From Altererythrobacter sp. BO-6 (GTDB taxonomy: Bacteria; Pseudomonadota; Alphaproteobacteria; Sphingomonadales; Sphingomonadaceae), in contig NZ_CP049259.1 of the NCBI RefSeq assembly GCF_011047315.1, forward strand, positions 806,001-870,000: a DNA stretch of 64,000 nucleotides. The letters are read 5' to 3'. Of this stretch, positions 1 to 64,000 are shown piece by piece. Every line of letters starts with the position of its first letter. Positions within the stretch are counted from its first letter, which is position 1. Below the pieces are notes generated by a model. That model worked only from the letters and a program-made list of their open reading frames with translations. It did not search any database and was not told the DNA's origin. A program made the translations under genes and the position numbers.

Positions 1-1
1 G

Positions 2-175
2 CAGTCGCTCGGCATGGTCGAGCAAATCGCCGGCCAGAACGTGGTGGTCAAGGGCGAGGACGAAACGCTGGTGACGCTGCCGGTTAACCTGCTGGCTGCC
101 CATCCCGAAGGTGGGATCATGGCGCTGGCCAATTATGCGGACATCATGGCTGCGCTGGAAGCGGTAGGCGGCTAA
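2..175 (+). CDS. C-terminal fragment of an unidentified protein (5' end outside window)
   Basis: An open frame enters from the left edge and ends at TAA 173-175. It gives about 57 residues ending in ALANYADIMAALEAVGG. The codon usage is like the neighbouring genes and a good terminator follows immediately, so this is the real 3' end of a gene rather than noise. I do not recognise the family from this tail alone. It is convergent with parC. Confidence 0.6.
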   Translation, partial: QSLGMVEQIAGQNVVVKGEDETLVTLPVNLLAAHPEGGIMALANYADIMAALEAVGG

Positions 176-202
176 GCTCGCGCAACCGCTAAGGCATTAT
201 GG

Positions 203-236
203 AGGGGCCGCGGGGACGACCTGCGGCCCTTTCTAT
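203..236 (+). terminator. Intrinsic terminator of the first gene
   Basis: The stem GGGCCGC (205-211) pairs with GCGGCCC (223-229) and is followed by TTTCTATTTT. It lies between the convergent upstream gene and parC and could act in both directions, although the T-run favours the + strand. Confidence 0.75.
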
Positions 237-2563
237 TTTCCGTCGATCCGTTCTTCCTTCGTCGGCGGTGGGCTGAAGCGGTTGTCCTTGGGGAAGCCCT
301 GTGGCGGCAAACGCCCGGCCGCGCCGCGCGCCACCTTCCACTGCCAGATCTCGCTTTCGGTGCGGGTACGATCACCCTTGCCGCCCATCTGCCAGCTGAG
401 CCCTTCGCTCAAGACGAAGGTCGTCGCATCCGACAGGCCGCCGTCGCGATAGCGCTGCAGCGTCACGCCCTGCCCGCGCGCCAGCACCGGCACTTCCTCA
501 AGGTTGAACACCACCAGCTTGCGATTGTCGCCGACGCAGGCGACATGATCATGCCCTTGACCGATCGAATGCACGACATTGAGTTTCGCGCCGTCCTTCA
601 GGTTCACCACCTGGCGACCCTTGCGGGTTTCGGCGAGCAACTCGCTTTCTTCCGCCACGAAACCCTTGCCCGGGGTCGATGCCAGCAGCAGCCGCGCGCC
701 CGGCCGGTGCACCACCATGCCGGCGATCCCGGTTTCGGCCTCCAAGTCGACCATCGACTGCACCGGCTCGCCAAAGCCGCGTGCGCCCGGCAGCTTGTCC
801 GCGCCAAGCGTGTAGAAACGGCCGTTTTCGGCGGCGATCAGGATCTTGTCCGTGGTCTGCGCGTGGGCGATGAAAGCCAGCCCATCGCCTTCCTTGTATT
901 TGAATTCCTGGTCGAGCGGCACATGCCCGCTCGCCGCACGGATCCAGCCCTTTTGCGACAGGATCACCGTGACCGGCGCCTTTTCGATCATCGCGTCCAT
1001 GCTGAATTCAACCGCGGGCGCAGCTTCCTCGATCCGCGTGCGGCGTTTGCCCAGTGCGGTATCTTCGGCATACTCCTTGCGCAGATTGCCAAGGTCGCGC
1101 TTGAGCCGCGTGCGCTGGCGGGCCGGACTTTCCAGCAGCTTGTTGAGCTCGTCCTGCTCTTTCAGCAGGTCTTCCTTCTCCTGCCGCAGCTCCATTTCCT
1201 CAAGCTTGCGAAGTGAGCGAAGCCGCATGTTGAGGATGGCTTCGGCCTGCCGGTCAGTGAGGCTGAATTCCTCCATCATCACCGCCTTGGGATCATCCTC
1301 GTAACGGATGATCTCGATCACCCGGTCAAGGTTGAGGAAAGCGATGATATAGCCTTCGACCAGCTCCAGCCGCCGCGCGATCTGGTCAAGCCGGTGGCGG
1401 CTGCGCCGCTGCAAGATGTCGATCTGGCTGGCGACCCAGTTTTGCAGCAGCTCTTTCAGCCCCATCACCATCGGTGTGCGGCTGGCGTCAAGCACGTTGA
1501 GGTTGAGCCCGAAGCGGGTTTCGAGATCGGTCAGCTTGAAGACCGATTCCTTGAGCAGTTCGGGATCGACATTGCGGCTGCGCGGCACCAGCACGATGCG
1601 GATCTGCTCGTCGCTCTCGTCGCGCACATCCTCCAGGATCGGCACTTTCTTGTCGGCGATCGCCTGCGCGATCTGCTCGATCAGCTTGCCCTTCTGCACC
1701 TGGTAGGGGATTTCGGAGATCACCAGCTGCCACTGCCCGCCGCCCAGCCGCTCAATCCCGGCGTCGCGGTCGGCCGCGTCCTTCGCCTCTGCCGCATGGA
1801 ACACACCGCGCACGCGGAAGCTGCCGCGTCCGGTCTCGTAAGCGTTCGAAATAACGTCCCGGCTGTCGATGATCTGCCCGCCGGTCGGGAAATCAGGACC
1901 CTGGAAAAGCTCCATCAGCCGCGCGTGTTCGACGTGCGGGTTGTCGATCAGCTCCAGCGTGGCGTCGATGATTTCGGCGACGTTGTGGCTCGGGATATTG
2001 GTCGCCATGCCCACCGCGATGCCGCTGGCGCCATTGGCCAGCAGGTTGGGGAACAGGCCGGGGAAAATCTCCGGCTCCTGCTCCTCGCCATTATAGGTCG
2101 GGATGAAATCGACCGTGCCTTCGTCGAGCCCCGCCATCAGCTGCAACGCGGTCTTGGTCAGGCGCGCTTCGGTGTAGCGATAGGCGGCGGCGTTATCGCC
2201 GTCGATATTGCCGAAATTGCCCTGCCCTTCGACCAGCGGGTATCTGAGCGCGAAATCCTGTGCCAAGCGGACCATGGCGTCATAGACCGAGGCATCGCCA
2301 TGCGGGTGGTATTTTCCGATCACGTCGCCGACGACGCGGGCGGACTTCTTGAAAGCGGAATTGGGATCGAGCTTCAACTGCCGCATCGCCCAAAGCAGGC
2401 GGCGGTGGACCGGCTTGAGCCCATCGCGCAGGTCGGGCAGCGAACGCGCGGTAATGGTCGACAACGCATAGACGAGATAGCGTTCTTCCAGCGCGGAATC
2501 GAACGGCGCATCGACAATCGCGTCAAAGGGATCGGGCTCGGTCATTTCGGTAACGTCAGGCAT
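233..2563 (-). CDS. parC: DNA topoisomerase IV subunit A (ParC)
   Basis: ParC binds and cleaves DNA in the topoisomerase IV heterotetramer that decatenates replicated chromosomes; the partner ParE is not in this window. The 776-residue length fits. The N-terminal winged-helix/tower region has [14 protein letters not shown] (about 42-55) and the quinolone-determining loop [13 protein letters not shown] (about 83-95). The active-site tyrosine is Tyr130 in [12 protein letters not shown] coiled-coil tower follows, then a C-terminal beta-pinwheel with degenerate blades. GyrA is the main alternative, but a full GyrA box (QRRGGKG) is not seen, which favours ParC. In the QRDR the position usually occupied by Ser in E. 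coli ParC is Ala91. Confidence 0.95.
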
Positions 2564-2623
2564 CGCTCACGCGCTTAGCAACGCGCGCGCGCGAGGAGAG
2601 GCGTTTCCACAGGGAAACGCCGA

Positions 2624-3406
2624 TTAGCCGTATTTTGCCCGATCGTTCCGCATTGCCGCGATTTCCTCTCTCAGCGCGCGCAATTCGCGCAGGATTTCCT
2701 CGCGTTCGTCATGGGCTTCCTCATCCGCAGCTTCAGACATTGCGTTGACGATCACACCGATGAACAGGTTGAGCACGATGAAGCTGGTGACCAGGATAAA
2801 GGGAACAAAGAACACCCATGCGGCGGGATAGACCTCCATCACCGGCCGCACGATCCCCATCGACCAGCTTTCCAACGTCATCACCTGAAACAGCGAATAG
2901 AGCGAAGCGCCGAGCGTGCCGAACCATTCGGGAAAGGCCGCGCCGAACAGTTTCGTTGCCATCACCGCGCTAATGTAGAAGAGCAACAGCAGCATCACGA
3001 CCACCGTGCCGATGCTGGGGATAGCGCTGAACAAGCCGACAATCACCTTGCGCATGCTCGGAACGACGGAGATCAGTCGCAAGGCGCGCAGGATACGCAG
3101 CGCACGCAGCACGGAGAACTGCTGGCTTGCCGGCACCAGCGCGACCGCGACGATCACGAAATCGAAGACGTTCCAACCATTGCGGAAAAAGGCCAGGCGA
3201 TAGACAAACAACTTGATTGCAAGCTCGACGACGAAAATGGCGATCGCCGCGCGGTCGAGCGCCGCAATCAGCGTGCCGAAGCGCGCCATCGCAGCAGGCC
3301 AGGTTTCCAGCCCTAGCCCGATCGCATTGATAACAATGATGGTGATGATTGCCCGCTCGAAATAGCGGGACTCGACCAATTGCCGCATGCACTCACGCAG
3401 GCTCAT
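2624..3406 (-). CDS. Voltage-gated sodium channel of the NaChBac (BacNav) family
   Basis: This is a single 6-TM channel subunit of 260 residues that should tetramerise into a voltage-gated Na+ channel of the inner membrane. The S4 sensor has arginines every third residue at 101, 104, 107 and 110 (RALRILRALR). The pore carries the selectivity filter TLESWSM (177-183), the BacNav signature. S6 is FIVLNLFIGVIVNAM, and an acidic/basic coiled coil (about 228-252) follows as in the family's C-terminal tetramerisation helix. I chose ATG 3406 because the longer frame would run into the ferredoxin gene. It lies 43 bp behind the ferredoxin gene on the same strand, so co-transcription is likely, but a functional link is only inference. 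Confidence 0.92.
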   Translation of the reverse strand: MSLRECMRQLVESRYFERAIITIIVINAIGLGLETWPAAMARFGTLIAALDRAAIAIFVVELAIKLFVYRLAFFRNGWNVFDFVIVAVALVPASQQFSVLRALRILRALRLISVVPSMRKVIVGLFSAIPSIGTVVVMLLLLFYISAVMATKLFGAAFPEWFGTLGASLYSLFQVMTLESWSMGIVRPVMEVYPAAWVFFVPFILVTSFIVLNLFIGVIVNAMSEAADEEAHDEREEILRELRALREEIAAMRNDRAKYG

Positions 3407-3449
3407 CTTATGCCGCTCCAATTCTTGAAAGCCCCTTTTGGACGAGCTG

Positions 3450-3785
3450 TCACATCCGCCGCATGTCGTGCGCTTCGGCGGGCACCGATACGGCCAACCC
3501 GTCAAGCTCCGGCGTCAGCTCGATCTGGCAACTGAGGCGGCTGGTGCGGCGCACCCCGGCGGCGAAATCGAGCATGTCCTCTTCTTCCTCGCTCGCTGGC
3601 GGCAACTGGTCGAACCATTCGCCGTCGACGATCACATGGCAGGTGGAGCACGCCATCTGGCCTTCGCAAGTCCCCTCCAGCGGCAAGCCGAGCGACTGCC
3701 CCAATTCGAGCAATGACTGGCCAGGCTCGCCCGTGCCTTCGGTGACATTGCCCTGCATGTCGGAAAAGCGGACCTTGATGCTCAC
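3450..3785 (-). CDS. [2Fe-2S] ferredoxin, adrenodoxin type
   Basis: This is an electron carrier of about 111 residues. The cluster ligands are visible as C-x5-C-x2-C in GTCEGQMACSTC, with the fourth Cys further on in RLSCQIE. That spacing is typical of ISC-type/adrenodoxin ferredoxins that feed electrons to Fe-S cluster assembly or monooxygenases. The start is GTG 3785, whose bases overlap the TGA of the upstream cysteine desulfurase (GTGA), so translation is probably coupled. Being co-encoded with two NifS-like enzymes makes cluster assembly or sulfur transfer the likely role. A longer ATG-initiated frame exists inside the desulfurase gene but adds no ferredoxin homology. Confidence 0.9.
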   Translation of the reverse strand: MSIKVRFSDMQGNVTEGTGEPGQSLLELGQSLGLPLEGTCEGQMACSTCHVIVDGEWFDQLPPASEEEEDMLDFAAGVRRTSRLSCQIELTPELDGLAVSVPAEAHDMRRM

Positions 3786-4858
3786 GCCAATTGCTCCTTC
3801 GCGGCTGCGTTGATCGCCTGCGCGGCGCACTCGATCTCGTCAAGCGTGGTGTACCGCCCGAAACCGAGCCGGATAGAGCTTTTGGCCTCACGGTCGCTGA
3901 GCCCGATCGCTTTCAGCACATGGCTTGGCCGGCCCGATCCGCTGGCGCACGCCGACCCAGCGCTGAACATGACATCACGGCAGTCGGACATCAGCCGCGC
4001 AACATCAAGTCCGTCGCGCCGGATGTTGAGATTGCCATGCCAGCGCGCCTCTACAGTGCCGTTGAGTGTCCAGTCGGCGAACAGTTCGCGCGCGCGGTTC
4101 CACAGCGCTTCGACATGCGCCGCATCCTCGCCCATACGCTCCTGCGCCAGCGCTGCCGCTGCACCGAAACCGGCGATCAGCGCGGGAGACAGCGTGCCCG
4201 AACGCAGGCCCGCTTCCTGCCCGCCGCCGGTCTGCTGTTCGGTCAGGCTCACCCCGTCGCGGACCCATAGCGCGCCTACGCCCTTGGGCCCGTGGAGCTT
4301 GTGCGCGCTGACCGCGATCATGTCAGCGCCGGTAATTTCGATCTTGCCGTAAGCCTGCACTGCATCGACCAGGTAAAGCGCGCCAAGTTCTTTCGCGCGG
4401 CGGTGCCATTCCACCGTCGGCTGGATCGTCCCGATCTCGTTATTGACCTGCATCACGCACACCAGCCGCACATCATTGGGCAGGTCCTGCGCGGTGCTGC
4501 ACTGGCCCTCTTTCGAGACGTTGAGGATGTGCGCCGCGCCCAGCGCCTGTGCGGTATCGAGCACCGCAGCGTGCTCGATCGCGCTGACCGACACACTGCC
4601 GCCGATTCCGCTGCCCCGGATCGCAAGATTGATCGCCTCGGTCGCGCCGCTGGTGAAGATGATTTCGCCGCCCGGCGGGAACAGCGCGGCGACCTTGTCG
4701 CGCGCCACCTCGATCGCTGCGGCGGCCATGCGCCCCATGCGGTGGGGGCTGTGCGGATTGCCAAAGCCGGTGCCGTCCGGCCCATCGAGCCAGCGCAGCA
4801 TCGCATCGCGCGCTTCGGGCGCAAGCGGAGTGGTCGCCTGGTAATCGAGGTAGATCAT
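3782..4858 (-). CDS. Cysteine desulfurase (NifS/IscS-like), second of a tandem pair
   Basis: This is a PLP enzyme that removes sulfur from cysteine as an enzyme-bound persulfide for Fe-S clusters or thio-cofactors. The N-terminus reads MIYLDYQATTP, the class V aminotransferase start. The PLP lysine lies in SAHKLHGPKG, and the sulfur-accepting Cys in SAGSACASGSG. Length is 358 residues, slightly shorter than IscS (about 400). ATG 4858 is chosen because it starts at this motif, forms ATGA with the upstream stop, and has GGAG 9 nt ahead. A TTG 15 nt further upstream is the alternative. It shares the active-site features of its upstream neighbour but is clearly diverged from it. Confidence 0.9.
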   Translation of the reverse strand: MIYLDYQATTPLAPEARDAMLRWLDGPDGTGFGNPHSPHRMGRMAAAAIEVARDKVAALFPPGGEIIFTSGATEAINLAIRGSGIGGSVSVSAIEHAAVLDTAQALGAAHILNVSKEGQCSTAQDLPNDVRLVCVMQVNNEIGTIQPTVEWHRRAKELGALYLVDAVQAYGKIEITGADMIAVSAHKLHGPKGVGALWVRDGVSLTEQQTGGGQEAGLRSGTLSPALIAGFGAAAALAQERMGEDAAHVEALWNRARELFADWTLNGTVEARWHGNLNIRRDGLDVARLMSDCRDVMFSAGSACASGSGRPSHVLKAIGLSDREAKSSIRLGFGRYTTLDEIECAAQAINAAAKEQLA

Positions 4859-5844
4859 GTAATCGATCTCCAAGCCTCAGCGAATTTACCGAGATCATCC
4901 GGCGTGGTGTTCCAGCCGATGCTGACGCGGATCGTGCGAGCCGCCACCTCATCCGGGACGCCGAAAGCGTCGAGCACGCGGCTTTTCTTGAGCGTTCCAG
5001 AGGAGCACGCGCTTCCCGCTGACACCGCAAAACCCATGGCGTCCAAGCGGATAAGCAGCGCCTGGGCGGACATGGTCGGGTGGGCCAGGGCAAAGATGTA
5101 ATCGTTCTGATCACCAAAGCGCAGCACATTCTCGCACAGGCCGTCAGCAAACTTCGCGCGGTCGGCAAATGTCGTCTGCCATTTGCCCGCTTCCAGCGCC
5201 GCGGCCATTCCCAGCGCCGCAGGCATGTTCTCCGTGCCTTGGCGATAGCCACGCTCATGCCCGCCAATGGGTTCTAGCATCGCGAAATCCCTGACCAGCA
5301 GCGCGCCAATCCCGATCGGCCCGCCGAACTTGTGGGCGGACACGACGATCATGTCGGCATCAGGAATTTCAAGCTTTCCAGCGCTTTGCGCGCAATCCGA
5401 AAGCAGCAGCGCGCCGGAAGAACGGATCGTTTCCGCCATTGCCGACACCGGATTGATGACTCCGGTTTCGGAATTCACATGCTGGATAGCGAGGATGCAG
5501 CTTTCGTCGAATGCAGTGTCGTCTGAAAACAACTCAGCATCCGGCGAAGCGCGAAACACCGCGTCGTGCTCAACCGCACTGACAATGCGCCGCTCCACCT
5601 TCGCGCGGTTCAGCGCGATCCACAGCGCCTCGCTCGCGCCGCTGGCGAAGATCAGCTCGCCGTCCCATTTGAGCGCCACCTTGATCCGCTCGCGCGCATC
5701 CTCCAGCGCGGCCTTGGCGCGTCGTCCTTCAGCATGCGGGCTCGACGGATTGGCCCAGATCCGGGATCCCTCGTCCATCGCCGCTTTAGCTTCGGGACGC
5801 AGCGGGCTGGTGGCGGCATGATCGAGATAGATACGCGGCGAAAT
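4855..5844 (-). CDS. Cysteine desulfurase (NifS/IscS-like), first of a tandem pair; apparent ATT start
   Basis: A PLP-dependent cysteine desulfurase. The PLP lysine is in SAHKFGGPIG and the catalytic Cys in SAGSACSSGTLKKSR. The first ATG (5778) would give MDEGSRIW and cut off the conserved N-terminal strand. Reading further upstream in frame gives SPRIYLDHAATSPLRPEA, exactly the family's N-terminus. No in-frame ATG, GTG, TTG or CTG lies between the upstream TAA and that motif. An ATT at 5844-5842 has GAGG 7 nt before it, so I place the start there. It is divergent from the alpha/beta hydrolase at 5954. The enzyme call is firm; the start is an inference. Confidence 0.85.
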   Translation of the reverse strand: MSPRIYLDHAATSPLRPEAKAAMDEGSRIWANPSSPHAEGRRAKAALEDARERIKVALKWDGELIFASGASEALWIALNRAKVERRIVSAVEHDAVFRASPDAELFSDDTAFDESCILAIQHVNSETGVINPVSAMAETIRSSGALLLSDCAQSAGKLEIPDADMIVVSAHKFGGPIGIGALLVRDFAMLEPIGGHERGYRQGTENMPAALGMAAALEAGKWQTTFADRAKFADGLCENVLRFGDQNDYIFALAHPTMSAQALLIRLDAMGFAVSAGSACSSGTLKKSRVLDAFGVPDEVAARTIRVSIGWNTTPDDLGKFAEAWRSIT

Positions 5845-5953
5845 GAGGCAGCCTCGGCTATGGTTATCGCAATTGCGAATTTTCGAACCGACACTATATA
5901 GGCCGGCAAACGCGGCGTGCCAGTTCCGGCGCGGCCCATCAACAGGTTACACG

Positions 5954-6610
5954 ATGCCATCAGTCATCTTTCCCGGCCCCGAAGGCCGCCTCGAAGGTCG
6001 TTTCTCCCCGCCACCGCGCCCCCGCGCGCCGGTCGCCATGATCCTGCACCCGCATCCCGAAGGCGGCGGCACGATGAATGACCGCATCGTCCAGCGGCTG
6101 TACAAGACCTTTGCCGACCGCGGCTTTGCCACACTGCGCTTCAACTTCCGCGGTGTCGGCCGCAGCCAGGGCAGCTTTGACAACGGCATTGGCGAGCTGA
6201 GCGACGCTGCGTCGGCGCTCGACTGGGTGCAGTCGATCCACCCGGAGGCGCAGACCACCTGGGTAGCCGGATACAGCTTCGGCGCGCTGATCGGAATGCA
6301 GCTGCTGATGCGCCGCCCCGAAGTGCGCGGCTTCATCTCGGTCGCTCCGCCCGCAAACATGTATGATTTCAGCTTCCTCGCCCCCTGCCCCGCTTCGGGC
6401 ATCTTCATCCAGGGTGCGGCGGATACTGTGGTGCAGCCGATTGCAGTGCAGAAGCTGGTCGACAAGCTGCGCACACAGAAGCACATCACCATCCATCACG
6501 AGGAAATCCCGCGCGCCAATCACTTCTTCGAAAACGAGCTCGAAGACCTGATGGCCTCGGTCGACAACTACCTCGATTTCCGCTTGCACCCCGACTGCCC
6601 GATCAAGTGA
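5954..6610 (+). CDS. Alpha/beta hydrolase (COG2945-like)
   Basis: A small cytoplasmic serine hydrolase of 218 residues without a signal peptide. The nucleophile elbow is GYSFGAL (G-x-S-x-G), an oxyanion-side motif HPHPEGGGTMND lies near residues 29-40, and a late Asp/His pair fits GAADTVVQP and NHFFENE. The substrate cannot be told from sequence; the family includes esterases and peptidase-like enzymes. ATG 5954 is preferred over an upstream ATG because it starts at the conserved PSVIFPGPEGRLEGR and is preceded by ACAGG. It is divergent from the desulfurase operon. Confidence 0.85.
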   Translation: MPSVIFPGPEGRLEGRFSPPPRPRAPVAMILHPHPEGGGTMNDRIVQRLYKTFADRGFATLRFNFRGVGRSQGSFDNGIGELSDAASALDWVQSIHPEAQTTWVAGYSFGALIGMQLLMRRPEVRGFISVAPPANMYDFSFLAPCPASGIFIQGAADTVVQPIAVQKLVDKLRTQKHITIHHEEIPRANHFFENELEDLMASVDNYLDFRLHPDCPIK

Positions 6611-6691
6611 TCGGGCTGGGTCGCCGCCCCGCCAAAGCAAACCCTCGCTGCCAAAGGTCTTGATTGGCAACGCGAAATATCTTGCCCTATA

Positions 6692-6710
6692 AATGTTATG
6701 TTGTAACATT
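6692..6710. promoter_or_regulatory. Perfect 7-bp inverted repeat upstream of tonB (candidate operator)
   Basis: AATGTTA (6692-6698) and TAACATT (6704-6710) are separated by TGTTG in an AT-rich patch 75 bp ahead of the tonB start. The half-site resembles those of alphaproteobacterial metal regulators such as Zur (AATGTTATAACATT type), but here the halves are 5 bp apart. The regulator assignment is therefore only a guess. Confidence 0.35.
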
Positions 6711-6784
6711 ATGCTTACGGAGTCGCCTCCGTAACAGAGCATAAAGCCAGCACTGGCGGCCCAGTGGAAAGAGAGGAGCCGCTT

Positions 6785-7460
6785 ATGGCATTTACAGACC
6801 CCCCTGTCGCTCAAGCAGCGCGGCGCCGGCATGGCCGGGGCGCTGATCATCCCCGGCGCGCTTGGCGCGTTGTTCATCTCAAGCCTGGCCGTTACCGGCG
6901 TCGTCAAATTGCCGCCCATGCCGCGTCCACAAGGCGTAAACATACCCCTGTCCCCGCCGCCACCGCCGCCCGAACCGGAACAGGCAAAGTCCGAACGGGC
7001 GACCAGCAATTCGCAAGTCTACTCACCGCCGCGCAGGCTCGATGTGACAAAGCCCGACTTCACAATCGACACCACCGAAGTCCTGCCACCGCCGGGCGAC
7101 CGGATCGACACGATCGTGCTGCCCCCGCTCGATGATATCGGGCCACCGGTCCGCTTGCCATACAAGCCGGTTGGCGTGAGCCCGCGCAATGATCCGGGAA
7201 GCTGGGTGACGGCCGACGACTATCGTTCAAGCTGGATCAACCGCGAACTGACCGGCAGTGCGAAGTTCGACCTGGCGATTGCGCCCAATGGCCGGGTGAC
7301 CGGATGCCGGATCACCCAGTCGACCGGTCACTCGGCGCTGGATGAAGCCACCTGCGCCCTGATCGCCAAACGTGCGCGCTTTACCCCGGCCACCGATGCG
7401 GCGGGCAAACCCGTTGCTGGCAGCTATTCGAGCTCGATCCGCTGGGTCCTGCCCGACTAA
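6785..7460 (+). pseudogene. TonB family energy transducer with apparent +1 frameshift near the N-terminus
   Basis: TonB proteins transmit the proton motive force to outer-membrane receptors. The C-terminal part shows the TonB domain: NGRVTGCRITQSTG, LDEATCALIAKRARFTPA and a terminal SSSIRWVLPD. Upstream is a proline-rich periplasmic spacer (PLSPPPPPPEPEQ) and a hydrophobic anchor (ALIIPGALGALFISSLAVTG). The best start is ATG 6785, 6 nt after GGAG, but its frame (MAFTDPPVAQ) does not continue into the anchor. Removing one C from the C6 run at 6799-6804 gives MAFTDPLSLKQRGAGMAGA, a natural TonB N-terminus. Otherwise translation could begin at ATG 6831. Either the read has an error or the gene is slightly damaged. 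It is monocistronic. Confidence 0.8.
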
Positions 7461-7657
7461 TCCTGCTGAACCCGGTCGAGCGGCGCATCGCCGCTCGCAT
7501 CGGGCAGCGTCCAGATCAGGACGTTGACAATCGCGATCACCGCCAGCAGCACCATCAGCAGCGGTTGTTTGAGCGGAACCCCGCGCCGCCACAGCACGAA
7601 TGCGCCCACCAGCAATGTGCCGGCTGCCAACATTACGATCGATAGCACCAGGTTCAT
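7457..7657 (-). CDS. Small two-TM membrane protein of unknown function
   Basis: This encodes 66 residues with two hydrophobic stretches (LVLSIVMLAAGTLLVGAFVLW and PLLMVLLAVIAIVNVLIWTL) and a short charged tail. ATG 7657 has GGAG upstream at proper distance; a longer frame to 7705 has no conserved look. Its 3' end overlaps the end of tonB by 4 bp, convergently. It is divergent from the DUF885 gene. I do not recognise a family. Confidence 0.7.
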   Translation of the reverse strand: MNLVLSIVMLAAGTLLVGAFVLWRRGVPLKQPLLMVLLAVIAIVNVLIWTLPDASGDAPLDRVQQD

Positions 7658-7774
7658 TGTCGGCTCCTTCCTTAGCGCCGATAGCGCATGCACTCCGCCC
7701 TGCAAACCGGAGACAGGACGATACCCTCAAGTGCGGAATTGACTCGCTGAATCCGGCAGCTAACACCCTCGCCC

Positions 7775-9598
7775 ATGTCGCAAATCGAACTCGCCCTTAG
7801 TCGCCGTGACGCCCTCAAAGGCATCGGCGGGGCATCGCTCATCGCCCTTCTGCCTGCCTGCCGCATGGCCGCCGCGCCCGAACTCGCGCCGGATGCGATG
7901 CTCGACAAGGTGGCTTACAATTTGTTGGCACACGAGCCGGAACGCGCCACCGGCCTTGGCGTGGACATTGGTGAACACGCGGCGCTGCGATCCCAGCTGT
8001 CCGACAAGACGCCCGCCGGCCTGGCCCGCTACGCCGCCTCGCTCGAAGCGGATCTTCAGGCGGTCCGTGACTATCCGCGCGACGGGCTGACGCCGGACCA
8101 GCTGACCGGCTTCGACGTAGTCGAAAGCGCCTATGCCACCGCGCTCGAAGGCTTTGCGCTTCCATATGGCGATGTGGCCGTGGGCAGCTGGCGCAACGCA
8201 CCCTATGTCGTGATCCAGAACGTTGGCGGCTATATCGACATGCCGCGCTTCATGGATGCGACGCAGCCGCTGCGCGAGGCCAGTGACCTTGATGCCTATG
8301 CCGCGCGCATGGAAGGTTTCCCCGCCCAGCTCGATGGCGAGCTGGTGCGGATGCAGGAAGCGCGCGCACTGGGCCTGGTGCCACCCGATTTCCTGCTCGA
8401 CAAGGCGATCGCCCAGATGGAACAAAGCATCGCCGGAGCCGAAGCAACCTATCGCGCGCCGCTCGAACGTGCCGAAATCGAGGGCGCGGCCGCCACCGCC
8501 GAACAGGTCGGCGCTCTTGTTCGCGAGGGCGTAATCCCCGCACTGGAACGCCAGCTGGCCGAGCTGAAATCCATGCGCGAAGTCGCAAAGAGCGATGCCG
8601 GCATGTGGGCCCAGCCGCAGGGCGATGAATGGTACGCCTGGTCGCTTAAGGCTTCGACTACCACCGACATGTCACCCGATGCGATCCACGAACAGGGGCT
8701 GGCAGAGCTCGACGATCTGCATGGCCGGATGGATACGATCCTCAAGGATATCGGCTATACCAAGGGCACGGTTGGCGAGCGTATGCAGGCGCTGAGCGAA
8801 GATCCCGCGTACAAGTTTGCCGAGGGCGATCCGGGGCGCGAAGAGATCTTCGCCTTCATCGACGAGCGGCTGCAGTGGATCAAGGCGCAGATGCCGCGCG
8901 CCTTCAACACGCTGGTCGATCCCAATATGGAGGTGCGGCGCATCCCGTTGGCCGAGGAGCCGGGCGCGCCGGGTGCCTATGGCGGTTCAGGCAGCAAGGA
9001 CGGCTCGATCCCGGGCCGGTTCTGGATCAATCTGCGGACCACCGATCTGCATCGCAAATATGACCTGGCGGACCTGACCTATCATGAGGCGATCCCCGGC
9101 CATGTCTGGGAAGGCGAATATTCGAACCGGCTGCCGCTGATCCGCTCGATCCTGGCCTTTGGCGCCTTCAGCGAAGGCTGGGCGCTCTATGGCGAACAGC
9201 TGGCGGACGAGCTTGGCGCCTATGACGAATTCAAGGTCGGGCGGCTCGGTTATCTGCAATCGCTGGCCTTCCGCGCCTGCCGCCTGGTGGTTGACACCGG
9301 CCTCCACAACAAGCGCTGGACCCGTGAGGAAGCGCGCCGCTTCTTCGTTGAACGTAATGGCTCCAAGGAACAGGAAGTTGCCAGCGAGGTGGATCGCTAT
9401 TGCAGCTGGCCGGGGCAAGCCTGCAGCTACAAGATCGGCCATAGCGAGATCGTGCATCAGCGCGACCGGGCGCAGCGCGACTTGGGGAGCAGCTATGACC
9501 TCAAGGCGTTTAACGACGCGGTGATCCTCGGCGGCAATTCGCCGCTCGATGTTCTGGCGAAGAATGTCGACCGGTATATTGCGGGGGCGAAACGGTGA
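7775..9598 (+). CDS. DUF885 family protein, Tat-exported metallopeptidase-like
   Basis: The protein has 607 residues with a twin-arginine-type leader (SRRDALKGIGGASLIALLPAC). A Cys sits where a lipobox cysteine would be (LLPAC), so it may be an exported lipoprotein. The hallmark is HEAIPGH (His437-His443), an HExxxGH variant of the zinc-binding helix. It is followed about 30-40 residues later by AFSEGWALYGEQLADELG, whose Glu could be the third ligand. Together these define DUF885 proteins, regarded as metallopeptidases of mostly unknown substrate. It stands alone, with a convergent small gene downstream. Confidence 0.88.
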   Translation: MSQIELALSRRDALKGIGGASLIALLPACRMAAAPELAPDAMLDKVAYNLLAHEPERATGLGVDIGEHAALRSQLSDKTPAGLARYAASLEADLQAVRDYPRDGLTPDQLTGFDVVESAYATALEGFALPYGDVAVGSWRNAPYVVIQNVGGYIDMPRFMDATQPLREASDLDAYAARMEGFPAQLDGELVRMQEARALGLVPPDFLLDKAIAQMEQSIAGAEATYRAPLERAEIEGAAATAEQVGALVREGVIPALERQLAELKSMREVAKSDAGMWAQPQGDEWYAWSLKASTTTDMSPDAIHEQGLAELDDLHGRMDTILKDIGYTKGTVGERMQALSEDPAYKFAEGDPGREEIFAFIDERLQWIKAQMPRAFNTLVDPNMEVRRIPLAEEPGAPGAYGGSGSKDGSIPGRFWINLRTTDLHRKYDLADLTYHEAIPGHVWEGEYSNRLPLIRSILAFGAFSEGWALYGEQLADELGAYDEFKVGRLGYLQSLAFRACRLVVDTGLHNKRWTREEARRFFVERNGSKEQEVASEVDRYCSWPGQACSYKIGHSEIVHQRDRAQRDLGSSYDLKAFNDAVILGGNSPLDVLAKNVDRYIAGAKR

Positions 9599-9628
9599 CC
9601 ATCCGCCGACACGGCTTCCGGTGCGAAG

Positions 9629-9991
9629 TTATTTCTTCGCGAACAGCCCCTTGGCCATGCCCGCGATATCGTTGAGCGGATTGCCGTCGCCATCGCGGTC
9701 AAGCATGTCGAGCAAGCCTTTCGCCTGCGGGTGATCCTTCAGCATATTGCTGAATTCCATCAGCGAGCCTTCACCGCCGACATGCTGCACGATCTTCGAC
9801 AGCGTGCCGGTGTCGAGCCCGGTCTTGGCCGCCGCCAGTTCCACAGTGTCGCCCTGCATCTGGTGCGACTGGCCCAGCGCCGCGATCGCCTTTTCCGCCA
9901 TCGCCGGATCGATCCCCACGGCATTGGCAAGGTTGCGCACATCATCGGGCGCCCCGGCGATGTTCTTCAGGATTCCGTCAAACAGGCTCAT
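9629..9991 (-). CDS. DUF937-like small acidic protein
   Basis: A soluble protein of 120 residues, MSLFDGILKNIAGAPDDV at the start and GMAKGLFAKK at the end. The middle is alanine-rich and helical (MAEKAIAALGQ). Near the C-terminus DRDGDGNPLND resembles a calcium-loop (EF-hand/dockerin-like) sequence. The arrangement fits DUF937/YidB-like proteins, whose function is unknown. It has no signal peptide and is convergent with the DUF885 gene and independent of pckA. Confidence 0.7.
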   Translation of the reverse strand: MSLFDGILKNIAGAPDDVRNLANAVGIDPAMAEKAIAALGQSHQMQGDTVELAAAKTGLDTGTLSKIVQHVGGEGSLMEFSNMLKDHPQAKGLLDMLDRDGDGNPLNDIAGMAKGLFAKK

Positions 9992-10042
9992 CGATCATCC
10001 TCCAAGCTGCAAAGCGTGAAGGATACCAGCCACTTGTGACCG

Positions 10043-10078
10043 AAAAAAGGCCCCGTCCCCTCGCGGGAACGGGACCCC
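10043..10078 (-). terminator. Intrinsic terminator downstream of pckA
   Basis: Read on the minus strand, a GC-rich hairpin (GTCCCGTTCCC ... GGGGACGGGGC) is followed by a run of six T. It lies 24 bp beyond the pckA stop. Confidence 0.8.
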
Positions 10079-10101
10079 TCCTCTCCACTTGCCGATAGGT
10101 G

Positions 10102-11706
10102 TCAGGCGGCGACCACTCCATGCGGAGCGGCCTCACGTACCCCCTGATCGACGTGGTCTGCGAATTGCGCGAAATTCTCGATGAAAAGGCGCACCAGCCT
10201 GTCTGCGGTGCGATCGTATTCGGCCTTGTCCGCCCAGGTCGAACGCGGATCGAGGATACCGCTGTCAACACCCGGCACGCTTACCGGCACTTCGAAGCCG
10301 AAGTTGGGATCCTTGCGGAACTCGGCATTGTTCAGGCTGCCATCGAGCGCAGCATTGAGCAGTGCGCGGGTGGCCTTGATCGGCATCCGGCTGCCGACGC
10401 CGTACTTGCCGCCGGTCCAGCCAGTGTTGACCAGCCAGCAGGCGACATTGCCCTTGGCGATCCGCTCCTTCAGGAGGTTGCCGTAAACGCTGGGATGGCG
10501 CGGCATGAAAGGTGCGCCAAAACAGGTGCTGAAGGTCGCTTCCGGCTCGGTCACACCGATTTCCGTGCCTGCGACCTTGGCGGTATAGCCCGACAGGAAG
10601 TGATACATCGCTTGGTCCGGCGTCAGCCGCGCGATCGGCGGCAGCACGCCAAAGGCATCGGCCGTCAGCATGATCACGTTGCTCGGCACCGGGCCGAGGT
10701 TTTCCTTGGAAGTATTGGGGATGAATTCGATCGGGTAAGCGCCGCGGGTGTTCTCCGCCAGCGAGTTGTCGTCAAGGTCCAGCTCGCGCGTTTCCGGGTC
10801 CATCACCACGTTTTCCAGCACGGTGCCGAACCGGCGGGTTGTGGCGTAGATTTCAGGCTCTGCTTCTTCCGAAAGGCGGATCATCTTGGCGTAACAGCCG
10901 CCCTCGAAATTGAACACCGCGGTGTCAGACCAGCCGTGCTCGTCATCGCCGATCAGCGTACGCGAGGCATCGGCTGAAAGCGTGGTCTTGCCGGTGCCAG
11001 ACAGGCCGAAGAACACAGCCGTCTTGCCGTCCGCGCCGATATTGGCGCTGCAATGCATCGGCATCACGCCCTTGGCGGGCAGCAGGTAGTTGAGGATGCC
11101 GAACACGCTCTTCTTCATCTCGCCGGCATATTTGGTGCCGCCGATCAGGATCAGCTTTTCGGACAGGTTGACCGCGATAACCGTCTCGCTGCGGGTGCCA
11201 TGCCGGTCTGGGTCGGCACGGAAGCTCGGCAGGTCGATAATGGTGTACTCGGGAGAAAAATCGCTCAGCTGGTCAGCGGTGGGCCGCACCAGCAGCGTGC
11301 GGATGAAGAGGTTGTGCCAGGCCAGTTCATTGATCACGCGCACGTTGACGCGGTGTTCCGGCTGTGAGCCGCCGAACAGGTCCGTGACATAAAGCTGCGG
11401 CTTGTCCTTCAGCGCAGCCATGAAATCCGCCTTGAGCGCGGCGAAATGCGCTGGTGACATTTCCACATTCACCTTGCCCCACCACACCGAATTTTCCGTT
11501 TCGGCGTCACGCACGATGAACTTGTCCTTCGCGCTGCGGCCGGTGTGAGCACCGGTCTTGACCACCAGCGCGCCATGGCGGGACAGCTCGCCCTCGCCAT
11601 TTGCCAGAGCACGCTCCACCAACTGCGGTGTGCCGAGGTTGGGAAGGATTTCAGCGGTGGTTTCAATGCCTTGGGCAGACAAGGGAACGGCAAGCGAAAT
11701 GGACAC
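10102..11706 (-). CDS. pckA: Phosphoenolpyruvate carboxykinase (ATP)
   Basis: It converts oxaloacetate and ATP to PEP, CO2 and ADP, the entry step of gluconeogenesis. The kinase loop [11 protein letters not shown] and the metal/nucleotide segment GDDEHGWSD are intact, as are the substrate-side KDKFIVRD and [12 protein letters not shown]. Length is 534 residues, normal for the ATP-dependent class. The start is GTG 11706 ([11 protein letters not shown]), with AGGAG 6 nt upstream; the 42 residues that a longer frame adds are not typical. It diverges from chvI. In rhizobia this same neighbourhood places pckA under ChvI/ChvG control, so the shared 236-bp intergenic region is the likely control point. 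Confidence 0.96.
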
Positions 11707-11774
11707 GCGAAACTCCTGAGCTGCAATATTCTGGCGCAGTCGAGGCGCCGGTTTGCGCGCGTTCGCAGGCTTTA

Positions 11775-11788
11775 TGCATACGAATGCA
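11775..11788. promoter_or_regulatory. Palindrome TGCAT-ACGA-ATGCA in the pckA/chvI intergenic region
   Basis: A 5-bp perfect inverted repeat with a 4-bp spacer sits about 70 bp upstream of the pckA GTG and about 155 bp ahead of chvI. It is in the right place to be an operator for both genes, but it is short and I cannot match it to a known motif. Confidence 0.25.
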
Positions 11789-11942
11789 CGATCGTTGATT
11801 CGCCGTTTAGTCAGGACACCTGCAGGCGTCAAACGAACTTCCGGCTATTACCCCTATGGTGCACGGGAAGAGCGTCGACTCGTTGTTTCGCGGGCAACAA
11901 ACCGCTAGTCGGGTATGCAACATGACTGCCGAAGGATCCGCG

Positions 11943-12692
11943 ATGCTTGAGCCGACCGATGCGCCGATGGGCAAGCGCGGCGAAACCGTGATCGCCCTGG
12001 TCGACGATGACCGCAACATCCTGACCACGGTCTCCATTGCGCTGCAGGCGGAAGGCTTCGTCACACGGGTATATTCGGACGGTGAAACCGCACTCAAGGC
12101 CCTGCTGGAAAACCCGCCCGATCTTGCCGTGTTCGACATCAAGATGCCCAAGATGGACGGGCATGAGCTGCTGCGGCGCGTGCGCGCAAAGAGCGACCTG
12201 CCGGTCATTTTCCTGACCAGCAAGGATGACGAAGCCGACGAAGAGGTCGGGCTGGAGCTGGGCGCCGACGACTATATCGCCAAGCCGTTCAGCCTGCGCC
12301 TGCTGACGGCGCGCATCCGCGCGATCCTGCGCCGCGCAGAAACCGCTGCACCAGGCGGCGAGGTTCGCATCAGCGCTGATCCGGTCAATCCGTCGATCGC
12401 CCGCGGCAAGCTGTTCATGGACCCTGCCCGGCACCAGGTAACCTGGGCCGACCAGCCGGTTTCGCTGACTGTCACCGAATTCCTGATCCTGGAAGCGCTC
12501 GCCGCACGCCCGGGCGTGATCAAAAGCCGCAACCAGCTGATGGATGCAGCCTATCCTGACGACATCTTCGTCGATGACCGCACAGTCGACAGCCACATCA
12601 AGCGGATGCGGCGCAAGTTCCGCGCGGTCGACCCGGAATTCTCCGCCATCGAAACGCTCTATGGCGCGGGATACAGCTTTACCGATGGCTGA
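11943..12692 (+). CDS. chvI: Response regulator ChvI (OmpR/PhoB family)
   Basis: DNA-binding half of the ChvG/ChvI system, which in alphaproteobacteria responds to acid or envelope conditions. The receiver domain has the acidic pair DDD (21-23), the phosphoacceptor Asp65 in [11 protein letters not shown], Thr in LTSKDD and Lys in AKPFSLR. The C-terminal winged helix ([15 protein letters not shown] ... [16 protein letters not shown]) is of the OmpR type. Length from ATG 11943 is 249 residues. That start has GAAGGA 7 nt upstream, whereas ATG 11922 and 11856 lack a good ribosome site. Its end overlaps chvG by 8 nt, so the two are coupled. Confidence 0.92.
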
Positions 12693-14253
12693 AGCTTCTC
12701 GCACTTTGCCGGAATCAAGGCCGCTCGACCGGCTGGGCTGGAGCGCGCGAATTTCGCTCACGTCGCGCATATTGGTGGTCAATATCCTGCCGCTGGCACT
12801 GCTTGGCGGCGGCATCTTCTATCTCGATTCCTATCGGACGCAGTTGCTCAACGAACGCTACAAGCTCGCCCGGATCGAAGCGCAGATCACCGCCGAGGCA
12901 CTGGCCGGGGCGACCCGCCAGCGACAAGAAGCACTGCTGGTTCAGATCGGCAAGGAGCAGCGCATGCGGCTGCGCATGTTCGATGCCGAGGGACGGCTGT
13001 GGGCTGACAGTTTCGCGCTCGACGAGCCATCCTTCCAGCTTGACGTGCCCGGGGATGAGACCTTTGGCGAAAACTTCGCGCGCGCGCTCGATCGCGGCGT
13101 GGATACCATCGTGGGGGCCGATCCGATCCCGGATTACTTCGAGCCGGAGGAATCCTCGGCTGACGCATGGCCCGAACTGCGTCGCGCGCGCGAACAGCGC
13201 ATTTCGCAGATCCAGTTGCGCGATGCGCCGGATGGTTCACCGGTGATCAATGCCGCTGCACCGGTCGGGCTGAATGGGGCAACACTGCTCACCACGCGCA
13301 ACGCGGTCGACATCACCATGGCGGTGCGCGAGGCACGCACAACCCTGGTCACGGCCGTGTTTGTTGCCCTGATCGCCTCGATCCTTCTGTCGCTGTTCTT
13401 GGCCCGCACCATCATCGCCCCGCTTCGGCTGCTTTCCAGTGCCGCCCAGAAAGTCCGGCAAGGGCGCGATCGCGATGTCGAGGTGCCACGCCTGCCCGAG
13501 CGGCGTGACGAGATTGGCGTGCTGGCGCGCACCGTGTCGGACATGACCGGGGCCTTGCGGCACCGGATCGACGCAGTCGAAAACTTCGCCGCAGACGTGG
13601 CACATGAGATCAAGAACCCGCTGGCCTCGCTGCGCAGCGCAATCGAATCCCTCCCCCGTGTCGAAGATCCGCAATTGCGCGCCAAGCTGATCGAGATTGC
13701 CACGCATGACGTGCGCCGGATTGACCGCCTGGTCACAGAGATTTCGGATGCCAGCCGGATCGACGCGGAGATGTCGCGCGCCAAGCGCGAACGGATTGAC
13801 CTGACTGCGTTGGTCAAAGCCATCGTCGGCTCCCGCGAAGACCGCGCCGAAAATGCCGATGTTCGGATCGAATTGCTGGCAGGGCGCCAGCCGGCCGTGG
13901 TCAGCGGAGTTGCACCGCGGCTTGAACGCGTGATCGAGAACCTGCTCGACAATGCCGTATCCTTTTCACCGCCCGACGCAGCGATCGAAGTCGCGATCCT
14001 GCAGCGCGGCAGCAACGTGGTGCTGACGGTATGCGATGCCGGTCCAGGCATTCCTGAGGATGCCCGTGAAAAGGTGTTCGAACGGTTCCATTCGGTGCGC
14101 CCGGATGCGGAGGACTTCGGCAACCACTCTGGGCTGGGCCTTGCGATCGGTCGCGCGATTGCCGAAGCGCACGACGGATCACTGACTGCAGAAGCACGCC
14201 CCGATGGCAAACAAGGTGCCTGCCTGCGGCTTGAGCTGCCGGCCGCGCAATGA
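12685..14253 (+). CDS. chvG: Sensor histidine kinase ChvG
   Basis: Membrane sensor partner of ChvI, 522 residues. It has a TM segment at about 30-50 ([19 protein letters not shown]), a periplasmic domain of roughly 160 residues, and a second TM ([21 protein letters not shown]). HAMP follows, then the H-box [15 protein letters not shown] with His307, N-box [13 protein letters not shown], and G-boxes [11 protein letters not shown] and [17 protein letters not shown] 12685 lies inside the chvI stop region (ATGGCTGA). Its 3' end forms ATGA with hprK, implying one coupled message from chvI onward. In rhizobia a periplasmic repressor, ExoR, controls this kinase; none is visible here. Confidence 0.93.
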
Positions 14254-14678
14254 GCGGATCCAGCCTGATCGCGCAGGCCAGCACAATTGCGATCGATGGT
14301 CGCGCGCTGATGATCGAAGGTCCGCCTGGCAGCGGCAAGTCCAGTCTTGCGCTGGCACTGATCGATCGCGGCGCTATGCTGATCGGCGATGACGGCGTAT
14401 CACTGTCGCGCGATGGCGACCAAGTTTTTGCCTCACCGCCACCCAACATTGCAGGAAAGCTGGAAATTCGTGGCGTCGGGATTGTCGAGCTTCCTGTGAC
14501 GCAGGCACCCTTGGCCTTGATCCTTTCGCTCGACCAGGAGGCACTGCGCTACCCTGACGAACTGGCCCGCCGCGACATATTGGGCGTGGCCGTCCCTGTC
14601 CTGCCATTCCGCTGCGGCGACGCGATCCAGGCACTGCGGGCGGAGTGGGCATTGCGCAGCCATGGGCTGAACCTCTAG
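14250..14678 (+). CDS. hprK: HPr kinase/phosphorylase, short alphaproteobacterial form
   Basis: It phosphorylates HPr on its regulatory serine and can reverse this. Only the kinase domain is present (142 residues against about 310 in Gram-positive HprK), which is normal for alphaproteobacteria. Visible motifs are the P-loop EGPPGSGKSS (23-32), IGDDGVSL, and the family signature GKLEIRGVGIVEL. The target serine is found in HPr encoded three genes downstream. It overlaps chvG by 4 nt (ATGA), placing PTS regulation in the same transcript as the ChvI/ChvG system. Confidence 0.93.
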   Translation: MSGSSLIAQASTIAIDGRALMIEGPPGSGKSSLALALIDRGAMLIGDDGVSLSRDGDQVFASPPPNIAGKLEIRGVGIVELPVTQAPLALILSLDQEALRYPDELARRDILGVAVPVLPFRCGDAIQALRAEWALRSHGLNL

Positions 14679-14689
14679 AGGCAGGTCAG

Positions 14690-15604
14690 ATGACTGAAGC
14701 CCGCGACTCCGCAACTCTTCGCCAGAACATCCTGCTGGTCACCGGCATGCTGGGTGCGGGAAAATCGACCGCGCTGCATGTGCTCGAAGACCTTGGCTGG
14801 GAAATCGTCGACAATTTACCGGTCGGGCTGCTCGAACATATGGTGGCGGCCCCGGGCACGAGTACTGGACGGCTCGCCATCGGCTTCGACTCGCGCACGC
14901 GCGGCTTCGTGACGCAGGACATCATCGACCTGGCAGAACGTCTGGCCAAACGCCCCGATGTCACTGTCTCGACGATCTTCATGGATTGCTCCACCGAAGA
15001 GCTGGAGCGGCGTTACAACGAAACCCGCCGCCGCCACCAGATGGCGCAGGGCGTGCCGCTTTCCGAAGGCATCCGCGCCGAGCGCGACCTGCTGGAGCCG
15101 CTGCGGCGCTGGGCCGAAATCGTGATCGACACCAGCAATTTCACCGCCAATGATCTGCAGCAGCGCATCCGCGAGCTGTTCGCCCAGGATGCAGGCGCGC
15201 CGATGACGGTCACCGTGTCGAGCTTCGGCTTTGCCCGCGGAATGCCGCCGCTGGCTGACCTGGTGTTCGACATGCGCTTCCTCGACAATCCGCACTGGGT
15301 GGAAGAGCTGCGCGAGCTGACCGGGCTCGACCAGCCGGTGGCAGAACATATCCGCAAGGATCCGGGATTTGCCGAGAGTTACGAACGCATCCTTGAACTG
15401 CTGGTGACCCTGCTTCCGCGCTACCAGGCGCAGGGCAAAGGCTATGTCCATGTCGCGTTCGGTTGCACCGGAGGCAAGCATCGCTCGGTATTCACCGCCG
15501 AACAAATCGCGCAAGGCTTGCGCGAAGCAGGATTTTCGCCCACTGTCCGCCACCGCAATTTGGCATCGCGTACGACCGACGAGATCGAAGGGAAGAAGCG
15601 GTGA
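14690..15604 (+). CDS. rapZ: RapZ, RNase adapter / nucleotide-binding protein
   Basis: RapZ is a P-loop protein. In enterobacteria it delivers small RNAs to RNase E; in alphaproteobacteria its RNA target is unknown. Length is 304 residues. The Walker A motif is GMLGAGKST (19-27), then DNLPVGLL and the later RRRHQ stretch. The C-terminal domain carries VSSFGFARGMPP, DMRFLDNPHW and the conserved end HVAFGCTGGKHRSVF. ATG 14690 follows AGAGGCAGGT; the longer frame from 14645 overlaps hprK and is not needed. It sits between hprK and the EIIA gene, as in related genomes, and probably belongs to the same operon. Confidence 0.94.
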   Translation: MTEARDSATLRQNILLVTGMLGAGKSTALHVLEDLGWEIVDNLPVGLLEHMVAAPGTSTGRLAIGFDSRTRGFVTQDIIDLAERLAKRPDVTVSTIFMDCSTEELERRYNETRRRHQMAQGVPLSEGIRAERDLLEPLRRWAEIVIDTSNFTANDLQQRIRELFAQDAGAPMTVTVSSFGFARGMPPLADLVFDMRFLDNPHWVEELRELTGLDQPVAEHIRKDPGFAESYERILELLVTLLPRYQAQGKGYVHVAFGCTGGKHRSVFTAEQIAQGLREAGFSPTVRHRNLASRTTDEIEGKKR

Positions 15605-15665
15605 CGAGCCAGGATGGAACAACACGGCGTCGCGCCGCAGTATTTAACGGACCCGGCATAATCTC

Positions 15666-16091
15666 ATGATCGGACTGATTCTGGTCACGCACGGCCACCT
15701 TGCCGAGCATTTCATCGACGCCATGGAGCACGTCGTCGGCCCGCAACAGGCTGTCGCGACAATCTGCATCGGCCCCAATGACGATATGGAGCGGCGCCGC
15801 AAAGACATCGCCAATGCCATTACCAAGGTCGATCAGGGCCAAGGCGTGATCGTGTTGACCGATCTGTTCGGCGGCACTCCGTCGAACCTTGCGATCTCGC
15901 TCCTCGATCGCGGCCATGTCGAGGTAATTGCCGGGATCAACTTGCCGATGTTGATCCGGCTGGCCGGCGCGCGAAAGTCGATGAACGTGGTCGATGCGGT
16001 GGCTGCTGCGAAAACGGCCGGCCGCAACTACATCACCGTCGCTAGCGAATTCCTGGGCGAAGAGGCTGCCCCGCAAGAGGCGCGCGCGTGA
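15666..16091 (+). CDS. PTS EIIA component, mannose (ManX) family
   Basis: A soluble phosphocarrier of 141 residues accepting phosphate from HPr. The phosphorylated residue should be His9 in LILVTHGHLAE, the position corresponding to ManX His10. A second conserved block is VLTDLFGGTPSNLA, and the fold ends with AGRNYITVAS. No EIIB or EIIC permease is encoded nearby, so it is probably regulatory rather than a sugar transporter part. Its TGA overlaps the GTG start of the HPr gene, and rapZ lies 61 bp upstream. Confidence 0.92.
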   Translation: MIGLILVTHGHLAEHFIDAMEHVVGPQQAVATICIGPNDDMERRRKDIANAITKVDQGQGVIVLTDLFGGTPSNLAISLLDRGHVEVIAGINLPMLIRLAGARKSMNVVDAVAAAKTAGRNYITVASEFLGEEAAPQEARA

Positions 16092-16366
16092 GCGAACTAC
16101 GGCAGACGCTCACTATCGTCAACAAGCGCGGATTGCACGCCCGCGCCAGTGCCAAGTTTGTCGGCGCGGTAGCCGCGTTGCCCGACGGCACCGATGTGCG
16201 CGTCGCCAAGGACGGCAATGAAGCAGCAGGAGGCTCGATCCTGGGCCTGATGATGCTGGGCGCGGCAAAGGGCGATCAGGTCGAACTTATCGTGTCAGGG
16301 CATGATGCAGAGAATGTGTTCGCGCAGCTATGCGCGATGATCGAAGACGGATTCGGCGAAGAGTGA
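16088..16366 (+). CDS. HPr-like phosphocarrier protein
   Basis: The central phosphocarrier of the PTS chain, 92 residues. His17 in NKRGLHARAS is the EI-dependent phosphorylation site, and Ser50 in AAGGSILGLMML matches the HprK-target serine. The start is GTG 16088 overlapping the EIIA stop (GTGA), and its own TGA overlaps the next gene's GTG in the same way. EI (ptsP) is not in the window, so phosphate input comes from elsewhere. With HprK three genes upstream, both histidine and serine phosphorylation should operate. Confidence 0.93.
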   Translation: MSELRQTLTIVNKRGLHARASAKFVGAVAALPDGTDVRVAKDGNEAAGGSILGLMMLGAAKGDQVELIVSGHDAENVFAQLCAMIEDGFGEE

Positions 16367-17199
16367 GTCAATCGCCGCAACGCCGCCAGATCACCGGCTT
16401 TTCCAATCCCACGGTCAAATACCTGCGATCATTGCGCGAGAAAAAGCACCGCAAAGCGGCCGGCACATTCCTTGCCGAAGGGCTGCGCTTACTGACCGAC
16501 GCGCGCGAATGCGGCCATCTTCCCGAATTGCTGGTGCTGAGCGACGCGCGAGATCCGCACCCGCTCCTTGAAGCGCTCGAGCGCGACGTGATGGCGGCGG
16601 GCGGAGAGGTGATCGAGACGACGCCGGAAATCCTTTCAAAGATCACCGGCAAGGCCAACCCGCAAGCGGTGGCGGGCGTCTTTGCCGAGTTCGACACATC
16701 GCTGGCCGCGCTTGACCGGAGCGCCGCATCGATATGGCTGGTGGCCCAAGCCCTGCGCGATCCGGGCAACCTCGGCACCATGCTGCGCACCGGCGATGCG
16801 GTGGGTGCAGGCGGGCTGATCCTGATTGACGATTGCGCCGATCCCTTCAGCGTTGAGGCGGTGCGCGCCAGCATGGGCGCGGTGTTCACCCAGCAGATCG
16901 CGCAGGCGCGTTGGGAGGAATTCCTGCCATGGCTGCGTTCAGGGCCAGGACAGCTGGTTGCCGCCTCGCTACGCGATGCCGTGCCCTATCGCGGTGCGCC
17001 CTATGCGGCGCCGTGCTTCATCCTGGTCGGCAATGAGTCGCAGGGCCTGCCGGAGGAATACGAGGCCACCTGCGACCTGCGCGTCACCATGCCGATGCGC
17101 GGGCGGGCCGATAGTCTGAACGCAGCGGTGGCCGGAGCAGTGCTCGCCTATGAAGTGCTGGCCGGGCTGGAAGGCGCCAGCCCAGCGTCACACTCCTAA
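16363..17199 (+). CDS. TrmH/SpoU-family RNA 2'-O-methyltransferase
   Basis: This SAM-dependent enzyme of about 278 residues methylates ribose 2'-OH in rRNA or tRNA. It has an N-terminal substrate-binding domain (RKAAGTFLAEGLRLL) and a C-terminal SPOUT trefoil knot. The three SpoU motifs are NLGTMLRTGDAVGAGG, CFILVGNESQGLP and MPMRGRADSLNAAVAGAVL. The exact target (RlmB-type G2251 or another site) cannot be read from sequence. GTG 16363 overlaps the HPr stop (GTGA); the longer ATG frame lies inside the HPr gene. It ends the chvI-to-HPr run. Confidence 0.9.
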   Translation: MSQSPQRRQITGFSNPTVKYLRSLREKKHRKAAGTFLAEGLRLLTDARECGHLPELLVLSDARDPHPLLEALERDVMAAGGEVIETTPEILSKITGKANPQAVAGVFAEFDTSLAALDRSAASIWLVAQALRDPGNLGTMLRTGDAVGAGGLILIDDCADPFSVEAVRASMGAVFTQQIAQARWEEFLPWLRSGPGQLVAASLRDAVPYRGAPYAAPCFILVGNESQGLPEEYEATCDLRVTMPMRGRADSLNAAVAGAVLAYEVLAGLEGASPASHS

Positions 17200-19301
17200 C
17201 TGCCCGGATTGGCGCGCGGCGGCGGCGGTGTCGTAGCCCGCGGCGGCGGAATATCGGCGCGCGGAGGCGGCGGTATATCGGCTCGCGGCGGATTTGTCCG
17301 TGCCGGCGGCGCCCCGGAACCAGGGCGCGTGCTGGTGCTCGCCCGGGGTGCAGGCCGCCAGTGATCGGCACGTAATTTGTATTGATGGCCACACTGCGTA
17401 CCGGCATGGCAGGTGAAGTTGGCACCGCTGGGCGGCAGTTTCACCGTCAATTGCGGGAACCACACTGGCCAGTCCCAATGGTTCGACCAGACCGAGATAT
17501 CGACGAACAACCGCCCGACCAGCCCGGGGGTCATCTGGAAACCCAGATTGTAGACCGGATCACTGACGGTGAAGCGGCTGTAATGGCTGTCGTTGACGGC
17601 CAGCGGATAGGCCTGGCCCGAAGCATTCATCACCTTCTGGCTGCCCGCCACATGGTCACGTAGCACAAAGCTCAATCCGTTGGAAAAAAGTTCAAACTTC
17701 ACCGCCGGATGCACGCGCGCGCCAACTACGCCGAAATTGCCGCGATTCATCAGCAAATCGATCGTATCGAAGGTACGGATGACCGGCGGCGTGGTCTGCC
17801 CTGGCGCCGGCGGCGCGAACTGACCATTCTGGAATGGCGCTGGGAGGCGGTCGGTCAGGTCGAGCCCGATGTCCGGAATGCTAAGGCTGCCTTGATGGCC
17901 GGCTGGTAGCTTGAACAGCAGCCCGGCATAAACTTCTGCCTCGGCGACCAGTTCCTGCCCCCCATATAGCTGGGAATTCGAAAGCCCGGCTTGCTGGTAA
18001 TCCGCGGCACCGCCGTTGAAGGTCGCAAATTGCGGCACGAACGCGGCGCGTTCAACGCCATTCTGATGGCGATACTGATAGGTTCCCTGCATTCGCACCG
18101 GGAAGCGCAGGCCGAAGCCATAGCTAAGCCCGGCGTAGGGCTCGATGTAATAGGTGCGTTTGCACCCCAGCAGGCACCAGGCGATCGTTACCGACACGCG
18201 CCGGCGCCATTCATAGGTGCGGCCCAGGGTGAAACCGGTCAGGAATGTTTCCCGGTCGATCGCGATATTCTGCGAGATATCGAGTTGTTGCGGGCCTCTG
18301 AGGTCGGTGGCACCGGTGATCGGGCCGGGGATCGGGCGGAGCGATTGCGGCCCGCTCGGGGCCGGCGGCATCTGCGCATCCTCGGCATCGCGTAACTGCG
18401 ATATCCGCGCGAGCTGGAATTCGCCGGTTTGCGCCTGCGCCAGCTTGCCGAATGTGGGTCGCGCCTTGATCTGCAGGTCCTGCGCCTCGAGGTTGGGCAC
18501 GAACATCACCTCTTCCACCTCGACATCGGCGGTGTTGACGATCGCTTCCTGCAAAGCCTCGTCACTGAGCCCGGCTAGCCGGTTCGCCTCCTGCTCGCCA
18601 ACCTGTGCCACGATCTGTGCGCGCTGCGCCGGATTGGCGAGATAGCTGCGCAACTGGGCGATATCGGCATCGATCTGCGCACGCTGCTGCGTTTCGGCCT
18701 GCGTCGCTTCGGCCAGCGCCCGGCGGCGTTGCCCCTGGTCACCCACGAAGCGGGCGGTGGCGGCACCGGCTGTTACCGCGCGGGTGCGCTCGGCAAGGGT
18801 GCTGCGGGTAAAGCATTCGACGCCTTGCTGGGCCAGCGCGCTGCGTTGCGACGGATTGCTGCACACGTTTGACTTGAGCGAATAGGCCAGGAACTGGCGC
18901 ACCACGATCCCCTGCGGTATCTCCGCCACTTCGAAGCTGTCGGCGCTCACAGTCGCGAGTTGGGGCCGCGCCCGCAGGCGCTCGGCCAAATTGATGGGCG
19001 AGTCGCGGTTCTGCAGCACTGGCGCCATGTCGGCCGTGCCCTGGTTGAGCTGGATCACCGGCTGGGCGCGCACCGCCTGCACATTGAGCCGCCGCTGGAC
19101 CGTCACGCGTTGCAGCAGTTCGGTAGTATTGCGTTCCTTCAGCAGGATCGCATCCTGCGGCACCTGCACCGTCAGGTCCGCCGGGCGGACAACTTCGGTT
19201 TGCGCCGTGCCTATGGTTTGAGTGTTGGCCTGCTGGGCCGCTGCAGCAATGGCAATCAAACCACAGCCAGCGGCCATCGCGATGGAAACCTGTTTCAGCA
19301 C
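17196..19301 (-). CDS. Large exported protein of unknown function with proline-rich C-terminus
   Basis: A 701-residue protein starting at GTG 19301 behind GGGAGG. The first 25 residues form a signal peptide (SIAMAAGCGLIAIAAAAQ). Residues about 45-340 are Q/R/A-rich and probably helical (TQAETQQRAQIDADIAQLR). The middle and later part is aromatic, Gly- and Asn-rich, with paired cysteines (CLLGCKRTYYIEPYAG; CHAGTQCGH), like a secreted beta protein. The last 50 residues are tandem PPRADIPPP-type repeats. I recognise no family. It is 134 bp behind the SH3 gene on the same strand and converges with the SpoU gene with a 4-bp overlap. Confidence 0.8.
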   Translation of the reverse strand: MLKQVSIAMAAGCGLIAIAAAAQQANTQTIGTAQTEVVRPADLTVQVPQDAILLKERNTTELLQRVTVQRRLNVQAVRAQPVIQLNQGTADMAPVLQNRDSPINLAERLRARPQLATVSADSFEVAEIPQGIVVRQFLAYSLKSNVCSNPSQRSALAQQGVECFTRSTLAERTRAVTAGAATARFVGDQGQRRRALAEATQAETQQRAQIDADIAQLRSYLANPAQRAQIVAQVGEQEANRLAGLSDEALQEAIVNTADVEVEEVMFVPNLEAQDLQIKARPTFGKLAQAQTGEFQLARISQLRDAEDAQMPPAPSGPQSLRPIPGPITGATDLRGPQQLDISQNIAIDRETFLTGFTLGRTYEWRRRVSVTIAWCLLGCKRTYYIEPYAGLSYGFGLRFPVRMQGTYQYRHQNGVERAAFVPQFATFNGGAADYQQAGLSNSQLYGGQELVAEAEVYAGLLFKLPAGHQGSLSIPDIGLDLTDRLPAPFQNGQFAPPAPGQTTPPVIRTFDTIDLLMNRGNFGVVGARVHPAVKFELFSNGLSFVLRDHVAGSQKVMNASGQAYPLAVNDSHYSRFTVSDPVYNLGFQMTPGLVGRLFVDISVWSNHWDWPVWFPQLTVKLPPSGANFTCHAGTQCGHQYKLRADHWRPAPRASTSTRPGSGAPPARTNPPRADIPPPPRADIPPPRATTPPPPRANPGS

Positions 19302-19435
19302 ATTCGCCTCCCGTCCCTTTCGCCCGGCGCTCTCTGGCGCGTGGCGATCTCCCTGACACGAATAGGCGACCCGTCGTCAGGCGATGACGTATCAGAGGTT
19401 GACGAAAGCGGCAAGGAAGGCCGGCATTGCCCGGT

Positions 19436-20059
19436 TCAGTCGCCCGCCAGGAAATACTGGATGATCCATTCGCCATTCTGCCGTTCAGCCAGCAGACGAT
19501 AGTCGATCTGAGAGCGAAGCGAAGCGAAATCGGTAAAGCCGACTTCGCCCTGCCGGGTCAGGATGCGCACGATATCGCCGCCATCTTCCGGATATTCCAG
19601 CAGCTGGACCGCTTCCCAGTTCAGGCGGCGCAGGACCGGCGCACCAGGCTCCGGCGCGGCGCGCAATGGCACATCCTTGCCCACCACGACGAAGGTCGAA
19701 AATGGGTCGTCAAACCCCAGATCCTGTCCCCACAGCCACGGCATCGAAAGATTATCCCCACCCTGGGATGAGCAACCGAGCGCGAGCACCTTGTCGAGTT
19801 CATCCCACAGGCGAATATTGGGATCGCGCAGCCATTCGCGCATCGTTTCCCAGCCATAATCCCCGCCGAAACTGAGCTTGATGTCGGGCGCGACCAACGG
19901 CTGCAACATCGCCTCGTCGCGGTTGGCAACAGCGGTGGCGAGCTTCAACCGGAAACTTTCGGCGCCTTCGGCCGAACCGCATTCGTCGCGCGGATAGAGA
20001 TGCTCGGCCTGCGCCGGTGCCGCCATCGTGAGCGCTGCCAATGCGATGGCGAGCCTCAT
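19436..20059 (-). CDS. Exported SH3-like domain protein
   Basis: A periplasmic protein of 207 residues with a clear signal peptide (RLAIALAALTMAAPAQA). The N-terminal half resembles a small helical domain around PLVAPDIKLSFGGDYGWE. The C-terminal part has the bacterial SH3 pattern: VVGKDVPLRAAPEPGAPVLRRL, then a hydrophobic strand run to VGFTDFASLRSQIDYR. No catalytic residues are evident. Its ATG overlaps the rmuC stop (ATGA), so the two are translationally coupled. The role is unknown; SH3 modules of this kind usually bind peptides or cell-wall material. Confidence 0.82.
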   Translation of the reverse strand: MRLAIALAALTMAAPAQAEHLYPRDECGSAEGAESFRLKLATAVANRDEAMLQPLVAPDIKLSFGGDYGWETMREWLRDPNIRLWDELDKVLALGCSSQGGDNLSMPWLWGQDLGFDDPFSTFVVVGKDVPLRAAPEPGAPVLRRLNWEAVQLLEYPEDGGDIVRILTRQGEVGFTDFASLRSQIDYRLLAERQNGEWIIQYFLAGD

Positions 20060-21399
20060 TCCGCCGCTTCCTTGCTCCCGTCGGCCAGCAGGTCGTCGCT
20101 GGTGTAGCGCGGGGCAGCCTCGACCAGCGGGACCTCCTCGATCTCGCGCTTGCCGATCTCGATGCCCTTGTCGGCCAATCGCTTGCCTGACGAGAGCACG
20201 TTGCGCTCAAAGCTGCCGACAAACTTGTTGTAATTGTTGACCGCAGTCTCCAGCCCGCCGCCAACGCGCTTCAAGTGCTCGGCAGCAGTCGCAAGCCGGT
20301 CGTAAAGCTCGGCCCCCATCCGCCCAATTTCCTGCGCCTCGCGCGCCAGCCCATCCTGCCGCCAGACCTGCGCCACGGTGCGCGCGATGGCGACAAGATT
20401 TGTCGGGGTTGCCAGCAGCACCCGCTTGTCGAAGGCGAAATTCCACAGGTCCGGATCGTGCTCAAGCGCGGCGGCGACGAAATGCTCGCCCGGCACGAAC
20501 ATCACGACGTAATCGGGCGCGTCTTCGAACTGGCTTTGATAGCTTTTCGCACCCAGCGTCTGCACATGGTTGCGCATCGAACGCACATGCTCGGACATGG
20601 CGCGCGCCCGCGCTTCGTCATTGTCCGCCTCGAATGCCTCCTGATAGGCGTTGAGCGAAACCTTGGAGTCGATCACCAGCATCTTGCCGCCGGGAATGCG
20701 CACGACCGCATCGGGGCGCAGCCGGCCATCTTCGGTCTCGATCGATTGTTCCAGCTGAAAATCGGTGTGTTCGGCTAGCCCGCATTGTTCGAGCAGGTTC
20801 TGCAGCGCGCGTTCGCCCCAGCGGCCCCGCGCCTTGGGTGCGTTGGTCAATGAATTGCCCAGACGCTGGGCCTCGCGCCGCACTTGTTCCTGCCCCTGCC
20901 GCATCTGTTCGATCACCCCGGCAAGCTGGCCGAAGGCATCGACGCGCTTTTCCTCCAACGCCTTGACCTGTTCCTCATAGCTCTTGAGCCGGTCACCAAC
21001 GGGGGCGAGCAATGCCTTCAGCTTTTCCTCGCTCGCCTTTTCGGAATGGCCGAGCCGTTCTTCCGCGCGCTTCAGGAATTCCTCCTGGCTGCGCGAGAGG
21101 ACTTCGCTGCCAAGCGCTTTGAACTGCGCGAGCATTTCCTCGCGGGCCTCGCGCATCTGCCCCATCTGCTTGTCGAAGTTGGAGGCATTGGCCTTGAGCG
21201 TTGCGACTTCGATCCGCGCTTCGCCCAGTTCTGCGATGGCGCGCTTGAATTCGCCTTCCTGCTGCTCCGCTTCGGCCTCCGCATCTTTCAGCCGCGCCGC
21301 GAGATCTTGCACCGGACGCGAGCCGATAAACCAGCCCACCCCGCCCCCGATTGCGAGGCCAAGGACAAGCGCGATTATGCCGAGAATTGCTGGATCCAT
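20056..21399 (-). CDS. rmuC: RmuC family DNA recombination protein
   Basis: RmuC proteins limit recombination between inverted repeats and carry a PD-(D/E)xK-like nuclease domain. Length is 447 residues. There is an N-terminal membrane anchor (ILGIIALVLGLAIGGGVGWFIG), a long coiled coil (about 35-170, rich in E, K, Q and A), and then the conserved domain: GRWGERALQNLLEQCGL, RPDAVVRIPGGKMLVIDSKV, DYVVMFVPGEHFVAAAL and LLATPTNLVAIARTVAQVW. The coiled coil and single N-terminal TM are typical. It lies downstream of def and upstream of the coupled SH3 gene. Confidence 0.94.
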   Translation of the reverse strand: MDPAILGIIALVLGLAIGGGVGWFIGSRPVQDLAARLKDAEAEAEQQEGEFKRAIAELGEARIEVATLKANASNFDKQMGQMREAREEMLAQFKALGSEVLSRSQEEFLKRAEERLGHSEKASEEKLKALLAPVGDRLKSYEEQVKALEEKRVDAFGQLAGVIEQMRQGQEQVRREAQRLGNSLTNAPKARGRWGERALQNLLEQCGLAEHTDFQLEQSIETEDGRLRPDAVVRIPGGKMLVIDSKVSLNAYQEAFEADNDEARARAMSEHVRSMRNHVQTLGAKSYQSQFEDAPDYVVMFVPGEHFVAAALEHDPDLWNFAFDKRVLLATPTNLVAIARTVAQVWRQDGLAREAQEIGRMGAELYDRLATAAEHLKRVGGGLETAVNNYNKFVGSFERNVLSSGKRLADKGIEIGKREIEEVPLVEAAPRYTSDDLLADGSKEAAE

Positions 21400-21459
21400 C
21401 CTGCTGTTCTATGCGGAACGGAGCAGGAACGCTAGTGCCGAGTTAGGGTTTCTCGCAGC

Positions 21460-22032
21460 TTACGCCGCCGCGCGCAGCTTCTGCAGCTTCTTCAGCGCCA
21501 TCTGCCGCTTCAGGCGGCTCAGGTGATCGATGAACAGGATGCCTTCCAAGTGGTCCATCTCGTGCTGGATGCAGGTGGCCATCAGCCCCTCCATCTTTTC
21601 CTCGTGATGGTTGCCGTCGAGGTCCTGGTAACGCACCGTGCAGGTCGCCGGGCGATCGACATCGGCGTAGATCTCTGGCACCGAAAGGCAGCCTTCCTGA
21701 TAGGTGGCGAGCTCTTCCGCCGGATCGACGATCACCGGGTTCACGAACACGCGCGGTTCCTTCTTGGTCGCCGGATGGGTGTGCTTGTGCCCATCGTGAT
21801 GGCATTCCACCGGCTCGCCATCCGGGTCTTCCGGCTGCAGGTCGATCACCAGCAGGCGCTTGGGTACGCCGACCTGAATCGCGGCAAGGCCGATGCCAGG
21901 CGCGTCATACATGGTTTCGAACATGTCCTCGACCAGCATGCGCAGCTCGTCATTGAACTCGTCGTCCTTGACGGGTTCGGACACCACTTTCAGCCGGGGG
22001 TCCGGCACTTCCAGAATTTCGCGAATAGCCAT
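21460..22032 (-). CDS. def: Peptide deformylase with His-rich insertion
   Basis: It removes the N-formyl group from nascent proteins; the metal is usually Fe2+. All three motifs are intact: GIGLAA (46-51), EGCLS with Cys115, and QHEMDH with His157/His161. Length is 190 residues against about 170 in E. coli. The excess is a hydrophilic insert near 70-92 containing ECHHDGHKHTH. ATG 22032 (MAIREILEVPDPRL) is the family-typical start; the longer frame from 22071 runs back to the recR stop. The formylating enzyme Fmt is encoded divergently on the other side of recR. Confidence 0.95.
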   Translation of the reverse strand: MAIREILEVPDPRLKVVSEPVKDDEFNDELRMLVEDMFETMYDAPGIGLAAIQVGVPKRLLVIDLQPEDPDGEPVECHHDGHKHTHPATKKEPRVFVNPVIVDPAEELATYQEGCLSVPEIYADVDRPATCTVRYQDLDGNHHEEKMEGLMATCIQHEMDHLEGILFIDHLSRLKRQMALKKLQKLRAAA

Positions 22033-22067
22033 GTTGGGGAAATAGTCCGGCGCAGCGCCGATTTCAA

Positions 22068-22664
22068 TCACCCAACGGGCCGCCTTGCGCGAAGCGCTTG
22101 CGCCAGCGTGCCTTCGTCGAGGTAATCGAGCTCCCCTCCCACCGGCAGGCCATGCGCCAGCTGGGTAATCCGCACCGGAAAGCGCTCCAGCCGCTCGGCG
22201 AGGTAATGCGCAGTGGTTTGCCCTTCCAGCGTGGCATTCATCGCCAGCACAACCTCGTCGATCCCGCCCCGCTCCACCCGAGCGAGCAGCGCCGCAATAT
22301 TGAGATCCTCCGGCCGCACCCCGTCGAGCGCAGAGAGCCGCCCGCCCAGCACGTGATAGCGCCCGGTGAACAGCCGCGCCCGGTCAAGCGCCCACAAATC
22401 CGCCACATCCTCCACCACGCAGAGCGACTTCGCATCGCGGCGCGGATCGGCACATATCCCGCAGGGGTTCTTGGTATCGACATTGCCGCAGGTGTCGCAT
22501 TCGACCAGCGTCTCGCGCACCGCAGTGAGCGCACCGAGCAGCGCGGGCAGTGCCTGCTCGCGGTTCTTCACCAGCCACAGCACCGCGCGCCGCGAGCTGC
22601 GCGGGCCAAGACCCGGAAGCCGCGCCAATGCGCTGGCCAATGCCTCGATCTCTTGCGATGCCAT
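22068..22664 (-). CDS. recR: Recombination mediator protein RecR
   Basis: RecR acts with RecF/RecO to load RecA on gapped DNA. Length is 198 residues. It has the N-terminal helix-hairpin-helix ([19 protein letters not shown]), a C4 zinc finger ([16 protein letters not shown]), the Toprim region ([16 protein letters not shown]) and the Walker-like end ([19 protein letters not shown]). ATG 22664 is the family start; the upstream extension to 22709 is not conserved-looking. It heads the recR-def-rmuC strand group and is divergent from fmt with about 50 bp between. Confidence 0.95.
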
Positions 22665-22717
22665 GGCGCGACAGATAGGGGCTTCACTGTGATCGAGAAA
22701 GGCCCGCACCCCACGTC

Positions 22718-23623
22718 ATGCGCATAATCTTTATGGGAACACCGGATTTTGCCGTGCCGGCGCTCGAAGCACTGCATGCTGCCGCGCATGAGATCGTGTG
22801 CGTCTATACCCAGCCGCCACGCCCGGCAGGCCGGGGCAAGAAGCTGCAGCCCTCGCCGATCCAAAAGGTGGCCGAGCAACTGGGTATCGAAGTGCGCCAC
22901 CCCACATCGCTGAAAAGTGCCGAGGCGCAGGCGGAGTTTGCCGCGCTTGGGGCCGACGTTGCAGTGGTCGCGGCCTATGGCCTGATCCTGCCGCAGCCGG
23001 TGCTTGATGCGCCGAGGCTTGGCTGCCTCAACATCCATGCCTCGATCCTGCCACGCTGGCGCGGCGCTGCGCCGATCCACCGCGCCATATTGGCGGGCGA
23101 CGAAGTAACCGGCGTGACGATCATGCAGATGGAGGCCGGGCTCGATACCGGACCGATGCTGGCGACAGTCCGCACGCCGATCGATGCCAAGACCACCGGC
23201 GAACTGACCGAGGAACTGGCCGAGATTGGCGCGCAGCTGATGGTCGGCACCTTGCGCGATCTCGCGATCCACAAGCCGGTGGCGCAGGACGATAGCGCGG
23301 CGACCTATGCGCCCAAGATCGACAAGGCAGAGGCGCGGATCGACTGGACAAGATCCGCTGAGGAGATCGAGCGGCTGCCGCGCGGACTTGCGCCCTTCCC
23401 CGGTGCCTGGTTCGAGCTTGAAGGAGAGCGGGTGAAGCTGCTGCGAGCGGAACTGGCCCAGGGCTCGGGCGTGCCCGGCGAAGTGCTGGACGAGGACTTC
23501 GCGATCGCCTGCGGTTCGGGCGCGATAAGGCCCGTCAGGCTCCAGCGCGCGGGCAAACCGGCGATGGACCGCGCGGACTTCCTGCGCGGGCGGACAGTCG
23601 CCAAAGGCACAATCCTCTCGTGA
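22718..23623 (+). CDS. fmt: Methionyl-tRNA formyltransferase
   Basis: It formylates Met-tRNA(fMet) using 10-formyl-tetrahydrofolate, for translation initiation. Length is 301 residues. The N-terminal Rossmann domain starts [16 protein letters not shown]. The catalytic Asn-His-Asp region shows [18 protein letters not shown] and [12 protein letters not shown]. The C-terminal OB-like domain follows ([17 protein letters not shown]). Its TGA overlaps the GTG start of truA, so the two are coupled. The deformylase gene is on the opposite strand two genes away. Confidence 0.96.
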
Positions 23624-24369
23624 CCCGGTTCGCGCTCACGCTGGAATTCGACGGCACGCCATTCATGGGGCTGCAGCGCCAGTCGCACGGCCCCAGCGTG
23701 CAGCAGGCGGTAGAGGAAGCCGCACTGGCGGTGACCGGCGAGGAAGTGCGGCTCCATAGCGCCGGGCGGACCGACACCGGCGTTCACGCGCTCGCCATGC
23801 GCAGCCATCTCGACATCGAAAAGTCGATCGAGCCCTTCCGGCTGATGGAGGCGCTCAATGCGCACCTGCGGCCCGATCCCATCGCAGTAACGCATTGCGA
23901 GGTGGTGCCAGATGACTGGCACGCGCGGTTCAGCTGCATCGGGCGGAGCTACGTTTACCGCATCGTCAATCGCCGCGCGCCGCTCACACTCGATCTCAAC
24001 CGCGCCTGGCAAGTCGCTCAACCGCTTGATGAAAATGCCATGCACCGCGCCGCCCAGGCGCTGGTCGGTAGCCATGATTTCACCACCTTCCGCTCGGTCC
24101 ATTGCCAGGCGGAAAGCCCGGTCAAGACGCTCGACCGGCTCGATGTCGAGCGGATTGGCGAGGAAATCCGCATCCACGCCGCTGCGCGCAGTTTCCTGCA
24201 TCACCAGGTGCGCAGCATGGTCGGCTGCCTCAAGCTCGTCGGCCAGGGCGCCTGGCGCGAGGAACAGGTGGCCGAGGCGCTCGCCGCGCGTGACCGGCAG
24301 GAATTGGGCTTGAATGCCCCGCCCAACGGCCTCTACTTCGTTGAGGCTATCTATCCCGGCGCAAGCTGA
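23620..24369 (+). CDS. truA: tRNA pseudouridine(38-40) synthase TruA
   Basis: It converts uridines 38-40 in the tRNA anticodon arm to pseudouridine. Length is 249 residues. The catalytic aspartate is in [11 protein letters not shown], the next conserved block is [11 protein letters not shown], and the C-terminal motif [15 protein letters not shown] is present. The start is GTG 23620, overlapping the fmt stop (GTGA). A strong terminator follows directly, closing the fmt-truA transcript. Confidence 0.96.
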
Positions 24370-24390
24370 CGTAACGTCAGCCTTTTCTTC
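24365..24390 (+). terminator. Intrinsic terminator of fmt-truA
   Basis: Perfect stem GCTGACG (24365-24371) / CGTCAGC (24375-24381) with a TAA loop, followed by CTTTTCTTCT. Its left side includes the truA stop codon. Confidence 0.85.
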
Positions 24391-24480
24391 TCGTCATTGC
24401 GAGCGTAGCGAAGCAATCCAGAGCGGTATCGCGCGACGACCTGGATTGCCGCGTCGCCTTCGGCTCCTCGCAATGACGAA
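24391..24480. repeat. Interspersed inverted-repeat element (REP/MITE-like, about 90 bp)
   Basis: The arm TCGTCATTGCGAG...GAAGCAATCCAG (24391-24422) is mirrored by CTGGATTGC...CTCGCAATGACGA (24441-24479), forming a long imperfect palindrome with a short GC loop. This CGTCATTGCGAG / GCAATCCAG sequence is a common dispersed intergenic repeat in many bacterial genomes. It has no ORF and lies between the truA terminator and the MDR gene. Confidence 0.8.
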
Positions 24481-24498
24481 CAAGAGAGGAAACCCACA

Positions 24499-25608
24499 AT
24501 GACCACCGGCAAGCAGCTTTTCACCACGCTCGAAAGCGATGGCACGCTCACCGTTGCCATCGAGGAAGTGACGTTCCCCGAACCCACTGGCGGCCAGGTG
24601 CTGGTGAAGATGGAAGCAGCCCCGATCAACCCGTCTGACCTTGCGATCCTGACCAGCGCTGCCGACCTCGAGAATGCCGAATATTCACCCGGAAAATATG
24701 TCGCCAGGCTGCCCGAGCCGTTCAACACCGGTTCGAAGGCGCGCCACGGGCAAAAGCTGCCTGCGGGCAATGAGGGTGCGGGTACAGTGGTCGCGACCGG
24801 CGATGCTCCGCATGCCAAGGCGCTGATCGGTCAACGCGTCGCCTGCGTGCCGGGCAACGCCTATAGCCAGTATTGCATTGCCGATGCTGCGATGTGCCTG
24901 CCGCTGGGCGACCATTCGGCGGAAGCCGGCGCCAGCGCCTTCGTCAACCCGATGACCGCGCTGGGCTTTGTCGAGAACGCCAAGATGGATGGCCAGAAGG
25001 CGATCGTCCACACCGCGGCCGCGTCCAACCTTGGCCAGATGCTGATCAAGATCTGCCAGGAAGACGGGATCGAGCTGGTCAACATCGTGCGCAAGGCAGA
25101 GTATGTCGAGATGCTGAAGGGACTTGGAGCGAAGCACGTCGTCAATTCCTCAGCCGATGATTTCATGAAGCAGCTGCGCGATGCAATCGCCGCGACCGAC
25201 GCGTTCTATGGCTTCGATCCGATCGGCGGCGGACAGGCGGTGGACAATGTGTTCAAGGCCATGGAGCAGGTCGCAGTGAGCAAGATGACCGAGTACAGCC
25301 GCTATGGCTCGAACCAGCAGAAGCGCATGTTCATCTATGGCCGGCTCGATCTGGGGCCGACGATCCTGACGCCGAGTTATGGCTTTGGCTGGACGCTGTC
25401 GGGCTGGCTGCTCACTCCGTTCCTGCAGATGGCAGGCATGGAAACGGTGTTAAGAATGCGTCAGCGCGTGCTCGACAATCTCACCACCACTTTCGCCAGC
25501 AGCTATAAGCGCAAGGTAAACCTCGAAGAGATGCTGACCAAGGACGCGGTGACCGATTATCGCGCGATGAAGACCGGCGAGAAATACCTCGTCACGCCGT
25601 GGAGCTGA
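24499..25608 (+). CDS. Zinc-independent MDR-family NAD(P)H oxidoreductase
   Basis: This is a medium-chain dehydrogenase/reductase-like protein of 369 residues. Its N-terminal GroES-like domain carries EAAPINPSDLAIL and LPAGNEGAGTVVATG. The cofactor domain shows HTAAASNLGQMLIKIC where quinone oxidoreductases have the glycine-rich loop. The structural-zinc cysteine cluster and the catalytic Cys/His of alcohol dehydrogenases are absent, so quinone/enoyl reductase-type chemistry is more likely. The substrate is not determinable. ATG 24499 has GAGAGGAAA upstream. It is convergent with the asparaginase gene. Confidence 0.85.
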   Translation: MTTGKQLFTTLESDGTLTVAIEEVTFPEPTGGQVLVKMEAAPINPSDLAILTSAADLENAEYSPGKYVARLPEPFNTGSKARHGQKLPAGNEGAGTVVATGDAPHAKALIGQRVACVPGNAYSQYCIADAAMCLPLGDHSAEAGASAFVNPMTALGFVENAKMDGQKAIVHTAAASNLGQMLIKICQEDGIELVNIVRKAEYVEMLKGLGAKHVVNSSADDFMKQLRDAIAATDAFYGFDPIGGGQAVDNVFKAMEQVAVSKMTEYSRYGSNQQKRMFIYGRLDLGPTILTPSYGFGWTLSGWLLTPFLQMAGMETVLRMRQRVLDNLTTTFASSYKRKVNLEEMLTKDAVTDYRAMKTGEKYLVTPWS

Positions 25609-25611
25609 TTT

Positions 25612-26589
25612 CTAACGCCCATCAAAGGCCGACTGCACCGCAGCGGGATCCGTGATGCCATTGGCGACGAGCAATTGCAGCAATATCCGCGCCTTCTGCG
25701 GATTGAGCGCCCTTGCCGCGACAAAGCCGTTGGCGTCGTCTTCCGGCTCGCGATCGACCAGCCCCTCATCGGCGCGGCTGGCGCGCACCACGATCACGCC
25801 GCCGCGCCTCAATTGCACCAACTCTTGCCGCACAGCTTCGGGCATATTGCCTTCCCCCATCCCGGCAAGCACGATCCCGCGGGTTTTTTCGCCAACCATG
25901 CATGCCAGCGCGTCCGGCTCCATTCCGGCATAGGCATAAAGGATCGGCACTTCGGGCAGATCATCGCACCAGCCAAATTGGGCGGACGGGTCCGTTCGCC
26001 AGGGCGCACCGAACCAGTCGAGCGAGGCCGGGGTAACGAGGGCCACGGATTCGCGCGGGAAGCCGCGAAAGGCGTCGGTACCGCGCGTGCGAACCTTGCG
26101 GACATCGCGCGCGGCAAACACGCGGTCGCCCATCACCACCAGAACGCCGCGCCCCGCAGCATCCGGGTCGCTCGCCACCCGTACAGCGTTGGCGAAATTC
26201 CTCAGGCCGTCATAACCCACCGCATCGGCAGGCCGCATCGCACCCACCACAACCACCGGCTTGTTCGGCGGAAGCGTGAGGTCGAGCAGGAACGCGGTCT
26301 CTTCCAGCGTATCGGTGCCGTGCGTCACGATCACGCCGTCGCATTGGTCGTCGCCAAGTGCAGCGACGATCGCCGGGTGGAATTCGTTCCAAACGGCCGG
26401 GCCGATATTGGCTGAATCGATATTGGCGATCTGGCGACCCGACAATTCGGCATCGAGCCCCAGCCCCCCAACCTGCTCAAGATATTCGTCAATCCCGATC
26501 TGGCCGGCCTTGTAGTCGGCCGCGATCGCAGAGCCCGCGATGCCTGCAATCGTGCCGCCGGTGGCGAATACCTTGACGTGTTTGACCAT
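25612..26589 (-). CDS. ansA: L-asparaginase
   Basis: It hydrolyses asparagine to aspartate and ammonia. Length is 325 residues. The two catalytic threonine regions are ATGGTIAG (near residue 10) and VTHGTDTLEETA (near residue 90), followed by KPVVVVGAMRPADAVGYDG. There is no cleavable signal peptide, so it is cytoplasmic. The symbol is by family only; the type I/II class cannot be settled here. The neighbouring tRNA-Val gene lies 89 bp away on the other strand. Confidence 0.9.
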   Translation of the reverse strand: MVKHVKVFATGGTIAGIAGSAIAADYKAGQIGIDEYLEQVGGLGLDAELSGRQIANIDSANIGPAVWNEFHPAIVAALGDDQCDGVIVTHGTDTLEETAFLLDLTLPPNKPVVVVGAMRPADAVGYDGLRNFANAVRVASDPDAAGRGVLVVMGDRVFAARDVRKVRTRGTDAFRGFPRESVALVTPASLDWFGAPWRTDPSAQFGWCDDLPEVPILYAYAGMEPDALACMVGEKTRGIVLAGMGEGNMPEAVRQELVQLRRGGVIVVRASRADEGLVDREPEDDANGFVAARALNPQKARILLQLLVANGITDPAAVQSAFDGR

Positions 26590-26678
26590 AGAGACGCACG
26601 CCTAGCGCCCCGCGAGGCCAATCGGCAATTGATTTTGGCAAATTCTGCGCTAGATAGCGCCTCTCCGTTGATCGGAAC

Positions 26679-26754
26679 GGGCGATTAGCTCAGTTGGTAG
26701 AGCATCTCGTTTACACCGAGAGGGTCGGCAGTTCGAGCCTGTCATCGCCCACCA
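26679..26754 (+). tRNA. tRNA-Val(TAC)
   Basis: A full 76-nt cloverleaf with encoded CCA. The acceptor stem GGGCGAT pairs with ATCGCCC. The anticodon stem TCTCG/CGAGA encloses loop TTTACAC, giving anticodon TAC (reads GUA/GUG). The T-arm is GGCAG-TTCGAGC-CTGTC. Its 3' end plus seven following bases is repeated 1344 bp downstream, marking it as an integration site. Confidence 0.95.
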
Positions 26755-26761
26755 CGCAGTC
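26747..26761 (+). mobile_element. att-like direct repeat, copy 1 (tRNA-Val 3' end)
   Basis: GCCCACCACGCAGTC spans the last acceptor-stem bases, the CCA and seven bases of flank. The same 15 bp recurs at 28091-28105. Direct repeats of a tRNA 3' end are the usual footprint of tyrosine-recombinase elements, although no integrase is present between the copies. Confidence 0.7.
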
Positions 26762-27045
26762 TTTTCTCTTTAAAACCAATATGTTAGTGGGTATTTGAGA
26801 AATCAAATTCTCGCCGTATTTCCGAACGATACGCGTGAATTCAATAACTTACGAATCTGCATAGAGACGCTTTTGGTCGTCAGACCAAGCACAGCAACTG
26901 GCGCTGATTCTCTGACCGGAAATTTTGCGGTCGGAGGATGCATTGCAGGAATGATGCGGATTTGATGCTGGCTTGCTGAGCGGTACCGTGCCGGCGGTGC
27001 TCGGCCCAATTAGGGTCGCAAAGCCCTCCAAACTCATGGAATAAA
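26762..27045. other. Post-tRNA spacer with diverged att-region repeat and GATGC iterons (copy A)
   Basis: No gene is supported. About 100 bp after the att copy comes TAGAGACG..TTGGTC, then GTCGGAGGATGCATTGC, with GATGC at 26937, 26953 and 26964. The same order and spacing is seen after the second att copy at 28091. Short minus-strand frames here and at 28178-28411 share the segment AMHPPT...TKSVS only because the DNA is repeated. Confidence 0.6.
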
Positions 27046-27888
27046 TTAGTGCCAGTCGCCTCCGCACGACTGGCAACGAGGCGCCCGCCAGCCTTCGGGC
27101 GAGTCCACATTCGATGCGAGCCATTGTTCGATATCTGCCGAGGCATCGGCGCAGACCTTGAAGTATCCATTTGACGTCCAGGGCTTCTCCCCATTTCGGT
27201 CGCCTCGGATGAAGGGACAGGCAGCACTGTGCAATTTTGCATGGTGCAGCTGAAACGACCTTTTGTTGCTTACGCTCGGATTGGGCATGTTGAGCACGAA
27301 CCCATCGGTGTGCGCGTCACGCCAGGTGATAAACCCTTCATCATCGTTCAAAAAGACGAGCGGAGTAGCTGCCCCTTGTTCCGATGGAGAGGTGCTGAAC
27401 GGGTTGGAGTCCTGTTCGATACCGGCGACCGGTAGGAGAGTTTTCGGATTGCCAAGACAAGCCCACCCCTCCCGGGCATCTACGAGCTCACGGTCCGACC
27501 CGGGTTTGTAATAGCGGCGATCGAACCAGTAGGCGCGGTCAGACTCTGGTTTCCCCGAACGTGTTCCAGGGTCGCGTGTCATCCGCGAGCGAATGTCGTC
27601 CAGCGACACGACATAGCAGATCGGATCCTCTGAAAGGGCGCGGATGACGAAGACCCACCAAGGCGTGACAAGCGCTTCCGGTTTCAGGCCAAGTTGAGTG
27701 TCGTTTGGTTCTGCGCCGTTTGCCTTGACCTGGATAGGATGCACGATCGTCTCACACTGAGAGACTGCATAGAGGTCAGCCCCGCGGGCGTTTCTGACCG
27801 TCAACATCACGTTCCAGCCCAGACGGGAAAGCTCGCGCGCCACATGATAGACGCCGATGTTCCCTATGATCTGCCGGTCGTTCGCCAT
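27046..27888 (-). CDS. Unclassified protein with PD-(D/E)xK nuclease-like N-terminal domain
   Basis: A 280-residue protein. The N-terminal 60 residues show GNIGVYHVARELSRLGW with Glu19, then RGADLYAVSQ with Asp38, then HPIQVKANG with Gln53 and Lys55. This E...D...QxK order is that of PD-(D/E)xK endonuclease-like domains. The rest is unfamiliar and ends in a single C-x2-C knuckle (RCQSCGGDWH). ATG 27888 follows GGAG by 8 nt; ATG is preferred over GTG 27897. It is the only complete gene between the two att-like repeats, so it is the probable cargo of a small element. A defence or DNA-processing role is inference. Confidence 0.65.
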   Translation of the reverse strand: MANDRQIIGNIGVYHVARELSRLGWNVMLTVRNARGADLYAVSQCETIVHPIQVKANGAEPNDTQLGLKPEALVTPWWVFVIRALSEDPICYVVSLDDIRSRMTRDPGTRSGKPESDRAYWFDRRYYKPGSDRELVDAREGWACLGNPKTLLPVAGIEQDSNPFSTSPSEQGAATPLVFLNDDEGFITWRDAHTDGFVLNMPNPSVSNKRSFQLHHAKLHSAACPFIRGDRNGEKPWTSNGYFKVCADASADIEQWLASNVDSPEGWRAPRCQSCGGDWH

Positions 27889-28050
27889 CCACGTCACTCC
27901 GATGAGGCGCGCACCCTACGACACGTACGGTTCAGTTCAACCCACCGCATTTCTTGTATTTCTTGCCTGAGCCGCACTTAAAAGGGTCGCTTCGTCCGAC
28001 ATTGTCGTGATTAGCGGGGGCTCTGATGGTGTCTTGATGTGCATAAGATG

Positions 28051-28098
28051 GTGCATCAAGCGAGAGGGTTTGCGGTTCGAACGCGTTACTGCCCACCA
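28051..28098 (+). pseudogene. Degenerate tRNA-Val 3'-half copy
   Basis: GCATC..CGAGAGGGT, a TTCGA T-loop and terminal GCCCACCA align with the tRNA-Val gene at 26679-26754. Most of the anticodon loop is missing and T-stem positions are substituted, so it cannot fold as a tRNA. Confidence 0.65.
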
Positions 28099-28105
28099 CG
28101 CAGTC
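28091..28105 (+). mobile_element. att-like direct repeat, copy 2
   Basis: Identical to 26747-26761 (GCCCACCACGCAGTC), 1344 bp downstream, and attached to the degenerate tRNA half. Together the copies bracket the nuclease-like gene and the SEC-C fragment. Confidence 0.7.
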
Positions 28106-28595
28106 ACTATTCCTACTGGATCACAATTACAGTAGGATAGTACACTGCCAGTTTGCCGGCATATTTCCTATATTTACCTACAATCTCGAAAGCTCGTTGG
28201 CCGAGCTAGAGACGGATTTGGTCTTCGAACCAAGGTCGCTCTTGTGGGTAGTTTCTCCGTAGGCCGAAATCGAGGTCGGAGGATGCATTGCGGATTTGAT
28301 GCGGAAATGATGCTGTTTCGATGCACAATTGATGCTGATTTGCCGAACGTCGCCTTTGCGCCCCAAAACCGGTCTTTCGAAGGCCATCACAGACATCCAA
28401 GAAGCAGGCATGGCCCGGTCTCGTCGGTAGCCTCAGCTACGAAGTGATGGCGGAGATCGGAGATTCAACTCGCCATGTTGCGCATGTGGTCGCGCGAATG
28501 TGCAGGAATGGGCAAGTCTCCTGAACGGATTTTGCATAAGGTCGTCTTAGCAAGATCAGCACTGCCTTTGTCGGTTCGGGTGAAAGCGAGAGGTC
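28106..28595. other. Gene-poor spacer with GATGC iterons (copy B)
   Basis: No complete gene is supported in this 490-bp stretch. It contains a diverged copy of the post-tRNA segment (AGAGACGG..TTGGTC, GTCGGAGGATGCATTGC). Inside are five GATGC words starting at 28282, 28298, 28309, 28320 and 28331, the last four exactly 11 bp apart. A 77-codon minus-strand frame at 28178-28411 overlaps this repeat and looks spurious. Confidence 0.6.
28282..28335 (+). repeat. Iteron array: GATGC at 11-bp spacing
   Basis: Units ggatttGATGC, ggaaatGATGC, tgtttcGATGC and acaattGATGC follow head to tail, one per helical turn, with a further GATGC 16 bp before. Copy A (26937-26968) has the same 16-bp offset but only two 11-bp-spaced units. 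The pattern resembles arm-type or excisionase/repressor binding sites; the binding protein is unknown. Confidence 0.6.
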
Positions 28596-29168
28596 ATGAA
28601 ACCATTGCCGGAACAGCGCCCTGAAGGCGATACTCGCGCGCCCCCAGAGACGCGTGGTTTCGTTTTCAACCAGACCATGCTGCGGATCAAGGATCCAGGG
28701 CGATCTATTCCATTCTACCAGCATGTCCTCGGCATGACTCTGGTGAAGGCTATACCCTTTCCGGAGATGGCCTTCACGTTGTACTTTCTTGGCTACGTTT
28801 CGCCCCAAGAAGACCTGCCATCCGATGCCGACGGACGCCTCAAGTATGCTTTCGGCATGCCTGCCATGTTGGAGCTGACCCATAACCACGGCACAGAGAA
28901 CGATCACGACGAACCCTACCACAATGGCAACTCCGACCCGCGCGGTTTCGGACATATCGGATTGGCCGTCCCCGATGTCGATGCCGCTTGCAAAAGGTTC
29001 GAAGAGCTGGGCGTCGAGTTCGTGAAGAAGCCCGACGACGGCAACATGAAGGGCCTGGGCTTCATCAAGGATCCGGATGGCTACTGGATCGAAATTCTCA
29101 ATCCCGCGAACAGCGCGCTGATCTGCGGGACAGATGAAAGCAAGAAAGAAAAGCAACGGATAGGATAG
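28596..29168 (+). CDS. gloA: Lactoylglutathione lyase (glyoxalase I), long form
   Basis: It isomerises the glutathione hemithioacetal of methylglyoxal to S-lactoylglutathione. Length is 190 residues, the longer form shared with eukaryotic, often zinc-dependent enzymes rather than the 135-residue E. coli type. Likely metal ligands lie in [11 protein letters not shown] (Gln), [12 protein letters not shown] (Glu), [11 protein letters not shown] (His) and GYWIEILNP (Glu). The N-terminal 20 residues are disordered-looking and proline-rich. It heads a + strand run with cupin and D-lactate dehydrogenase genes; no glyoxalase II is nearby, although D-lactate would be its product's fate. Confidence 0.92.
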
Positions 29169-29172
29169 TGCA

Positions 29173-29628
29173 ATGAAGAAGCGTTTCTCGCCTGTCGAAG
29201 GTCGGGCCGTGCAACTGGATGAGATTGGCTGGGTTCCGTTCCCCGACGCCCTGAGCGCCGGCGGTATCCGCTGGAAGCTGCTCAACGTGGCACCCGAGCT
29301 TGGATCGTGGGCAGCGATATTCGATTGCCCAGCCGGATCATCGTTCAACAGCCACCATCACATAGGTCCAGGGGAATATTTTCTGACCAAGGGCCGCATG
29401 GAAGTTCGCGGTGGATCAGACGATGGAGGCGAGACAGTGACCGCGCCCGCTTACGGGTACGAGGCGACCAGTGCCTTTCACGGAAAGACCTACTTTCCTG
29501 TCGACAGCGAATTCTACATGACATTCCTTGGCCCGCTTCAGTTCGTAGACGCGCCGGGAGGCACCACCCATGCGTTGGTGACGTGGGACGTGGTGCAGGC
29601 GGCTTGGGATGGAGCCCAATCTGGTTGA
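29173..29628 (+). CDS. Cupin-domain protein (dihydroxyacetophenone-dioxygenase/ChrR-like)
   Basis: A single-domain cupin of 151 residues. The metal-binding first motif is NSHHHIGPGEYFLTKG (H-H-H...E), and the second half contains DAPGGTTHALVTWD with a further His. The overall pattern (KLLNVAPELGSWAAIFDCPAGSSF) resembles the ChrR/2,4'-dihydroxyacetophenone dioxygenase group, so ring- or ketone-cleaving oxygenase chemistry is possible but unproven. It starts 4 nt after gloA and overlaps the next gene by 20 nt, so the three are surely one operon. Confidence 0.8.
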   Translation: MKKRFSPVEGRAVQLDEIGWVPFPDALSAGGIRWKLLNVAPELGSWAAIFDCPAGSSFNSHHHIGPGEYFLTKGRMEVRGGSDDGGETVTAPAYGYEATSAFHGKTYFPVDSEFYMTFLGPLQFVDAPGGTTHALVTWDVVQAAWDGAQSG

Positions 29629-31309
29629 AGACCTGATCCGCGACCTCCGCGCTGCGGTTGGCCGGAAATATCTTCTCACCGACCAGGAGCGGACCGACCG
29701 TTACAGCAAGGGCTACAGGGTTGGTGGTGGTCCCGTGCTCGCGGTTGTGCGTCCAGGAACTTTATTGGAGCTGTGGCGTGCGGCCGAAACCTGCACCAGC
29801 CACGGCGTCATCATGATCGTGCAGGCGGCAAACACCGGGCTGACAGGGGGCTCTACGCCATATGGCGACTATGACCGGCCTGTAGTGCTGATTTCCACCA
29901 CGCGTATCACCGCGGTCCTGCTGCTGATGGAGGGGCAGGAGGCGATCTGCCTTGCGGGCAGCACACTGACGGGTCTCGAGCGGGCCATCAGGCCAATGGG
30001 TCGCATGCCTCATTCGGTTATTGGATCATCATGCATCGGCGCGTCTGTGGTCGGTGGCATATGCAACAATTCGGGTGGTGCCCTCGTGCGCCGCGGTCCG
30101 GCCTTCACCCGGTACAGCCTGTTTGCGCGGATCGCTGCCGACGGTGGGCTTCGGCTGCACAACGAGCTTGGTCGCGATCTCGGAAAAACGCCGGAAGAAA
30201 TTCTCGGCGCCCTTGATCGTGGCGACACCGGAATTGAGGAAGAGTTCACTGCCTTCAACTCGATGGGGCGGAGTATTCAGCCCCTCGACTATGCCGATCA
30301 CCTGAGGCAGGCAGCGCCGACACCCGCGCGATTTAACGCGGACGCGGGGCGATTGCACGCTGCATCGGGCTGTGCGGGCAAGCTCGTCGTCTTCGCTGTA
30401 CGTGTCCCGACATTCCCCGCGCCCAAGCGCGAACGCAGCTTCATCGTTGGCGCCAATTCGGTGGGGCATTTTTCCCGGTTGCGCAGGGCCATGCTCGACC
30501 ACCTTGACCCGCTCCCTACGGTCTGCGAATACATGCATCGCAGTGCCAGCCAACTGGCCGCCAGCCACGGTCGCGACATCTGCCAGACGCTTGCCCTGTT
30601 CGGTCCGGCCGCGATGCCGCGCATGCTGAACTTGCAAAAGCGGGTCGATGGTATTGGTCGGCGGGTTGGGCTGGGCAATCACCTGGCCGGACGGGTTTCG
30701 CAAAAGCTGTCCCACCTCGGTGGGCATCCGCTGCCTGTATTGGTGCAAAAGTTCATGCAGGCATATGAACATGTGCTCCTCGTCACGGCGGAAGATGGTG
30801 GCATCGCACCACTTGAGGAGCTGCTGCGAACCTCCTTTGCGTCAACTGGCGCGAACTTTCTGCCGATGTCGAAGGCTGAGGCCGATGCCGCTTTCCGTCT
30901 GCGGTTCGCCAGCGCGGGCGCGACCGTGCGGATGCGCGACCTTTCCGATGGGTGCTGCGAACTGGCGGCTCTGGATATCGCCCTGCCGCGCGACACCGTC
31001 GACTGGCTGGTGGAACTTCCCGACGAGCTGGAGAGACAGGTGCAGGATCGGGCGATCTATGGCCATTTCATGTGCCACGTCTTCCATCTCGACTACGTGC
31101 TGAAACCGGGCTTTCGCGCCTCCGCATTCGAGAAGGGCGTAAAGGCACTGGTGGAAGCCCGGGGCGGGCAGATGCCGGCCGAACACAATTTCGGCCATCT
31201 TTACGAGGCACCGGAGCACGTCGTTCGGTTCTATCGTGAGCTTGATCCGACGAACTCGCTCAATCCGGGGATCGGTCGCACGTCGCGCAGCCTGAACTGG
31301 GCTGGATGA
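29609..31309 (+). CDS. dld: Quinone-dependent D-lactate dehydrogenase (Dld-type flavoprotein)
   Basis: This FAD enzyme oxidises D-lactate to pyruvate and passes electrons to quinone at the inner membrane. Length is 566 residues, close to E. coli Dld (571). The PCMH-type FAD domain has VQAANTGLTGGSTP and SVIGSSCIGASVVGGICNNSGG. The Dld-specific C-terminus shows YGHFMCHVFHLDYVLKPG and LDPTNSLNPGIGRTS. ATG 29609 lies within the cupin gene. The pairing with glyoxalase I suggests a methylglyoxal to D-lactate to pyruvate route, or growth on a compound that yields these. The 3' end is followed by an oppositely unsupported 130-bp gap before the AraC gene. Confidence 0.9.
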   Translation: MEPNLVEDLIRDLRAAVGRKYLLTDQERTDRYSKGYRVGGGPVLAVVRPGTLLELWRAAETCTSHGVIMIVQAANTGLTGGSTPYGDYDRPVVLISTTRITAVLLLMEGQEAICLAGSTLTGLERAIRPMGRMPHSVIGSSCIGASVVGGICNNSGGALVRRGPAFTRYSLFARIAADGGLRLHNELGRDLGKTPEEILGALDRGDTGIEEEFTAFNSMGRSIQPLDYADHLRQAAPTPARFNADAGRLHAASGCAGKLVVFAVRVPTFPAPKRERSFIVGANSVGHFSRLRRAMLDHLDPLPTVCEYMHRSASQLAASHGRDICQTLALFGPAAMPRMLNLQKRVDGIGRRVGLGNHLAGRVSQKLSHLGGHPLPVLVQKFMQAYEHVLLVTAEDGGIAPLEELLRTSFASTGANFLPMSKAEADAAFRLRFASAGATVRMRDLSDGCCELAALDIALPRDTVDWLVELPDELERQVQDRAIYGHFMCHVFHLDYVLKPGFRASAFEKGVKALVEARGGQMPAEHNFGHLYEAPEHVVRFYRELDPTNSLNPGIGRTSRSLNWAG

Positions 31310-31439
31310 CAGATGTCCACCGGGGTGATTTTGAGAATGCCGAAAACTGGAATAAGCTTGGAAATTGGCACCGGGCCAGCATCCCGATGACCAAATGCAC
31401 AGAGGACCACTCGTCTGGTTCCGGCAGGGGAGAATGGAA

Positions 31440-32399
31440 ATGCACGGCTCGATCGATCATGTCCGCTGGTCCACCACAGAATTTCCCTCGCGCGAACGAT
31501 ATGATGCGTGGGTGGCGGCACTCAACGAGACCTACGGCCACTGGAACGCAGAATTTCCGATAGGCGCTGATTTCAACGCCCGCGTGAAAGCCAGCAAGCT
31601 GCCCGGCCTTTCGCTGGTGGAATGCCACTGCGATCCATGCGGTGCCAGCCGCTCGCGCGCAGACACCTCTACCATCGAAAGCGAGCAGTTGACCATTCAA
31701 CTGGTGCTGGCTGGCAAGGAATACATGAAACTGGGCAGCCACGAGACGACGATCTCGCGCGGCGACGTGTTCGTATGGGACAACACCCAGCCGATGCAGT
31801 TTTCGGTGCTGGAGCCGCTGCACAAGTTGTCGCTGGTCGTTCCACTCGATCGCTTGAAGAACTGGGTGCCCAACGGCTGGCGTGACCTGCCCAGGCACCT
31901 GAAGAGCGGAGAGCCTAATGCCTGGCTGCTCGGCAGTTACGTGCGGTCGCTCTCGCAGATCGACTTCGACAAAAGCCCGATGCGCTCCAACGCCCTGATC
32001 GAAGCGGCCATCGCCATTCTCGTTGCGCCCCTTGCTCCGCGCGAAAGCGAGAGCAGCCACCGTCTGGCACAGCTGGAAACGGTGAAGGCAAAGATCGAGC
32101 CGATGTTGCGCGATCCCGGCCTCGACCTGGAAACGATTGCTGCGCGCAACTGCATTTCTCTGCGCTATCTCCACTGGCTGTTCGAGGGCGGGGGCACGAC
32201 GCCCTGGCGCTATGTCGTGCAAAAACGCCTGGAAGGCTGCAAGCGCGACCTCGAGAACCCCGAACACGCTCATCGCAGCGTCACGGATATCGCCTTTTCG
32301 TGGGGATTTTCCAATTCCGCGCACTTCGCACGCAAGATCAAAACGGCCTACGGCCTGTCACCAACGGAGTTGCGCAGGATGGCCCTTGGTGTGAACTAG
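31440..32399 (+). CDS. AraC family transcriptional regulator
   Basis: Probable activator of the surrounding catabolic genes, 319 residues. The N-terminal half is the AraC-binding-like cupin domain (QLTIQLVLAGKEYMKLGSHETTISRGDVFVWD). The C-terminal half has two helix-turn-helices: LETIAARNCISLRYLHWLF and VTDIAFSWGFSNSAHFARKIKTAYGLSP, the second being the AraC signature. I choose ATG 31440 because GGAG lies 7 nt before it; ATG 31434 would sit only 1 nt from that site, and a longer frame to 31365 is possible. It lies between dld and the TonB-dependent receptor. Confidence 0.88.
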   Translation: MHGSIDHVRWSTTEFPSRERYDAWVAALNETYGHWNAEFPIGADFNARVKASKLPGLSLVECHCDPCGASRSRADTSTIESEQLTIQLVLAGKEYMKLGSHETTISRGDVFVWDNTQPMQFSVLEPLHKLSLVVPLDRLKNWVPNGWRDLPRHLKSGEPNAWLLGSYVRSLSQIDFDKSPMRSNALIEAAIAILVAPLAPRESESSHRLAQLETVKAKIEPMLRDPGLDLETIAARNCISLRYLHWLFEGGGTTPWRYVVQKRLEGCKRDLENPEHAHRSVTDIAFSWGFSNSAHFARKIKTAYGLSPTELRRMALGVN

Positions 32400-32510
32400 C
32401 AGCGGTTCCATTACACAAATCGAACAGTGACCTTGCACTCCGCGCAGAGAGGCAGCGGATGCAATATGCGAGATATGATCCCGAAACAGACATGATTTTG
32501 GGAGAGTTTC

Positions 32511-34755
32511 ATGTTGGATTTGTCGACCTATCGCCGTGAATCGCTGCGAAGAGGGGTGTCGCTCTTCGGGCTGCTGGCGGTGCTGGCTGCACCAGGCGTC
32601 GCCATCGCACAGGAGGACGCGGCACAACAGGCATCGGCGGAACTGACGCCCGGGGTCATCATCGTCACAGCGCGCAAGCGCGCCGAAACCACGTTGGAGG
32701 TGCCTGAAAGCGTCACAGCGTTCGGGCAGGAGACGCTGGATAGGGCGAACATTGAGGATATCGACGACGTCGGCCTCGCTGTTCCCAACCTCCAGCTCAG
32801 CACGCGCGCAGATGGCTTCCCCAACGTGACCGTTCGTGGGCTCGGCGGCTTTGGCAACACACAGGGCGTCGGCTTCTATCTCGACGATGTTCAGTTGTTC
32901 GGCGATGCCTCGTCGCGCTTTGGCGATCTTGAGCGAATCGAAGTGCTCAAGGGTCCACAGGGCATTCTCTATGGCGGTTCCAACATCGGCGGCGCGGTAA
33001 AGTTCGTCAGCGCCCGGCCGGAGCCAGGCAAATTCGAGGGACGCATCGAAGCGAGGGCCGGCACGGACAATTACTTCGACGGCGAATTGGAGTTGAACAT
33101 CCCGTTGGGCGAGGACTGGGCCTTCAAGGTTTTCGCTTTCGGTGAGACCGACGACAGCTTCCTGGTCAACCCCAGAACTCCGCGCGAGAACGGACGTGTC
33201 GCCGATGCCGACGCTGATATCGGCCATCGCGAGCAGTACGGCATTCGCGGCGCGCTTTACGGCGAACTGGCGGGCGGAACCGAAATCTACCTCACCGCGC
33301 GATACAACGAGTTCGACGGACCCAACAATGTGTGGGTGAGGGAGACCGATACCGATTTCGGCTATTCGCGGCTGATCGACCTCAGCTACAATCCACGTAA
33401 CGAGCGGGAGACTTTAGGCCTGACGGGGCATATCGATATCCCAATCGGCGACCTCACCTTGCAGTCGATCACATCCTACACCGACACGTCCTCGCGCCGT
33501 GAAACGGACCTCGACATTCAGAACGAGTTCGTCCTCGACCTGGTGCGGCCCGAAGAGTTCGATGCCTTCACCCAGGAAATCCGCCTGTCGTCGAGCGATG
33601 CCGGGCCGTTCGTGTGGCAGCTGGGCGCATACTATCTCGACCTGAAGCGCGATCTCGATTCGACTCTGCTGATCCGCGAGGCGTTCTGCTATCTCGACCC
33701 GGGCACATGCGATCCTCTTAGCCAGGATGACGACGTGCTGCTGGCGGAAGTTCCCTTCGAAATCAGCCGCCGCGAGCGCGAGCAGCTGGCGGCCTTCGTC
33801 AATGCCTCCTACCACGATCGGCCAGATCGAGCTGAGTGGTGGCCTGCGCGTCGACAAGACCCGAACCAGCCGTGCAAACCTGGACACTGCCCTTGATGGC
33901 GAGAACGACGAAACGGTCGTGCTGGGGCGGGCTTCGATTGCCTGGCAAAGCCCGGACGAGACGACGCTGCTCTACGCGACATTCTCGCAAGGCTTCGAGC
34001 CGGCAGACTTCTCTTTGTCGAACTTGACCGGTGCCGACACCCTGCTGGGATATGGCAAGGAAACCGCCGACCAGATTGAGGTCGGCTACAAGGGTCGCCT
34101 GCTCGACAACTCACTGTTCCTGACCGTGGCGGCTTTCCACATCGACTATAACGACCGTCAGTTCGAACTTCAGGCTGCGGACCCCGAAACCGGCGGCTTC
34201 GTCGAAGGGGTGGTAAACGTCGGGAACTCGACGCAGATGGGTGTCGAGTTCGATCTCACCTGGCAGCTGACGGACAATCTCACGCTTTCTGGCGGTGCTG
34301 GCTATATCGACGCCGAGTGGGATGACGGTACGATCTCCCCGGTCACGGGCCTCGACCTGTCCGGCGTGCAGCCGCCGAATGTTGCCCGTTGGAGCGGCAG
34401 TGTCGCGCTGGAGTACGAAGGCGATATCGGCGCGAACGAGTTCTTCGTTCGCGCTCAGGGCCGATACAAGGGCAAGAGCTCTACCAATTCCCAGTTCTTC
34501 GATGCACCCGGTGACGAGTATCCGGTTTTCGAAAACCCGTCCTATCTCGTTGTCGATCTGGCGGCGGGTGTGGACTTCGGTCGCCTCAGCCTGGGTGCCA
34601 GGGTAGAGAATCTGTTCGACGAACGATATTTCAACGACTTACAGGAGTTCCCCAATTTCGCCGGCGGCCTGAACCCTGGCGAACCGGGTCAGATCATCAT
34701 CGGCACGCTGGGGCAGGCCCGACGGATCATCGCTTCGGTCGGCTTCGATTTCTAG
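32511..34755 (+). pseudogene. TonB-dependent outer-membrane receptor, split by a frameshift at about 33813
   Basis: An uptake receptor for a siderophore or bulky substrate of about 747 residues if repaired. There is a signal peptide (GVSLFGLLAVLAAPGVAIAQ), plug domain (IIVTARKRAETTLEVPESV, VTVRGLGG, ERIEVLKGPQGILYGG) and a beta-barrel ending in IIASVGFDF. The first frame ends at 33896 after FVNASYHDRP, while the barrel continues in the +1 frame as TIGQIELSGGLRVDK. Deleting one C at 33811-33813 restores ASYTIGQIEL. ATG 32511 has GGGAGAG upstream. It belongs with the gloA-cupin-dld-AraC group; the ligand is unknown. Confidence 0.88.
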
Positions 34756-35016
34756 CGATCAGGCTGACAGGGATATTGGCCATACGGCTTGCTCCGCACA
34801 CTTTTCAGCGCTCTGAAGCGAGCGTGTTTCAATGAAAGTCTCTTATCGCAGCTGAAGACTGCTTTTCATGCGCAGGAGCCTGAAAACGTACGGTCCGGAA
34901 TCGGCCCAAAGTTTGACTTCCGGATGGGCCGTGGAGGAAAATCAGGGGGTCACGTAAAGAGCTTTCTGGGTGCTTGCCGATATTGTAGCATCGATCTCTT
35001 CTGGGGGAGATTGATC

Positions 35017-36924
35017 ATGCGGTTCTTCCTGAGTTTAACAATTCTAGCACTAGCTCTTCCGGTGTTCGCTCAGAATATCGAGCCTTTGACACCGCGAATC
35101 TACGAGGCCTTAGATGAGCTACCATTCGAATCTGAAGAAGACCCGCGTCAGATAGTCGCGCCCGGCCTATTCTCTCATCATCCACCATTGAGGGAGGCGA
35201 TGAGCGAAGACGGTCGGTGGTTCGTTTCACATACCGATGACGGCGCGCTGCGCTTAAGATCAGCAGGTAACGAACCTGCGATACTCGCTAGAGCCGCGCA
35301 GCCGTTTCGCTGGCATTCCGAAGGTGCCCGACTGAGTTCGTCCGGGCGCTGGATTGCAGCAAAAATGCTCGACGATTCCCATGTTTACGCAACCGAGATT
35401 AGTGCCCGCTCAGGGGGTGTGCGAACAGTTCGCTACAGCTATGCCGGCCAGCCGATTCCTCGAAAGCGTCTGGTTATACTGCCTCGCTCTGGAGGCGCCC
35501 ATCGAGAAGTCCCTTTATCGCTCGATTACCTTTACATCGCAGGATTCGATGCCGATGAGAACGGTCTTCGCTATGTTGAAGCAAGCCGTACAGGGCGACA
35601 ATTGGCAATCCGCCATTTCGATCTCGAAACTGGCGAGGTTGAGACTCTTGTTGAAGAACGTTCGGAAGACTGGGCGATAGTGGGCTATGAAATCGGCGAT
35701 TTCTACTCGTCCAGATTTGAAGAGAGCCGCCGTTTGATCTTAGTGGACGATGAACGTTTTCTATGGGTCAGTGACCGTAGCGGTAAACGTGGGCTCTACC
35801 TTTACACAGGCGATCGTTTGACGATTCTCCCTATACCAGATGAACAAATTTTGCTCGGTGTAGTTGGGCTGGAAAGGGAAGCCGATATAGTACTCATAAA
35901 GACAGTCGAGAGCAGCGAACCCTGGGCGAAACAAAGCATATATTCTCTCAATTTCACGTCTCTTGAGAGCAGACTTCTAATTCAATCTGAAAATATACCT
36001 GTCTCTGAATTTAACTCGGGCGGACTTACTGTGGTGACAACTGATTTACCAGCTACGATGAATTTTCATAATTTGACTATAGACGGAGTGAAGTTGAAGC
36101 CAGATCAGTCAATTAATTTCGATTTTCTTGCCGAAGAACCTGTATTGATTGAGAAGCTGTCTTTGCCTGGCGCAGATGGCACTCCGCTTCAAGCACTGCT
36201 TATCTCACCCCGTGAAGGCGAGAGATTGCCGCTCATCGATTATATCTACGGCGGGCCTCAGACCCGCATGGCAGAGGCTGATCCTCTCATGCCAACCTAT
36301 GCCGAAGCAATAGTTTTTGCCCGCTATGGGATTGCGACACTTTTTCTTGATGCAAGAGGTACTCCTGGGCGCGACGCAAAGTTCGCCCATGCACAGGATG
36401 GCAGGTTTGGCGAACATGTCATAGCAGACCATGCGAACGCAATCCGCACCTTGCTGGCGCAAAGCGATCGGTTTGATCGAGAGCGCATAGGCATAATGGG
36501 ACACAGTTGGGGCGGCTATTTTACCCTGCGCGGAATGATCGAAGCCTCCGACATATTCAAAGCCGGAATCATGATGGCTCCAAGTACGAACCTTTCGGAG
36601 ATGCGCGTCCCCGTCGAGGCATATCAGGGCTGTCTGCCCCAAAGCTGTCCCGACGCATATGCTCAAGGCGACCTAACTGATCGGCTGGCTAATCTCCGTG
36701 GCCCATTGCTTGTTATCCATGGTCAGGCGGATGACGACGTGCTACCCGAGGTAACGGATAGGCTCGAAGTCGCATTGAAAGCGGTAGGAGCAAATCACGA
36801 AATTGTACGGCTTCCAAATGCTCATCACATTGTTCAAAGAGAACAAGGCCACCTAGACCGGGTCATTGGATTTTGGACTGCCCAATTCAGCTTAAATCAG
36901 TACGATGTTATCCCGCCTCGATAG
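35017..36924 (+). CDS. S9 family serine peptidase (prolyl oligopeptidase-like), exported
   Basis: A periplasmic or secreted peptidase of 635 residues with a signal peptide (RFFLSLTILALALPVFAQ). An N-terminal beta-propeller-like region is followed by an alpha/beta hydrolase domain. The catalytic serine is Ser497 in MGHSWGGYF, the Asp is in GQADDDVLPE, and the His in LPNAHHIVQ. ATG 35017 follows GGGGGAGA; the 76 residues a longer frame adds are not protein-like. Its DNA is noticeably richer in A/T than the flanks, with many ATA/TTA/AGA codons, so it was probably acquired. It lies between the receptor gene and tRNA-Ser. Confidence 0.88.
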   Translation: MRFFLSLTILALALPVFAQNIEPLTPRIYEALDELPFESEEDPRQIVAPGLFSHHPPLREAMSEDGRWFVSHTDDGALRLRSAGNEPAILARAAQPFRWHSEGARLSSSGRWIAAKMLDDSHVYATEISARSGGVRTVRYSYAGQPIPRKRLVILPRSGGAHREVPLSLDYLYIAGFDADENGLRYVEASRTGRQLAIRHFDLETGEVETLVEERSEDWAIVGYEIGDFYSSRFEESRRLILVDDERFLWVSDRSGKRGLYLYTGDRLTILPIPDEQILLGVVGLEREADIVLIKTVESSEPWAKQSIYSLNFTSLESRLLIQSENIPVSEFNSGGLTVVTTDLPATMNFHNLTIDGVKLKPDQSINFDFLAEEPVLIEKLSLPGADGTPLQALLISPREGERLPLIDYIYGGPQTRMAEADPLMPTYAEAIVFARYGIATLFLDARGTPGRDAKFAHAQDGRFGEHVIADHANAIRTLLAQSDRFDRERIGIMGHSWGGYFTLRGMIEASDIFKAGIMMAPSTNLSEMRVPVEAYQGCLPQSCPDAYAQGDLTDRLANLRGPLLVIHGQADDDVLPEVTDRLEVALKAVGANHEIVRLPNAHHIVQREQGHLDRVIGFWTAQFSLNQYDVIPPR

Positions 36925-37465
36925 CTCGAATTGACTGGCTCAAGACAGTCCAGAATTGGGGAGGCAGGTCACTCTCGCCCAACTACCGTAGATATCCTCA
37001 CCTCCGATGCGGGTTGAACGTCCGCAATTGGGTCGTTCACCGCCCAGCCGCAACGACCTATTTTGGGTGGAAAGCGGCTGCGTCATAGGAAGCCCGTCAT
37101 CCCGGCCCCCGAGCCGGGATCCAGCTTTTTTTAGGCCTGCAGAAAGAGAGCGGGACCCCGGATCAAGTCCGGGGTGACGAAGAAGGAACGTCCGCAATTG
37201 GGTCGTTAGCGGAATAGCGGCTTTACGGTGCTCACTCGACAGAAGCTGACTGTCTGCATTCGGCCCAGTTGCAGACCTTCAAGTGACACGGCCAAAGCCC
37301 AAATCTAATGCAACGGGTTGCACAAATTTCACTCCAAAGCGGAGAGTAAAATCGCGATTTCAGGGTAACCCACTGATATCTTTGTAGTGTTCAGTGTATC
37401 AGCGGAGAAGGACAAGACATCCATTCGATATTTTATCGTTTAATATCAATTACTTAAGGAGTTTT
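36925..37465. other. Intergenic region with direct and inverted repeats
   Basis: No gene is supported. It contains two copies of a 22-bp repeat (37016-37037, 37186-37207) enclosing an 85-bp palindromic element. The right-hand 200 bp, up to tRNA-Ser, is A/T-rich. Short frames here show no homology. Confidence 0.6.
37016..37207. repeat. 22-bp direct repeats flanking an inverted-repeat element
   Basis: GAACGTCCGCAATTGGGTCG followed by TT occurs at 37016-37037 and 37186-37207. Between them CGTCATCCCGGC...GAGCCGGGATCC (37095-37123) faces CCCCGGATCAAGTCCGGGG-TGACG (37157-37179). The latter is the dispersed alphaproteobacterial CCGGACTTGATCCGG-type element. It looks like a nested set of intergenic repeats rather than a transposon; no transposase is present. 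Confidence 0.7.
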
Positions 37466-37555
37466 TGGCGGAGAGGGAGGGATTCGAACCCTCGATAGAG
37501 TTACCCCTATACCGCATTTCGAGTGCGGCGCATTCGACCACTCTGCCACCTCTCC
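37466..37555 (-). tRNA. tRNA-Ser(CGA)
   Basis: A 90-nt class II tRNA with encoded CCA. The acceptor stem GGAGAGG pairs with CCTCTCC. The anticodon stem CCGCA/TGCGG has loop CTCGAAA, giving anticodon CGA (reads UCG). A long variable arm (TAGGGGTAACTCTA) and T-arm GAGGG-TTCGAAT-CCCTC are present. It marks the right border of the accessory region. Confidence 0.95.
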
Positions 37556-37716
37556 GCATGTCGGGTGCGCTTGCGGGCAAAGGCGCCCTGGTCGAAGCGA
37601 GCGCGCCGGTTAGCCCAAGCCCCGCCCCTTGCCAAGTGCAAATTCGCGCTAAATCCGGGGACAGCGCAGCGGGCAAACCTTGTTTCGCATCTGCAACATC
37701 CCATATCTTCTCGACT

Positions 37717-38097
37717 ATGGATCGCGCTGTGTTCTTTTCCAGCCAGGCGGGCCGCACAATCGAGGCCCCGCGCCACGTCAAGGCACGCTTTGGCATTGGC
37801 GATATCGTGCGCCACCGGATGTTCGATTTCCGTGGGGTCGTGTTCGATATCGACCCTGTCTTTGCGAACAGCGAAGAGTGGTACCAGTCGATCCCGGAAG
37901 ATATCCGCCCACGGCGTGACCAGCCATTCTATCACTTGCTGGCAGAGAATGACGACAGTTCCTATGTCGCCTATGTCAGCCAGCAGAACCTTCTTGCAGA
38001 CGCTACTGGCGGGCCGATCGATCACCCGCATATTGCGCAGCTGTTCGAACAGTTCGACGGCGGGCGCTACCGCATGCGGCGCGCGCTGACGCACTGA
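37717..38097 (+). CDS. hspQ: HspQ (YccV-like hemimethylated DNA-binding/heat-shock protein)
   Basis: A small protein of 126 residues. The core VKARFGIGDIVRHRMFDFRGVVFDIDPVF, then EEWYQSIP and RPRRDQPFYHLLAENDDSSYVAYVSQQNL, is the HspQ/YccV beta-barrel family. In enterobacteria HspQ enhances Lon proteolysis and binds hemimethylated DNA. ATG 37717 is the first plausible start after the tRNA-Ser gene; the longer frame overlaps the tRNA and is rejected. It is convergent with the ABC-2 permease gene with only 18 bp between. Confidence 0.88.
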   Translation: MDRAVFFSSQAGRTIEAPRHVKARFGIGDIVRHRMFDFRGVVFDIDPVFANSEEWYQSIPEDIRPRRDQPFYHLLAENDDSSYVAYVSQQNLLADATGGPIDHPHIAQLFEQFDGGRYRMRRALTH

Positions 38098-38115
38098 CAC
38101 CGCGTGAAGCCGGTC

Positions 38116-39009
38116 TCAGTCCTTGAGCTTCCACCCCGACCTGAGGACCAGGAACACAATCACGGCCATCGCCAGGTTGAGCAGGCCCAGTCCGATCGCG
38201 GCGCGAACAACCGCGCCAGTGCCCTCACCAATGTCGCTTTCGCCCAGGAAGCCATAGCGGAAGCCCGAGATAACGTAGAAAAACGGATTGGCGCGGCTGA
38301 TCGCCTGGAATACGCCATGCAAATTGTCGATGACATAGAATGTGCCGGACAGCAGCGAGAGCGGCGCGACCACGAAATTGGTGATCGCGGCATTGTGATC
38401 GAATTTTTCCGACCAGATCGAGGTCGCCAGGCCCATCAGCGCCAGCATGGTCGAACCCATCAGGCCGAACCAGATCACCGCCCACCAATGCTCAACCGCC
38501 ACGCTGACGCCTGGCCATAGCGCCATCGCCAGCGCCACCGTGCCGCCGACCATGACCGCCCGTGTCACGGCGGCAGCAACAATACCGGTCATCAGCTCGC
38601 CATAGGACAGCGGCGGCATCAGCAAGTCGATGATGGTGCCCTGGATCTTGCCGGACAGCAGCGAGAAGGAGGAATTGGCGAAGGCATTCTGCATCATGCC
38701 CATCACGATCAGGCCCGGCGCCACGAAACTGGCAAAAGGTGCGCCCAGCACTTCGCGCCCGCCCCGCCCCAGCGCCACGGTGAAGATGATCAGAAACAGC
38801 AGAGTTGTGACCGCAGGGCCCCAGATTGTCTGCGTGTGCACCTTGAGAAACCGGCGCACCTCCTTAATATAGAGACTCCACAAACCGATGCGGTTGATCC
38901 CGGTAATCACGGGTTCGCCGCGCGGGGCAAACCGGGTGCCCTCGCCCGCGAGTTTCTTTTCGAGGGCAGCGCCCGGATCCGGGTTGGCAGCAGGTGCTTG
39001 ATCGGCCAT
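38116..39009 (-). CDS. ABC-2 type transporter permease
   Basis: An integral membrane permease of 297 residues with about six TM helices in the ABC-2 pattern. Its cytoplasmic N-terminal part (LWSLYIKEVRRFLKVHTQTIWGPAVTTLLFLIIF) and the signature GTFYVIDNLHGVFQAISRANPFFYVISGFRYGFLG match export permeases of the NodJ/YadH type. No ATPase gene adjoins, so the partner is elsewhere. ATG 39009 is taken; a longer frame reaches back over the gcrA promoter. It is divergent from gcrA with about 100 bp between. Confidence 0.88.
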   Translation of the reverse strand: MADQAPAANPDPGAALEKKLAGEGTRFAPRGEPVITGINRIGLWSLYIKEVRRFLKVHTQTIWGPAVTTLLFLIIFTVALGRGGREVLGAPFASFVAPGLIVMGMMQNAFANSSFSLLSGKIQGTIIDLLMPPLSYGELMTGIVAAAVTRAVMVGGTVALAMALWPGVSVAVEHWWAVIWFGLMGSTMLALMGLATSIWSEKFDHNAAITNFVVAPLSLLSGTFYVIDNLHGVFQAISRANPFFYVISGFRYGFLGESDIGEGTGAVVRAAIGLGLLNLAMAVIVFLVLRSGWKLKD

Positions 39010-39110
39010 GCAGGCGCGCCTAGTGCGATGCGGCGGTCGTGACAAGCGCGAAGGGCATTTGCCCGTTGCCAGCTCGCCTGCGGGGCAAGAACACAGGAAC
39101 TGGAATTTCG

Positions 39111-39788
39111 ATGAGTTGGACTGACGAGCGGATCGCAACGCTGAAGAAGATGTGGGAAGGTGGCGCCACTGCCAGCCAGATCGCCGACGAATTGGGCGGT
39201 GTGAGCCGCAACGCTGTAATCGGCAAGGCCCACCGTCTGGGCCTGAAATCGCGCCCTTCGCCGGTCAAGGCGAATGACAGTAAGGCAGCACCGGCGAAGA
39301 AGCCCGCAGCAAAGCCAGTGATGGCAAAGAAGCCCGTGGCCAAGCCAGCCGCTCCAAAACCTGCAGCTGCGCCGGAAGATCGCCCTGCCGTGGCCGTCAG
39401 CGCCAAGGCCGACGTACCCTCGCAGCCGATCCCCAATCCCACGCCGGATCTGCCCAAGATCGTCTCGGTTGGCCCCGGTGGCTTCCTGCGCCAGGGCCCT
39501 GGCGACCAGCAGGCACCGATCCCGCCTGCGCCGCCGCGCCGGTTGGTTCCGGCCAAGCCGAGCCCGGAAATCGCGGACAAGACCAGCCTGCTCGATCTGA
39601 CCGAGAAGGTTTGCCGCTGGCCGATGGGCCACCCGGGCGAACCCGATTTCCACTTCTGTGGTGAGGCGGTGAACCCCGGCTATCCCTATTGCGTGGAGCA
39701 TTGCGGGCGCGCCTATCAGGCACAGTTGCCGCGCGGCGCGCGCAGACCCCCTCCTCCGCTGCCGTTCGGGGGCCCGCGCGTACGCTAA
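39111..39788 (+). CDS. gcrA: Cell cycle regulator GcrA
   Basis: GcrA binds sigma-70 holoenzyme and methylated GANTC promoters to drive S-phase genes in alphaproteobacteria. Length is 225 residues. The N-terminal helix-turn-helix MSWTDERIATLKKMWEGG...SRNAVIGKAHRLGL is highly typical. A low-complexity Lys/Ala/Pro linker follows (PAKKPAAKPVMAKKP). The C-terminal sigma-binding domain has CRWPMGHPGEPDFHFCGE and a CVEHC cysteine cluster. ATG 39111 is the family start. This gene strongly supports an alphaproteobacterial origin. Confidence 0.96.
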   Translation: MSWTDERIATLKKMWEGGATASQIADELGGVSRNAVIGKAHRLGLKSRPSPVKANDSKAAPAKKPAAKPVMAKKPVAKPAAPKPAAAPEDRPAVAVSAKADVPSQPIPNPTPDLPKIVSVGPGGFLRQGPGDQQAPIPPAPPRRLVPAKPSPEIADKTSLLDLTEKVCRWPMGHPGEPDFHFCGEAVNPGYPYCVEHCGRAYQAQLPRGARRPPPPLPFGGPRVR

Positions 39789-39852
39789 GACTTTCCTGAT
39801 CAAGCCCGGTTGCCCTTGCGTGTCACCGGGCTCACTCAGCCGGGAGCGATCC

Positions 39853-40800
39853 ATGCGTCTTTTGCCAACCGTCCTGTCGCTCTTTGCGGCATCACTATCT
39901 GTGTCGGCCGCGGCGGAATTATCCGAACCGGTCAAGGCGATGATTGATGCCGCGATCGAGTCCGGCAATCCGGATACCGTCCGCACGGTCATAGGCCTGG
40001 CGCGCCAGACCAACCCTGACGATGCTGCCGAGATCGATGTGCTGCTCGCTGCTTATAACGAGGAGCAGGCGAAGATTGCGGCTGAAGCCGAGGCTGCCAA
40101 GATCGAGGCTGTGCGAACAGCAGGCCTGTTCGAGAATTGGGATGGCAAGGGCGAACTGGGTGCCTTCCGCGCCACCGGAAACAGCTCGAACACCGGGCTC
40201 ACCGCCAGTTTGGGGCTGACCCGGCAAGGTATCGACTGGCGCCACAAGCTGCGCGGGCGGGCCGATTACCAGCGCTCGAATGGCAAGACCACGCGCGAAC
40301 AATACTTCTTCGCCTACGAGCCCAATTACCAGATTTCCGACCGCGTGTTCCTCTATGGACTTGCGCAATACGAACGCGACCGGTTCCAGGGTTTCTCCGG
40401 GCGCTATGCCGTGTCAGGGGGCGTGGGCTACCAGATCATCAAGCAAGCCGACCTGCAGCTGTCCGCCAAGATCGGCCCGGCCTATCGCGTGACCGATTTC
40501 AACAACGGGCAAAGCGAAAGCCGCATCGCGGGCTTGCTGGGCGTGGATTTCGACTGGGACATTACCGACCGGCTAAAGCTGACGCATGACACCAATGCGG
40601 TGGCGGAAACCGGGGGATCGGCGACGGTTATCGTGGATTCGAGCAATACCAGCGTCAATCTGGTGACCGGCCTCAACGCGAAGGTCAGCGACAAGGTGAC
40701 CGCGCGGTTCTCCTACGCGATCGAGTATGACAGCAACCCGCCAAAAGGCGCGGTCAAGACTGACACGCTCAGCCGGGCGACGCTGATTTACGATTTCTGA
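39853..40800 (+). CDS. DUF481 (YdiY-like) outer-membrane protein
   Basis: A beta-barrel protein of 315 residues. The signal peptide is RLLPTVLSLFAASLSVSAAA, followed by a helical stretch of about 75 residues rich in Ala/Glu. The barrel begins GKGELGAFRATGNSSNTGLTASLGLTRQG and ends TLSRATLIYDF with a terminal Phe. Alternating hydrophobic residues run throughout. The family's function is unknown; some members are salt- or acid-induced. ATG 39853 is used; 33 nt further upstream is another ATG. Confidence 0.88.
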   Translation: MRLLPTVLSLFAASLSVSAAAELSEPVKAMIDAAIESGNPDTVRTVIGLARQTNPDDAAEIDVLLAAYNEEQAKIAAEAEAAKIEAVRTAGLFENWDGKGELGAFRATGNSSNTGLTASLGLTRQGIDWRHKLRGRADYQRSNGKTTREQYFFAYEPNYQISDRVFLYGLAQYERDRFQGFSGRYAVSGGVGYQIIKQADLQLSAKIGPAYRVTDFNNGQSESRIAGLLGVDFDWDITDRLKLTHDTNAVAETGGSATVIVDSSNTSVNLVTGLNAKVSDKVTARFSYAIEYDSNPPKGAVKTDTLSRATLIYDF

Positions 40801-40804
40801 GCTC

Positions 40805-41485
40805 TTAGCTCTTGCGTGCAAACCAGATCGTGTGGCGCGGGCCCTTGTTGTTGGGGCGGGCGCGGACTTCACGCACCTCGACTTCGAAGCCTGCTGCCTT
40901 GAGCCGCTGTGTGAACTTGTGGTCGGGCGCGGCTGACCACACGGCCAGCACCCCGCCCGGCCTCAGCGCGTCGCGCGCCTTGCCGAGGCCCGTGCGTGAA
41001 TAGAGCCGCTCGTTCCCTTCCCGCACAATGCCATCGGGGCCATTGTCGACATCCAGCAGGATCGCATCGAACTTGTCGCAAGTGCCGTCATTGGCATCGT
41101 CGATCAGCGCCGCGACATCGCACAGCACGATCTCGCCGCGCGGATCGCTCAGCGTCTCGCCAGTCAGATGCGCCAGCGGCTCGCGCGCCCATTCGAGGAT
41201 TTCGGGGACCACCTCGGCCACCACTACACGTCCGCCGGGCGGCAGCTGCGCCAATGCTGCGCGATAGGTGAAGCCCATGCCATAGCCGCCGATCAGCAAG
41301 CGCGGCGCCGCTGCCGCGATCCGCTCCAGCGTCAGCACCGCCAGCTGTTCCTCGCTGAACTGCATACGGGTACCCATCAACTCGTCGCGTCCGAGCATGA
41401 TGATGAAATCGCGCCCGTGGCTGATCAGCGTCAGCGTGTCGCCACCGGGAATGGAAGCGGTGGCAAGGGTTTGGCGGGGAAGCAT
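40805..41485 (-). CDS. Spermidine synthase-like methyltransferase-fold protein
   Basis: A cytoplasmic SAM-fold protein of 226 residues. The nucleotide-binding region is RLLIGGYGMGFTYRAAL, with an acidic strand end VVVAEVVPEILEW and DAILLDVDNGPDGIV. Before it comes DELMGTRMQFSEEQL, where spermidine synthases bind the amine. It is shorter than true SpeE (about 280) and lacks parts of the N-terminal domain, so a different small-molecule substrate is possible. It sits 3' of pnp beyond a terminator and is convergent with the DUF481 gene. Confidence 0.8.
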   Translation of the reverse strand: MLPRQTLATASIPGGDTLTLISHGRDFIIMLGRDELMGTRMQFSEEQLAVLTLERIAAAAPRLLIGGYGMGFTYRAALAQLPPGGRVVVAEVVPEILEWAREPLAHLTGETLSDPRGEIVLCDVAALIDDANDGTCDKFDAILLDVDNGPDGIVREGNERLYSRTGLGKARDALRPGGVLAVWSAAPDHKFTQRLKAAGFEVEVREVRARPNNKGPRHTIWFARKS

Positions 41486-41503
41486 AGGTTACACTCCAAA
41501 CGA

Positions 41504-41532
41504 AAAGGGCCGCGAAATGCTCGCGGCCCTTT
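41504..41532 (-). terminator. Bidirectional hairpin terminator after pnp
   Basis: Twelve-bp perfect stem AAAGGGCCGCGA / TCGCGGCCCTTT with loop AATGC. It has T-runs on both strands and lies 22 bp beyond the pnp stop. Confidence 0.88.
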
Positions 41533-41553
41533 CCTGTTTCAAATCCCTCAGGA

Positions 41554-43860
41554 TCAGTCCTTCAGGAAGTCCGGAACATGCGCCGGTCCCCCAGAGTCAT
41601 TGGCACCGTCGTCACCGCGGTCACGCCGACCGCCACGGTCGCCGCCGCGGCCGCGGTCGCGGTCGCGGTTGCCGCGCGGGCCCCGCCGATCGCCGCGATC
41701 ACCACGATCGCCGCGCGGTTCACGCGGTTCGCGGGGCGGGCGGGTATCTTCCAGCTCTTCGCCGGTTTCCTGGTCAACCACGCGCATCGACAGGCGGACC
41801 TTGCCGCGATTGTCGATCTCGAGCACCTTGACCTTCACTTCCATACCTTCCGACACGACGTCGGTCGGCTTTTCGACGCGCTCGTTCTTCATTTCGCTGA
41901 CGTGGACGAGGCCGTCCTTGCCACCCATGAAGTTCACGAAGGCACCGAAGTCGACGATGTTGACGACCTTGCCGGAATAGATCTTGCCCACTTCGGGTTC
42001 TTCGACAATGCCGAGGATCCACTTCTTGGCGGCTTCGATTTGGTCGAGGTCGGAAGACGAGATCTTGATCACGCCTTCGTCGTCGATGTCCACCTTGGCG
42101 CCGGTTTCAGCCACGATCTCGCGGATCACCTTGCCGCCGGTGCCGATCACGTCACGGATCTTCGACTTGTCGATCTGGATCGTCTCGATGCGCGGTGCAT
42201 GCTTGCTGACCTCGGTGCGAGCCGAACCCAGCGCCTTCTGCATTTCACCGAGAATGTGCGTGCGGCCGGCTTTTGCCTGCTCGAGCGCCTTCGCCATGAT
42301 CTCTTGCGTGATGCCGGCGACCTTGATGTCCATCTGCATCGTGGTGATGCCAGCTTCGGTGCCAGCCACCTTGAAGTCCATGTCGCCGAGGTGATCTTCG
42401 TCACCCAGGATGTCCGACAGAACGGCGAAGTCCTTGCCTTCGAGGATCAGACCCATGGCGATACCGGAGACCGGGCGTTCGATCGGAACACCGGCATCCA
42501 TCATCGACAGACAGCCACCGCATACGGTCGCCATCGAGCTCGAGCCGTTGGACTCGGTGATGTCGCTCAGGACACGGATCGTGTAGGGGAAGTCCTCATG
42601 GCTCGGCAGCACATTGTGCAGCGCGCGCCAGGCCAGCTTGCCATGCCCCGTGTCACGACGCGAGGGTGCGCCGAAGCGGCCCACTTCACCGACCGAATAG
42701 GGCGGGAAGTTGTAGTGCAGCATGAAGCGCTCGTAGCTCAGGCCTTCGAGGCCGTCGATCATCTGCTCGGCATCCTTGGTGCCAAGGGTGGTCGAGCACA
42801 GTGCCTGCGTCTCGCCACGGGTAAACAGCGACGAGCCGTGGGCGCGCGGCAGGACGCCGACGATTGCTTCGATCGGGCGAACCTGGTCGAGCTTGCGGCC
42901 GTCGATGCGGGTGCCGTCCATTAGGATCGCGCCGCGCACGATGTCTGCTTCGATCTTCTTGGTCAGCTTGATCGCGGTCATGCGCTGCTGGCCGTCGAAT
43001 TCCTCCGAAGCATAGTGTGCCTTGACCTTCTCGCGCGCAGCGTTGAGCGCGTCCGAACGGGCCGACTTGTCGGTCAGCTTGTAGGCAGCGGCGATATCGT
43101 CGCCGATCATCGCTTTGATGGCCGACTTCATGTCGTCATTGCCATCTTGCGAGGCGACTTCCCACGGTTCCTTGGCAGCCTGTTCGGCAAGATCGATGAT
43201 CGCCTTGACCACCGGACGGATCGCGTCGTGCGCGAAGGCCACTGCACCGAGCATTTCCTGCTCGTTGAGTTCCTTGGCTTCGGATTCGACCATCATCACT
43301 GCGTCATGGGTGGCAGCGACCACGAGGTCGAGGCGACCGCCGTCGGTCAGCGAAGCCGACTGCTTCGGGTTGAGGATATATTCGCCATCCTTGAACCCGA
43401 CGCGGCAGGCGCCGATCGGACCCATGAACGGAACGCCCGAAATGGTCAGCGCAGCCGATGCGGCGATCATCGCCAGCACATCGGGCTCGCATTCGCCATC
43501 ATAGCTAAAGACCTGCGCGATAACGTTGATTTCGTTGTAGAAACCTTCGGGGAACAGCGGACGCACGGGGCGGTCGATCAGGCGGCTGGTGAGCGTTTCC
43601 TTTTCGGTCGCGCCACGTTCGCGCTTGAAGAAGCCGCCCGGGATGCGGCCGGCAGAGGAGAATTTTTCCTGGTAGTGAACGGTCAGCGGGAAGAAGTCCT
43701 GCCCTTCCTTGACGCTCTTGGCGGCGGTCACTGCGCACAGCACCACGGTTTCGCCATAAGTGGCCAGAACAGCACCGTCGGCTTGACGGGCAATACGGCC
43801 GGTTTCCAGAGTGAGGGTCTTTCCGCCCCACTCCAGCGATACGGTTTTCGTGTCGAACAT
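41554..43860 (-). CDS. pnp: Polyribonucleotide nucleotidyltransferase (PNPase)
   Basis: A phosphorolytic 3'-5' exoribonuclease and degradosome member, 768 residues. Two RNase PH domains are seen: the first near [17 protein letters not shown] sequence ([12 protein letters not shown]), the second at [27 protein letters not shown]. The KH domain is [16 protein letters not shown] and the S1 domain is [29 protein letters not shown]. The C-terminal 50 residues are an Arg/Asp/Gly tail. ATG 43860 has AGAAGGAAA upstream. It is downstream of rpsO as in many bacteria. Confidence 0.97.
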
Positions 43861-43998
43861 TGATTTTCCTTCTTGAACCCGCGGGGCCATATTGCCGCGC
43901 GGGGCCTACAATTTCCGGGTTTTCCGTCCCGGTCCGGTGTGGGGCCTGTGTGCCCCGGGGCCCCTTCACCGAATTGCGAAGGATAGCCTTGTCTTGTT

Positions 43999-44051
43999 GC
44001 GCACCGTTGGGGTGCGCCGATATGCGAAGCGGCCCAGTGCGGGCCGCTTCG
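43999..44051 (-). other. RNA hairpins in the rpsO-pnp spacer
   Basis: Two perfect stems occur: GCGCACC/GGTGCGC (43999-44017) and CGAAGCGGCCC/GGGCCGCTTCG (44025-44051, loop 5 nt). Neither has a T-run on the minus strand, so they are more likely processing or attenuation hairpins than terminators. In E. coli the same spacer holds the RNase III site controlling pnp; equivalence here is inference. Confidence 0.55.
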
Positions 44052-44059
44052 TGAAATTC

Positions 44060-44329
44060 CTACTTACGCAGACCCAGCTTCTGGATCAGGGCGTTGTAGC
44101 GCTCGACGTCCTTCTTCTTGAGATAGGCGAGCAGGCTGCGACGCTTGTTGACCATCATCAGCAAACCACGACGCGAATGGTTGTCCTTGTGGTGGCCCTT
44201 GAAGTGTTCGGTCAGGTTGCGGATACGCTCGGTAAGGATCGCGACCTGTACTTCCGGGCTGCCCGTGTCGTTTGAATCGCGGGCATTGTCCTTGATGATC
44301 TTCTGCTTTGCTTCGGCGGTTACCGACAT
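44060..44329 (-). CDS. rpsO: 30S ribosomal protein S15
   Basis: S15 binds 16S rRNA helix h22 in early 30S assembly. The 89-residue length and sequence are diagnostic: [55 protein letters not shown]. The start follows the truB stop by 12 nt, and pnp lies downstream, giving the widespread truB-rpsO-pnp order. Confidence 0.98.
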
Positions 44330-44341
44330 GTTGTTTCTCTC

Positions 44342-45340
44342 TTACTCAGCGACATCGGGAAGGTTGAAACCCCGGACGACCTTGGCCGTACCAGCGGTGA
44401 GTTCCATCAGCGCCACCGGAACATTGCCCAGCCTTGCCAGATAGAGCCCGTCGCTTTGGGGCAGCTCCGTAAGCACCCGGCCCTGGCGGACCGCCTGCGC
44501 GCTAACGGAATCGAGTTGCAAGGCCGGGATGTCGTCCAGCCCCGCCTCGAGCGGCAGGAGGAGGTCTTGAAGGCTCGCGCCCTTAGCGATTTCCTCGCAC
44601 TTGTCCAGCGAAATCGCCTGTTTTTCGGTGAATGGGCCGGCCTTGATCCGCCTTAGATAGGTGACATGGCCGCAGGTTCCAAGGGCATGGGCGATATCCC
44701 GGGCAAGGCTGCGGATATAGGTGCCCTTTGAGACATGGGCGATGAGCGTCACGCTTTCGGCCAGCTCAAGCGGAGCCGAGGGGTCGTAGGGATCGGGCCG
44801 GCCGGTGGTTGTCTGGAATGCGGAGCGCAATTCCGGGTCAAAACGCTCGCTGGCAAATTGAAGCGAATGCACGGTCACCCGGCGCGTGTTGATCTCAACT
44901 TCCTCCCCTGCCCGCGCCCGGTCATAGGCGCGTTTCCCGTCCACCTTGATCGCTGAATAGGCGGGTGGAACCTGTTCGATCTCGCCGGTGAAGTACTCAA
45001 GGATCGCTGCCACCGCTGCCATCGGGGGCCTACGGTCCGAGCGCGCAATCACCTCGCCTTCGGTGTCGAGCGTGTCGGTTTCCTCGCCGAACTGGACGGT
45101 GAATTCATAGATCTTGCTAGCATCCAGCATCCGGCCGGCCAGCTTGGTCGCTTCGCCCAGCGCGATCGGCAGCACGCCTTCTGCCAGAGGGTCCAGTGTG
45201 CCGCCATGACCGACCTTGGTCTTGGCAAAGCCGCCCTGGCGCAGCACGCGCTTGACCATGCCGACCGCCTGGGTCGAGCCAAGCCCGCGCGGCTTGTCCA
45301 GGATCAGCCATCCATGGGGGGCGGGTTTAAGCTCGCTCAT
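44342..45340 (-). CDS. truB: tRNA pseudouridine(55) synthase TruB
   Basis: It makes pseudouridine 55 in the tRNA T-loop. Length is 332 residues. Motif I is GWLILDKPRGLGSTQAV, and the catalytic aspartate lies in GHGGTLDPLAEGVLPIALGEATK. The family's KTYEFTVQFG equivalent is IYEFTVQFGEETDTLD, and the PUA-like C-terminus ends near the stop. Its ATG overlaps the stop of the upstream symporter gene by 4 bp (ATGA), which is an accident of packing or weak coupling. Confidence 0.97.
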   Translation of the reverse strand: MSELKPAPHGWLILDKPRGLGSTQAVGMVKRVLRQGGFAKTKVGHGGTLDPLAEGVLPIALGEATKLAGRMLDASKIYEFTVQFGEETDTLDTEGEVIARSDRRPPMAAVAAILEYFTGEIEQVPPAYSAIKVDGKRAYDRARAGEEVEINTRRVTVHSLQFASERFDPELRSAFQTTTGRPDPYDPSAPLELAESVTLIAHVSKGTYIRSLARDIAHALGTCGHVTYLRRIKAGPFTEKQAISLDKCEEIAKGASLQDLLLPLEAGLDDIPALQLDSVSAQAVRQGRVLTELPQSDGLYLARLGNVPVALMELTAGTAKVVRGFNLPDVAE

Positions 45341-46839
45341 GCGCCGTCAGGCTGGGGATCGCTCCGCCCGAATGCAAGGATGGCTCGATTGCCGAACACC
45401 AACCGGTTGGTCAGTAACGCCACCGCCACCGAGCTGAACAACACGAACACCATCACATCGATGTAATGCACCCATGGGAGGCCGATGGTGGCATACCAAC
45501 TGACCCCGCCGAAATTGGCCGGCACGTATAGATAGAATGTGTGGAAAGCATAGATCGAAAAGCCCCACACTAGTCCTGCCACCGCCGCGCGGGCGTCCAT
45601 ATTGCGGAACAAAAGCGCAGCGATGAAAGCCGAAAGGATCGGCATGGAAAGCAGCCCGTTCAGTTCCTGCAACAGGTTGATGATGCTCTCCGCCCCGGCA
45701 TAGAGCGGCACCAGCGCGATTGACGCCAGCATCGCAAGTATGCCGACAATCCGGTTAAGCCGCTTCACATCGACATCGGGGTTGATGAAGCGCCGGTGGA
45801 AATCGACCGACCACAGCGTGATGGTGGCGTTCATTACCGCCGAATAGGTGGTCAGCACCGCCGCCGCGATCATCGCCGCGAACATGCCGCTGGTCCAGCT
45901 GGGCAGCACCTCGCCCACTACCATCGCATAGGCCCGGTCATCTACATCGCCGAACAGCTTGAAGGCGACGATGCCGGGGAGCACCACGATTGGCGGCACG
46001 ATCAGCACGCGGATCACTGCCGCGGCGATCACGCCTTTCTGCGCCTCTTTCACATTGGGCGCGGCCAGCGCCTTTTGGGTGATGTTCTGGTTGGTCGACC
46101 AATAGAAGATCTGGATGAACAGCATGCCGGTGAACAGCGTGTGGAACGGGATCGGGCTGTCGAGCGCACCGATCATTGTCAGCCGTTCTTCCGGCACGCC
46201 GGTGTTAATGTCCCAGCCGACCGCCTGCATCGCCAGGAACACCACGACCAGCGCCAGCGCCAGGATGCCTACCCCGGCATAGGTATCGAGCACAGCCACC
46301 GCCCGCAGGCCGCCGAGGATGGCATAGGCCGCGCCGACGATTGCGAATACCGCAGCGACTGTGATCAGCGGAGCCTCCACACCAAACAGCGTCTGCATGA
46401 ACAGCGCGCCCGAGTAGATCACGGCGGGGAGATAGATGAAGAAATTGCCCAGCAGGAACAGCGCCGAGATCACTGTGCGAATGCTCGCCCCGTCATAGCG
46501 CTGTTCAAGCAATTGCGTGATCGTTGTGCAGTTGTTGCGATAATAGATCGGCACGAAAACGAAGGCGAGCATCAGCAGGCCGACAAACCCTGCCAGCTCC
46601 CACCATGCGAGTAGCAGCATCTGGTTGCCGTTCATGCCCACCAGCTGATCGGTCGACAGGTTCGTCAGCGTTATCGCCCCGGCCACAAAGAACCAGCTCA
46701 GCCCCCCGCCGGCGAGGAAGATTTCCTTGTCCGCCGCAGCGTGGCTGGCGGCGCGCGCGGCAGCGACCTTGCGCCAGGTCATGGCGGCAAGCAGCACCAT
46801 AAGTCCCACAAAAACCGCAAGCTGGACCGGATTTGCCAT
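45337..46839 (-). CDS. Sodium:solute symporter (SSS/SGLT family), probable sugar transporter
   Basis: An inner-membrane Na+-coupled transporter of 500 residues with about 14 TM segments. The early block FLAGGGLSWFFVAGAITLTNLSTDQLVGMNGN and the later LGGLRAVAVLDTYAGVG and FYWSTNQNITQKALAAPNVKEAQKG are SGLT-like sugar-transporter signatures. ATG 46839 fits; the 15-residue extension is unneeded. It is divergent from an alpha-galactosidase gene with an 86-bp gap, so galactosides or galactose are the inferred cargo. Confidence 0.9.
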   Translation of the reverse strand: MANPVQLAVFVGLMVLLAAMTWRKVAAARAASHAAADKEIFLAGGGLSWFFVAGAITLTNLSTDQLVGMNGNQMLLLAWWELAGFVGLLMLAFVFVPIYYRNNCTTITQLLEQRYDGASIRTVISALFLLGNFFIYLPAVIYSGALFMQTLFGVEAPLITVAAVFAIVGAAYAILGGLRAVAVLDTYAGVGILALALVVVFLAMQAVGWDINTGVPEERLTMIGALDSPIPFHTLFTGMLFIQIFYWSTNQNITQKALAAPNVKEAQKGVIAAAVIRVLIVPPIVVLPGIVAFKLFGDVDDRAYAMVVGEVLPSWTSGMFAAMIAAAVLTTYSAVMNATITLWSVDFHRRFINPDVDVKRLNRIVGILAMLASIALVPLYAGAESIINLLQELNGLLSMPILSAFIAALLFRNMDARAAVAGLVWGFSIYAFHTFYLYVPANFGGVSWYATIGLPWVHYIDVMVFVLFSSVAVALLTNRLVFGNRAILAFGRSDPQPDGA

Positions 46840-46925
46840 ATTATGTCCCTCTCCCTTGTGCATGCGATAGCGAGCGCTGATCAAATCCGATAGAGGCTTG
46901 GGGAAACGCGCAGGGCAAGGATCGA

Positions 46926-49028
46926 ATGGCCAACGAAATTTCCGATGAAGCGGTGATCCTGCGCGCCGGTGGAGCCATGATTATGCTCGCCGCCGCGGGC
47001 GGGGAGCGCGCACGCCTGCTCTACGCCGGACCGGACTTGCCAGAGGCAACGCCGCCACAGCTGCGCGCGCTCGGCCAGCGCAGCCACGCGCCGGGCGGGC
47101 CGGAAAGCCCGATTACGGCCTCCTTCCTCAATACGATTGGCACCGGCCACCCTTCACCGCCCGGTTTGCTGGCCCATGCCATGGGGCAGCACTGGGCGCT
47201 CGACCCACGGGTTGTCGAGGTCCACTTCGACGATGATGGCGCCTGCGCCATCGTGACTCGCGACGAAGCCAGCAGCATCGAATTGCATCACACGATCAGC
47301 CTTGATCCAGCATCCGGCGTTGCCACATTCTCAAGCTCGCTCGCCAATGGCAGCGACAATCCAATCGCGCTCGAATGGCTGAGTGCGCTGTGCCTGCCGC
47401 TTGATGCCCGCCTGACGCTGTTGACCAGCTTCACCGGCCGATGGGCGAGCGAATTCCAGGCCGAACGGAATGAGCTGTGGCGGGGCAGCTTCCTGCGCGA
47501 GAACCGCAAGGGCCGCACCAGCCATGACAGCTATCCCGGCTTCTATCTGGGCACCGGAACAACTAGCGAGGAACATGGCCTGGCCTGCGCGGTACATTTG
47601 GCGTGGAGCGGCAATCACCGCCTGCGCGTGGACCGGCTGCCGGATGGCGATCTCTCGCTTCAGGCGGGCGAACTGCTGTTGCCGGGCGAGATCGCTTTGG
47701 CGCCCGGGGAAACCTACACAACACCGCAGCTTCATGCCTGCTGGTCGAACGAAGGCTATGGCGATGTCACCCGCCGCCTGCTTGGCTTCGTCCGATCGCG
47801 CCTTCCCGCACACGGCAAACCCCGCCCGGTGCATTTCAACACCTGGGAAGCGGTCTATTTCGACCATTCGCCCGAAAAGCTGATGATGCTGGCCGATCAG
47901 GCCGCTGCCGTGGGTGCCGAACGCTTCGTGCTCGACGATGGCTGGTTTGGCGCGCGGCGCAGTGACCGCGCCGGCCTGGGCGACTGGTTCGTATCGGAGG
48001 AAATCTACCCCGATGGGCTCAAGCCGCTGGCCGGTCATGTCCGCGCGCTGGGCATGGAATTCGGCTTGTGGTTCGAGCCGGAAATGGTCAACGCTGACAG
48101 CGACCTTTACCGCGCCCATCCCGATTGGGTGTTAGGCGTTGAGGGAGTCGAGCCAATCGCGTCGCGGCACCAGTTGCCGCTCGACCTTACGCGCGAAGAG
48201 GTTGCCGATTACCTGTTCGAAAGGATCGACGCACTGGTCCGCGAACTTGGCATTGCCTACATCAAGTGGGACATGAACCGCGATTTGCAGCATCCCGGCG
48301 ATGCGGAGGGGCGTCCGACGGTGCATCGGCAGACGCAGGCACTTTATGCGCTGATCGACCGGTTGCGAGCAGCGCATCCCGCGCTGGTAATCGAAAGCTG
48401 CTCCAGCGGCGGCGCGCGGGCCGACTATGCCATGCTGCAACGTACTGACCGCGTCTGGACCAGCGACAACAATGACGCGCGCCAGCGCCATGCGATCATG
48501 CGAGGGGCCGCGCATTTCCTGCCGCTCTCCGTCCTCGGCAACCATGTGGGGCCAAGGCGCTGCCACATCACTGGGCGGCGCTTCGACATGGCGTTCCGTG
48601 CGGGCACGGCGCTGTTCGGCCATATGGGCATGGAACTCGACCTGGCGCGGGAGAGCGAGGCTGACCGGGCCACGCTTGCCGCCGCTATCGCCCTGCACAA
48701 GCGACATCGCACGCTAATCCATGGCGGCGATTACCACCGCCTGGACACCGCACCGCACCTCTCCGCCATCGGAGTCGTGGATGTGGATCGCCGCGAGGCC
48801 TTGTACCAATGTGCCGTGCTTGACCAGCATCCAGCCACGCATCCGCCGCGCCTGTACTTTGCCGGGCTCGACCCTTCGCTTGACTACGAGCTGGCACTGG
48901 TTTGGCCCGAGGCAATGGCTCGAAACTTCGGTACTTACTCAGGATCGGCCTTGTCGAGGCATGGCCTGCAATTGCCCCTGACCTTGCCCGACACCTGCCT
49001 GATCTATCACCTCAAGGCCGAAGACTAG
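46926..49028 (+). CDS. Alpha-galactosidase, glycoside hydrolase family 36
   Basis: It hydrolyses terminal alpha-1,6-galactosides such as melibiose or raffinose. Length is 700 residues. An N-terminal beta-sandwich precedes a (beta/alpha)8 barrel with FVLDDGWFGARRSD, GLWFEPEMVN, the nucleophile Asp449 in YIKWDMNRD and the acid/base Asp514 in TSDNNDARQ, plus SCSSGGARAD. No signal peptide is visible, so it acts in the cytoplasm after uptake. The divergent SGLT-type symporter is the natural partner. No regulator is adjacent. Confidence 0.95.
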   Translation: MANEISDEAVILRAGGAMIMLAAAGGERARLLYAGPDLPEATPPQLRALGQRSHAPGGPESPITASFLNTIGTGHPSPPGLLAHAMGQHWALDPRVVEVHFDDDGACAIVTRDEASSIELHHTISLDPASGVATFSSSLANGSDNPIALEWLSALCLPLDARLTLLTSFTGRWASEFQAERNELWRGSFLRENRKGRTSHDSYPGFYLGTGTTSEEHGLACAVHLAWSGNHRLRVDRLPDGDLSLQAGELLLPGEIALAPGETYTTPQLHACWSNEGYGDVTRRLLGFVRSRLPAHGKPRPVHFNTWEAVYFDHSPEKLMMLADQAAAVGAERFVLDDGWFGARRSDRAGLGDWFVSEEIYPDGLKPLAGHVRALGMEFGLWFEPEMVNADSDLYRAHPDWVLGVEGVEPIASRHQLPLDLTREEVADYLFERIDALVRELGIAYIKWDMNRDLQHPGDAEGRPTVHRQTQALYALIDRLRAAHPALVIESCSSGGARADYAMLQRTDRVWTSDNNDARQRHAIMRGAAHFLPLSVLGNHVGPRRCHITGRRFDMAFRAGTALFGHMGMELDLARESEADRATLAAAIALHKRHRTLIHGGDYHRLDTAPHLSAIGVVDVDRREALYQCAVLDQHPATHPPRLYFAGLDPSLDYELALVWPEAMARNFGTYSGSALSRHGLQLPLTLPDTCLIYHLKAED

Positions 49029-49031
49029 GCG

Positions 49032-49748
49032 CTAGCCGGCCACCGCGCTCGCCAGGCCTAGATATTTGTCCAGCGCCCATTCGACCGGCGGACCGATGGT
49101 GTTTTCCAGCAGCCCCCATTGAGGGGCAAACCATGTCGCCGCGACCAGCGCGAAGAACAGCAGCATGCCATAAGGCCGCAGCTTGCGGTACCCTTGCGCC
49201 AGTGTAGGTGGCAGCAGGCCCTCGACGATATGCGAGCCATCGAAGGGCGGGATCGGAAGCAAGTTGAACACGCCCAGGAAAACGTTGATCAGGATGAAGA
49301 AAAACAGGCCCGTCGAAAGGTAGTGGTTCACGCCGTCCGGCCCTGCCAGCATCGGCATACCGCCATCGCCAGCCAGCAATTGCGCCCCATCAGGAATGGT
49401 CAGCCCCAATGCGATTGCGCCAAGGGCCGCCAGCATGAAATTGGTCGCCGGCCCGGCAGCGGCCACCGCCATCATGCCGTAGCGGGGATTGTCGAGCCGG
49501 TCCTGCCGCACCGGCACGGGCTTGGCCCAACCGAACACCGGCGCACCCGCCATCGCCAGCATGCCGGGGACCAGCAAGGTTCCCACCGGATCGACATGGC
49601 GGATCGGGTTGAGCGTCAGGCGCCGCTGGTCGCGCGCGGTGGTATCGCCCAGCAGTAGCGCGGAATAGCCATGCGCGACTTCGTGGAAGACGATCGCGAT
49701 CACGAGAGCCGGGATCAGCAGCAGAGCAAGGGTCAGGGCTTCTGTCAC
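49032..49748 (-). CDS. Site-2 protease family (M50) membrane metallopeptidase
   Basis: An intramembrane zinc protease-like protein of 238 residues. The zinc helix is VFHEVAHGYSALLLGD (His22, Glu23, His26) and the third ligand region is NLLPIPPFDGSHIVEG. There are about six TM segments and no PDZ domain, as in the compact class of S2P proteins. The substrate is unknown. Its start overlaps the upstream GNAT stop (ATGA), and it converges with the alpha-galactosidase gene. Confidence 0.9.
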   Translation of the reverse strand: MTEALTLALLLIPALVIAIVFHEVAHGYSALLLGDTTARDQRRLTLNPIRHVDPVGTLLVPGMLAMAGAPVFGWAKPVPVRQDRLDNPRYGMMAVAAAGPATNFMLAALGAIALGLTIPDGAQLLAGDGGMPMLAGPDGVNHYLSTGLFFFILINVFLGVFNLLPIPPFDGSHIVEGLLPPTLAQGYRKLRPYGMLLFFALVAATWFAPQWGLLENTIGPPVEWALDKYLGLASAVAG

Positions 49749-50302
49749 AGGCCAAGTCGCTCCCTGTCACGCTCAACAATCGAAAAAATCGCGCTGTCGC
49801 GTTCGTAACCGGTCCAGGTTATTATGTGATTGCGCAGGATACCCTCAAGTGTCGCGCCGATCTTCGCGCAGGCTGCCTGCGAGCGCTGGTTGCGCGTATC
49901 CACCGAAAAGTACATGCGCTTCAGCCCACAAGCAAAGCCATGTGCCAGCATCAGGCGCTTCATTGGCGTGTTGACCTTGCCGCCCCGAAAACGCGGCCTG
50001 AGGTAAGTGTTTCCGATCTCTGCCGTAAGCCAGTTGGGATCGGCATTGATCCAGCTGGTCATGCCTGCCAATTGGGGGCCAACCAACACGGCGAAGGGCA
50101 ATCGCGCCGGATTGGCAAGAAGCCTTGAAAAGCTTTCGTCGAAATGCTCAGCGTCATAGCTCACGCCATACATTTGCCAGATCGCCCGATCTTCGCCGCA
50201 AGCCTCGCGCAAGGCCTCGCGATGCCCTTCACGTAACGGGACAAGCGACACCTCGCCATCGCCAAGCGGCACCAACAGGCCCAGCGGATCATCTTTCGTC
50301 AT
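49745..50302 (-). CDS. GNAT family N-acetyltransferase (RimJ/RimL-like)
   Basis: A cytoplasmic acetyltransferase of 185 residues. The pattern VSLVPLREGHREALREA, then EIGNTYLRPRFRGGKVNTPMKRLMLAHGF and RMYFSVDTRNQRSQAACAKIGATLEGILRNH, is that of RimJ/RimL-type proteins acting on protein N-termini or small molecules. The substrate is unknown. ATG 50302 forms ATGA with the tdk stop. The three genes tdk, GNAT and S2P are coupled end to start. Confidence 0.88.
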   Translation of the reverse strand: MTKDDPLGLLVPLGDGEVSLVPLREGHREALREACGEDRAIWQMYGVSYDAEHFDESFSRLLANPARLPFAVLVGPQLAGMTSWINADPNWLTAEIGNTYLRPRFRGGKVNTPMKRLMLAHGFACGLKRMYFSVDTRNQRSQAACAKIGATLEGILRNHIITWTGYERDSAIFSIVERDRERLGL

Positions 50303-50874
50303 CGCAGTGCTGCCATGAAATGTTTGCGGCACAGCGCGACGTAACGGTCATTCCCGCCGATTTCGGTTTGCGCGCCTTGCTTCACCGCTTTGCCGGTTTC
50401 ATCGACCCGCAGGTTCATCGTCGCCTTGCGCCCGCAATGGCAGATTCCCTTCAACTCCACGAGCGAGTCCGCAATGCCCAGCAATGCCGCCGAGCCGGGG
50501 AACAGCTTGCCCTGGAAATCGGTGCGCAGGCCATAGCAGACCACCGGCGTGCCGGCCTCGTCGGCCAGCCGCGCGCATTGCCACACCTGCTCTTCGGTCA
50601 GGAACTGCGCCTCGTCGATCAACACGCAATCGACCCGCCCTTCGGCATGCTCATGCAGCACGAACTCCAGTATATCCGTTTCAGGCGTAAAGCGGTGCGC
50701 ATCACTGGCGAGGCCGATCCGGCTGCTGATCGCACCGAAACCGGGCCTGTCATCGATCGCGGCGGTCCACAGGCTGACCCGCATCCCGCGCTCGCCATAG
50801 TTGAAGGCGGCCTGCAGCAGGGTCGAGCTCTTCCCCGCGTTCATGCTGGCATAATAGAAATAGAGCTTGGCCAT
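50299..50874 (-). CDS. tdk: Thymidine kinase
   Basis: It phosphorylates thymidine with ATP in the salvage pathway. Length is 191 residues. The P-loop is YYASMNAGKSSTLLQ, the Walker B/lid region CVLIDEAQFLTEEQVWQ, and the substrate loop CYGLRTDFQGKLFPGS. A zinc site is supplied by CHCGRKAT and the later LCRKHF. ATG 50874 (MAKLYFYY) is the family start; the 19 extra residues of the longer frame are not conserved. Confidence 0.95.
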   Translation of the reverse strand: MAKLYFYYASMNAGKSSTLLQAAFNYGERGMRVSLWTAAIDDRPGFGAISSRIGLASDAHRFTPETDILEFVLHEHAEGRVDCVLIDEAQFLTEEQVWQCARLADEAGTPVVCYGLRTDFQGKLFPGSAALLGIADSLVELKGICHCGRKATMNLRVDETGKAVKQGAQTEIGGNDRYVALCRKHFMAALR

Positions 50875-50996
50875 CGCCCGCTGATAAGCGAAGCATGGGA
50901 ACCAGACCAGTCGCCCCGCTTTTCCATTCACAGGGGAGACATTGCGGCCATTCCATCTTTGGCCAAGTCAAGTTCATATCGAATGAGGGGAATTTC

Positions 50997-52598
50997 ATGA
51001 CAGAGGCGGCAGCTTCGCAGCAAGGTGGAGTTTTGGGTTGGATCGAGCGTACTGGTAACCGCCTGCCCGATCCGGTGTTCCTGTTCTTCTGGCTGATCGC
51101 CGGGCTGGTCGTAATTTCCGTTATTGCAGGAATGCTGGGCTGGTCGGCTTCGCACCCGACGGAAGTTGATCCTGAAACCGGCGCAGCCACCGTGATCGCG
51201 GCAAAAAGCCTGCTGTCGGCTGAAAACATCCAGAAGCTCTGGGTCGAAATGCCCAAGACTTTCACGCACTTCCACCCGCTGGGCTATGTTCTGGTGGTGA
51301 TGCTGGGGGCGGGCGTGGCTGAGCGGGCGGGCCTATTCGGCACTGCGATGCGCGCGGGCGTGCGCGATGCGCCCAAGGCGCTGCTAACGCCAATCGTTGT
51401 GTTGGTGGGCATGATGGGCAACCTTGCCGCCGATGCCGCCTATGTTGTGCTGATCCCGCTCGCCGGGATCATCTTCCACGCCGCCGGGCGCCATCCGGTG
51501 GCGGGCATCGCTGCGACTTTTGCCGGGGTTTCCGGCGGCTTTTCGGCCAATCTCCTGCCCGGCCAGCTCGACGCGCTGCTGTTCGGCATTACCGAGGCGG
51601 CGGTCGAGACGGTATTCGGGGATTTCACCGCCAATATCGCGGGGAACTGGTACTTCATCGCCGCGATGACTTTCGTGTTCCTGCCGGTGATCTGGTACAT
51701 CACCGACAAGGTGATCGAGCCGCGGCTGGGCAAATGGGACCCGGCCGGCGCCGGTCGCCCGGCCGACGATGAGGACAGCGATCGCCCGCTCACCGATGCC
51801 GAGCGCAGGGGCCTGCGAAATGCCGGCCTGGCCGTGTTTGGCGTGGTGGCGCTGTGGCTGGGTTTCACCTTTGGCCCGGGTACGCCGCTGATTGACGAGA
51901 GCGCCACCCCCGAAGCGCAGTTGACGCCGTTCTACCAGAGCCTCGTCGCCGGCTTCTTCATTCTCTTCCTGCTGGCCGCATGGGCCTATGGCAAAGGCGC
52001 AGGTACGATTTCCGACCATCGCGACCTGGTTAAGATGATGTCCGGATCGATGGAGGACCTGGCCTATTACCTGGTGCTGGCCTTCGCCGCTGCGCATTTC
52101 GTGGCGATGTTCGCGTGGTCGAACCTGGGCCTGATCCTGGCTGTGCAGGGTGCGGATTTTCTCGGGTCGACAGGCCTGCCCGCGTGGGCGCTGCTGGCCG
52201 CGATCATTCTTGTCTCGGCCTTGCTGAACCTGTTCGTCGGTTCGGCCAGCGCCAAATGGGCACTGCTTTCGCCGGTGATGGTGCCGATGCTGATGCTGCT
52301 GGGCATTTCACCCGAAATGGCAACCGCAGCCTATCGCGTTGGCGACAGCGCAACCAACATCATTACCCCGCTGATGGTCTATTTCCCGCTGATCCTGATC
52401 TTCTGCCAGCGCTGGCAGAAGGATTTCGGCCTGGGATCGCTGGCGGCAACCATGCTGCCCTATTCGATCGCACTGCTGATCGCCGGGCTGGCGCTCACGA
52501 TTGGCTGGGTGGTGCTCGATCTGCCGCTGGGGCCGGGCGCGAGCGTGTTCATCGATGCGCCGGGTACCCTGAATGCCGCTCAGACTGTCGCAAGCTGA
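50997..52598 (+). CDS. AbgT family transporter
   Basis: An inner-membrane transporter of 533 residues with 9-11 TM helices. The start GWIERTGNRLPDPVFLFFWLIAGLVV and the segments GVSGGFSANLLPGQLDALL and FVGSASAKWALLSPVMVPML are AbgT signatures. E. coli AbgT imports p-aminobenzoyl-glutamate, while other members export sulfonamides. Which applies here cannot be told; no abgAB hydrolase genes adjoin. ATG 50997 follows GAGGGGAA. It is divergent from tdk. Confidence 0.92.
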   Translation: MTEAAASQQGGVLGWIERTGNRLPDPVFLFFWLIAGLVVISVIAGMLGWSASHPTEVDPETGAATVIAAKSLLSAENIQKLWVEMPKTFTHFHPLGYVLVVMLGAGVAERAGLFGTAMRAGVRDAPKALLTPIVVLVGMMGNLAADAAYVVLIPLAGIIFHAAGRHPVAGIAATFAGVSGGFSANLLPGQLDALLFGITEAAVETVFGDFTANIAGNWYFIAAMTFVFLPVIWYITDKVIEPRLGKWDPAGAGRPADDEDSDRPLTDAERRGLRNAGLAVFGVVALWLGFTFGPGTPLIDESATPEAQLTPFYQSLVAGFFILFLLAAWAYGKGAGTISDHRDLVKMMSGSMEDLAYYLVLAFAAAHFVAMFAWSNLGLILAVQGADFLGSTGLPAWALLAAIILVSALLNLFVGSASAKWALLSPVMVPMLMLLGISPEMATAAYRVGDSATNIITPLMVYFPLILIFCQRWQKDFGLGSLAATMLPYSIALLIAGLALTIGWVVLDLPLGPGASVFIDAPGTLNAAQTVAS

Positions 52599-52634
52599 TT
52601 GCCGGAAGGACGCGATCGGGAGTATCCTGCACCA

Positions 52635-53210
52635 ATGAGGTTGCCGGGTCTCCTCTTCGCGTTTCTTGCAGCGCTGCTGCTGGGCGCAGCCGCGCCTGCC
52701 GGGCAGCTGTATTCCGTCGATAGTGCTGGCAGCAATCTATCAGCCAAGGTCGGTTTCTTCGGCATCGGCAGCAAGAGCGCCGGCTTCCCGAGCGTTTCCG
52801 GCTCGGTCCGGCTCGATCGCGAGCGCCCGCAGGATATCGCACTGGATGTGACGATCGATGCTCGCACCCTCACCGCGCCTGACAAATTGACGTTGAACCG
52901 GCTTAAGGGCGAAAAGTTCTTCTGGGTCGAGAAATATCCCTCGGTCCGCTTTGTGGGCCGCGAAATGGCGCTCACCACTGCAACGTCTGGCACCGTGAAG
53001 GGTGACCTGACGGCGCGCGGGGTAACCCGGCCGGTCACGCTGGCGGTGAAATTCGACCGGCCGCCGGGCGAACTGAAGCCGGGCGATCCGGTGACACTGA
53101 CCGGTGAGACGCAAATCAACCGCTATGACTTCGGGATGAAGTCGTATGGGCTGATCGTGGGCAAGTGGGTCAATATCCAACTCAAGGCGCGGATGGTGCC
53201 GCAGGCCTGA
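52635..53210 (+). CDS. YceI family periplasmic protein
   Basis: A periplasmic lipocalin-like protein of 191 residues. The signal peptide is RLPGLLFAFLAALLLGAAAPAG. The YceI beta-barrel pattern follows: YSVDSAGSNLSAKVGFFG, FPSVSGSVRLDRERPQDIALDVTIDARTL, FWVEKYPSVRFVGR, GDLTARGVTRPVTLAV, INRYDFGM. Relatives bind isoprenoid chains such as polyprenyl-phosphates. It follows the AbgT gene by 36 bp and converges with rbfA. Confidence 0.9.
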   Translation: MRLPGLLFAFLAALLLGAAAPAGQLYSVDSAGSNLSAKVGFFGIGSKSAGFPSVSGSVRLDRERPQDIALDVTIDARTLTAPDKLTLNRLKGEKFFWVEKYPSVRFVGREMALTTATSGTVKGDLTARGVTRPVTLAVKFDRPPGELKPGDPVTLTGETQINRYDFGMKSYGLIVGKWVNIQLKARMVPQA

Positions 53211-53218
53211 TCGGCTGG

Positions 53219-53620
53219 CTATTCGCTGTCCTCGCCAAGATCGCGCGCAACCTTGGGATCGCGCAGCAAACGCTCGATCCGGTCGGCCTCGTCAAAGCTT
53301 TCATCGGCGCGAAACTTCAGTTTGGGCGCGAATTTCAGCCCTAGCCGCTTGGCCACTTCCTTTTGCAGGAAGGCAGTGTTCTGGCGCAGCGCGGTAACGA
53401 TCTCGCCTTCGTCCTTGCCCAGCAGCGGCTTCACATAGGCGATCGCATTCCTCAGGTCCGGTGTCATGCGCACTTCGGTGACGGCGATATTGGCGGCGGA
53501 AACGCGCTCGTCATGCACTTCCTGCCGCGCGAGCAATTCGCTGAGGATATGCCGCACCCGCTCGGCCACCTTGAGCACGCGGACCGAATGCTGTTCAGGC
53601 GTGAATTGCTGCCGCGCCAT
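53219..53620 (-). CDS. rbfA: Ribosome-binding factor A
   Basis: A 30S maturation factor of 133 residues with a KH-like fold. It shows [45 protein letters not shown] and [27 protein letters not shown]. Its ATG overlaps the stop of the upstream thioesterase gene (TGATG). It ends the rimP-nusA-ylxR-infB-thioesterase-rbfA transcript. Confidence 0.95.
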
Positions 53621-54060
53621 CAGCTTTGCCCCCCATGTGGCGGCGGCACCGGACGCGCGGTGGGAATGGCGGTCGAGGTTGCACGCGCCAGCACCGTCCC
53701 CTCTTCGCTCAGCAATTCGCCCTCAAGGAACACCACGCGGCGCCCGGCGCGCACTACCCGGCCCTTGCCGATGATCGTAGCGCCTTCGGGCAATAGTCCG
53801 AGCAGTTGCATCGATATCTCGAGGTTGAGCGGGGCCTGCTCGCCGCCAGTCATGGCGACATAGGCATAGCCCATCACATCATCGAGATAGCCTGCCACCA
53901 GCCCACCCTGCACGCCGCCGCGCCAGGTGGTCATCTGCGGCATGACCGTGAAGCGCATGGTGGCGGTGGATGTCGCTTCGTCGAACCCGACGAATTCCGA
54001 TCCAAGCAGTGCAGTGTGCGGCGAACCGTTATCGCCGGTCCATTCGCCCGACTGCATCAC
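53620..54060 (-). CDS. PaaI-type hotdog thioesterase
   Basis: A single hotdog domain of 146 residues. The pattern [33 protein letters not shown] (catalytic region) and [33 protein letters not shown] is the PaaI/acyl-CoA thioesterase type. The substrate is unknown. It is an uncommon passenger between infB and rbfA: its ATG overlaps the infB stop (ATGA) and its TGA overlaps the rbfA start, so it is translated with the translation factors. Confidence 0.88.
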
Positions 54061-56540
54061 AACGTCCGCTCACGCTCCTCGACTTCGAACACTTCAAGCG
54101 TATCGCCAGCCTTGATGTCGTTGGTGTCTTCCAGCACCACGCCGCATTCCATGCCTGCGCGGACTTCGTCCACATCGTCCTTGAACCGCCGCAGCGAAGC
54201 GATCGTCGTTTTCGACACGATGACATCTTCGCGGGTAAGGCGCGCGTGGAGGCCCTTGCGGATGACTCCTTCGAGCACCAGCAGACCGGCAGCCTTGTCC
54301 TTTTTGCCCGCCGGGAACACCTGCTTGACTTCGGCGCGGCCAACGACAGTTTCGATCCGTTCCGGACCAAGCTCGCCGGCCATCTCCTTCGCGATTTCCT
54401 CGGTGAGGTGATAGATCACGTCGTGATACATCATCCGCACCTTGTCTTTCTCCAGCTGCTGGCGCGCTTTGGGGTTGGGCCGGACGTTGAAGCCGATGAT
54501 CGGCGCGCCTGAAGCCGCCGCCAGCGTCACATCACTTTCCGTGATCGCGCCAACGCCTGCATGCAGCACGCGGACCTTGATCTCGTCATTCGACAAATTG
54601 TGCAGCGCTGAATTGATCGCTTCGACCGAGCCCTTCACATCGGCCTTAACCACCACCGGAAATTCAATCACGTCGCTCTTGAGGTTCGAGAACATCGTAT
54701 CGAAGCTGGTGGGGGCCAGCGCGGTGCGCTTTGCAGTCGCCTTTTCCTGGCGATACTGCGCCACTTCGCGGGCACGCTGTTCGTTCTCGACCACGGTCAG
54801 CTGATCGCCTGCGTCAGGCACGCCGCCCAGGCCCAGCACTTCGACCGGCACTGACGGCCCTGCTTCCTTGATCTGCTTGCCCTTGTCGTCAACCAGCGCG
54901 CGCACGCGCCCGCTTTCCGTACCCACGACGAAGGTATCGCCGCGCTTCAGCGTGCCGCGGGTGACAAGCACTGTCGCGACCGGGCCGCGGCCCTTGTCGA
55001 GCTGCGCTTCGATCACGGTTGCCTCTGCATCACGATCCGGGTTGGCTCTGAGTTCGAGCAGTTCCGCCTGCAGCAGGATCTTCTCGATCAGCTCGTCCAG
55101 CCCCGCCCCGGTCTTGGCCGACACTTCGACGTCCTGCACATCGCCCGACATCGCCTCGACGATGACTTCGTGCTCGAGCAGGCGTTCGCGCACCTTCTGC
55201 GGGTTGAATTCGGGCTTGTCCGACTTGGTGATCGCCACGATCATCGGTACACCCGCCGCCTTGGTGTGATTGATAGCCTCGATCGTCTGCGGCATGATCG
55301 CATCGTCGCCTGCCACCACCAGCACCACGATATCGGTCACATTGGCGCCGCGCGCACGCATTTCGGAAAAGGCTGCGTGGCCAGGTGTGTCGAGGAAGGT
55401 GATCTTGTCCTTGCTCTTCGTAGTGATCTGGTAGGCACCGATATGCTGGGTGATGCCGCCGGCTTCACCCTTGACCACATCGGTACCGCGCAGCGCATCG
55501 AGCAGCGAGGTCTTGCCGTGGTCGACATGGCCCATGATCGTCACGACCGGGGGACGCGGCTTCAGCGTTTCTTCCGGATCGGTGTCTTCCGACGTGTCGA
55601 TATCGACATCGCTTGCCGACACGCGGGTGATGTTGTGGCCGAATTCCTCGACCAGCAGTTCGGCCGTATCCTGATCGATCGTCTGGTTGACGGTGACCAT
55701 CATACCCATGTTGAACAGCGCCTTCACCAGGTCCGCGCCCTTTTCGGCCATGCGGTTGGCAAGCTCCTGAACGGTGATCGCTTCCGGCACGACCACGTCG
55801 CGCACCTGCTTCTCGCGCGGCGCGCTGGGCCCGCCGTGCAACCGGCGCTCTTTCTCGCGAGCGCGCTTGAGCGCGGCAAGGCTGCGGGCGCGGCGGCCCT
55901 CGTCCTCATTCAGCGCACGGGTAACCGTCAGCTTGCCCGAACGGCGGTTATCTGGCCGTTCGGCCCCGCGCACAGGCTTTTCTTCCTTCTTTTTCTTCTC
56001 GGGCCGCTTTGGCTCAGGCCGTTCGACCGGCGTGAACCTGCGCGGAGCCGGGGTGGGCGTGCCGTCGCCGGCAGGCGCCGCTGCCGGTGTTTCCTCAACC
56101 TCGACTTCTTCGGGCGCAACTTCGACAGCGCGCTTTTCAGCCTCGGCTTCCGATTTGCGGTTAACCTCTGCGCGCTTTTTCTCTTCTTCGGCTGCGCGGC
56201 GGGCTTCCTCTTCATCACGCTTGCGCGCCTCTTCGGCGAGCCGCAGACGTTCTTCCTCAGCCTCGCGCTGCAGGCGAGCGACCCGCTCTTGCGGAGTCTC
56301 CGCCGAAGGACTCGGCTTCTTGACCGCTGGCTTTGGCGCGGCAGCGGCGGGCGGCGGAGGCGGCGGTGGAGGTGGCGGCGGCGGAGGCGCCTCACCCGGC
56401 TTGCCGATCATGCGGCGACGCTTGACCTCGACCACGACCTTGTTGGTGCGGCCGTGGCTGAAGGTCTGCTTGACCTCGCCAGGTTGCGCGCCCTTCAGGG
56501 TCAGCGGCTTGCGGGCAGGTTTTTTCTCTTCGTCGCTCAT
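54057..56540 (-). CDS. infB: Translation initiation factor IF-2
   Basis: A GTPase that brings fMet-tRNA to the 30S subunit, 827 residues. A variable, charged N-terminal region contains a run of 13 prolines near residue 50 and long Glu/Arg helices. The G domain begins [20 protein letters not shown] (about 335-350), with [17 protein letters not shown] (G3) and AITKSDKP (NKxD equivalent). The C-terminal domains end VEERERTL. It lies 15 bp after the ylxR gene and is coupled to the downstream thioesterase. Confidence 0.98.
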
Positions 56541-56555
56541 TTAGCTCGTACGTCC

Positions 56556-57293
56556 TTACGCGTTCAATTGTTCGTCCTGGCGACCGGGAGAGGCCTGGCC
56601 ACCAATGGTTTCGGAAGGCAAATTGCCCTCCAGATAATGCAGCAGGCGTGCCAAGGCCCCCTCGACTCGCCCCGCCGCAGCGCTGTCATTAAGCGCCAGG
56701 TGGACGACATTGTCGCGGCCCAATGCCACAGACAAAGCCGCCCGGTCCAGTGGCAAGACGATGCCGCGTTCGCCGCTGCCCTCTATATCCCGCCCTACGC
56801 GCCATGCCTGGTCGAGCTTCTTTCGCCCGTCCTCGCTGGCGTCGGCGGCGTGCAGCAGCAGTTCGAGCCGTCCGGTGCGCGCCTGTTCTTCGATCCTTGC
56901 AGTGCCCAGCACAACATGCCCGGCACGCAGTTCCAGGCCCAACCGGTCTAGCAGCGATTTGGTCAGCGCTGTTTCCACCCGTGCCGACAAATCTGCCGGG
57001 ATTTCCAGCTTTGCCCCTTTAAAGGCACGCGCCAAAGCTCCCTTAAGCTGGCCCTTGGCAATGGCCGTTTCAAGCTGGCTGCGGCCCACGCCGATCCATG
57101 CGCCGCGCCCGGGGGCCTTGGCGTGCGGATCGGGCAGTACCAACCCGTCCGGAGAAATCGCCAGGCGCAGCAGCGCAGCGCGCGCGCCATGCCCCCCGGA
57201 AAGGATACAGCGCCGCTCAGGGCCGGAATCCTTCCGGCCCTTCGGCACGTCAACGATGTCTGACGCTACGCGCTCATTGGGTGGAGTCCGCAT
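56556..57293 (-). CDS. YlxR/DUF448 RNA-binding protein with L7Ae-like C-terminal domain
   Basis: A protein of 245 residues. The N-terminal DUF448 domain reads ERRCILSGGHGARAALLRLAISPDG and GRGAWIGVGRSQLETA. The C-terminal part (LTKSLLDRLGLELRAGHVVLGTARIEEQ ... LALGRDNVVHLAL) is like the YlxQ/L7Ae fold, so YlxR and YlxQ are fused as in other alphaproteobacteria. ATG 57293 has AGGAGG 6 nt upstream, better than ATG 57323. It overlaps the end of nusA by 20 nt. A role in RNase P or rRNA processing is suggested by studies of YlxR, not by this sequence. Confidence 0.88.
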   Translation of the reverse strand: MRTPPNERVASDIVDVPKGRKDSGPERRCILSGGHGARAALLRLAISPDGLVLPDPHAKAPGRGAWIGVGRSQLETAIAKGQLKGALARAFKGAKLEIPADLSARVETALTKSLLDRLGLELRAGHVVLGTARIEEQARTGRLELLLHAADASEDGRKKLDQAWRVGRDIEGSGERGIVLPLDRAALSVALGRDNVVHLALNDSAAAGRVEGALARLLHYLEGNLPSETIGGQASPGRQDEQLNA

Positions 57294-58908
57294 CGGCGGC
57301 CTCCTGGGTTGCCGGTTCGTCATCGAACCAGTGCGCGCGGGCAGCCATGATGATCTCGTTGCCCTGCTCTTCGGTAAGGCCGTATTCGCCTAGGACACCA
57401 CCCTTGTCCTGCTCGCGGATCGAGGGGCGACGCATCGGCGGGCCGTCCGCGCTCTGGCGGCGACGCGGTGCTTCGCGCTTCTTGGCGATCAGTTCATCGG
57501 TCGCAAGATCAGCCAGGTCGTCGAGCGTCTTGATGCCGGCCTTGCCCAGCGTGACCAGCATTCCCTCTGTCAGGTGCGGCATTTCAGCCAGCGCATCTTC
57601 CACGCCCAGTTCACGACGTTCGGCACGTGCGGCCTCTTCGTGACGCTCAAGCGCTTCCTTGGCGCGGTTCTGCAGTTCTTCGGCCAGTTCCTCGTCGAAG
57701 CCTTCGATCGACGCCAGCTCTTCAAGCTCGACATAGGCAACTTCTTCGAGCTCGGCGAAGCCTTCAGCCACCAGCAGCTGCGACAGCGTTTCGTCGACGT
57801 CGAGTTCTTCCTCGAACATCTTCGAACGCTCGGCGAATTCCTTGCTGCGCTTCTCGCTCGCCTCTTCCTCGGTCATGATGTCGATCTGGTGACCGGTAAG
57901 CTGGCTGGCGAGGCGCACGTTCTGGCCGCGGCGACCGATCGCCAGCGACAGCTGGTCATCGGGCACGACCACTTCGATGCGGCCCTCTTCCTCGTCGAGC
58001 ACCACGCGGGCGACCGTGGCCGGCTGCAGCGCATTCACGACGAAAGTCGCGGTGTCTTCGCTCCAGGGGATGATGTCGATCTTCTCGCCCTGAAGTTCCT
58101 GCACCACAGCCTGCACACGGCTGCCCTTCATGCCGACGCAGGCGCCGACCGGGTCGATGCTGGAGTCATGGCTGATCACGCCGATCTTCGCGCGGCTGCC
58201 CGGATCGCGAGCGGCGGCCTTGATCTCGATGATGCCGTCATAAATCTCAGGCACTTCCTGCGCAAACAGCTTCTTCATGAAGTCCGGATGGGCGCGGCTG
58301 AGGAAGATTTGCTGGCCGCGATTGTTGCGCTCGACCTTGGTGATAAGCGCGCGCACGCGTTCGCCGGTGCGAGCGGCTTCGCGCGGGATCTGCTGATCGC
58401 GGCGGATCACGCCTTCGGCGCGACCGAGATTGACGATGACGTGTCCGAATTCGACTGACTTGATCACGCCGGTGATGATCTCGCCCGCGCGATCCTTGAA
58501 TTCCTCGTACTGGCGCTCGCGCTCGGCATCGCGGACCTTCTGGAAGATCACCTGCTTGGCGCTCTGCGCGTCGATGCGGCCAAGGTCGACCGGCGGCAGC
58601 GGGTCGACGATGAAGTCACCGATCTTCGCATCCTTGTCGAGCTTCTGTGCCTGCTTGAGGTCAACCTGCTTGAAATAGTCGTCCACTTCCTCGACCACTT
58701 CGACCACGCGCCACAGGCGCAGGTCGCCGGTCTGCGGGTCCAGCTTGGCGCGAATGTCGTTCTCCGCACCATAGCGCGCGCGCGCAGCTTTCTGGATTGC
58801 TTCTTCCATGGCTTCGATAACGATCGACTTGTCGATCATCTTTTCCGAAGCGACCGCGTTCGCAATCGCGAGCAGCTCAGCCTTGTTGGCGGAAATTGCA
58901 GTGGCCAT
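57274..58908 (-). CDS. nusA: Transcription termination/antitermination factor NusA
   Basis: It binds RNA polymerase and nascent RNA, 544 residues. The N-terminal domain is followed by S1 ([27 protein letters not shown]), two KH domains ([40 protein letters not shown]), and C-terminal helical repeats ([26 protein letters not shown]) of the acidic type. Its ATG overlaps the rimP stop (TGATG). The C-terminal 60 residues are extra and charged. Confidence 0.97.
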
Positions 58909-59468
58909 CAGTCTTCAGCCTCTTCTTCTTCAACGATGTCTTCAGCACCGCTCACATCGAGCGGTCGGGTGGCGGCAATCAGCTCGTCGGTCAAGACCAG
59001 CTTTGCCGAATGGATCATCGCCAGCGGCACGGAAACCGCGCCTGCCTTGCGATCTTCGATGGTGACCGCGTCACCTTCAATACCTTGCAGGATGCCGCGC
59101 AAATTGCGCTGGCCGTCCCAGCTCTTGTCCATGCTGAACTTGGCCTCATGCCCTGCCCAGTTGGCAAAATCCTTGGGCCGGGTCAGCGGCCGATCAATCC
59201 CGGGGCTGCTCACTTCCAGGTGATAGGCCCCTTCAACCAGCACTTCACCGGCTTCCTCGGCAGCGTCGATCGCATCGGACACACGGCGACTGAGCGCCGC
59301 GCACTGGTCAATCACCAACTGCCCGGTAGCGGGGTCTTCCGCCATCACCTGCAGCGCCATGCCGCCATCGCCGGCTTCGGACGGCATCATCTTCACGCGC
59401 ACGAGATCGAAGCCGAGAGCTTGCGCTTCGGGCTCGATGATCTGCGTCAGGCGCGCGATGTCCGCCAT
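58908..59468 (-). CDS. rimP: Ribosome maturation factor RimP
   Basis: It is required for 30S assembly, 186 residues. The family pattern is ADIARLTQIIEPEAQALGFDLVRVK, QCAALSRRVSDAID and YHLEVSSPGIDRPLTRPKDF. The C-terminal SH3-like domain ends in a poly-Glu tail. ATG 59468 has GGAG 5 nt upstream and gives the family start. It heads the six-gene translation operon and converges with nothing upstream; pspF lies on the same strand 163 bp away. Confidence 0.95.
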   Translation of the reverse strand: MADIARLTQIIEPEAQALGFDLVRVKMMPSEAGDGGMALQVMAEDPATGQLVIDQCAALSRRVSDAIDAAEEAGEVLVEGAYHLEVSSPGIDRPLTRPKDFANWAGHEAKFSMDKSWDGQRNLRGILQGIEGDAVTIEDRKAGAVSVPLAMIHSAKLVLTDELIAATRPLDVSGAEDIVEEEEAED

Positions 59469-59631
59469 TCGGTCTCCGTTCTGCATGGCATTGATGACAA
59501 AGGCGTTTTGGGCCGGCCCCTTGCGGCGCCAGCATCCAAACCTTGTATCGACAATGTCGGGATGGCGTGCAGATAGGCGCATGCAAAGCCAAATGCAATG
59601 ACAGAATTGTGGCTGCGCAGTGGATGACGCT

Positions 59632-60687
59632 TCAGTTCTCCGCCTCTTCCTGCATCAGACCATGCTTCTTGATGCAGTGGCGCAACTGGTCATAAGTCAG
59701 ACCGAGCGCTTTTGCCGTCTGCCGCTGGTTCCAGCGATGCTTGCCGAGCGCGTGCTCGACGATCGCCCGCTCATGAGCATCGACCGCGCCGCGTAGATCA
59801 TCGATCGCGTCGAGGTCTGCTGCACCGGCACCGCTATGGGCCACGTCCCGCCCAGACCTGGCCGAGTTCGACTGCGATGGCAGGTCTGTGCGATGCGAAG
59901 GCGCTGACGGCTTCCAAGGACTATCGAACGGATCGAACTGGACATGCCCGATCGGCTCGCCGGTATCCTCCCACCGGTACACCGCGCGCTCGATCACATT
60001 ACGCAATTCGCGGACATTACCGGGCCACTGATATTCTTCCAGCTGGCGCTGCACATGTGGTGCAAATCCGGGCCATTCGCGCCAGGCCAGCTCAGCTGCC
60101 ATCCGCCGCCCGAAATAGTCCGTGAGAACACCCACGTCCCCTTCGCGCACGCGGAGCGGCGGCAGAGTGATCACTTCAAAGCTCAGCCGGTCAAGCAGGT
60201 CGGCCCGGAAATCGCCTCGCTCGGCCATTTTCGGCAGGTCGTCATTGGTCGCTGCGACAATCCGCACATCCACGCGGATCGGGCGCGACGAACCGATCCG
60301 GGTCACTTCGCCATATTCCACCGCGCGCAGCAGCCGCTCTTGCGCCGCCATCGACAGATTGCCCAGTTCGTCGAGAAACAGCGTACCTTTGTCGGCTTCT
60401 TCGAACCTTCCCGCGCGCGCTCTGGTAGCACCCGTGAATGCCCCAGCTTCGTGCCCGAACAGTTCCGCTTCGATCAGCGTTTCCGGCAAGGCGGCGCAGT
60501 TCATCACCACCAGCGGTTCATCCCACCGGGTCGAAAGGCGATGAAGGCGTTCGGCGATGAGCTCCTTGCCGGTCCCGCGCTCTCCGATCACCAGCACCGG
60601 GCGGCTCATCGGCGCAGCGCGGCTGGCGCGCTCGACCGCGTCAAGGAAGGCCCCCGATTGGCCGATGAACTGGTTATCGCGCTCCAC
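59632..60687 (-). CDS. pspF: PspF, sigma-54-dependent activator of the psp operon
   Basis: A bacterial enhancer-binding protein of 351 residues lacking a receiver domain, as PspF does. The AAA+ core has Walker A IGERGTGKEL, the sigma-54-contacting loop GHEAGAFTGA, Walker B TLFLDELG and the sensor RVREGDVGVLTDYF. The C-terminal Fis-type HTH is HRWNQRQTAKALGLTYDQLRHCIKKHG. The start is GTG 60687 (VERDNQFIGQS), which matches the E. coli PspF N-terminus; the further-upstream frame crosses the divergent promoter. In E. coli it is held inactive by PspA, which is encoded divergently. Confidence 0.93.
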   Translation of the reverse strand: MERDNQFIGQSGAFLDAVERASRAAPMSRPVLVIGERGTGKELIAERLHRLSTRWDEPLVVMNCAALPETLIEAELFGHEAGAFTGATRARAGRFEEADKGTLFLDELGNLSMAAQERLLRAVEYGEVTRIGSSRPIRVDVRIVAATNDDLPKMAERGDFRADLLDRLSFEVITLPPLRVREGDVGVLTDYFGRRMAAELAWREWPGFAPHVQRQLEEYQWPGNVRELRNVIERAVYRWEDTGEPIGHVQFDPFDSPWKPSAPSHRTDLPSQSNSARSGRDVAHSGAGAADLDAIDDLRGAVDAHERAIVEHALGKHRWNQRQTAKALGLTYDQLRHCIKKHGLMQEEAEN

Positions 60688-60756
60688 AGGCCAATCTATA
60701 GTGATATTTCCCAATCCTTGGCAAGATACGCCATGTTGAAAATTCAGGAAATCCTC

Positions 60757-60770
60757 TATCAATATGTATT
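60757..60770 (+). promoter_or_regulatory. Candidate IHF site upstream of the psp promoter
   Basis: TATCAATATGTATT is close to the IHF consensus WATCAANNNNTTR and lies about 30 bp ahead of the sigma-54 promoter in A/T-rich DNA, the place where IHF bends DNA in other psp promoters. It has one mismatch. Confidence 0.45.
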
Positions 60771-60787
60771 TAAATTGTTTTTTTGGT

Positions 60788-60804
60788 TTGGCACGCCCCT
60801 TGCT
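60788..60804 (+). promoter_or_regulatory. Sigma-54 promoter of the psp operon
   Basis: TTGGCACGCCCCTTGCT matches the -24/-12 consensus (TGGCAC-N5-TTGC) with correct spacing. It is 33 bp ahead of the first psp ATG and is faced by pspF, the cognate activator. Confidence 0.9.
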
Positions 60805-60836
60805 GTTATGTGAACGTATAGCAAGGAGGCTTTGAA

Positions 60837-60995
60837 ATGTACGATCGCCGGTTCTTCCAGAGCAAGCTGGGACAGGCCGCAATGGTCAGCATTGCTGCAA
60901 TGGTCGCGTTCGTCGCCCTCAGCACGCAGATGTATGCTTCCCCCGCCCAGGCCGCTGTGGTCTGCGCGCAGGGCGAGCTGGTTGAACTGGCATGA
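60837..60995 (+). CDS. Small psp leader protein (52 residues, one hydrophobic segment)
   Basis: This is the first gene behind the sigma-54 promoter, with AAGGAGG upstream. It starts MYDRRFFQSKLGQ, then a hydrophobic stretch AAMVSIAAMVAFVALS, then YASPAQAAVVCAQGELVELA. It could be a single-pass membrane peptide or a secreted one with cleavage after AQA. Its TGA overlaps the ATG at 60992 (ATGA). The frame is too short for automatic calling, but its position, ribosome site and coupling support it. Its function is unknown. Confidence 0.7.
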   Translation: MYDRRFFQSKLGQAAMVSIAAMVAFVALSTQMYASPAQAAVVCAQGELVELA

Positions 60996-61939
60996 CCGGT
61001 CCAACCAAAGATACCCCCCTCGGGCCGGAGCGCTCAGTCCCCCCCCTGAAATCCTCAGGTATGAGCAACCCAGCTGGCGCCACATCCAGTCGCGGCGCCG
61101 ACGCTCCGGCCCAACCCTTCTCGCCCGAACGCCTTGTCAAGCGTTCGCGGCTTGATGCAGAGATCGAACGCCTGCGCCAGAGCCCGACTCCGACGCAGTC
61201 GAGCGCTCGCTCGAATGATGATGACAGTTTCTTCAACGGAGTAGCCTTCATGGGCATTTTCAGCCGTACCCGCGATATCATTGCCGCCAACTTCAACGAC
61301 ATGCTCGACAAGGCCGATGACCCGGCCAAGATGATCCGCATGATCATCCTCGAGATGGAGGAGACGCTGGTGGAAGTGCGGGCCAGCGCGGCGCGCACCA
61401 TTGCGGACCAGAAGGAAATGCATCGCCATATCGTCAAGCTCGACCGGCTGCAGGCCGACTGGGCGGACAAGGCGCAGCTGGCGCTGAGCAAGGATCGTGA
61501 AGACCTAGCCCGCGCGGCACTGGTCGAAAAGAAGAAGGCGGCCGACATGGCCGACCAGCTCAAGCAGGAAATCGCCGTGCTCGACGACGCACTGCGCGCT
61601 TACGAGGAAGACATCCAGAAGCTGCAGCACCGTCTGCGCGAGGCGCGTAGCCGCCAGACTGCAATCGCCGCCCGCCTCGAAAGCGCGGAGAACCGGGTCA
61701 AACTGCGCACGCTGATGAGCACCGAGCGCACCGATGAGGCGCTGGCCCGCTTCGATCAGCTGGAACGCCGGGTCGACTATGCCGAAGGCCGCGCCGAAGC
61801 GCTGCAGATTGCCGACGGCAGCGGCAAGCTGACGCTGGCAGACGAGATCGCTGCGCTCGAAGGTGCCGACGCGATCGATAACGAACTTGAAGAACTGAAG
61901 AAGGCGCTGGGCAAGGGCAGCGCCGAGAAGGAGGGCTGA
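60992..61939 (+). CDS. pspA: Phage shock protein PspA (long frame; core form starts at 61250)
   Basis: PspA is a coiled-coil ESCRT-III-like protein that binds damaged inner membrane and inhibits PspF. The core from ATG 61250 (MGIFSRTRDIIAANFNDMLDKADDP) is 229 residues, the usual length, with CGGAG 8 nt before it. An in-frame ATG at 60992, coupled to the leader stop, would add 86 residues of Pro/Ser-rich sequence containing RLDAEIERLRQ, resembling the tails of later psp proteins. Which start is used cannot be decided; both might be. The helices ALRAYEEDIQKLQHRLREARSRQ and the acidic end are typical. Confidence 0.93.
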   Translation: MTGPTKDTPLGPERSVPPLKSSGMSNPAGATSSRGADAPAQPFSPERLVKRSRLDAEIERLRQSPTPTQSSARSNDDDSFFNGVAFMGIFSRTRDIIAANFNDMLDKADDPAKMIRMIILEMEETLVEVRASAARTIADQKEMHRHIVKLDRLQADWADKAQLALSKDREDLARAALVEKKKAADMADQLKQEIAVLDDALRAYEEDIQKLQHRLREARSRQTAIAARLESAENRVKLRTLMSTERTDEALARFDQLERRVDYAEGRAEALQIADGSGKLTLADEIAALEGADAIDNELEELKKALGKGSAEKEG

Positions 61940-61943
61940 TCAG

Positions 61944-62243
61944 ATGGACGAAGGTTGGATTGCAGTCATTTGCATATTTATCGGGCTGCCGTGGATCATC
62001 CTCCACTATATCACCCGCTGGAAGACCGCTGCGACGATCACGACTGACGACGAAGTGCTGCTGGAAGAGCTGTACAGCCTTGCCAAGCGTCTCGACGAGC
62101 GGATGGACACGGTCGAGCGGCTGGTCGCCAGCGACGACCCGGGCTTCCAGCCCAAGCGCCTGCAGGAAAACCGCGAAACCGATAATCAGCAGCTGCGCGA
62201 GCTCGAACAACTGATGGCCGAAAAGAAAGGAAGCGCACGATGA
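61944..62243 (+). CDS. pspB: PspB family envelope-stress protein
   Basis: An inner-membrane protein of 99 residues: one TM segment (GWIAVICIFIGLPWIILHYI), then a cytoplasmic coiled coil with EELYSLAKRLDERMDTVERLVASDDPGF. The last part corresponds to the PspB pattern R-M-x-E-R-I-x-x-L-E. With PspC it relays stress to PspA in enterobacteria. It starts 4 nt after pspA and overlaps pspC (ATGA). Compared with E. coli PspB (74 residues) it has about 25 additional residues at the end. Confidence 0.88.
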   Translation: MDEGWIAVICIFIGLPWIILHYITRWKTAATITTDDEVLLEELYSLAKRLDERMDTVERLVASDDPGFQPKRLQENRETDNQQLRELEQLMAEKKGSAR

Positions 62244-62617
62244 ACAGCCCTCGCACAACGCTTTACCGCGACAAGCACAATGCCAAGCTGATGGGTGTGT
62301 GTTCGGGGATCGCCGACTACACCGGTGTCGATGCACTTTGGGTTCGCCTGGGCTTTCTGATCCTGTTGTTCACGGTCGCCCCAATCCTGCTGCCTGCCTA
62401 TTTCATTGCTGGAATGCTGCTGAGCAAGAAGCCGCCGCATCTCTATGTCGACAAGGACGAGCAGCAATATTGGCAGCGTGTCCGCCAGAGCCCCAAGCGC
62501 ACCGCACGCGAAATCCGCGCCCGCTTTCGCGACGTCGACCGCCGCCTGGCCGAGGTCGAGCACTATTATGTCAGCAGCAACCCGCGCCTGACCGCTGAAA
62601 TCGAGCGCCTGCGCTAA
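62240..62617 (+). CDS. pspC: PspC domain protein
   Basis: An inner-membrane psp sensor of 125 residues. The PspC domain is TLYRDKHNAKLMGVCSGIADYTGVDALWVRLGFLILLF, with a second hydrophobic stretch to FIAGMLLSKKPP. The C-terminal coiled coil is RDVDRRLAEVEHYYVSSNPRLTAEIERLR, matching the corresponding E. coli PspC tail (REMERYVTSDTF). It forms ATGA with pspB. The TAEIERLR ending is echoed by several following proteins. Confidence 0.92.
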   Translation: MNSPRTTLYRDKHNAKLMGVCSGIADYTGVDALWVRLGFLILLFTVAPILLPAYFIAGMLLSKKPPHLYVDKDEQQYWQRVRQSPKRTAREIRARFRDVDRRLAEVEHYYVSSNPRLTAEIERLR

Positions 62618-62642
62618 GGATACGCAAAGGGAGGATCACGCC

Positions 62643-62954
62643 GTGGAAGAATTTATACCGATCTTCGCGATCATGATGGTTTTCGGCATTCCAATGCTGG
62701 CCATCTGGACAAGCCACCAGCAGAAGATCGCCAAACTGCAGATCACCGCTACTGCAGAGAATACCGCTGAAAAGGCTGCGCAATATGCCAGCAAGATCCA
62801 GCTGCTTGAGGACCGGGTGCAAGTGCTCGAGCGGATCGTCACCGACAAGGGCTATGACGTGGCGACGCAAATCGAGGCGTTGCGCGACCAGCGCCGGGTG
62901 GATGACCAGGGCAGTGGTGTGCCGCTGACCATGAACAGCAAGGAGCGCGCGTGA
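62643..62954 (+). CDS. PspB/PspC-tail membrane protein, paralog 1
   Basis: A protein of 103 residues starting at GTG behind GGGAGG. There is one N-terminal TM (FIPIFAIMMVFGIPMLAIW), a helical linker rich in Ala/Glu, then the cassette LLEDRVQVLERIVTDKGYDVATQIEALRDQ (54-83) and a short hydrophilic end. The cassette is shared with the next three genes and with PspB/PspC. I know no name for it. It is probably an additional psp envelope component; its stop overlaps the next start. Confidence 0.8.
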   Translation: MEEFIPIFAIMMVFGIPMLAIWTSHQQKIAKLQITATAENTAEKAAQYASKIQLLEDRVQVLERIVTDKGYDVATQIEALRDQRRVDDQGSGVPLTMNSKERA

Positions 62955-63277
62955 TGGATGCTGCAGCACTCTCGGTTCTTGCCCCGGTGATCGGCGGTGG
63001 GATGGTGGCTATGTCCATCGCATGGGTCGCCAACACGTGGATCAGGGTCAAGAACGGCTATCCGCTCGATGGCGCCTGGGGCCAGGCGGTCTACCCCAAG
63101 AAGAATGACGAAGCGATCGAGCGTGTCAAACTGCTGACTCAGGAAAACGCCCAACTGCGCGCCGAACTTGGGTCGATGAAGGACCGTTTGGCCAATGTGG
63201 AACGGATCGTCACAGACAGCGGCTATCACCTGACCCACGAAATCGAGCGACTGCGTGAAGAGAAGGGGGTCAACTGA
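62954..63277 (+). CDS. PspB/PspC-tail membrane protein, paralog 2
   Basis: A protein of 107 residues from ATG 62954 (TGATG overlap; GTG 62951 is an alternative). It has one TM (APVIGGGMVAMSIAWVANTWI), a segment YPLDGAWGQAVYPKKNDEAIERVK, then MKDRLANVERIVTDSGYHLTHEIERLREEKG (75-104). The cassette is nearly the same as in paralog 1 and ends as PspC does. The middle part is different from the other paralogs, so these proteins share the tail, not the body. Confidence 0.8.
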   Translation: MDAAALSVLAPVIGGGMVAMSIAWVANTWIRVKNGYPLDGAWGQAVYPKKNDEAIERVKLLTQENAQLRAELGSMKDRLANVERIVTDSGYHLTHEIERLREEKGVN

Positions 63278-63591
63278 TGAATGTCGATCTGCTTCTCATT
63301 TTCGCTTTTGTCCTTACAGTTTGCCTGATCGTCTTCCCGTTCGCCTTTACCATTCACCGCCGTACGGTGGAGCATGAAGAACGCAAGCTGGAACTCAAGG
63401 CACGTATCGAGGAAGCCAAGGCCAGTCGTTCCAATGCCGACGTCGAGGCACATCGCAAGCTGGAAGAGCGGGTGCGCGTGCTTGAACGGATTGCTACCGA
63501 CAGCAACCACGCGCTTGCCAGCCAGATCGAGCAACTGCGCGACCTGCACGAAATGGATGCCATTTCGGAAAAGCGGGAGATTGCACGATGA
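63277..63591 (+). CDS. PspB/PspC-tail membrane protein, paralog 3
   Basis: A protein of 104 residues. The N-terminal TM is LLLIFAFVLTVCLIVFPFAFTI, followed by a highly charged helix (EHEERKLELKARIEEAKASR) and the cassette KLEERVRVLERIATDSNHALASQIEQLRDL (61-90). Its start overlaps the previous stop (TGATG), and its own stop overlaps the next start (ATGA). Function unknown. Confidence 0.8.
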   Translation: MNVDLLLIFAFVLTVCLIVFPFAFTIHRRTVEHEERKLELKARIEEAKASRSNADVEAHRKLEERVRVLERIATDSNHALASQIEQLRDLHEMDAISEKREIAR

Positions 63592-63878
63592 GTTGGGCCT
63601 CGGCCGTCGTCCTCATCGTATTGATCACCGCAATTGCCGGCGTGATGCGCTCGCGCCATCGCGGTGGCCGCAGATTGCGCGATGGCGAGCAGGGCCAGTC
63701 TCACCTGCCAAGCGCACGCGAACAGCAGCTTGAGCGCGAAGTCGATGATTTGCGCGAACGCATCAAGGTGCTGGAACGGATCGCCACCGAAGGCAATACG
63801 ATCGAAGCACGCGAAACCCGGCGGATCGCCGAAGAAATCGAAAGCCTGCGTGACCAGCAGGGCCAACACGGCAATTAG
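63588..63878 (+). CDS. PspB/PspC-tail membrane protein, paralog 4
   Basis: A protein of 96 residues. One short TM (WASAVVLIVLITAIAGVM) is followed by a basic patch RSRHRGGRRLR and the cassette DDLRERIKVLERIATEGNTIEARETRR...AEEIESLRDQQ (53-90). The cassette has an insertion before the final EIESLR compared with the others. It is translationally coupled to paralog 3. Confidence 0.8.
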   Translation: MSWASAVVLIVLITAIAGVMRSRHRGGRRLRDGEQGQSHLPSAREQQLEREVDDLRERIKVLERIATEGNTIEARETRRIAEEIESLRDQQGQHGN

Positions 63879-63907
63879 GTCACAGGTTCAAGGAGGACAT
63901 GAGGGAT

Positions 63908-64000
63908 ATGTTCGAACCGACATTGATTATCGCCGCCGCCTCGCTTGTCGGCCTTTGCGTGGTCGCGTTCGCGCTGCTCAAGGCGTGGCAAGGCTGGCTG
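63908..64000 (+). CDS. Start of a further psp-operon membrane protein (runs off the window)
   Basis: ATG 63908 (or 63899 in the same frame) follows AAGGAGG. It gives MFEPTLIIAAASLVGLCVVAFALLKAWQGWL, a single TM start like those of the preceding paralogs, and is still open at the window edge. Whether it has the tail cassette cannot be seen. Confidence 0.65.
   Translation, partial: MFEPTLIIAAASLVGLCVVAFALLKAWQGWL

Follow-up and report, generated by a model that had tools for sequence, protein, structure and literature searches.

An expanded psp operon in Altererythrobacter sp. BO-6: small membrane proteins with a common coiled-coil tail and a related motif in an extension of PspA

RESULTS

The psp locus and its five tail genes

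The psp operon of Altererythrobacter sp. BO-6 (family Sphingomonadaceae, order Sphingomonadales, class Alphaproteobacteria) carries, 3' of pspC, five small genes (X1 to X5) that encode a transmembrane (TM) stretch plus a tail. Positions are those of the window, i.e., the whole stretch of 64,000 nucleotides that was analyzed.

59632..60882, minus strand: pspF, sigma-54 activator, divergent from the operon (TIGR02974, 479.6 bits, above the cut-off of 443.55)
60789..60803, plus strand: sigma-54 -24/-12 site TGGCACGCCCCTTGC, read from the sequence
60837..60995, plus strand: s52, small hydrophobic protein of 52 aa, first open reading frame (ORF) after the promoter
60992..61249, plus strand: N-terminal extension of PspA, in frame
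61148..61177, plus strand: helix motif RLDAEIERLR in the PspA extension
61250..61939, plus strand: pspA proper (TIGR02977, 274.7 bits, above the cut-off of 242.95, the match beginning at residue 87 of the long ORF)
61944..62243, plus strand: pspB (TIGR02976, 90.2 bits, above the cut-off of 51.7)
62240..62617, plus strand: pspC (TIGR02978, 132 bits, above the cut-off of 104)
62643..62954, plus strand: X1, TM plus tail (tail core 62784-62885; A1 E value 2.8e-16)
62951..63277, plus strand: X2, TM plus tail (core 63155-63256; HLTHEIERLR 63227-63256; A1 E value 1.7e-14)
63277..63591, plus strand: X3, TM plus tail (core 63445-63540; A1 E value 3.1e-15)
63588..63878, plus strand: X4, TM plus tail with an insertion (core 63732-63851; RIAEEIESLR 63822-63851; A1 E value 1.7e-9)
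63908..64141, plus strand: X5, TM plus truncated tail, running beyond the window end at 64000 (6908-7141 of locus L003)

An earlier note on this DNA had placed one sigma-54 promoter before the operon, which agrees with the site listed above; in 72 of 80 related loci, a perfect TGGCACN5TTGC is present within the 700 nt that precede pspA. With this promoter and the adjoining pspF, the operon is predicted to belong to the PspF regulon. The note had also counted four tail genes after pspC, all coupled end to start. X1 to X4 are indeed there, the count being one short of the fifth gene, X5, and the coupling holds where genes overlap (B-C, -4 nt; X1-X2, -4; X2-X3, -1; X3-X4, -4) but not at the gaps C-X1 (25 nt) and X4-X5 (29 nt); the A-B gap is 4 nt. 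The stop codon of s52 and the first codon of the PspA extension share an ATGA; s52 has a phmmer match in 80/80 loci (L005 to L084), was detected in 28 of 63 family genomes, and gave no Pfam family above the cut-off. A SufE-like ORF, named by eye, comes after the operon.

Each of X1 to X4 combines a hydrophobic stretch at the N-terminus, recognized by eye, with the tail listed above; X5 ends in ...LKERIKKLEAIASGVDL, a truncated cassette in which the last heptad is absent. The PspC tail closes with RLTAEIERLR (62585-62614). Basic residues directly after the TM stretch, judged by eye, would place the tails in the cytoplasm.

Family models and tail profiles

No extra tail protein reaches the curated PspB or PspC cut-off. 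Against the PspB model (TIGR02976, 51.7 bits), X1 scored 21.1 (E value 2.7e-4, aligned to positions 8-67 of 75), X3 10.9, and X4 17.8, while X2 was not listed at E<=1 and X5 gave no match; X2 matched the PspC model at an E value of 1.6e-4, likewise below the cut-off. The PspC domain PF04024 found no match in X1 to X4 at E<=1 or in X5 at E<=0.1, and the best Pfam match of X2 was to ZapB, a coiled-coil family (6.2e-4, below cut-off). Among X1 homologues, the two commonest NCBIfam families at E<=0.01 were the PspC model (55/55) and the PspB model (54/55); unrelated models also matched (e.g., an IS1182 transposase, 35/55), and the homologue displayed in this comparison scored far under the cut-offs. 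The NCBI names shown among the best 120 X1 homologues are "hypothetical protein," in line with the earlier statement that the extra proteins have no described function, although one UniRef name starts "Phage shock prot."

The claim of one shared, duplicated tail stands: in hhalign comparisons, the tails of X1 to X4 scored 40 to 75 pairwise (X4 against X1 to X3, 40 to 49), compared with at most 18.4 for 31 control windows of the PspA coiled coil. The X5 tail scored 33 against X4 (best PspA window, 14.2), and the X2 tail scored 42 against the PspC tail, the best tail match. When broad PspB and PspC tails were used, 0/40 heptad-preserving shuffles reached the scores of X1 to X4, X4 lying barely above the shuffles for PspB (20.7 versus 20.5); for X5, 2/40 (PspB) and 9/40 (PspC) shuffles did so, and its direct homology to either tail is not supported. 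When 6060 ORFs were ranked with an HMM of the PspC tail, built from 13 sequences that all came from outside the family, the first five places went to PspC, X2, X3, X1, and PspB, in that order, with X4 and X5 outside these five. Other comparisons gave lower values: (i) the PspB-tail HMM matched the X proteins at E values of 0.066 and worse; (ii) X4 and PspC scored 14.9, under the best PspA window (15.8); (iii) with profiles of family members only, PspB-X1, PspB-X3, and PspB-X4 were not above the PspA-window controls; and (iv) the likeness of PspB and PspC tails in general is modest (18.75, a value reached by 1/80 shuffles). The earlier note had let the shared-module idea depend on the tails scoring above generic coiled coils, which X1 to X3 do, X4 less clearly, and X5 not directly. 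By these profile comparisons, the PspC and PspB tails are related to those of X1 to X4, the link to PspB being weaker than that to PspC.

It had further been noted that the bodies differ and only the tail is common, and this is upheld. Conservation was higher in the tail than in the body in 7/7 groups, a comparison built on a 112-locus set in which segments of the own genome overlap and some species may occur more than once, and BLASTP among the bodies of the paralogues found no convincing similarity. The AlphaFold2 (AF2) model of X1 is a single helix (residues 4-90, mean pLDDT 72), so a helix-turn-helix reading of the tail is not supported. A search for solved structures returned none for PspC or X1; for PspB, a 24-residue match in a very long repetitive secreted protein was taken as an artefact.

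Distribution of tail genes

All 63 family genomes fetched carry 2 to 7 tail-type genes after pspC (E<=0.01, X5-type included), numbers that were taken from these genomes and not from the 112-locus set with its duplicated pieces; a stricter genome-wide search found two or more tail genes in 63 of 64 family genomes. In other families of the order, tail genes are mostly single and not linked to psp. None of the 107 genomes with a completeness of 90% or more had a tail gene without PspA, and the 2 cases among all 120 genomes were both in genomes 62-67% complete, so tail genes independent of Psp are not supported. The reverse, PspA without a tail gene, was seen in 12 of the 119 good genomes that have PspA; seven tail-less genomes of the genome-wide search were identified by elimination. 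Co-occurrence with PspA (Fisher p of 2.7e-5 and 6.8e-8, from hand-made tables that ignore phylogeny) is nevertheless weak evidence, because PspA is near-universal in the order.

Across 142 genomes of the class, the tail model, which does not recover PspB or PspC themselves, matched only in the own genome and one family member, and this disfavors a tail family outside the order; since PspC was detected in only 13/115 class genomes, the absence of tails partly reflects the absence of Psp. For unlinked tail genes, 33 loci were surveyed for promoters, of which one without a tail by the pattern used and one with too short an upstream stretch were set aside. None of the 31 loci scored had a sigma-54 site with 0 or 1 mismatch, and 3 had one with two mismatches, against a background, from 700 shuffles, of 0.4% with one mismatch and 3.3% with two. 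As there is no convincing sigma-54 site, these genes are not obviously co-induced, and a pspG-like membership in the PspF regulon is not supported.

An N-terminal extension of PspA repeats the tail end

The PspA domain (PF04012, PspA_IM30; 121.6 bits versus a cut-off of 33.9) covers residues 88-306 of the long ORF and leaves the extension outside. AF2 predicts the extension to be disordered apart from one helix, 53-63, with pLDDT values in 10-residue blocks of 36-44 except for 71 (residues 51-60) and 52 (61-70). This sole helix, RLDAEIERLR, repeats the tail end seen in PspC. The extension has 85 homologues, every one with a PspA domain, and R53, E57, and R62 are invariant across 60 aligned sequences (59 of the 85 plus the window), all of which were found by resemblance to the extension. 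The pattern RLxxEIExLR matched 244 times in 80 loci, 73 times in PspA extensions and never outside the psp region; 11 of the 244 matches were not assigned to an ORF by script and lie inside the psp region, ten being X4-like and one tail-like by eye. Among the 714,034 aa of the own genome there are 5 matches, four of which are PspC, the PspA extension, X2, and X4. The pattern was written after the proteins had been seen and the 80 loci are related, so that these counts address specificity only. The tails do not need the motif in PspA, which is missing from the extension in 8/80 loci and in 42/63 family genomes.

The extension could instead be a separate leader peptide or an untranslated stretch, with PspA starting at the internal ATG (61250). 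This would suit the start of the PspA model at the internal MGIFSRTRDI (residue 87) and the lower third-position bias of the motif stretch (0.572, against 0.789 for PspA proper). We consider it unlikely, given that the frame upstream of the canonical start is open for at least 70 codons in 80/80 loci, differences in the motif stretch of 72 loci are distributed over the codon positions as 0.245/0.183/0.572, the words GPER and SPTPTQ are conserved in frame, and public records contain PspA proteins of 311 and 324 aa.

DISCUSSION

The extra proteins resemble PspB (TIGR02976/PF06667) in having a TM helix followed by a coiled coil and in adjoining pspA and pspC; they differ in their several copies and in that PspB, judged by eye, is without the IExLR heptad into which the tails of X1 to X4 continue. 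With the PspC tail (TIGR02978) they have the closing helix RLxxEIERLR in common, but they are without the PspC domain. The organism of record AOL22920.1 may be an Erythrobacter. PspB duplicates in a psp operon (AOL22920.1), and PspC fused to a divergent C-terminal PspB, are each already in print in one line (PMC11237479); beyond those lines, the parts of that paper drawn on here contain no tail signature, copy-number range, phyletic restriction, unlinked copies, or PspA extension. PspD and PspG of E. coli are likewise small PspF-regulon proteins (for PspG, see the parts of PMC5596341 and PMC9239133 drawn on here), but PspD has no tail segment in its translation, judged by eye, and the unlinked tail genes, unlike that regulon, are without convincing sigma-54 sites.

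The reading that we somewhat favor is that the operon encodes amplified, divergent PspB-like single-pass anchors. Their bodies differ, but their tails have a single coiled-coil segment in common, which is homologous to the PspB tail and especially to the PspC tail. Most likely these tails would bind to PspA, to the tails of PspB and PspC, or to both, the arm of PspA mimicking the docking helix. Several anchors with different sensing bodies may then compete to detach PspA from PspF and keep it at the membrane; binding, competition, and sensing are predicted roles. The sections of earlier work cited here report that (i) in E. coli, interaction of PspC with PspA depends strictly on the PspC zipper, and soluble PspC69-119 also interacts with PspA upon co-expression of PspB (PMC3068692), and (ii) in Yersinia PspA is bound by the C-terminal cytoplasmic domain of PspC in the on state (PMC5596341). 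On the other hand, proteins with the same tail do not necessarily bind the same partner, since the cited sections of PMC3068692 state for E. coli that no PspB-PspA interaction was detected and that the region of the PspC zipper was for a long time placed in the periplasm, two topologies having been proposed.

Two other roles for the tails can be envisaged: (i) the tails of X1 to X5, PspB, and PspC may pair only mutually, forming mixed coiled-coil bundles in the membrane that shield it directly with no contact to PspA, and (ii) the extra tails may bring further sensors or enzymes to the Psp complex, in the manner of PspB with ArcB. The first, which we regard as doubtful but worth keeping in view, agrees with the single helix modeled for X1, as expected of a coiled-coil strand, with the variable copy number, and with a Yersinia PspB-PspC inner-membrane complex that, in the cited part of PMC5596341, is enough to counter secretin toxicity. 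However, the last tail heptad recurs in PspA itself, which points to PspA as a party, and PspB-PspC binding in E. coli is described in the cited part of PMC3068692 as zipper independent and placed in the TM region. The second seems quite improbable: the bodies of the paralogues differ, and an E. coli PspB zipper mutant still binds PspC and loses the ArcB interaction (PMC3068692, same part), but no candidate partner gene was recognized in the operon and the tails are alike, so a common partner would be expected. That the likeness is convergent among generic coiled coils unrelated to PspB and PspC is highly improbable, since the dissimilar bodies, the weak PspB-tail scores, the ZapB match of X2, and the X4-PspC value below PspA windows are opposed by the shuffles, the rank of X2, X3, and X1 directly after PspC with an outside-family model, the PspC-model matches of all 55 X1 homologues, and the location in the psp operon, least firmly so for X4 and X5.

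Returning to tails that dock on PspA, the tail has been amplified and retained while the bodies changed, and its closing heptad is written into PspA; it is probably the part that transmits the signal from PspB and PspC to PspA. The repeat between tail and PspA names a ten-residue candidate docking helix, the short copy in PspA makes competition for PspA testable, and in this group of organisms, strains that lose single tails or the PspA arm would allow binding and sensing to be told apart. In Erythrobacter-type genera, the putative flexible arm before the canonical N-terminus of PspA, with its copy of the last tail heptad (RLxxEIExLR), probably fills the tail-docking site, either in cis or within the polymer of PspA, and would have to be displaced. 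We tentatively suggest, as a possibility clearly less probable than docking as such, that the arm helix is a tethered mimic of the PspC/X docking helix and that each membrane protein switches PspA by displacing it; PspA's own arm would hold it off or keep it in the polymer. If this is true, a bacterial ESCRT-III protein would be under the control of a competing family of tails. In eukaryotic ESCRT-III, control by MIM-type tails is somewhat like the switch proposed here. MIM1 is an amphipathic helix on a flexible arm with the spacing L-x3-hydrophobic-xx-L-[RK], which the PspA-arm helix matches, except that E replaces R before the second hydrophobic residue and that the arm is N-terminal and MIM1 C-terminal.

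Organization of the psp operon

The genome consists of one contig of 3,035,715 bases, and the window (G000:C1:806001-870000) stops inside the psp operon. Among relatives retrieved with PspA, those with names are mostly Erythrobacter, Altererythrobacter, Qipengyuania and their kin, some being labelled to order or class only.

Features of the psp operon, in order
59632-60882, pspF, divergent from the operon, over the NCBIfam cut-off
60789-60803, sigma-54 site TGGCACGCCCCTTGC
60837-60995, s52, a 52-aa ORF
60992-61249, PspA arm, an N-terminal extension
61250-61939, pspA proper, over the NCBIfam cut-off
61944-62243, pspB, over the NCBIfam cut-off
62240-62617, pspC, over the NCBIfam cut-off
62643-62954, 62951-63277, 63277-63591 and 63588-63878, X1-X4, small membrane protein genes 3' of pspC, wholly in the window
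63908-64141, X5, 3' of X4, extending beyond the window
after X5, SufE-like ORF, named by eye

The earlier note had counted four extra genes after pspC, all coupled end to start; X1-X4 are indeed there, followed by a fifth that runs out of the window, and coupling holds for several adjacent pairs (overlaps of 1-4 nt) but not for pspA-pspB, pspC-X1 and X4-X5 (gaps of 4, 25 and 29 nt, respectively). The first ORF downstream of the sigma-54 promoter, s52, is hydrophobic, begins MYDRxFFxSKLGQAA and has its stop overlapped by the start of the PspA arm; it has a phmmer match in 80/80 related psp loci (L005-L084), is present in 28 of 63 family genomes and has no Pfam family above cut-off.

Homology of the C-terminal tails

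The earlier note proposed a single coiled-coil cassette in the tails of X1-X4, PspB and PspC, and set comparison with generic coiled coils as its refutation test. X1-X3 withstood it: with an HMM of the PspC tail (13 training sequences, all from outside the family), X2, X3 and X1 ranked second to fourth among 6060 ORFs from 486.5 kb of the genome, between PspC and PspB (E values for PspC, X2, X3, X1 and PspB of 6.8e-8, 7.3e-5, 8.2e-4, 8.5e-3 and 0.21, respectively; sixth ORF, 1). A PspB-tail HMM (16 sequences) placed PspB, X1, X3 and X2 first and X4 sixth, with weak E values for X proteins (0.07-0.52).

In profile-profile comparisons, the X1-X4 tails scored 40-75 against each other, while the natural control, 31 windows of 46 columns from the PspA coiled coil, reached at most 18.4 against any tail. 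Against broad PspB/PspC tail alignments (E. coli, other alphaproteobacteria and some family members), the scores were 27/29 for X1, 29/42 for X2, 21/23 for X3, 21/15 for X4 and 25/30 for unlinked tails from other families, none of which was reached by any of 40 heptad-preserving shuffles, X4-PspB being barely clear. Since PspA windows reach up to 15.8 against these profiles, X4-PspC (14.9) fails that control; X5 (15/12) was matched by 2/40 and 9/40 shuffles. With family-only profiles, the PspC link is held by X2 (41.8) and X3 (21.9), narrowly by X1 (19.1 versus a control of 17.7) and by X4 (17.5 versus 13.4), whereas the PspB link holds for X2 alone (21.0 versus 15.9). The PspB and PspC tails score 18.75 against each other, a value attained by 1/80 shuffles.

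In NCBIfam (E<=0.01), X1 homologues matched the PspC model in 55/55 cases and the PspB model in 54/55, the commonest unrelated model being IS1182 transposase (35/55). Counting against homology with PspB/PspC tails, the best sub-cut-off Pfam matches of X2 and X3 are ZapB (6.2e-4) and DUF6377 (4.3e-3); X1 alone has PspB as its first. A short PDB match of PspB (61944-62240) residues 63-86 to a 2402-aa repetitive secreted protein (24 residues, E 3.7e-10) was taken as an artefact.

Distribution of tail genes

Searched genome-wide with 23 tails, the genome yielded four places, X1-X4. The tail model matches 120 of 147 genomes of the order, including all 64 of the family, 63 of which have at least two places; in a sample of the class, it matched 2/142, this genome and one family member. 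Every one of the 63 family genomes fetched (26 genera) carries two to seven tail-type genes 3' of pspC, counted at a liberal threshold with X5-type genes included (two in 4 genomes, three in 6, four in 20, five in 17, six in 14 and seven in 2). At the same liberal threshold, none of 17 psp loci of other families has two and three have one; no pspA, pspB or pspC ORF adjoins the tail gene in 13/19 pieces fetched from those families. In raw counts, uncorrected for descent, PspA was found in 134/147 genomes of the order; two genomes, each <70% complete, have a tail gene but no PspA, against 0/107 of those at least 90% complete, and a tail gene is missing from 12 of the 119 PspA-bearing genomes of the latter completeness.

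The extra genes of the operon represent PspB-like tail proteins amplified specifically in this lineage, a variation on a system already described: passages of PMC11237479 report PspB duplicates in a psp operon (AOL22920.1) and a divergent PspB at the C-terminus of PspC, and PMC9239133, whose text lacks the words sphingomonad and alphaproteobacter, reports PspA and PspC paralogues. In the passage concerned, PMC9241875 merely notes psp genes in Qipengyuania. A search for phage shock, Sphingomonadales and PspC together found nothing, a weak absence, most subscription journals lying outside it.

In another family (f8; L117-L121, L124 and L251-L253), the psp operon carries, after pspC, another short gene with a PspC domain together with a single tail gene. 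L130, L132 and L133 carry paired adjacent tail genes on pieces without psp genes, perhaps the start of duplication outside the operon; in both L116 and L128, an unlinked tail gene is the divergent neighbour of a similar exported ORF (..CAQGTC.., by eye).

The PspA arm and the shared closing heptad

The frame upstream of the canonical PspA start is open for at least 70 codons in 80/80 loci, and of these loci 73 have a GPE word and 72 match the helix motif (its pattern being slightly stricter than that for the heptad below). The arm is variable save GPER and S-R-L-D-x-E-[IV]-E-x-L-R-R-S-P-T-P-T-Q, with R53, E57, R62, P65, T66, T68 and Q69 invariant in 60 aligned sequences, and AF2 predicts disorder except at residues 53-63. 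Differences by codon position over 72 loci (0.245/0.183/0.572, versus 0.125/0.087/0.789 in PspA proper) are consistent with a coding frame, though less sharply than in PspA proper. A search with PspA residues 1-90 returned 85 proteins of 219-341 aa, every one with a PspA domain. The eight loci without a match to this motif pattern (L011, L042, L047, L048, L053, L062, L065 and L076) keep the open frame and GPE word; L011 has RIDREAQRAR instead. All 21 of 63 family genomes with the arm motif also carry s52.

The shared heptad reads RLDAEIERLR in the PspA arm, RLTAEIERLR at the end of PspC, HLTHEIERLR in X2 and RIAEEIESLR in X4. In six-frame ORFs of the 80 loci (1.62 million aa), [RH][LIFM]xx[EQ][IV][ED]xLR had 244 matches, which are not independent since the loci are related: 77 in PspC, 73 in the arm, 47 in X2, 36 in X4 and 11 without script assignment but in the psp region; shuffled ORFs gave one. 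The own-genome sample gave five, in the arm, PspC, X2, X4 and a 109-aa open frame elsewhere.

According to passages of PMC3068692, PspA interaction in E. coli requires the PspC zipper, and a soluble PspC69-119 fragment interacts with PspA; mutating the PspB zipper abolishes interaction with ArcB and leaves that with PspC intact, and none was detected between PspB and PspA. The same source places the zipper region in the periplasm and favours two topologies. Segment 69-119 of PspC includes the tail compared here. We read the X proteins as further anchors in the membrane, to which PspA or the PspB/PspC tails would attach, because the PspC 69-119 tail segment is kept while the rest varies and the closing heptad is PspC-like. 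The copy of the last heptad in the PspA arm suggests competition with the tails. An arm with the same closing helix was not found in print (a weak absence, most subscription journals being outside the search), the passage of PMC12358876 retrieved for PspA N-terminal extensions concerning yeast ESCRT-III, and the arm is the feature that would best repay testing.

Elsewhere in the genome, a gene for a 71-aa protein with a PspC domain stands alone (L004 4578-4793; G000:C1, ca. 2.72 Mb).
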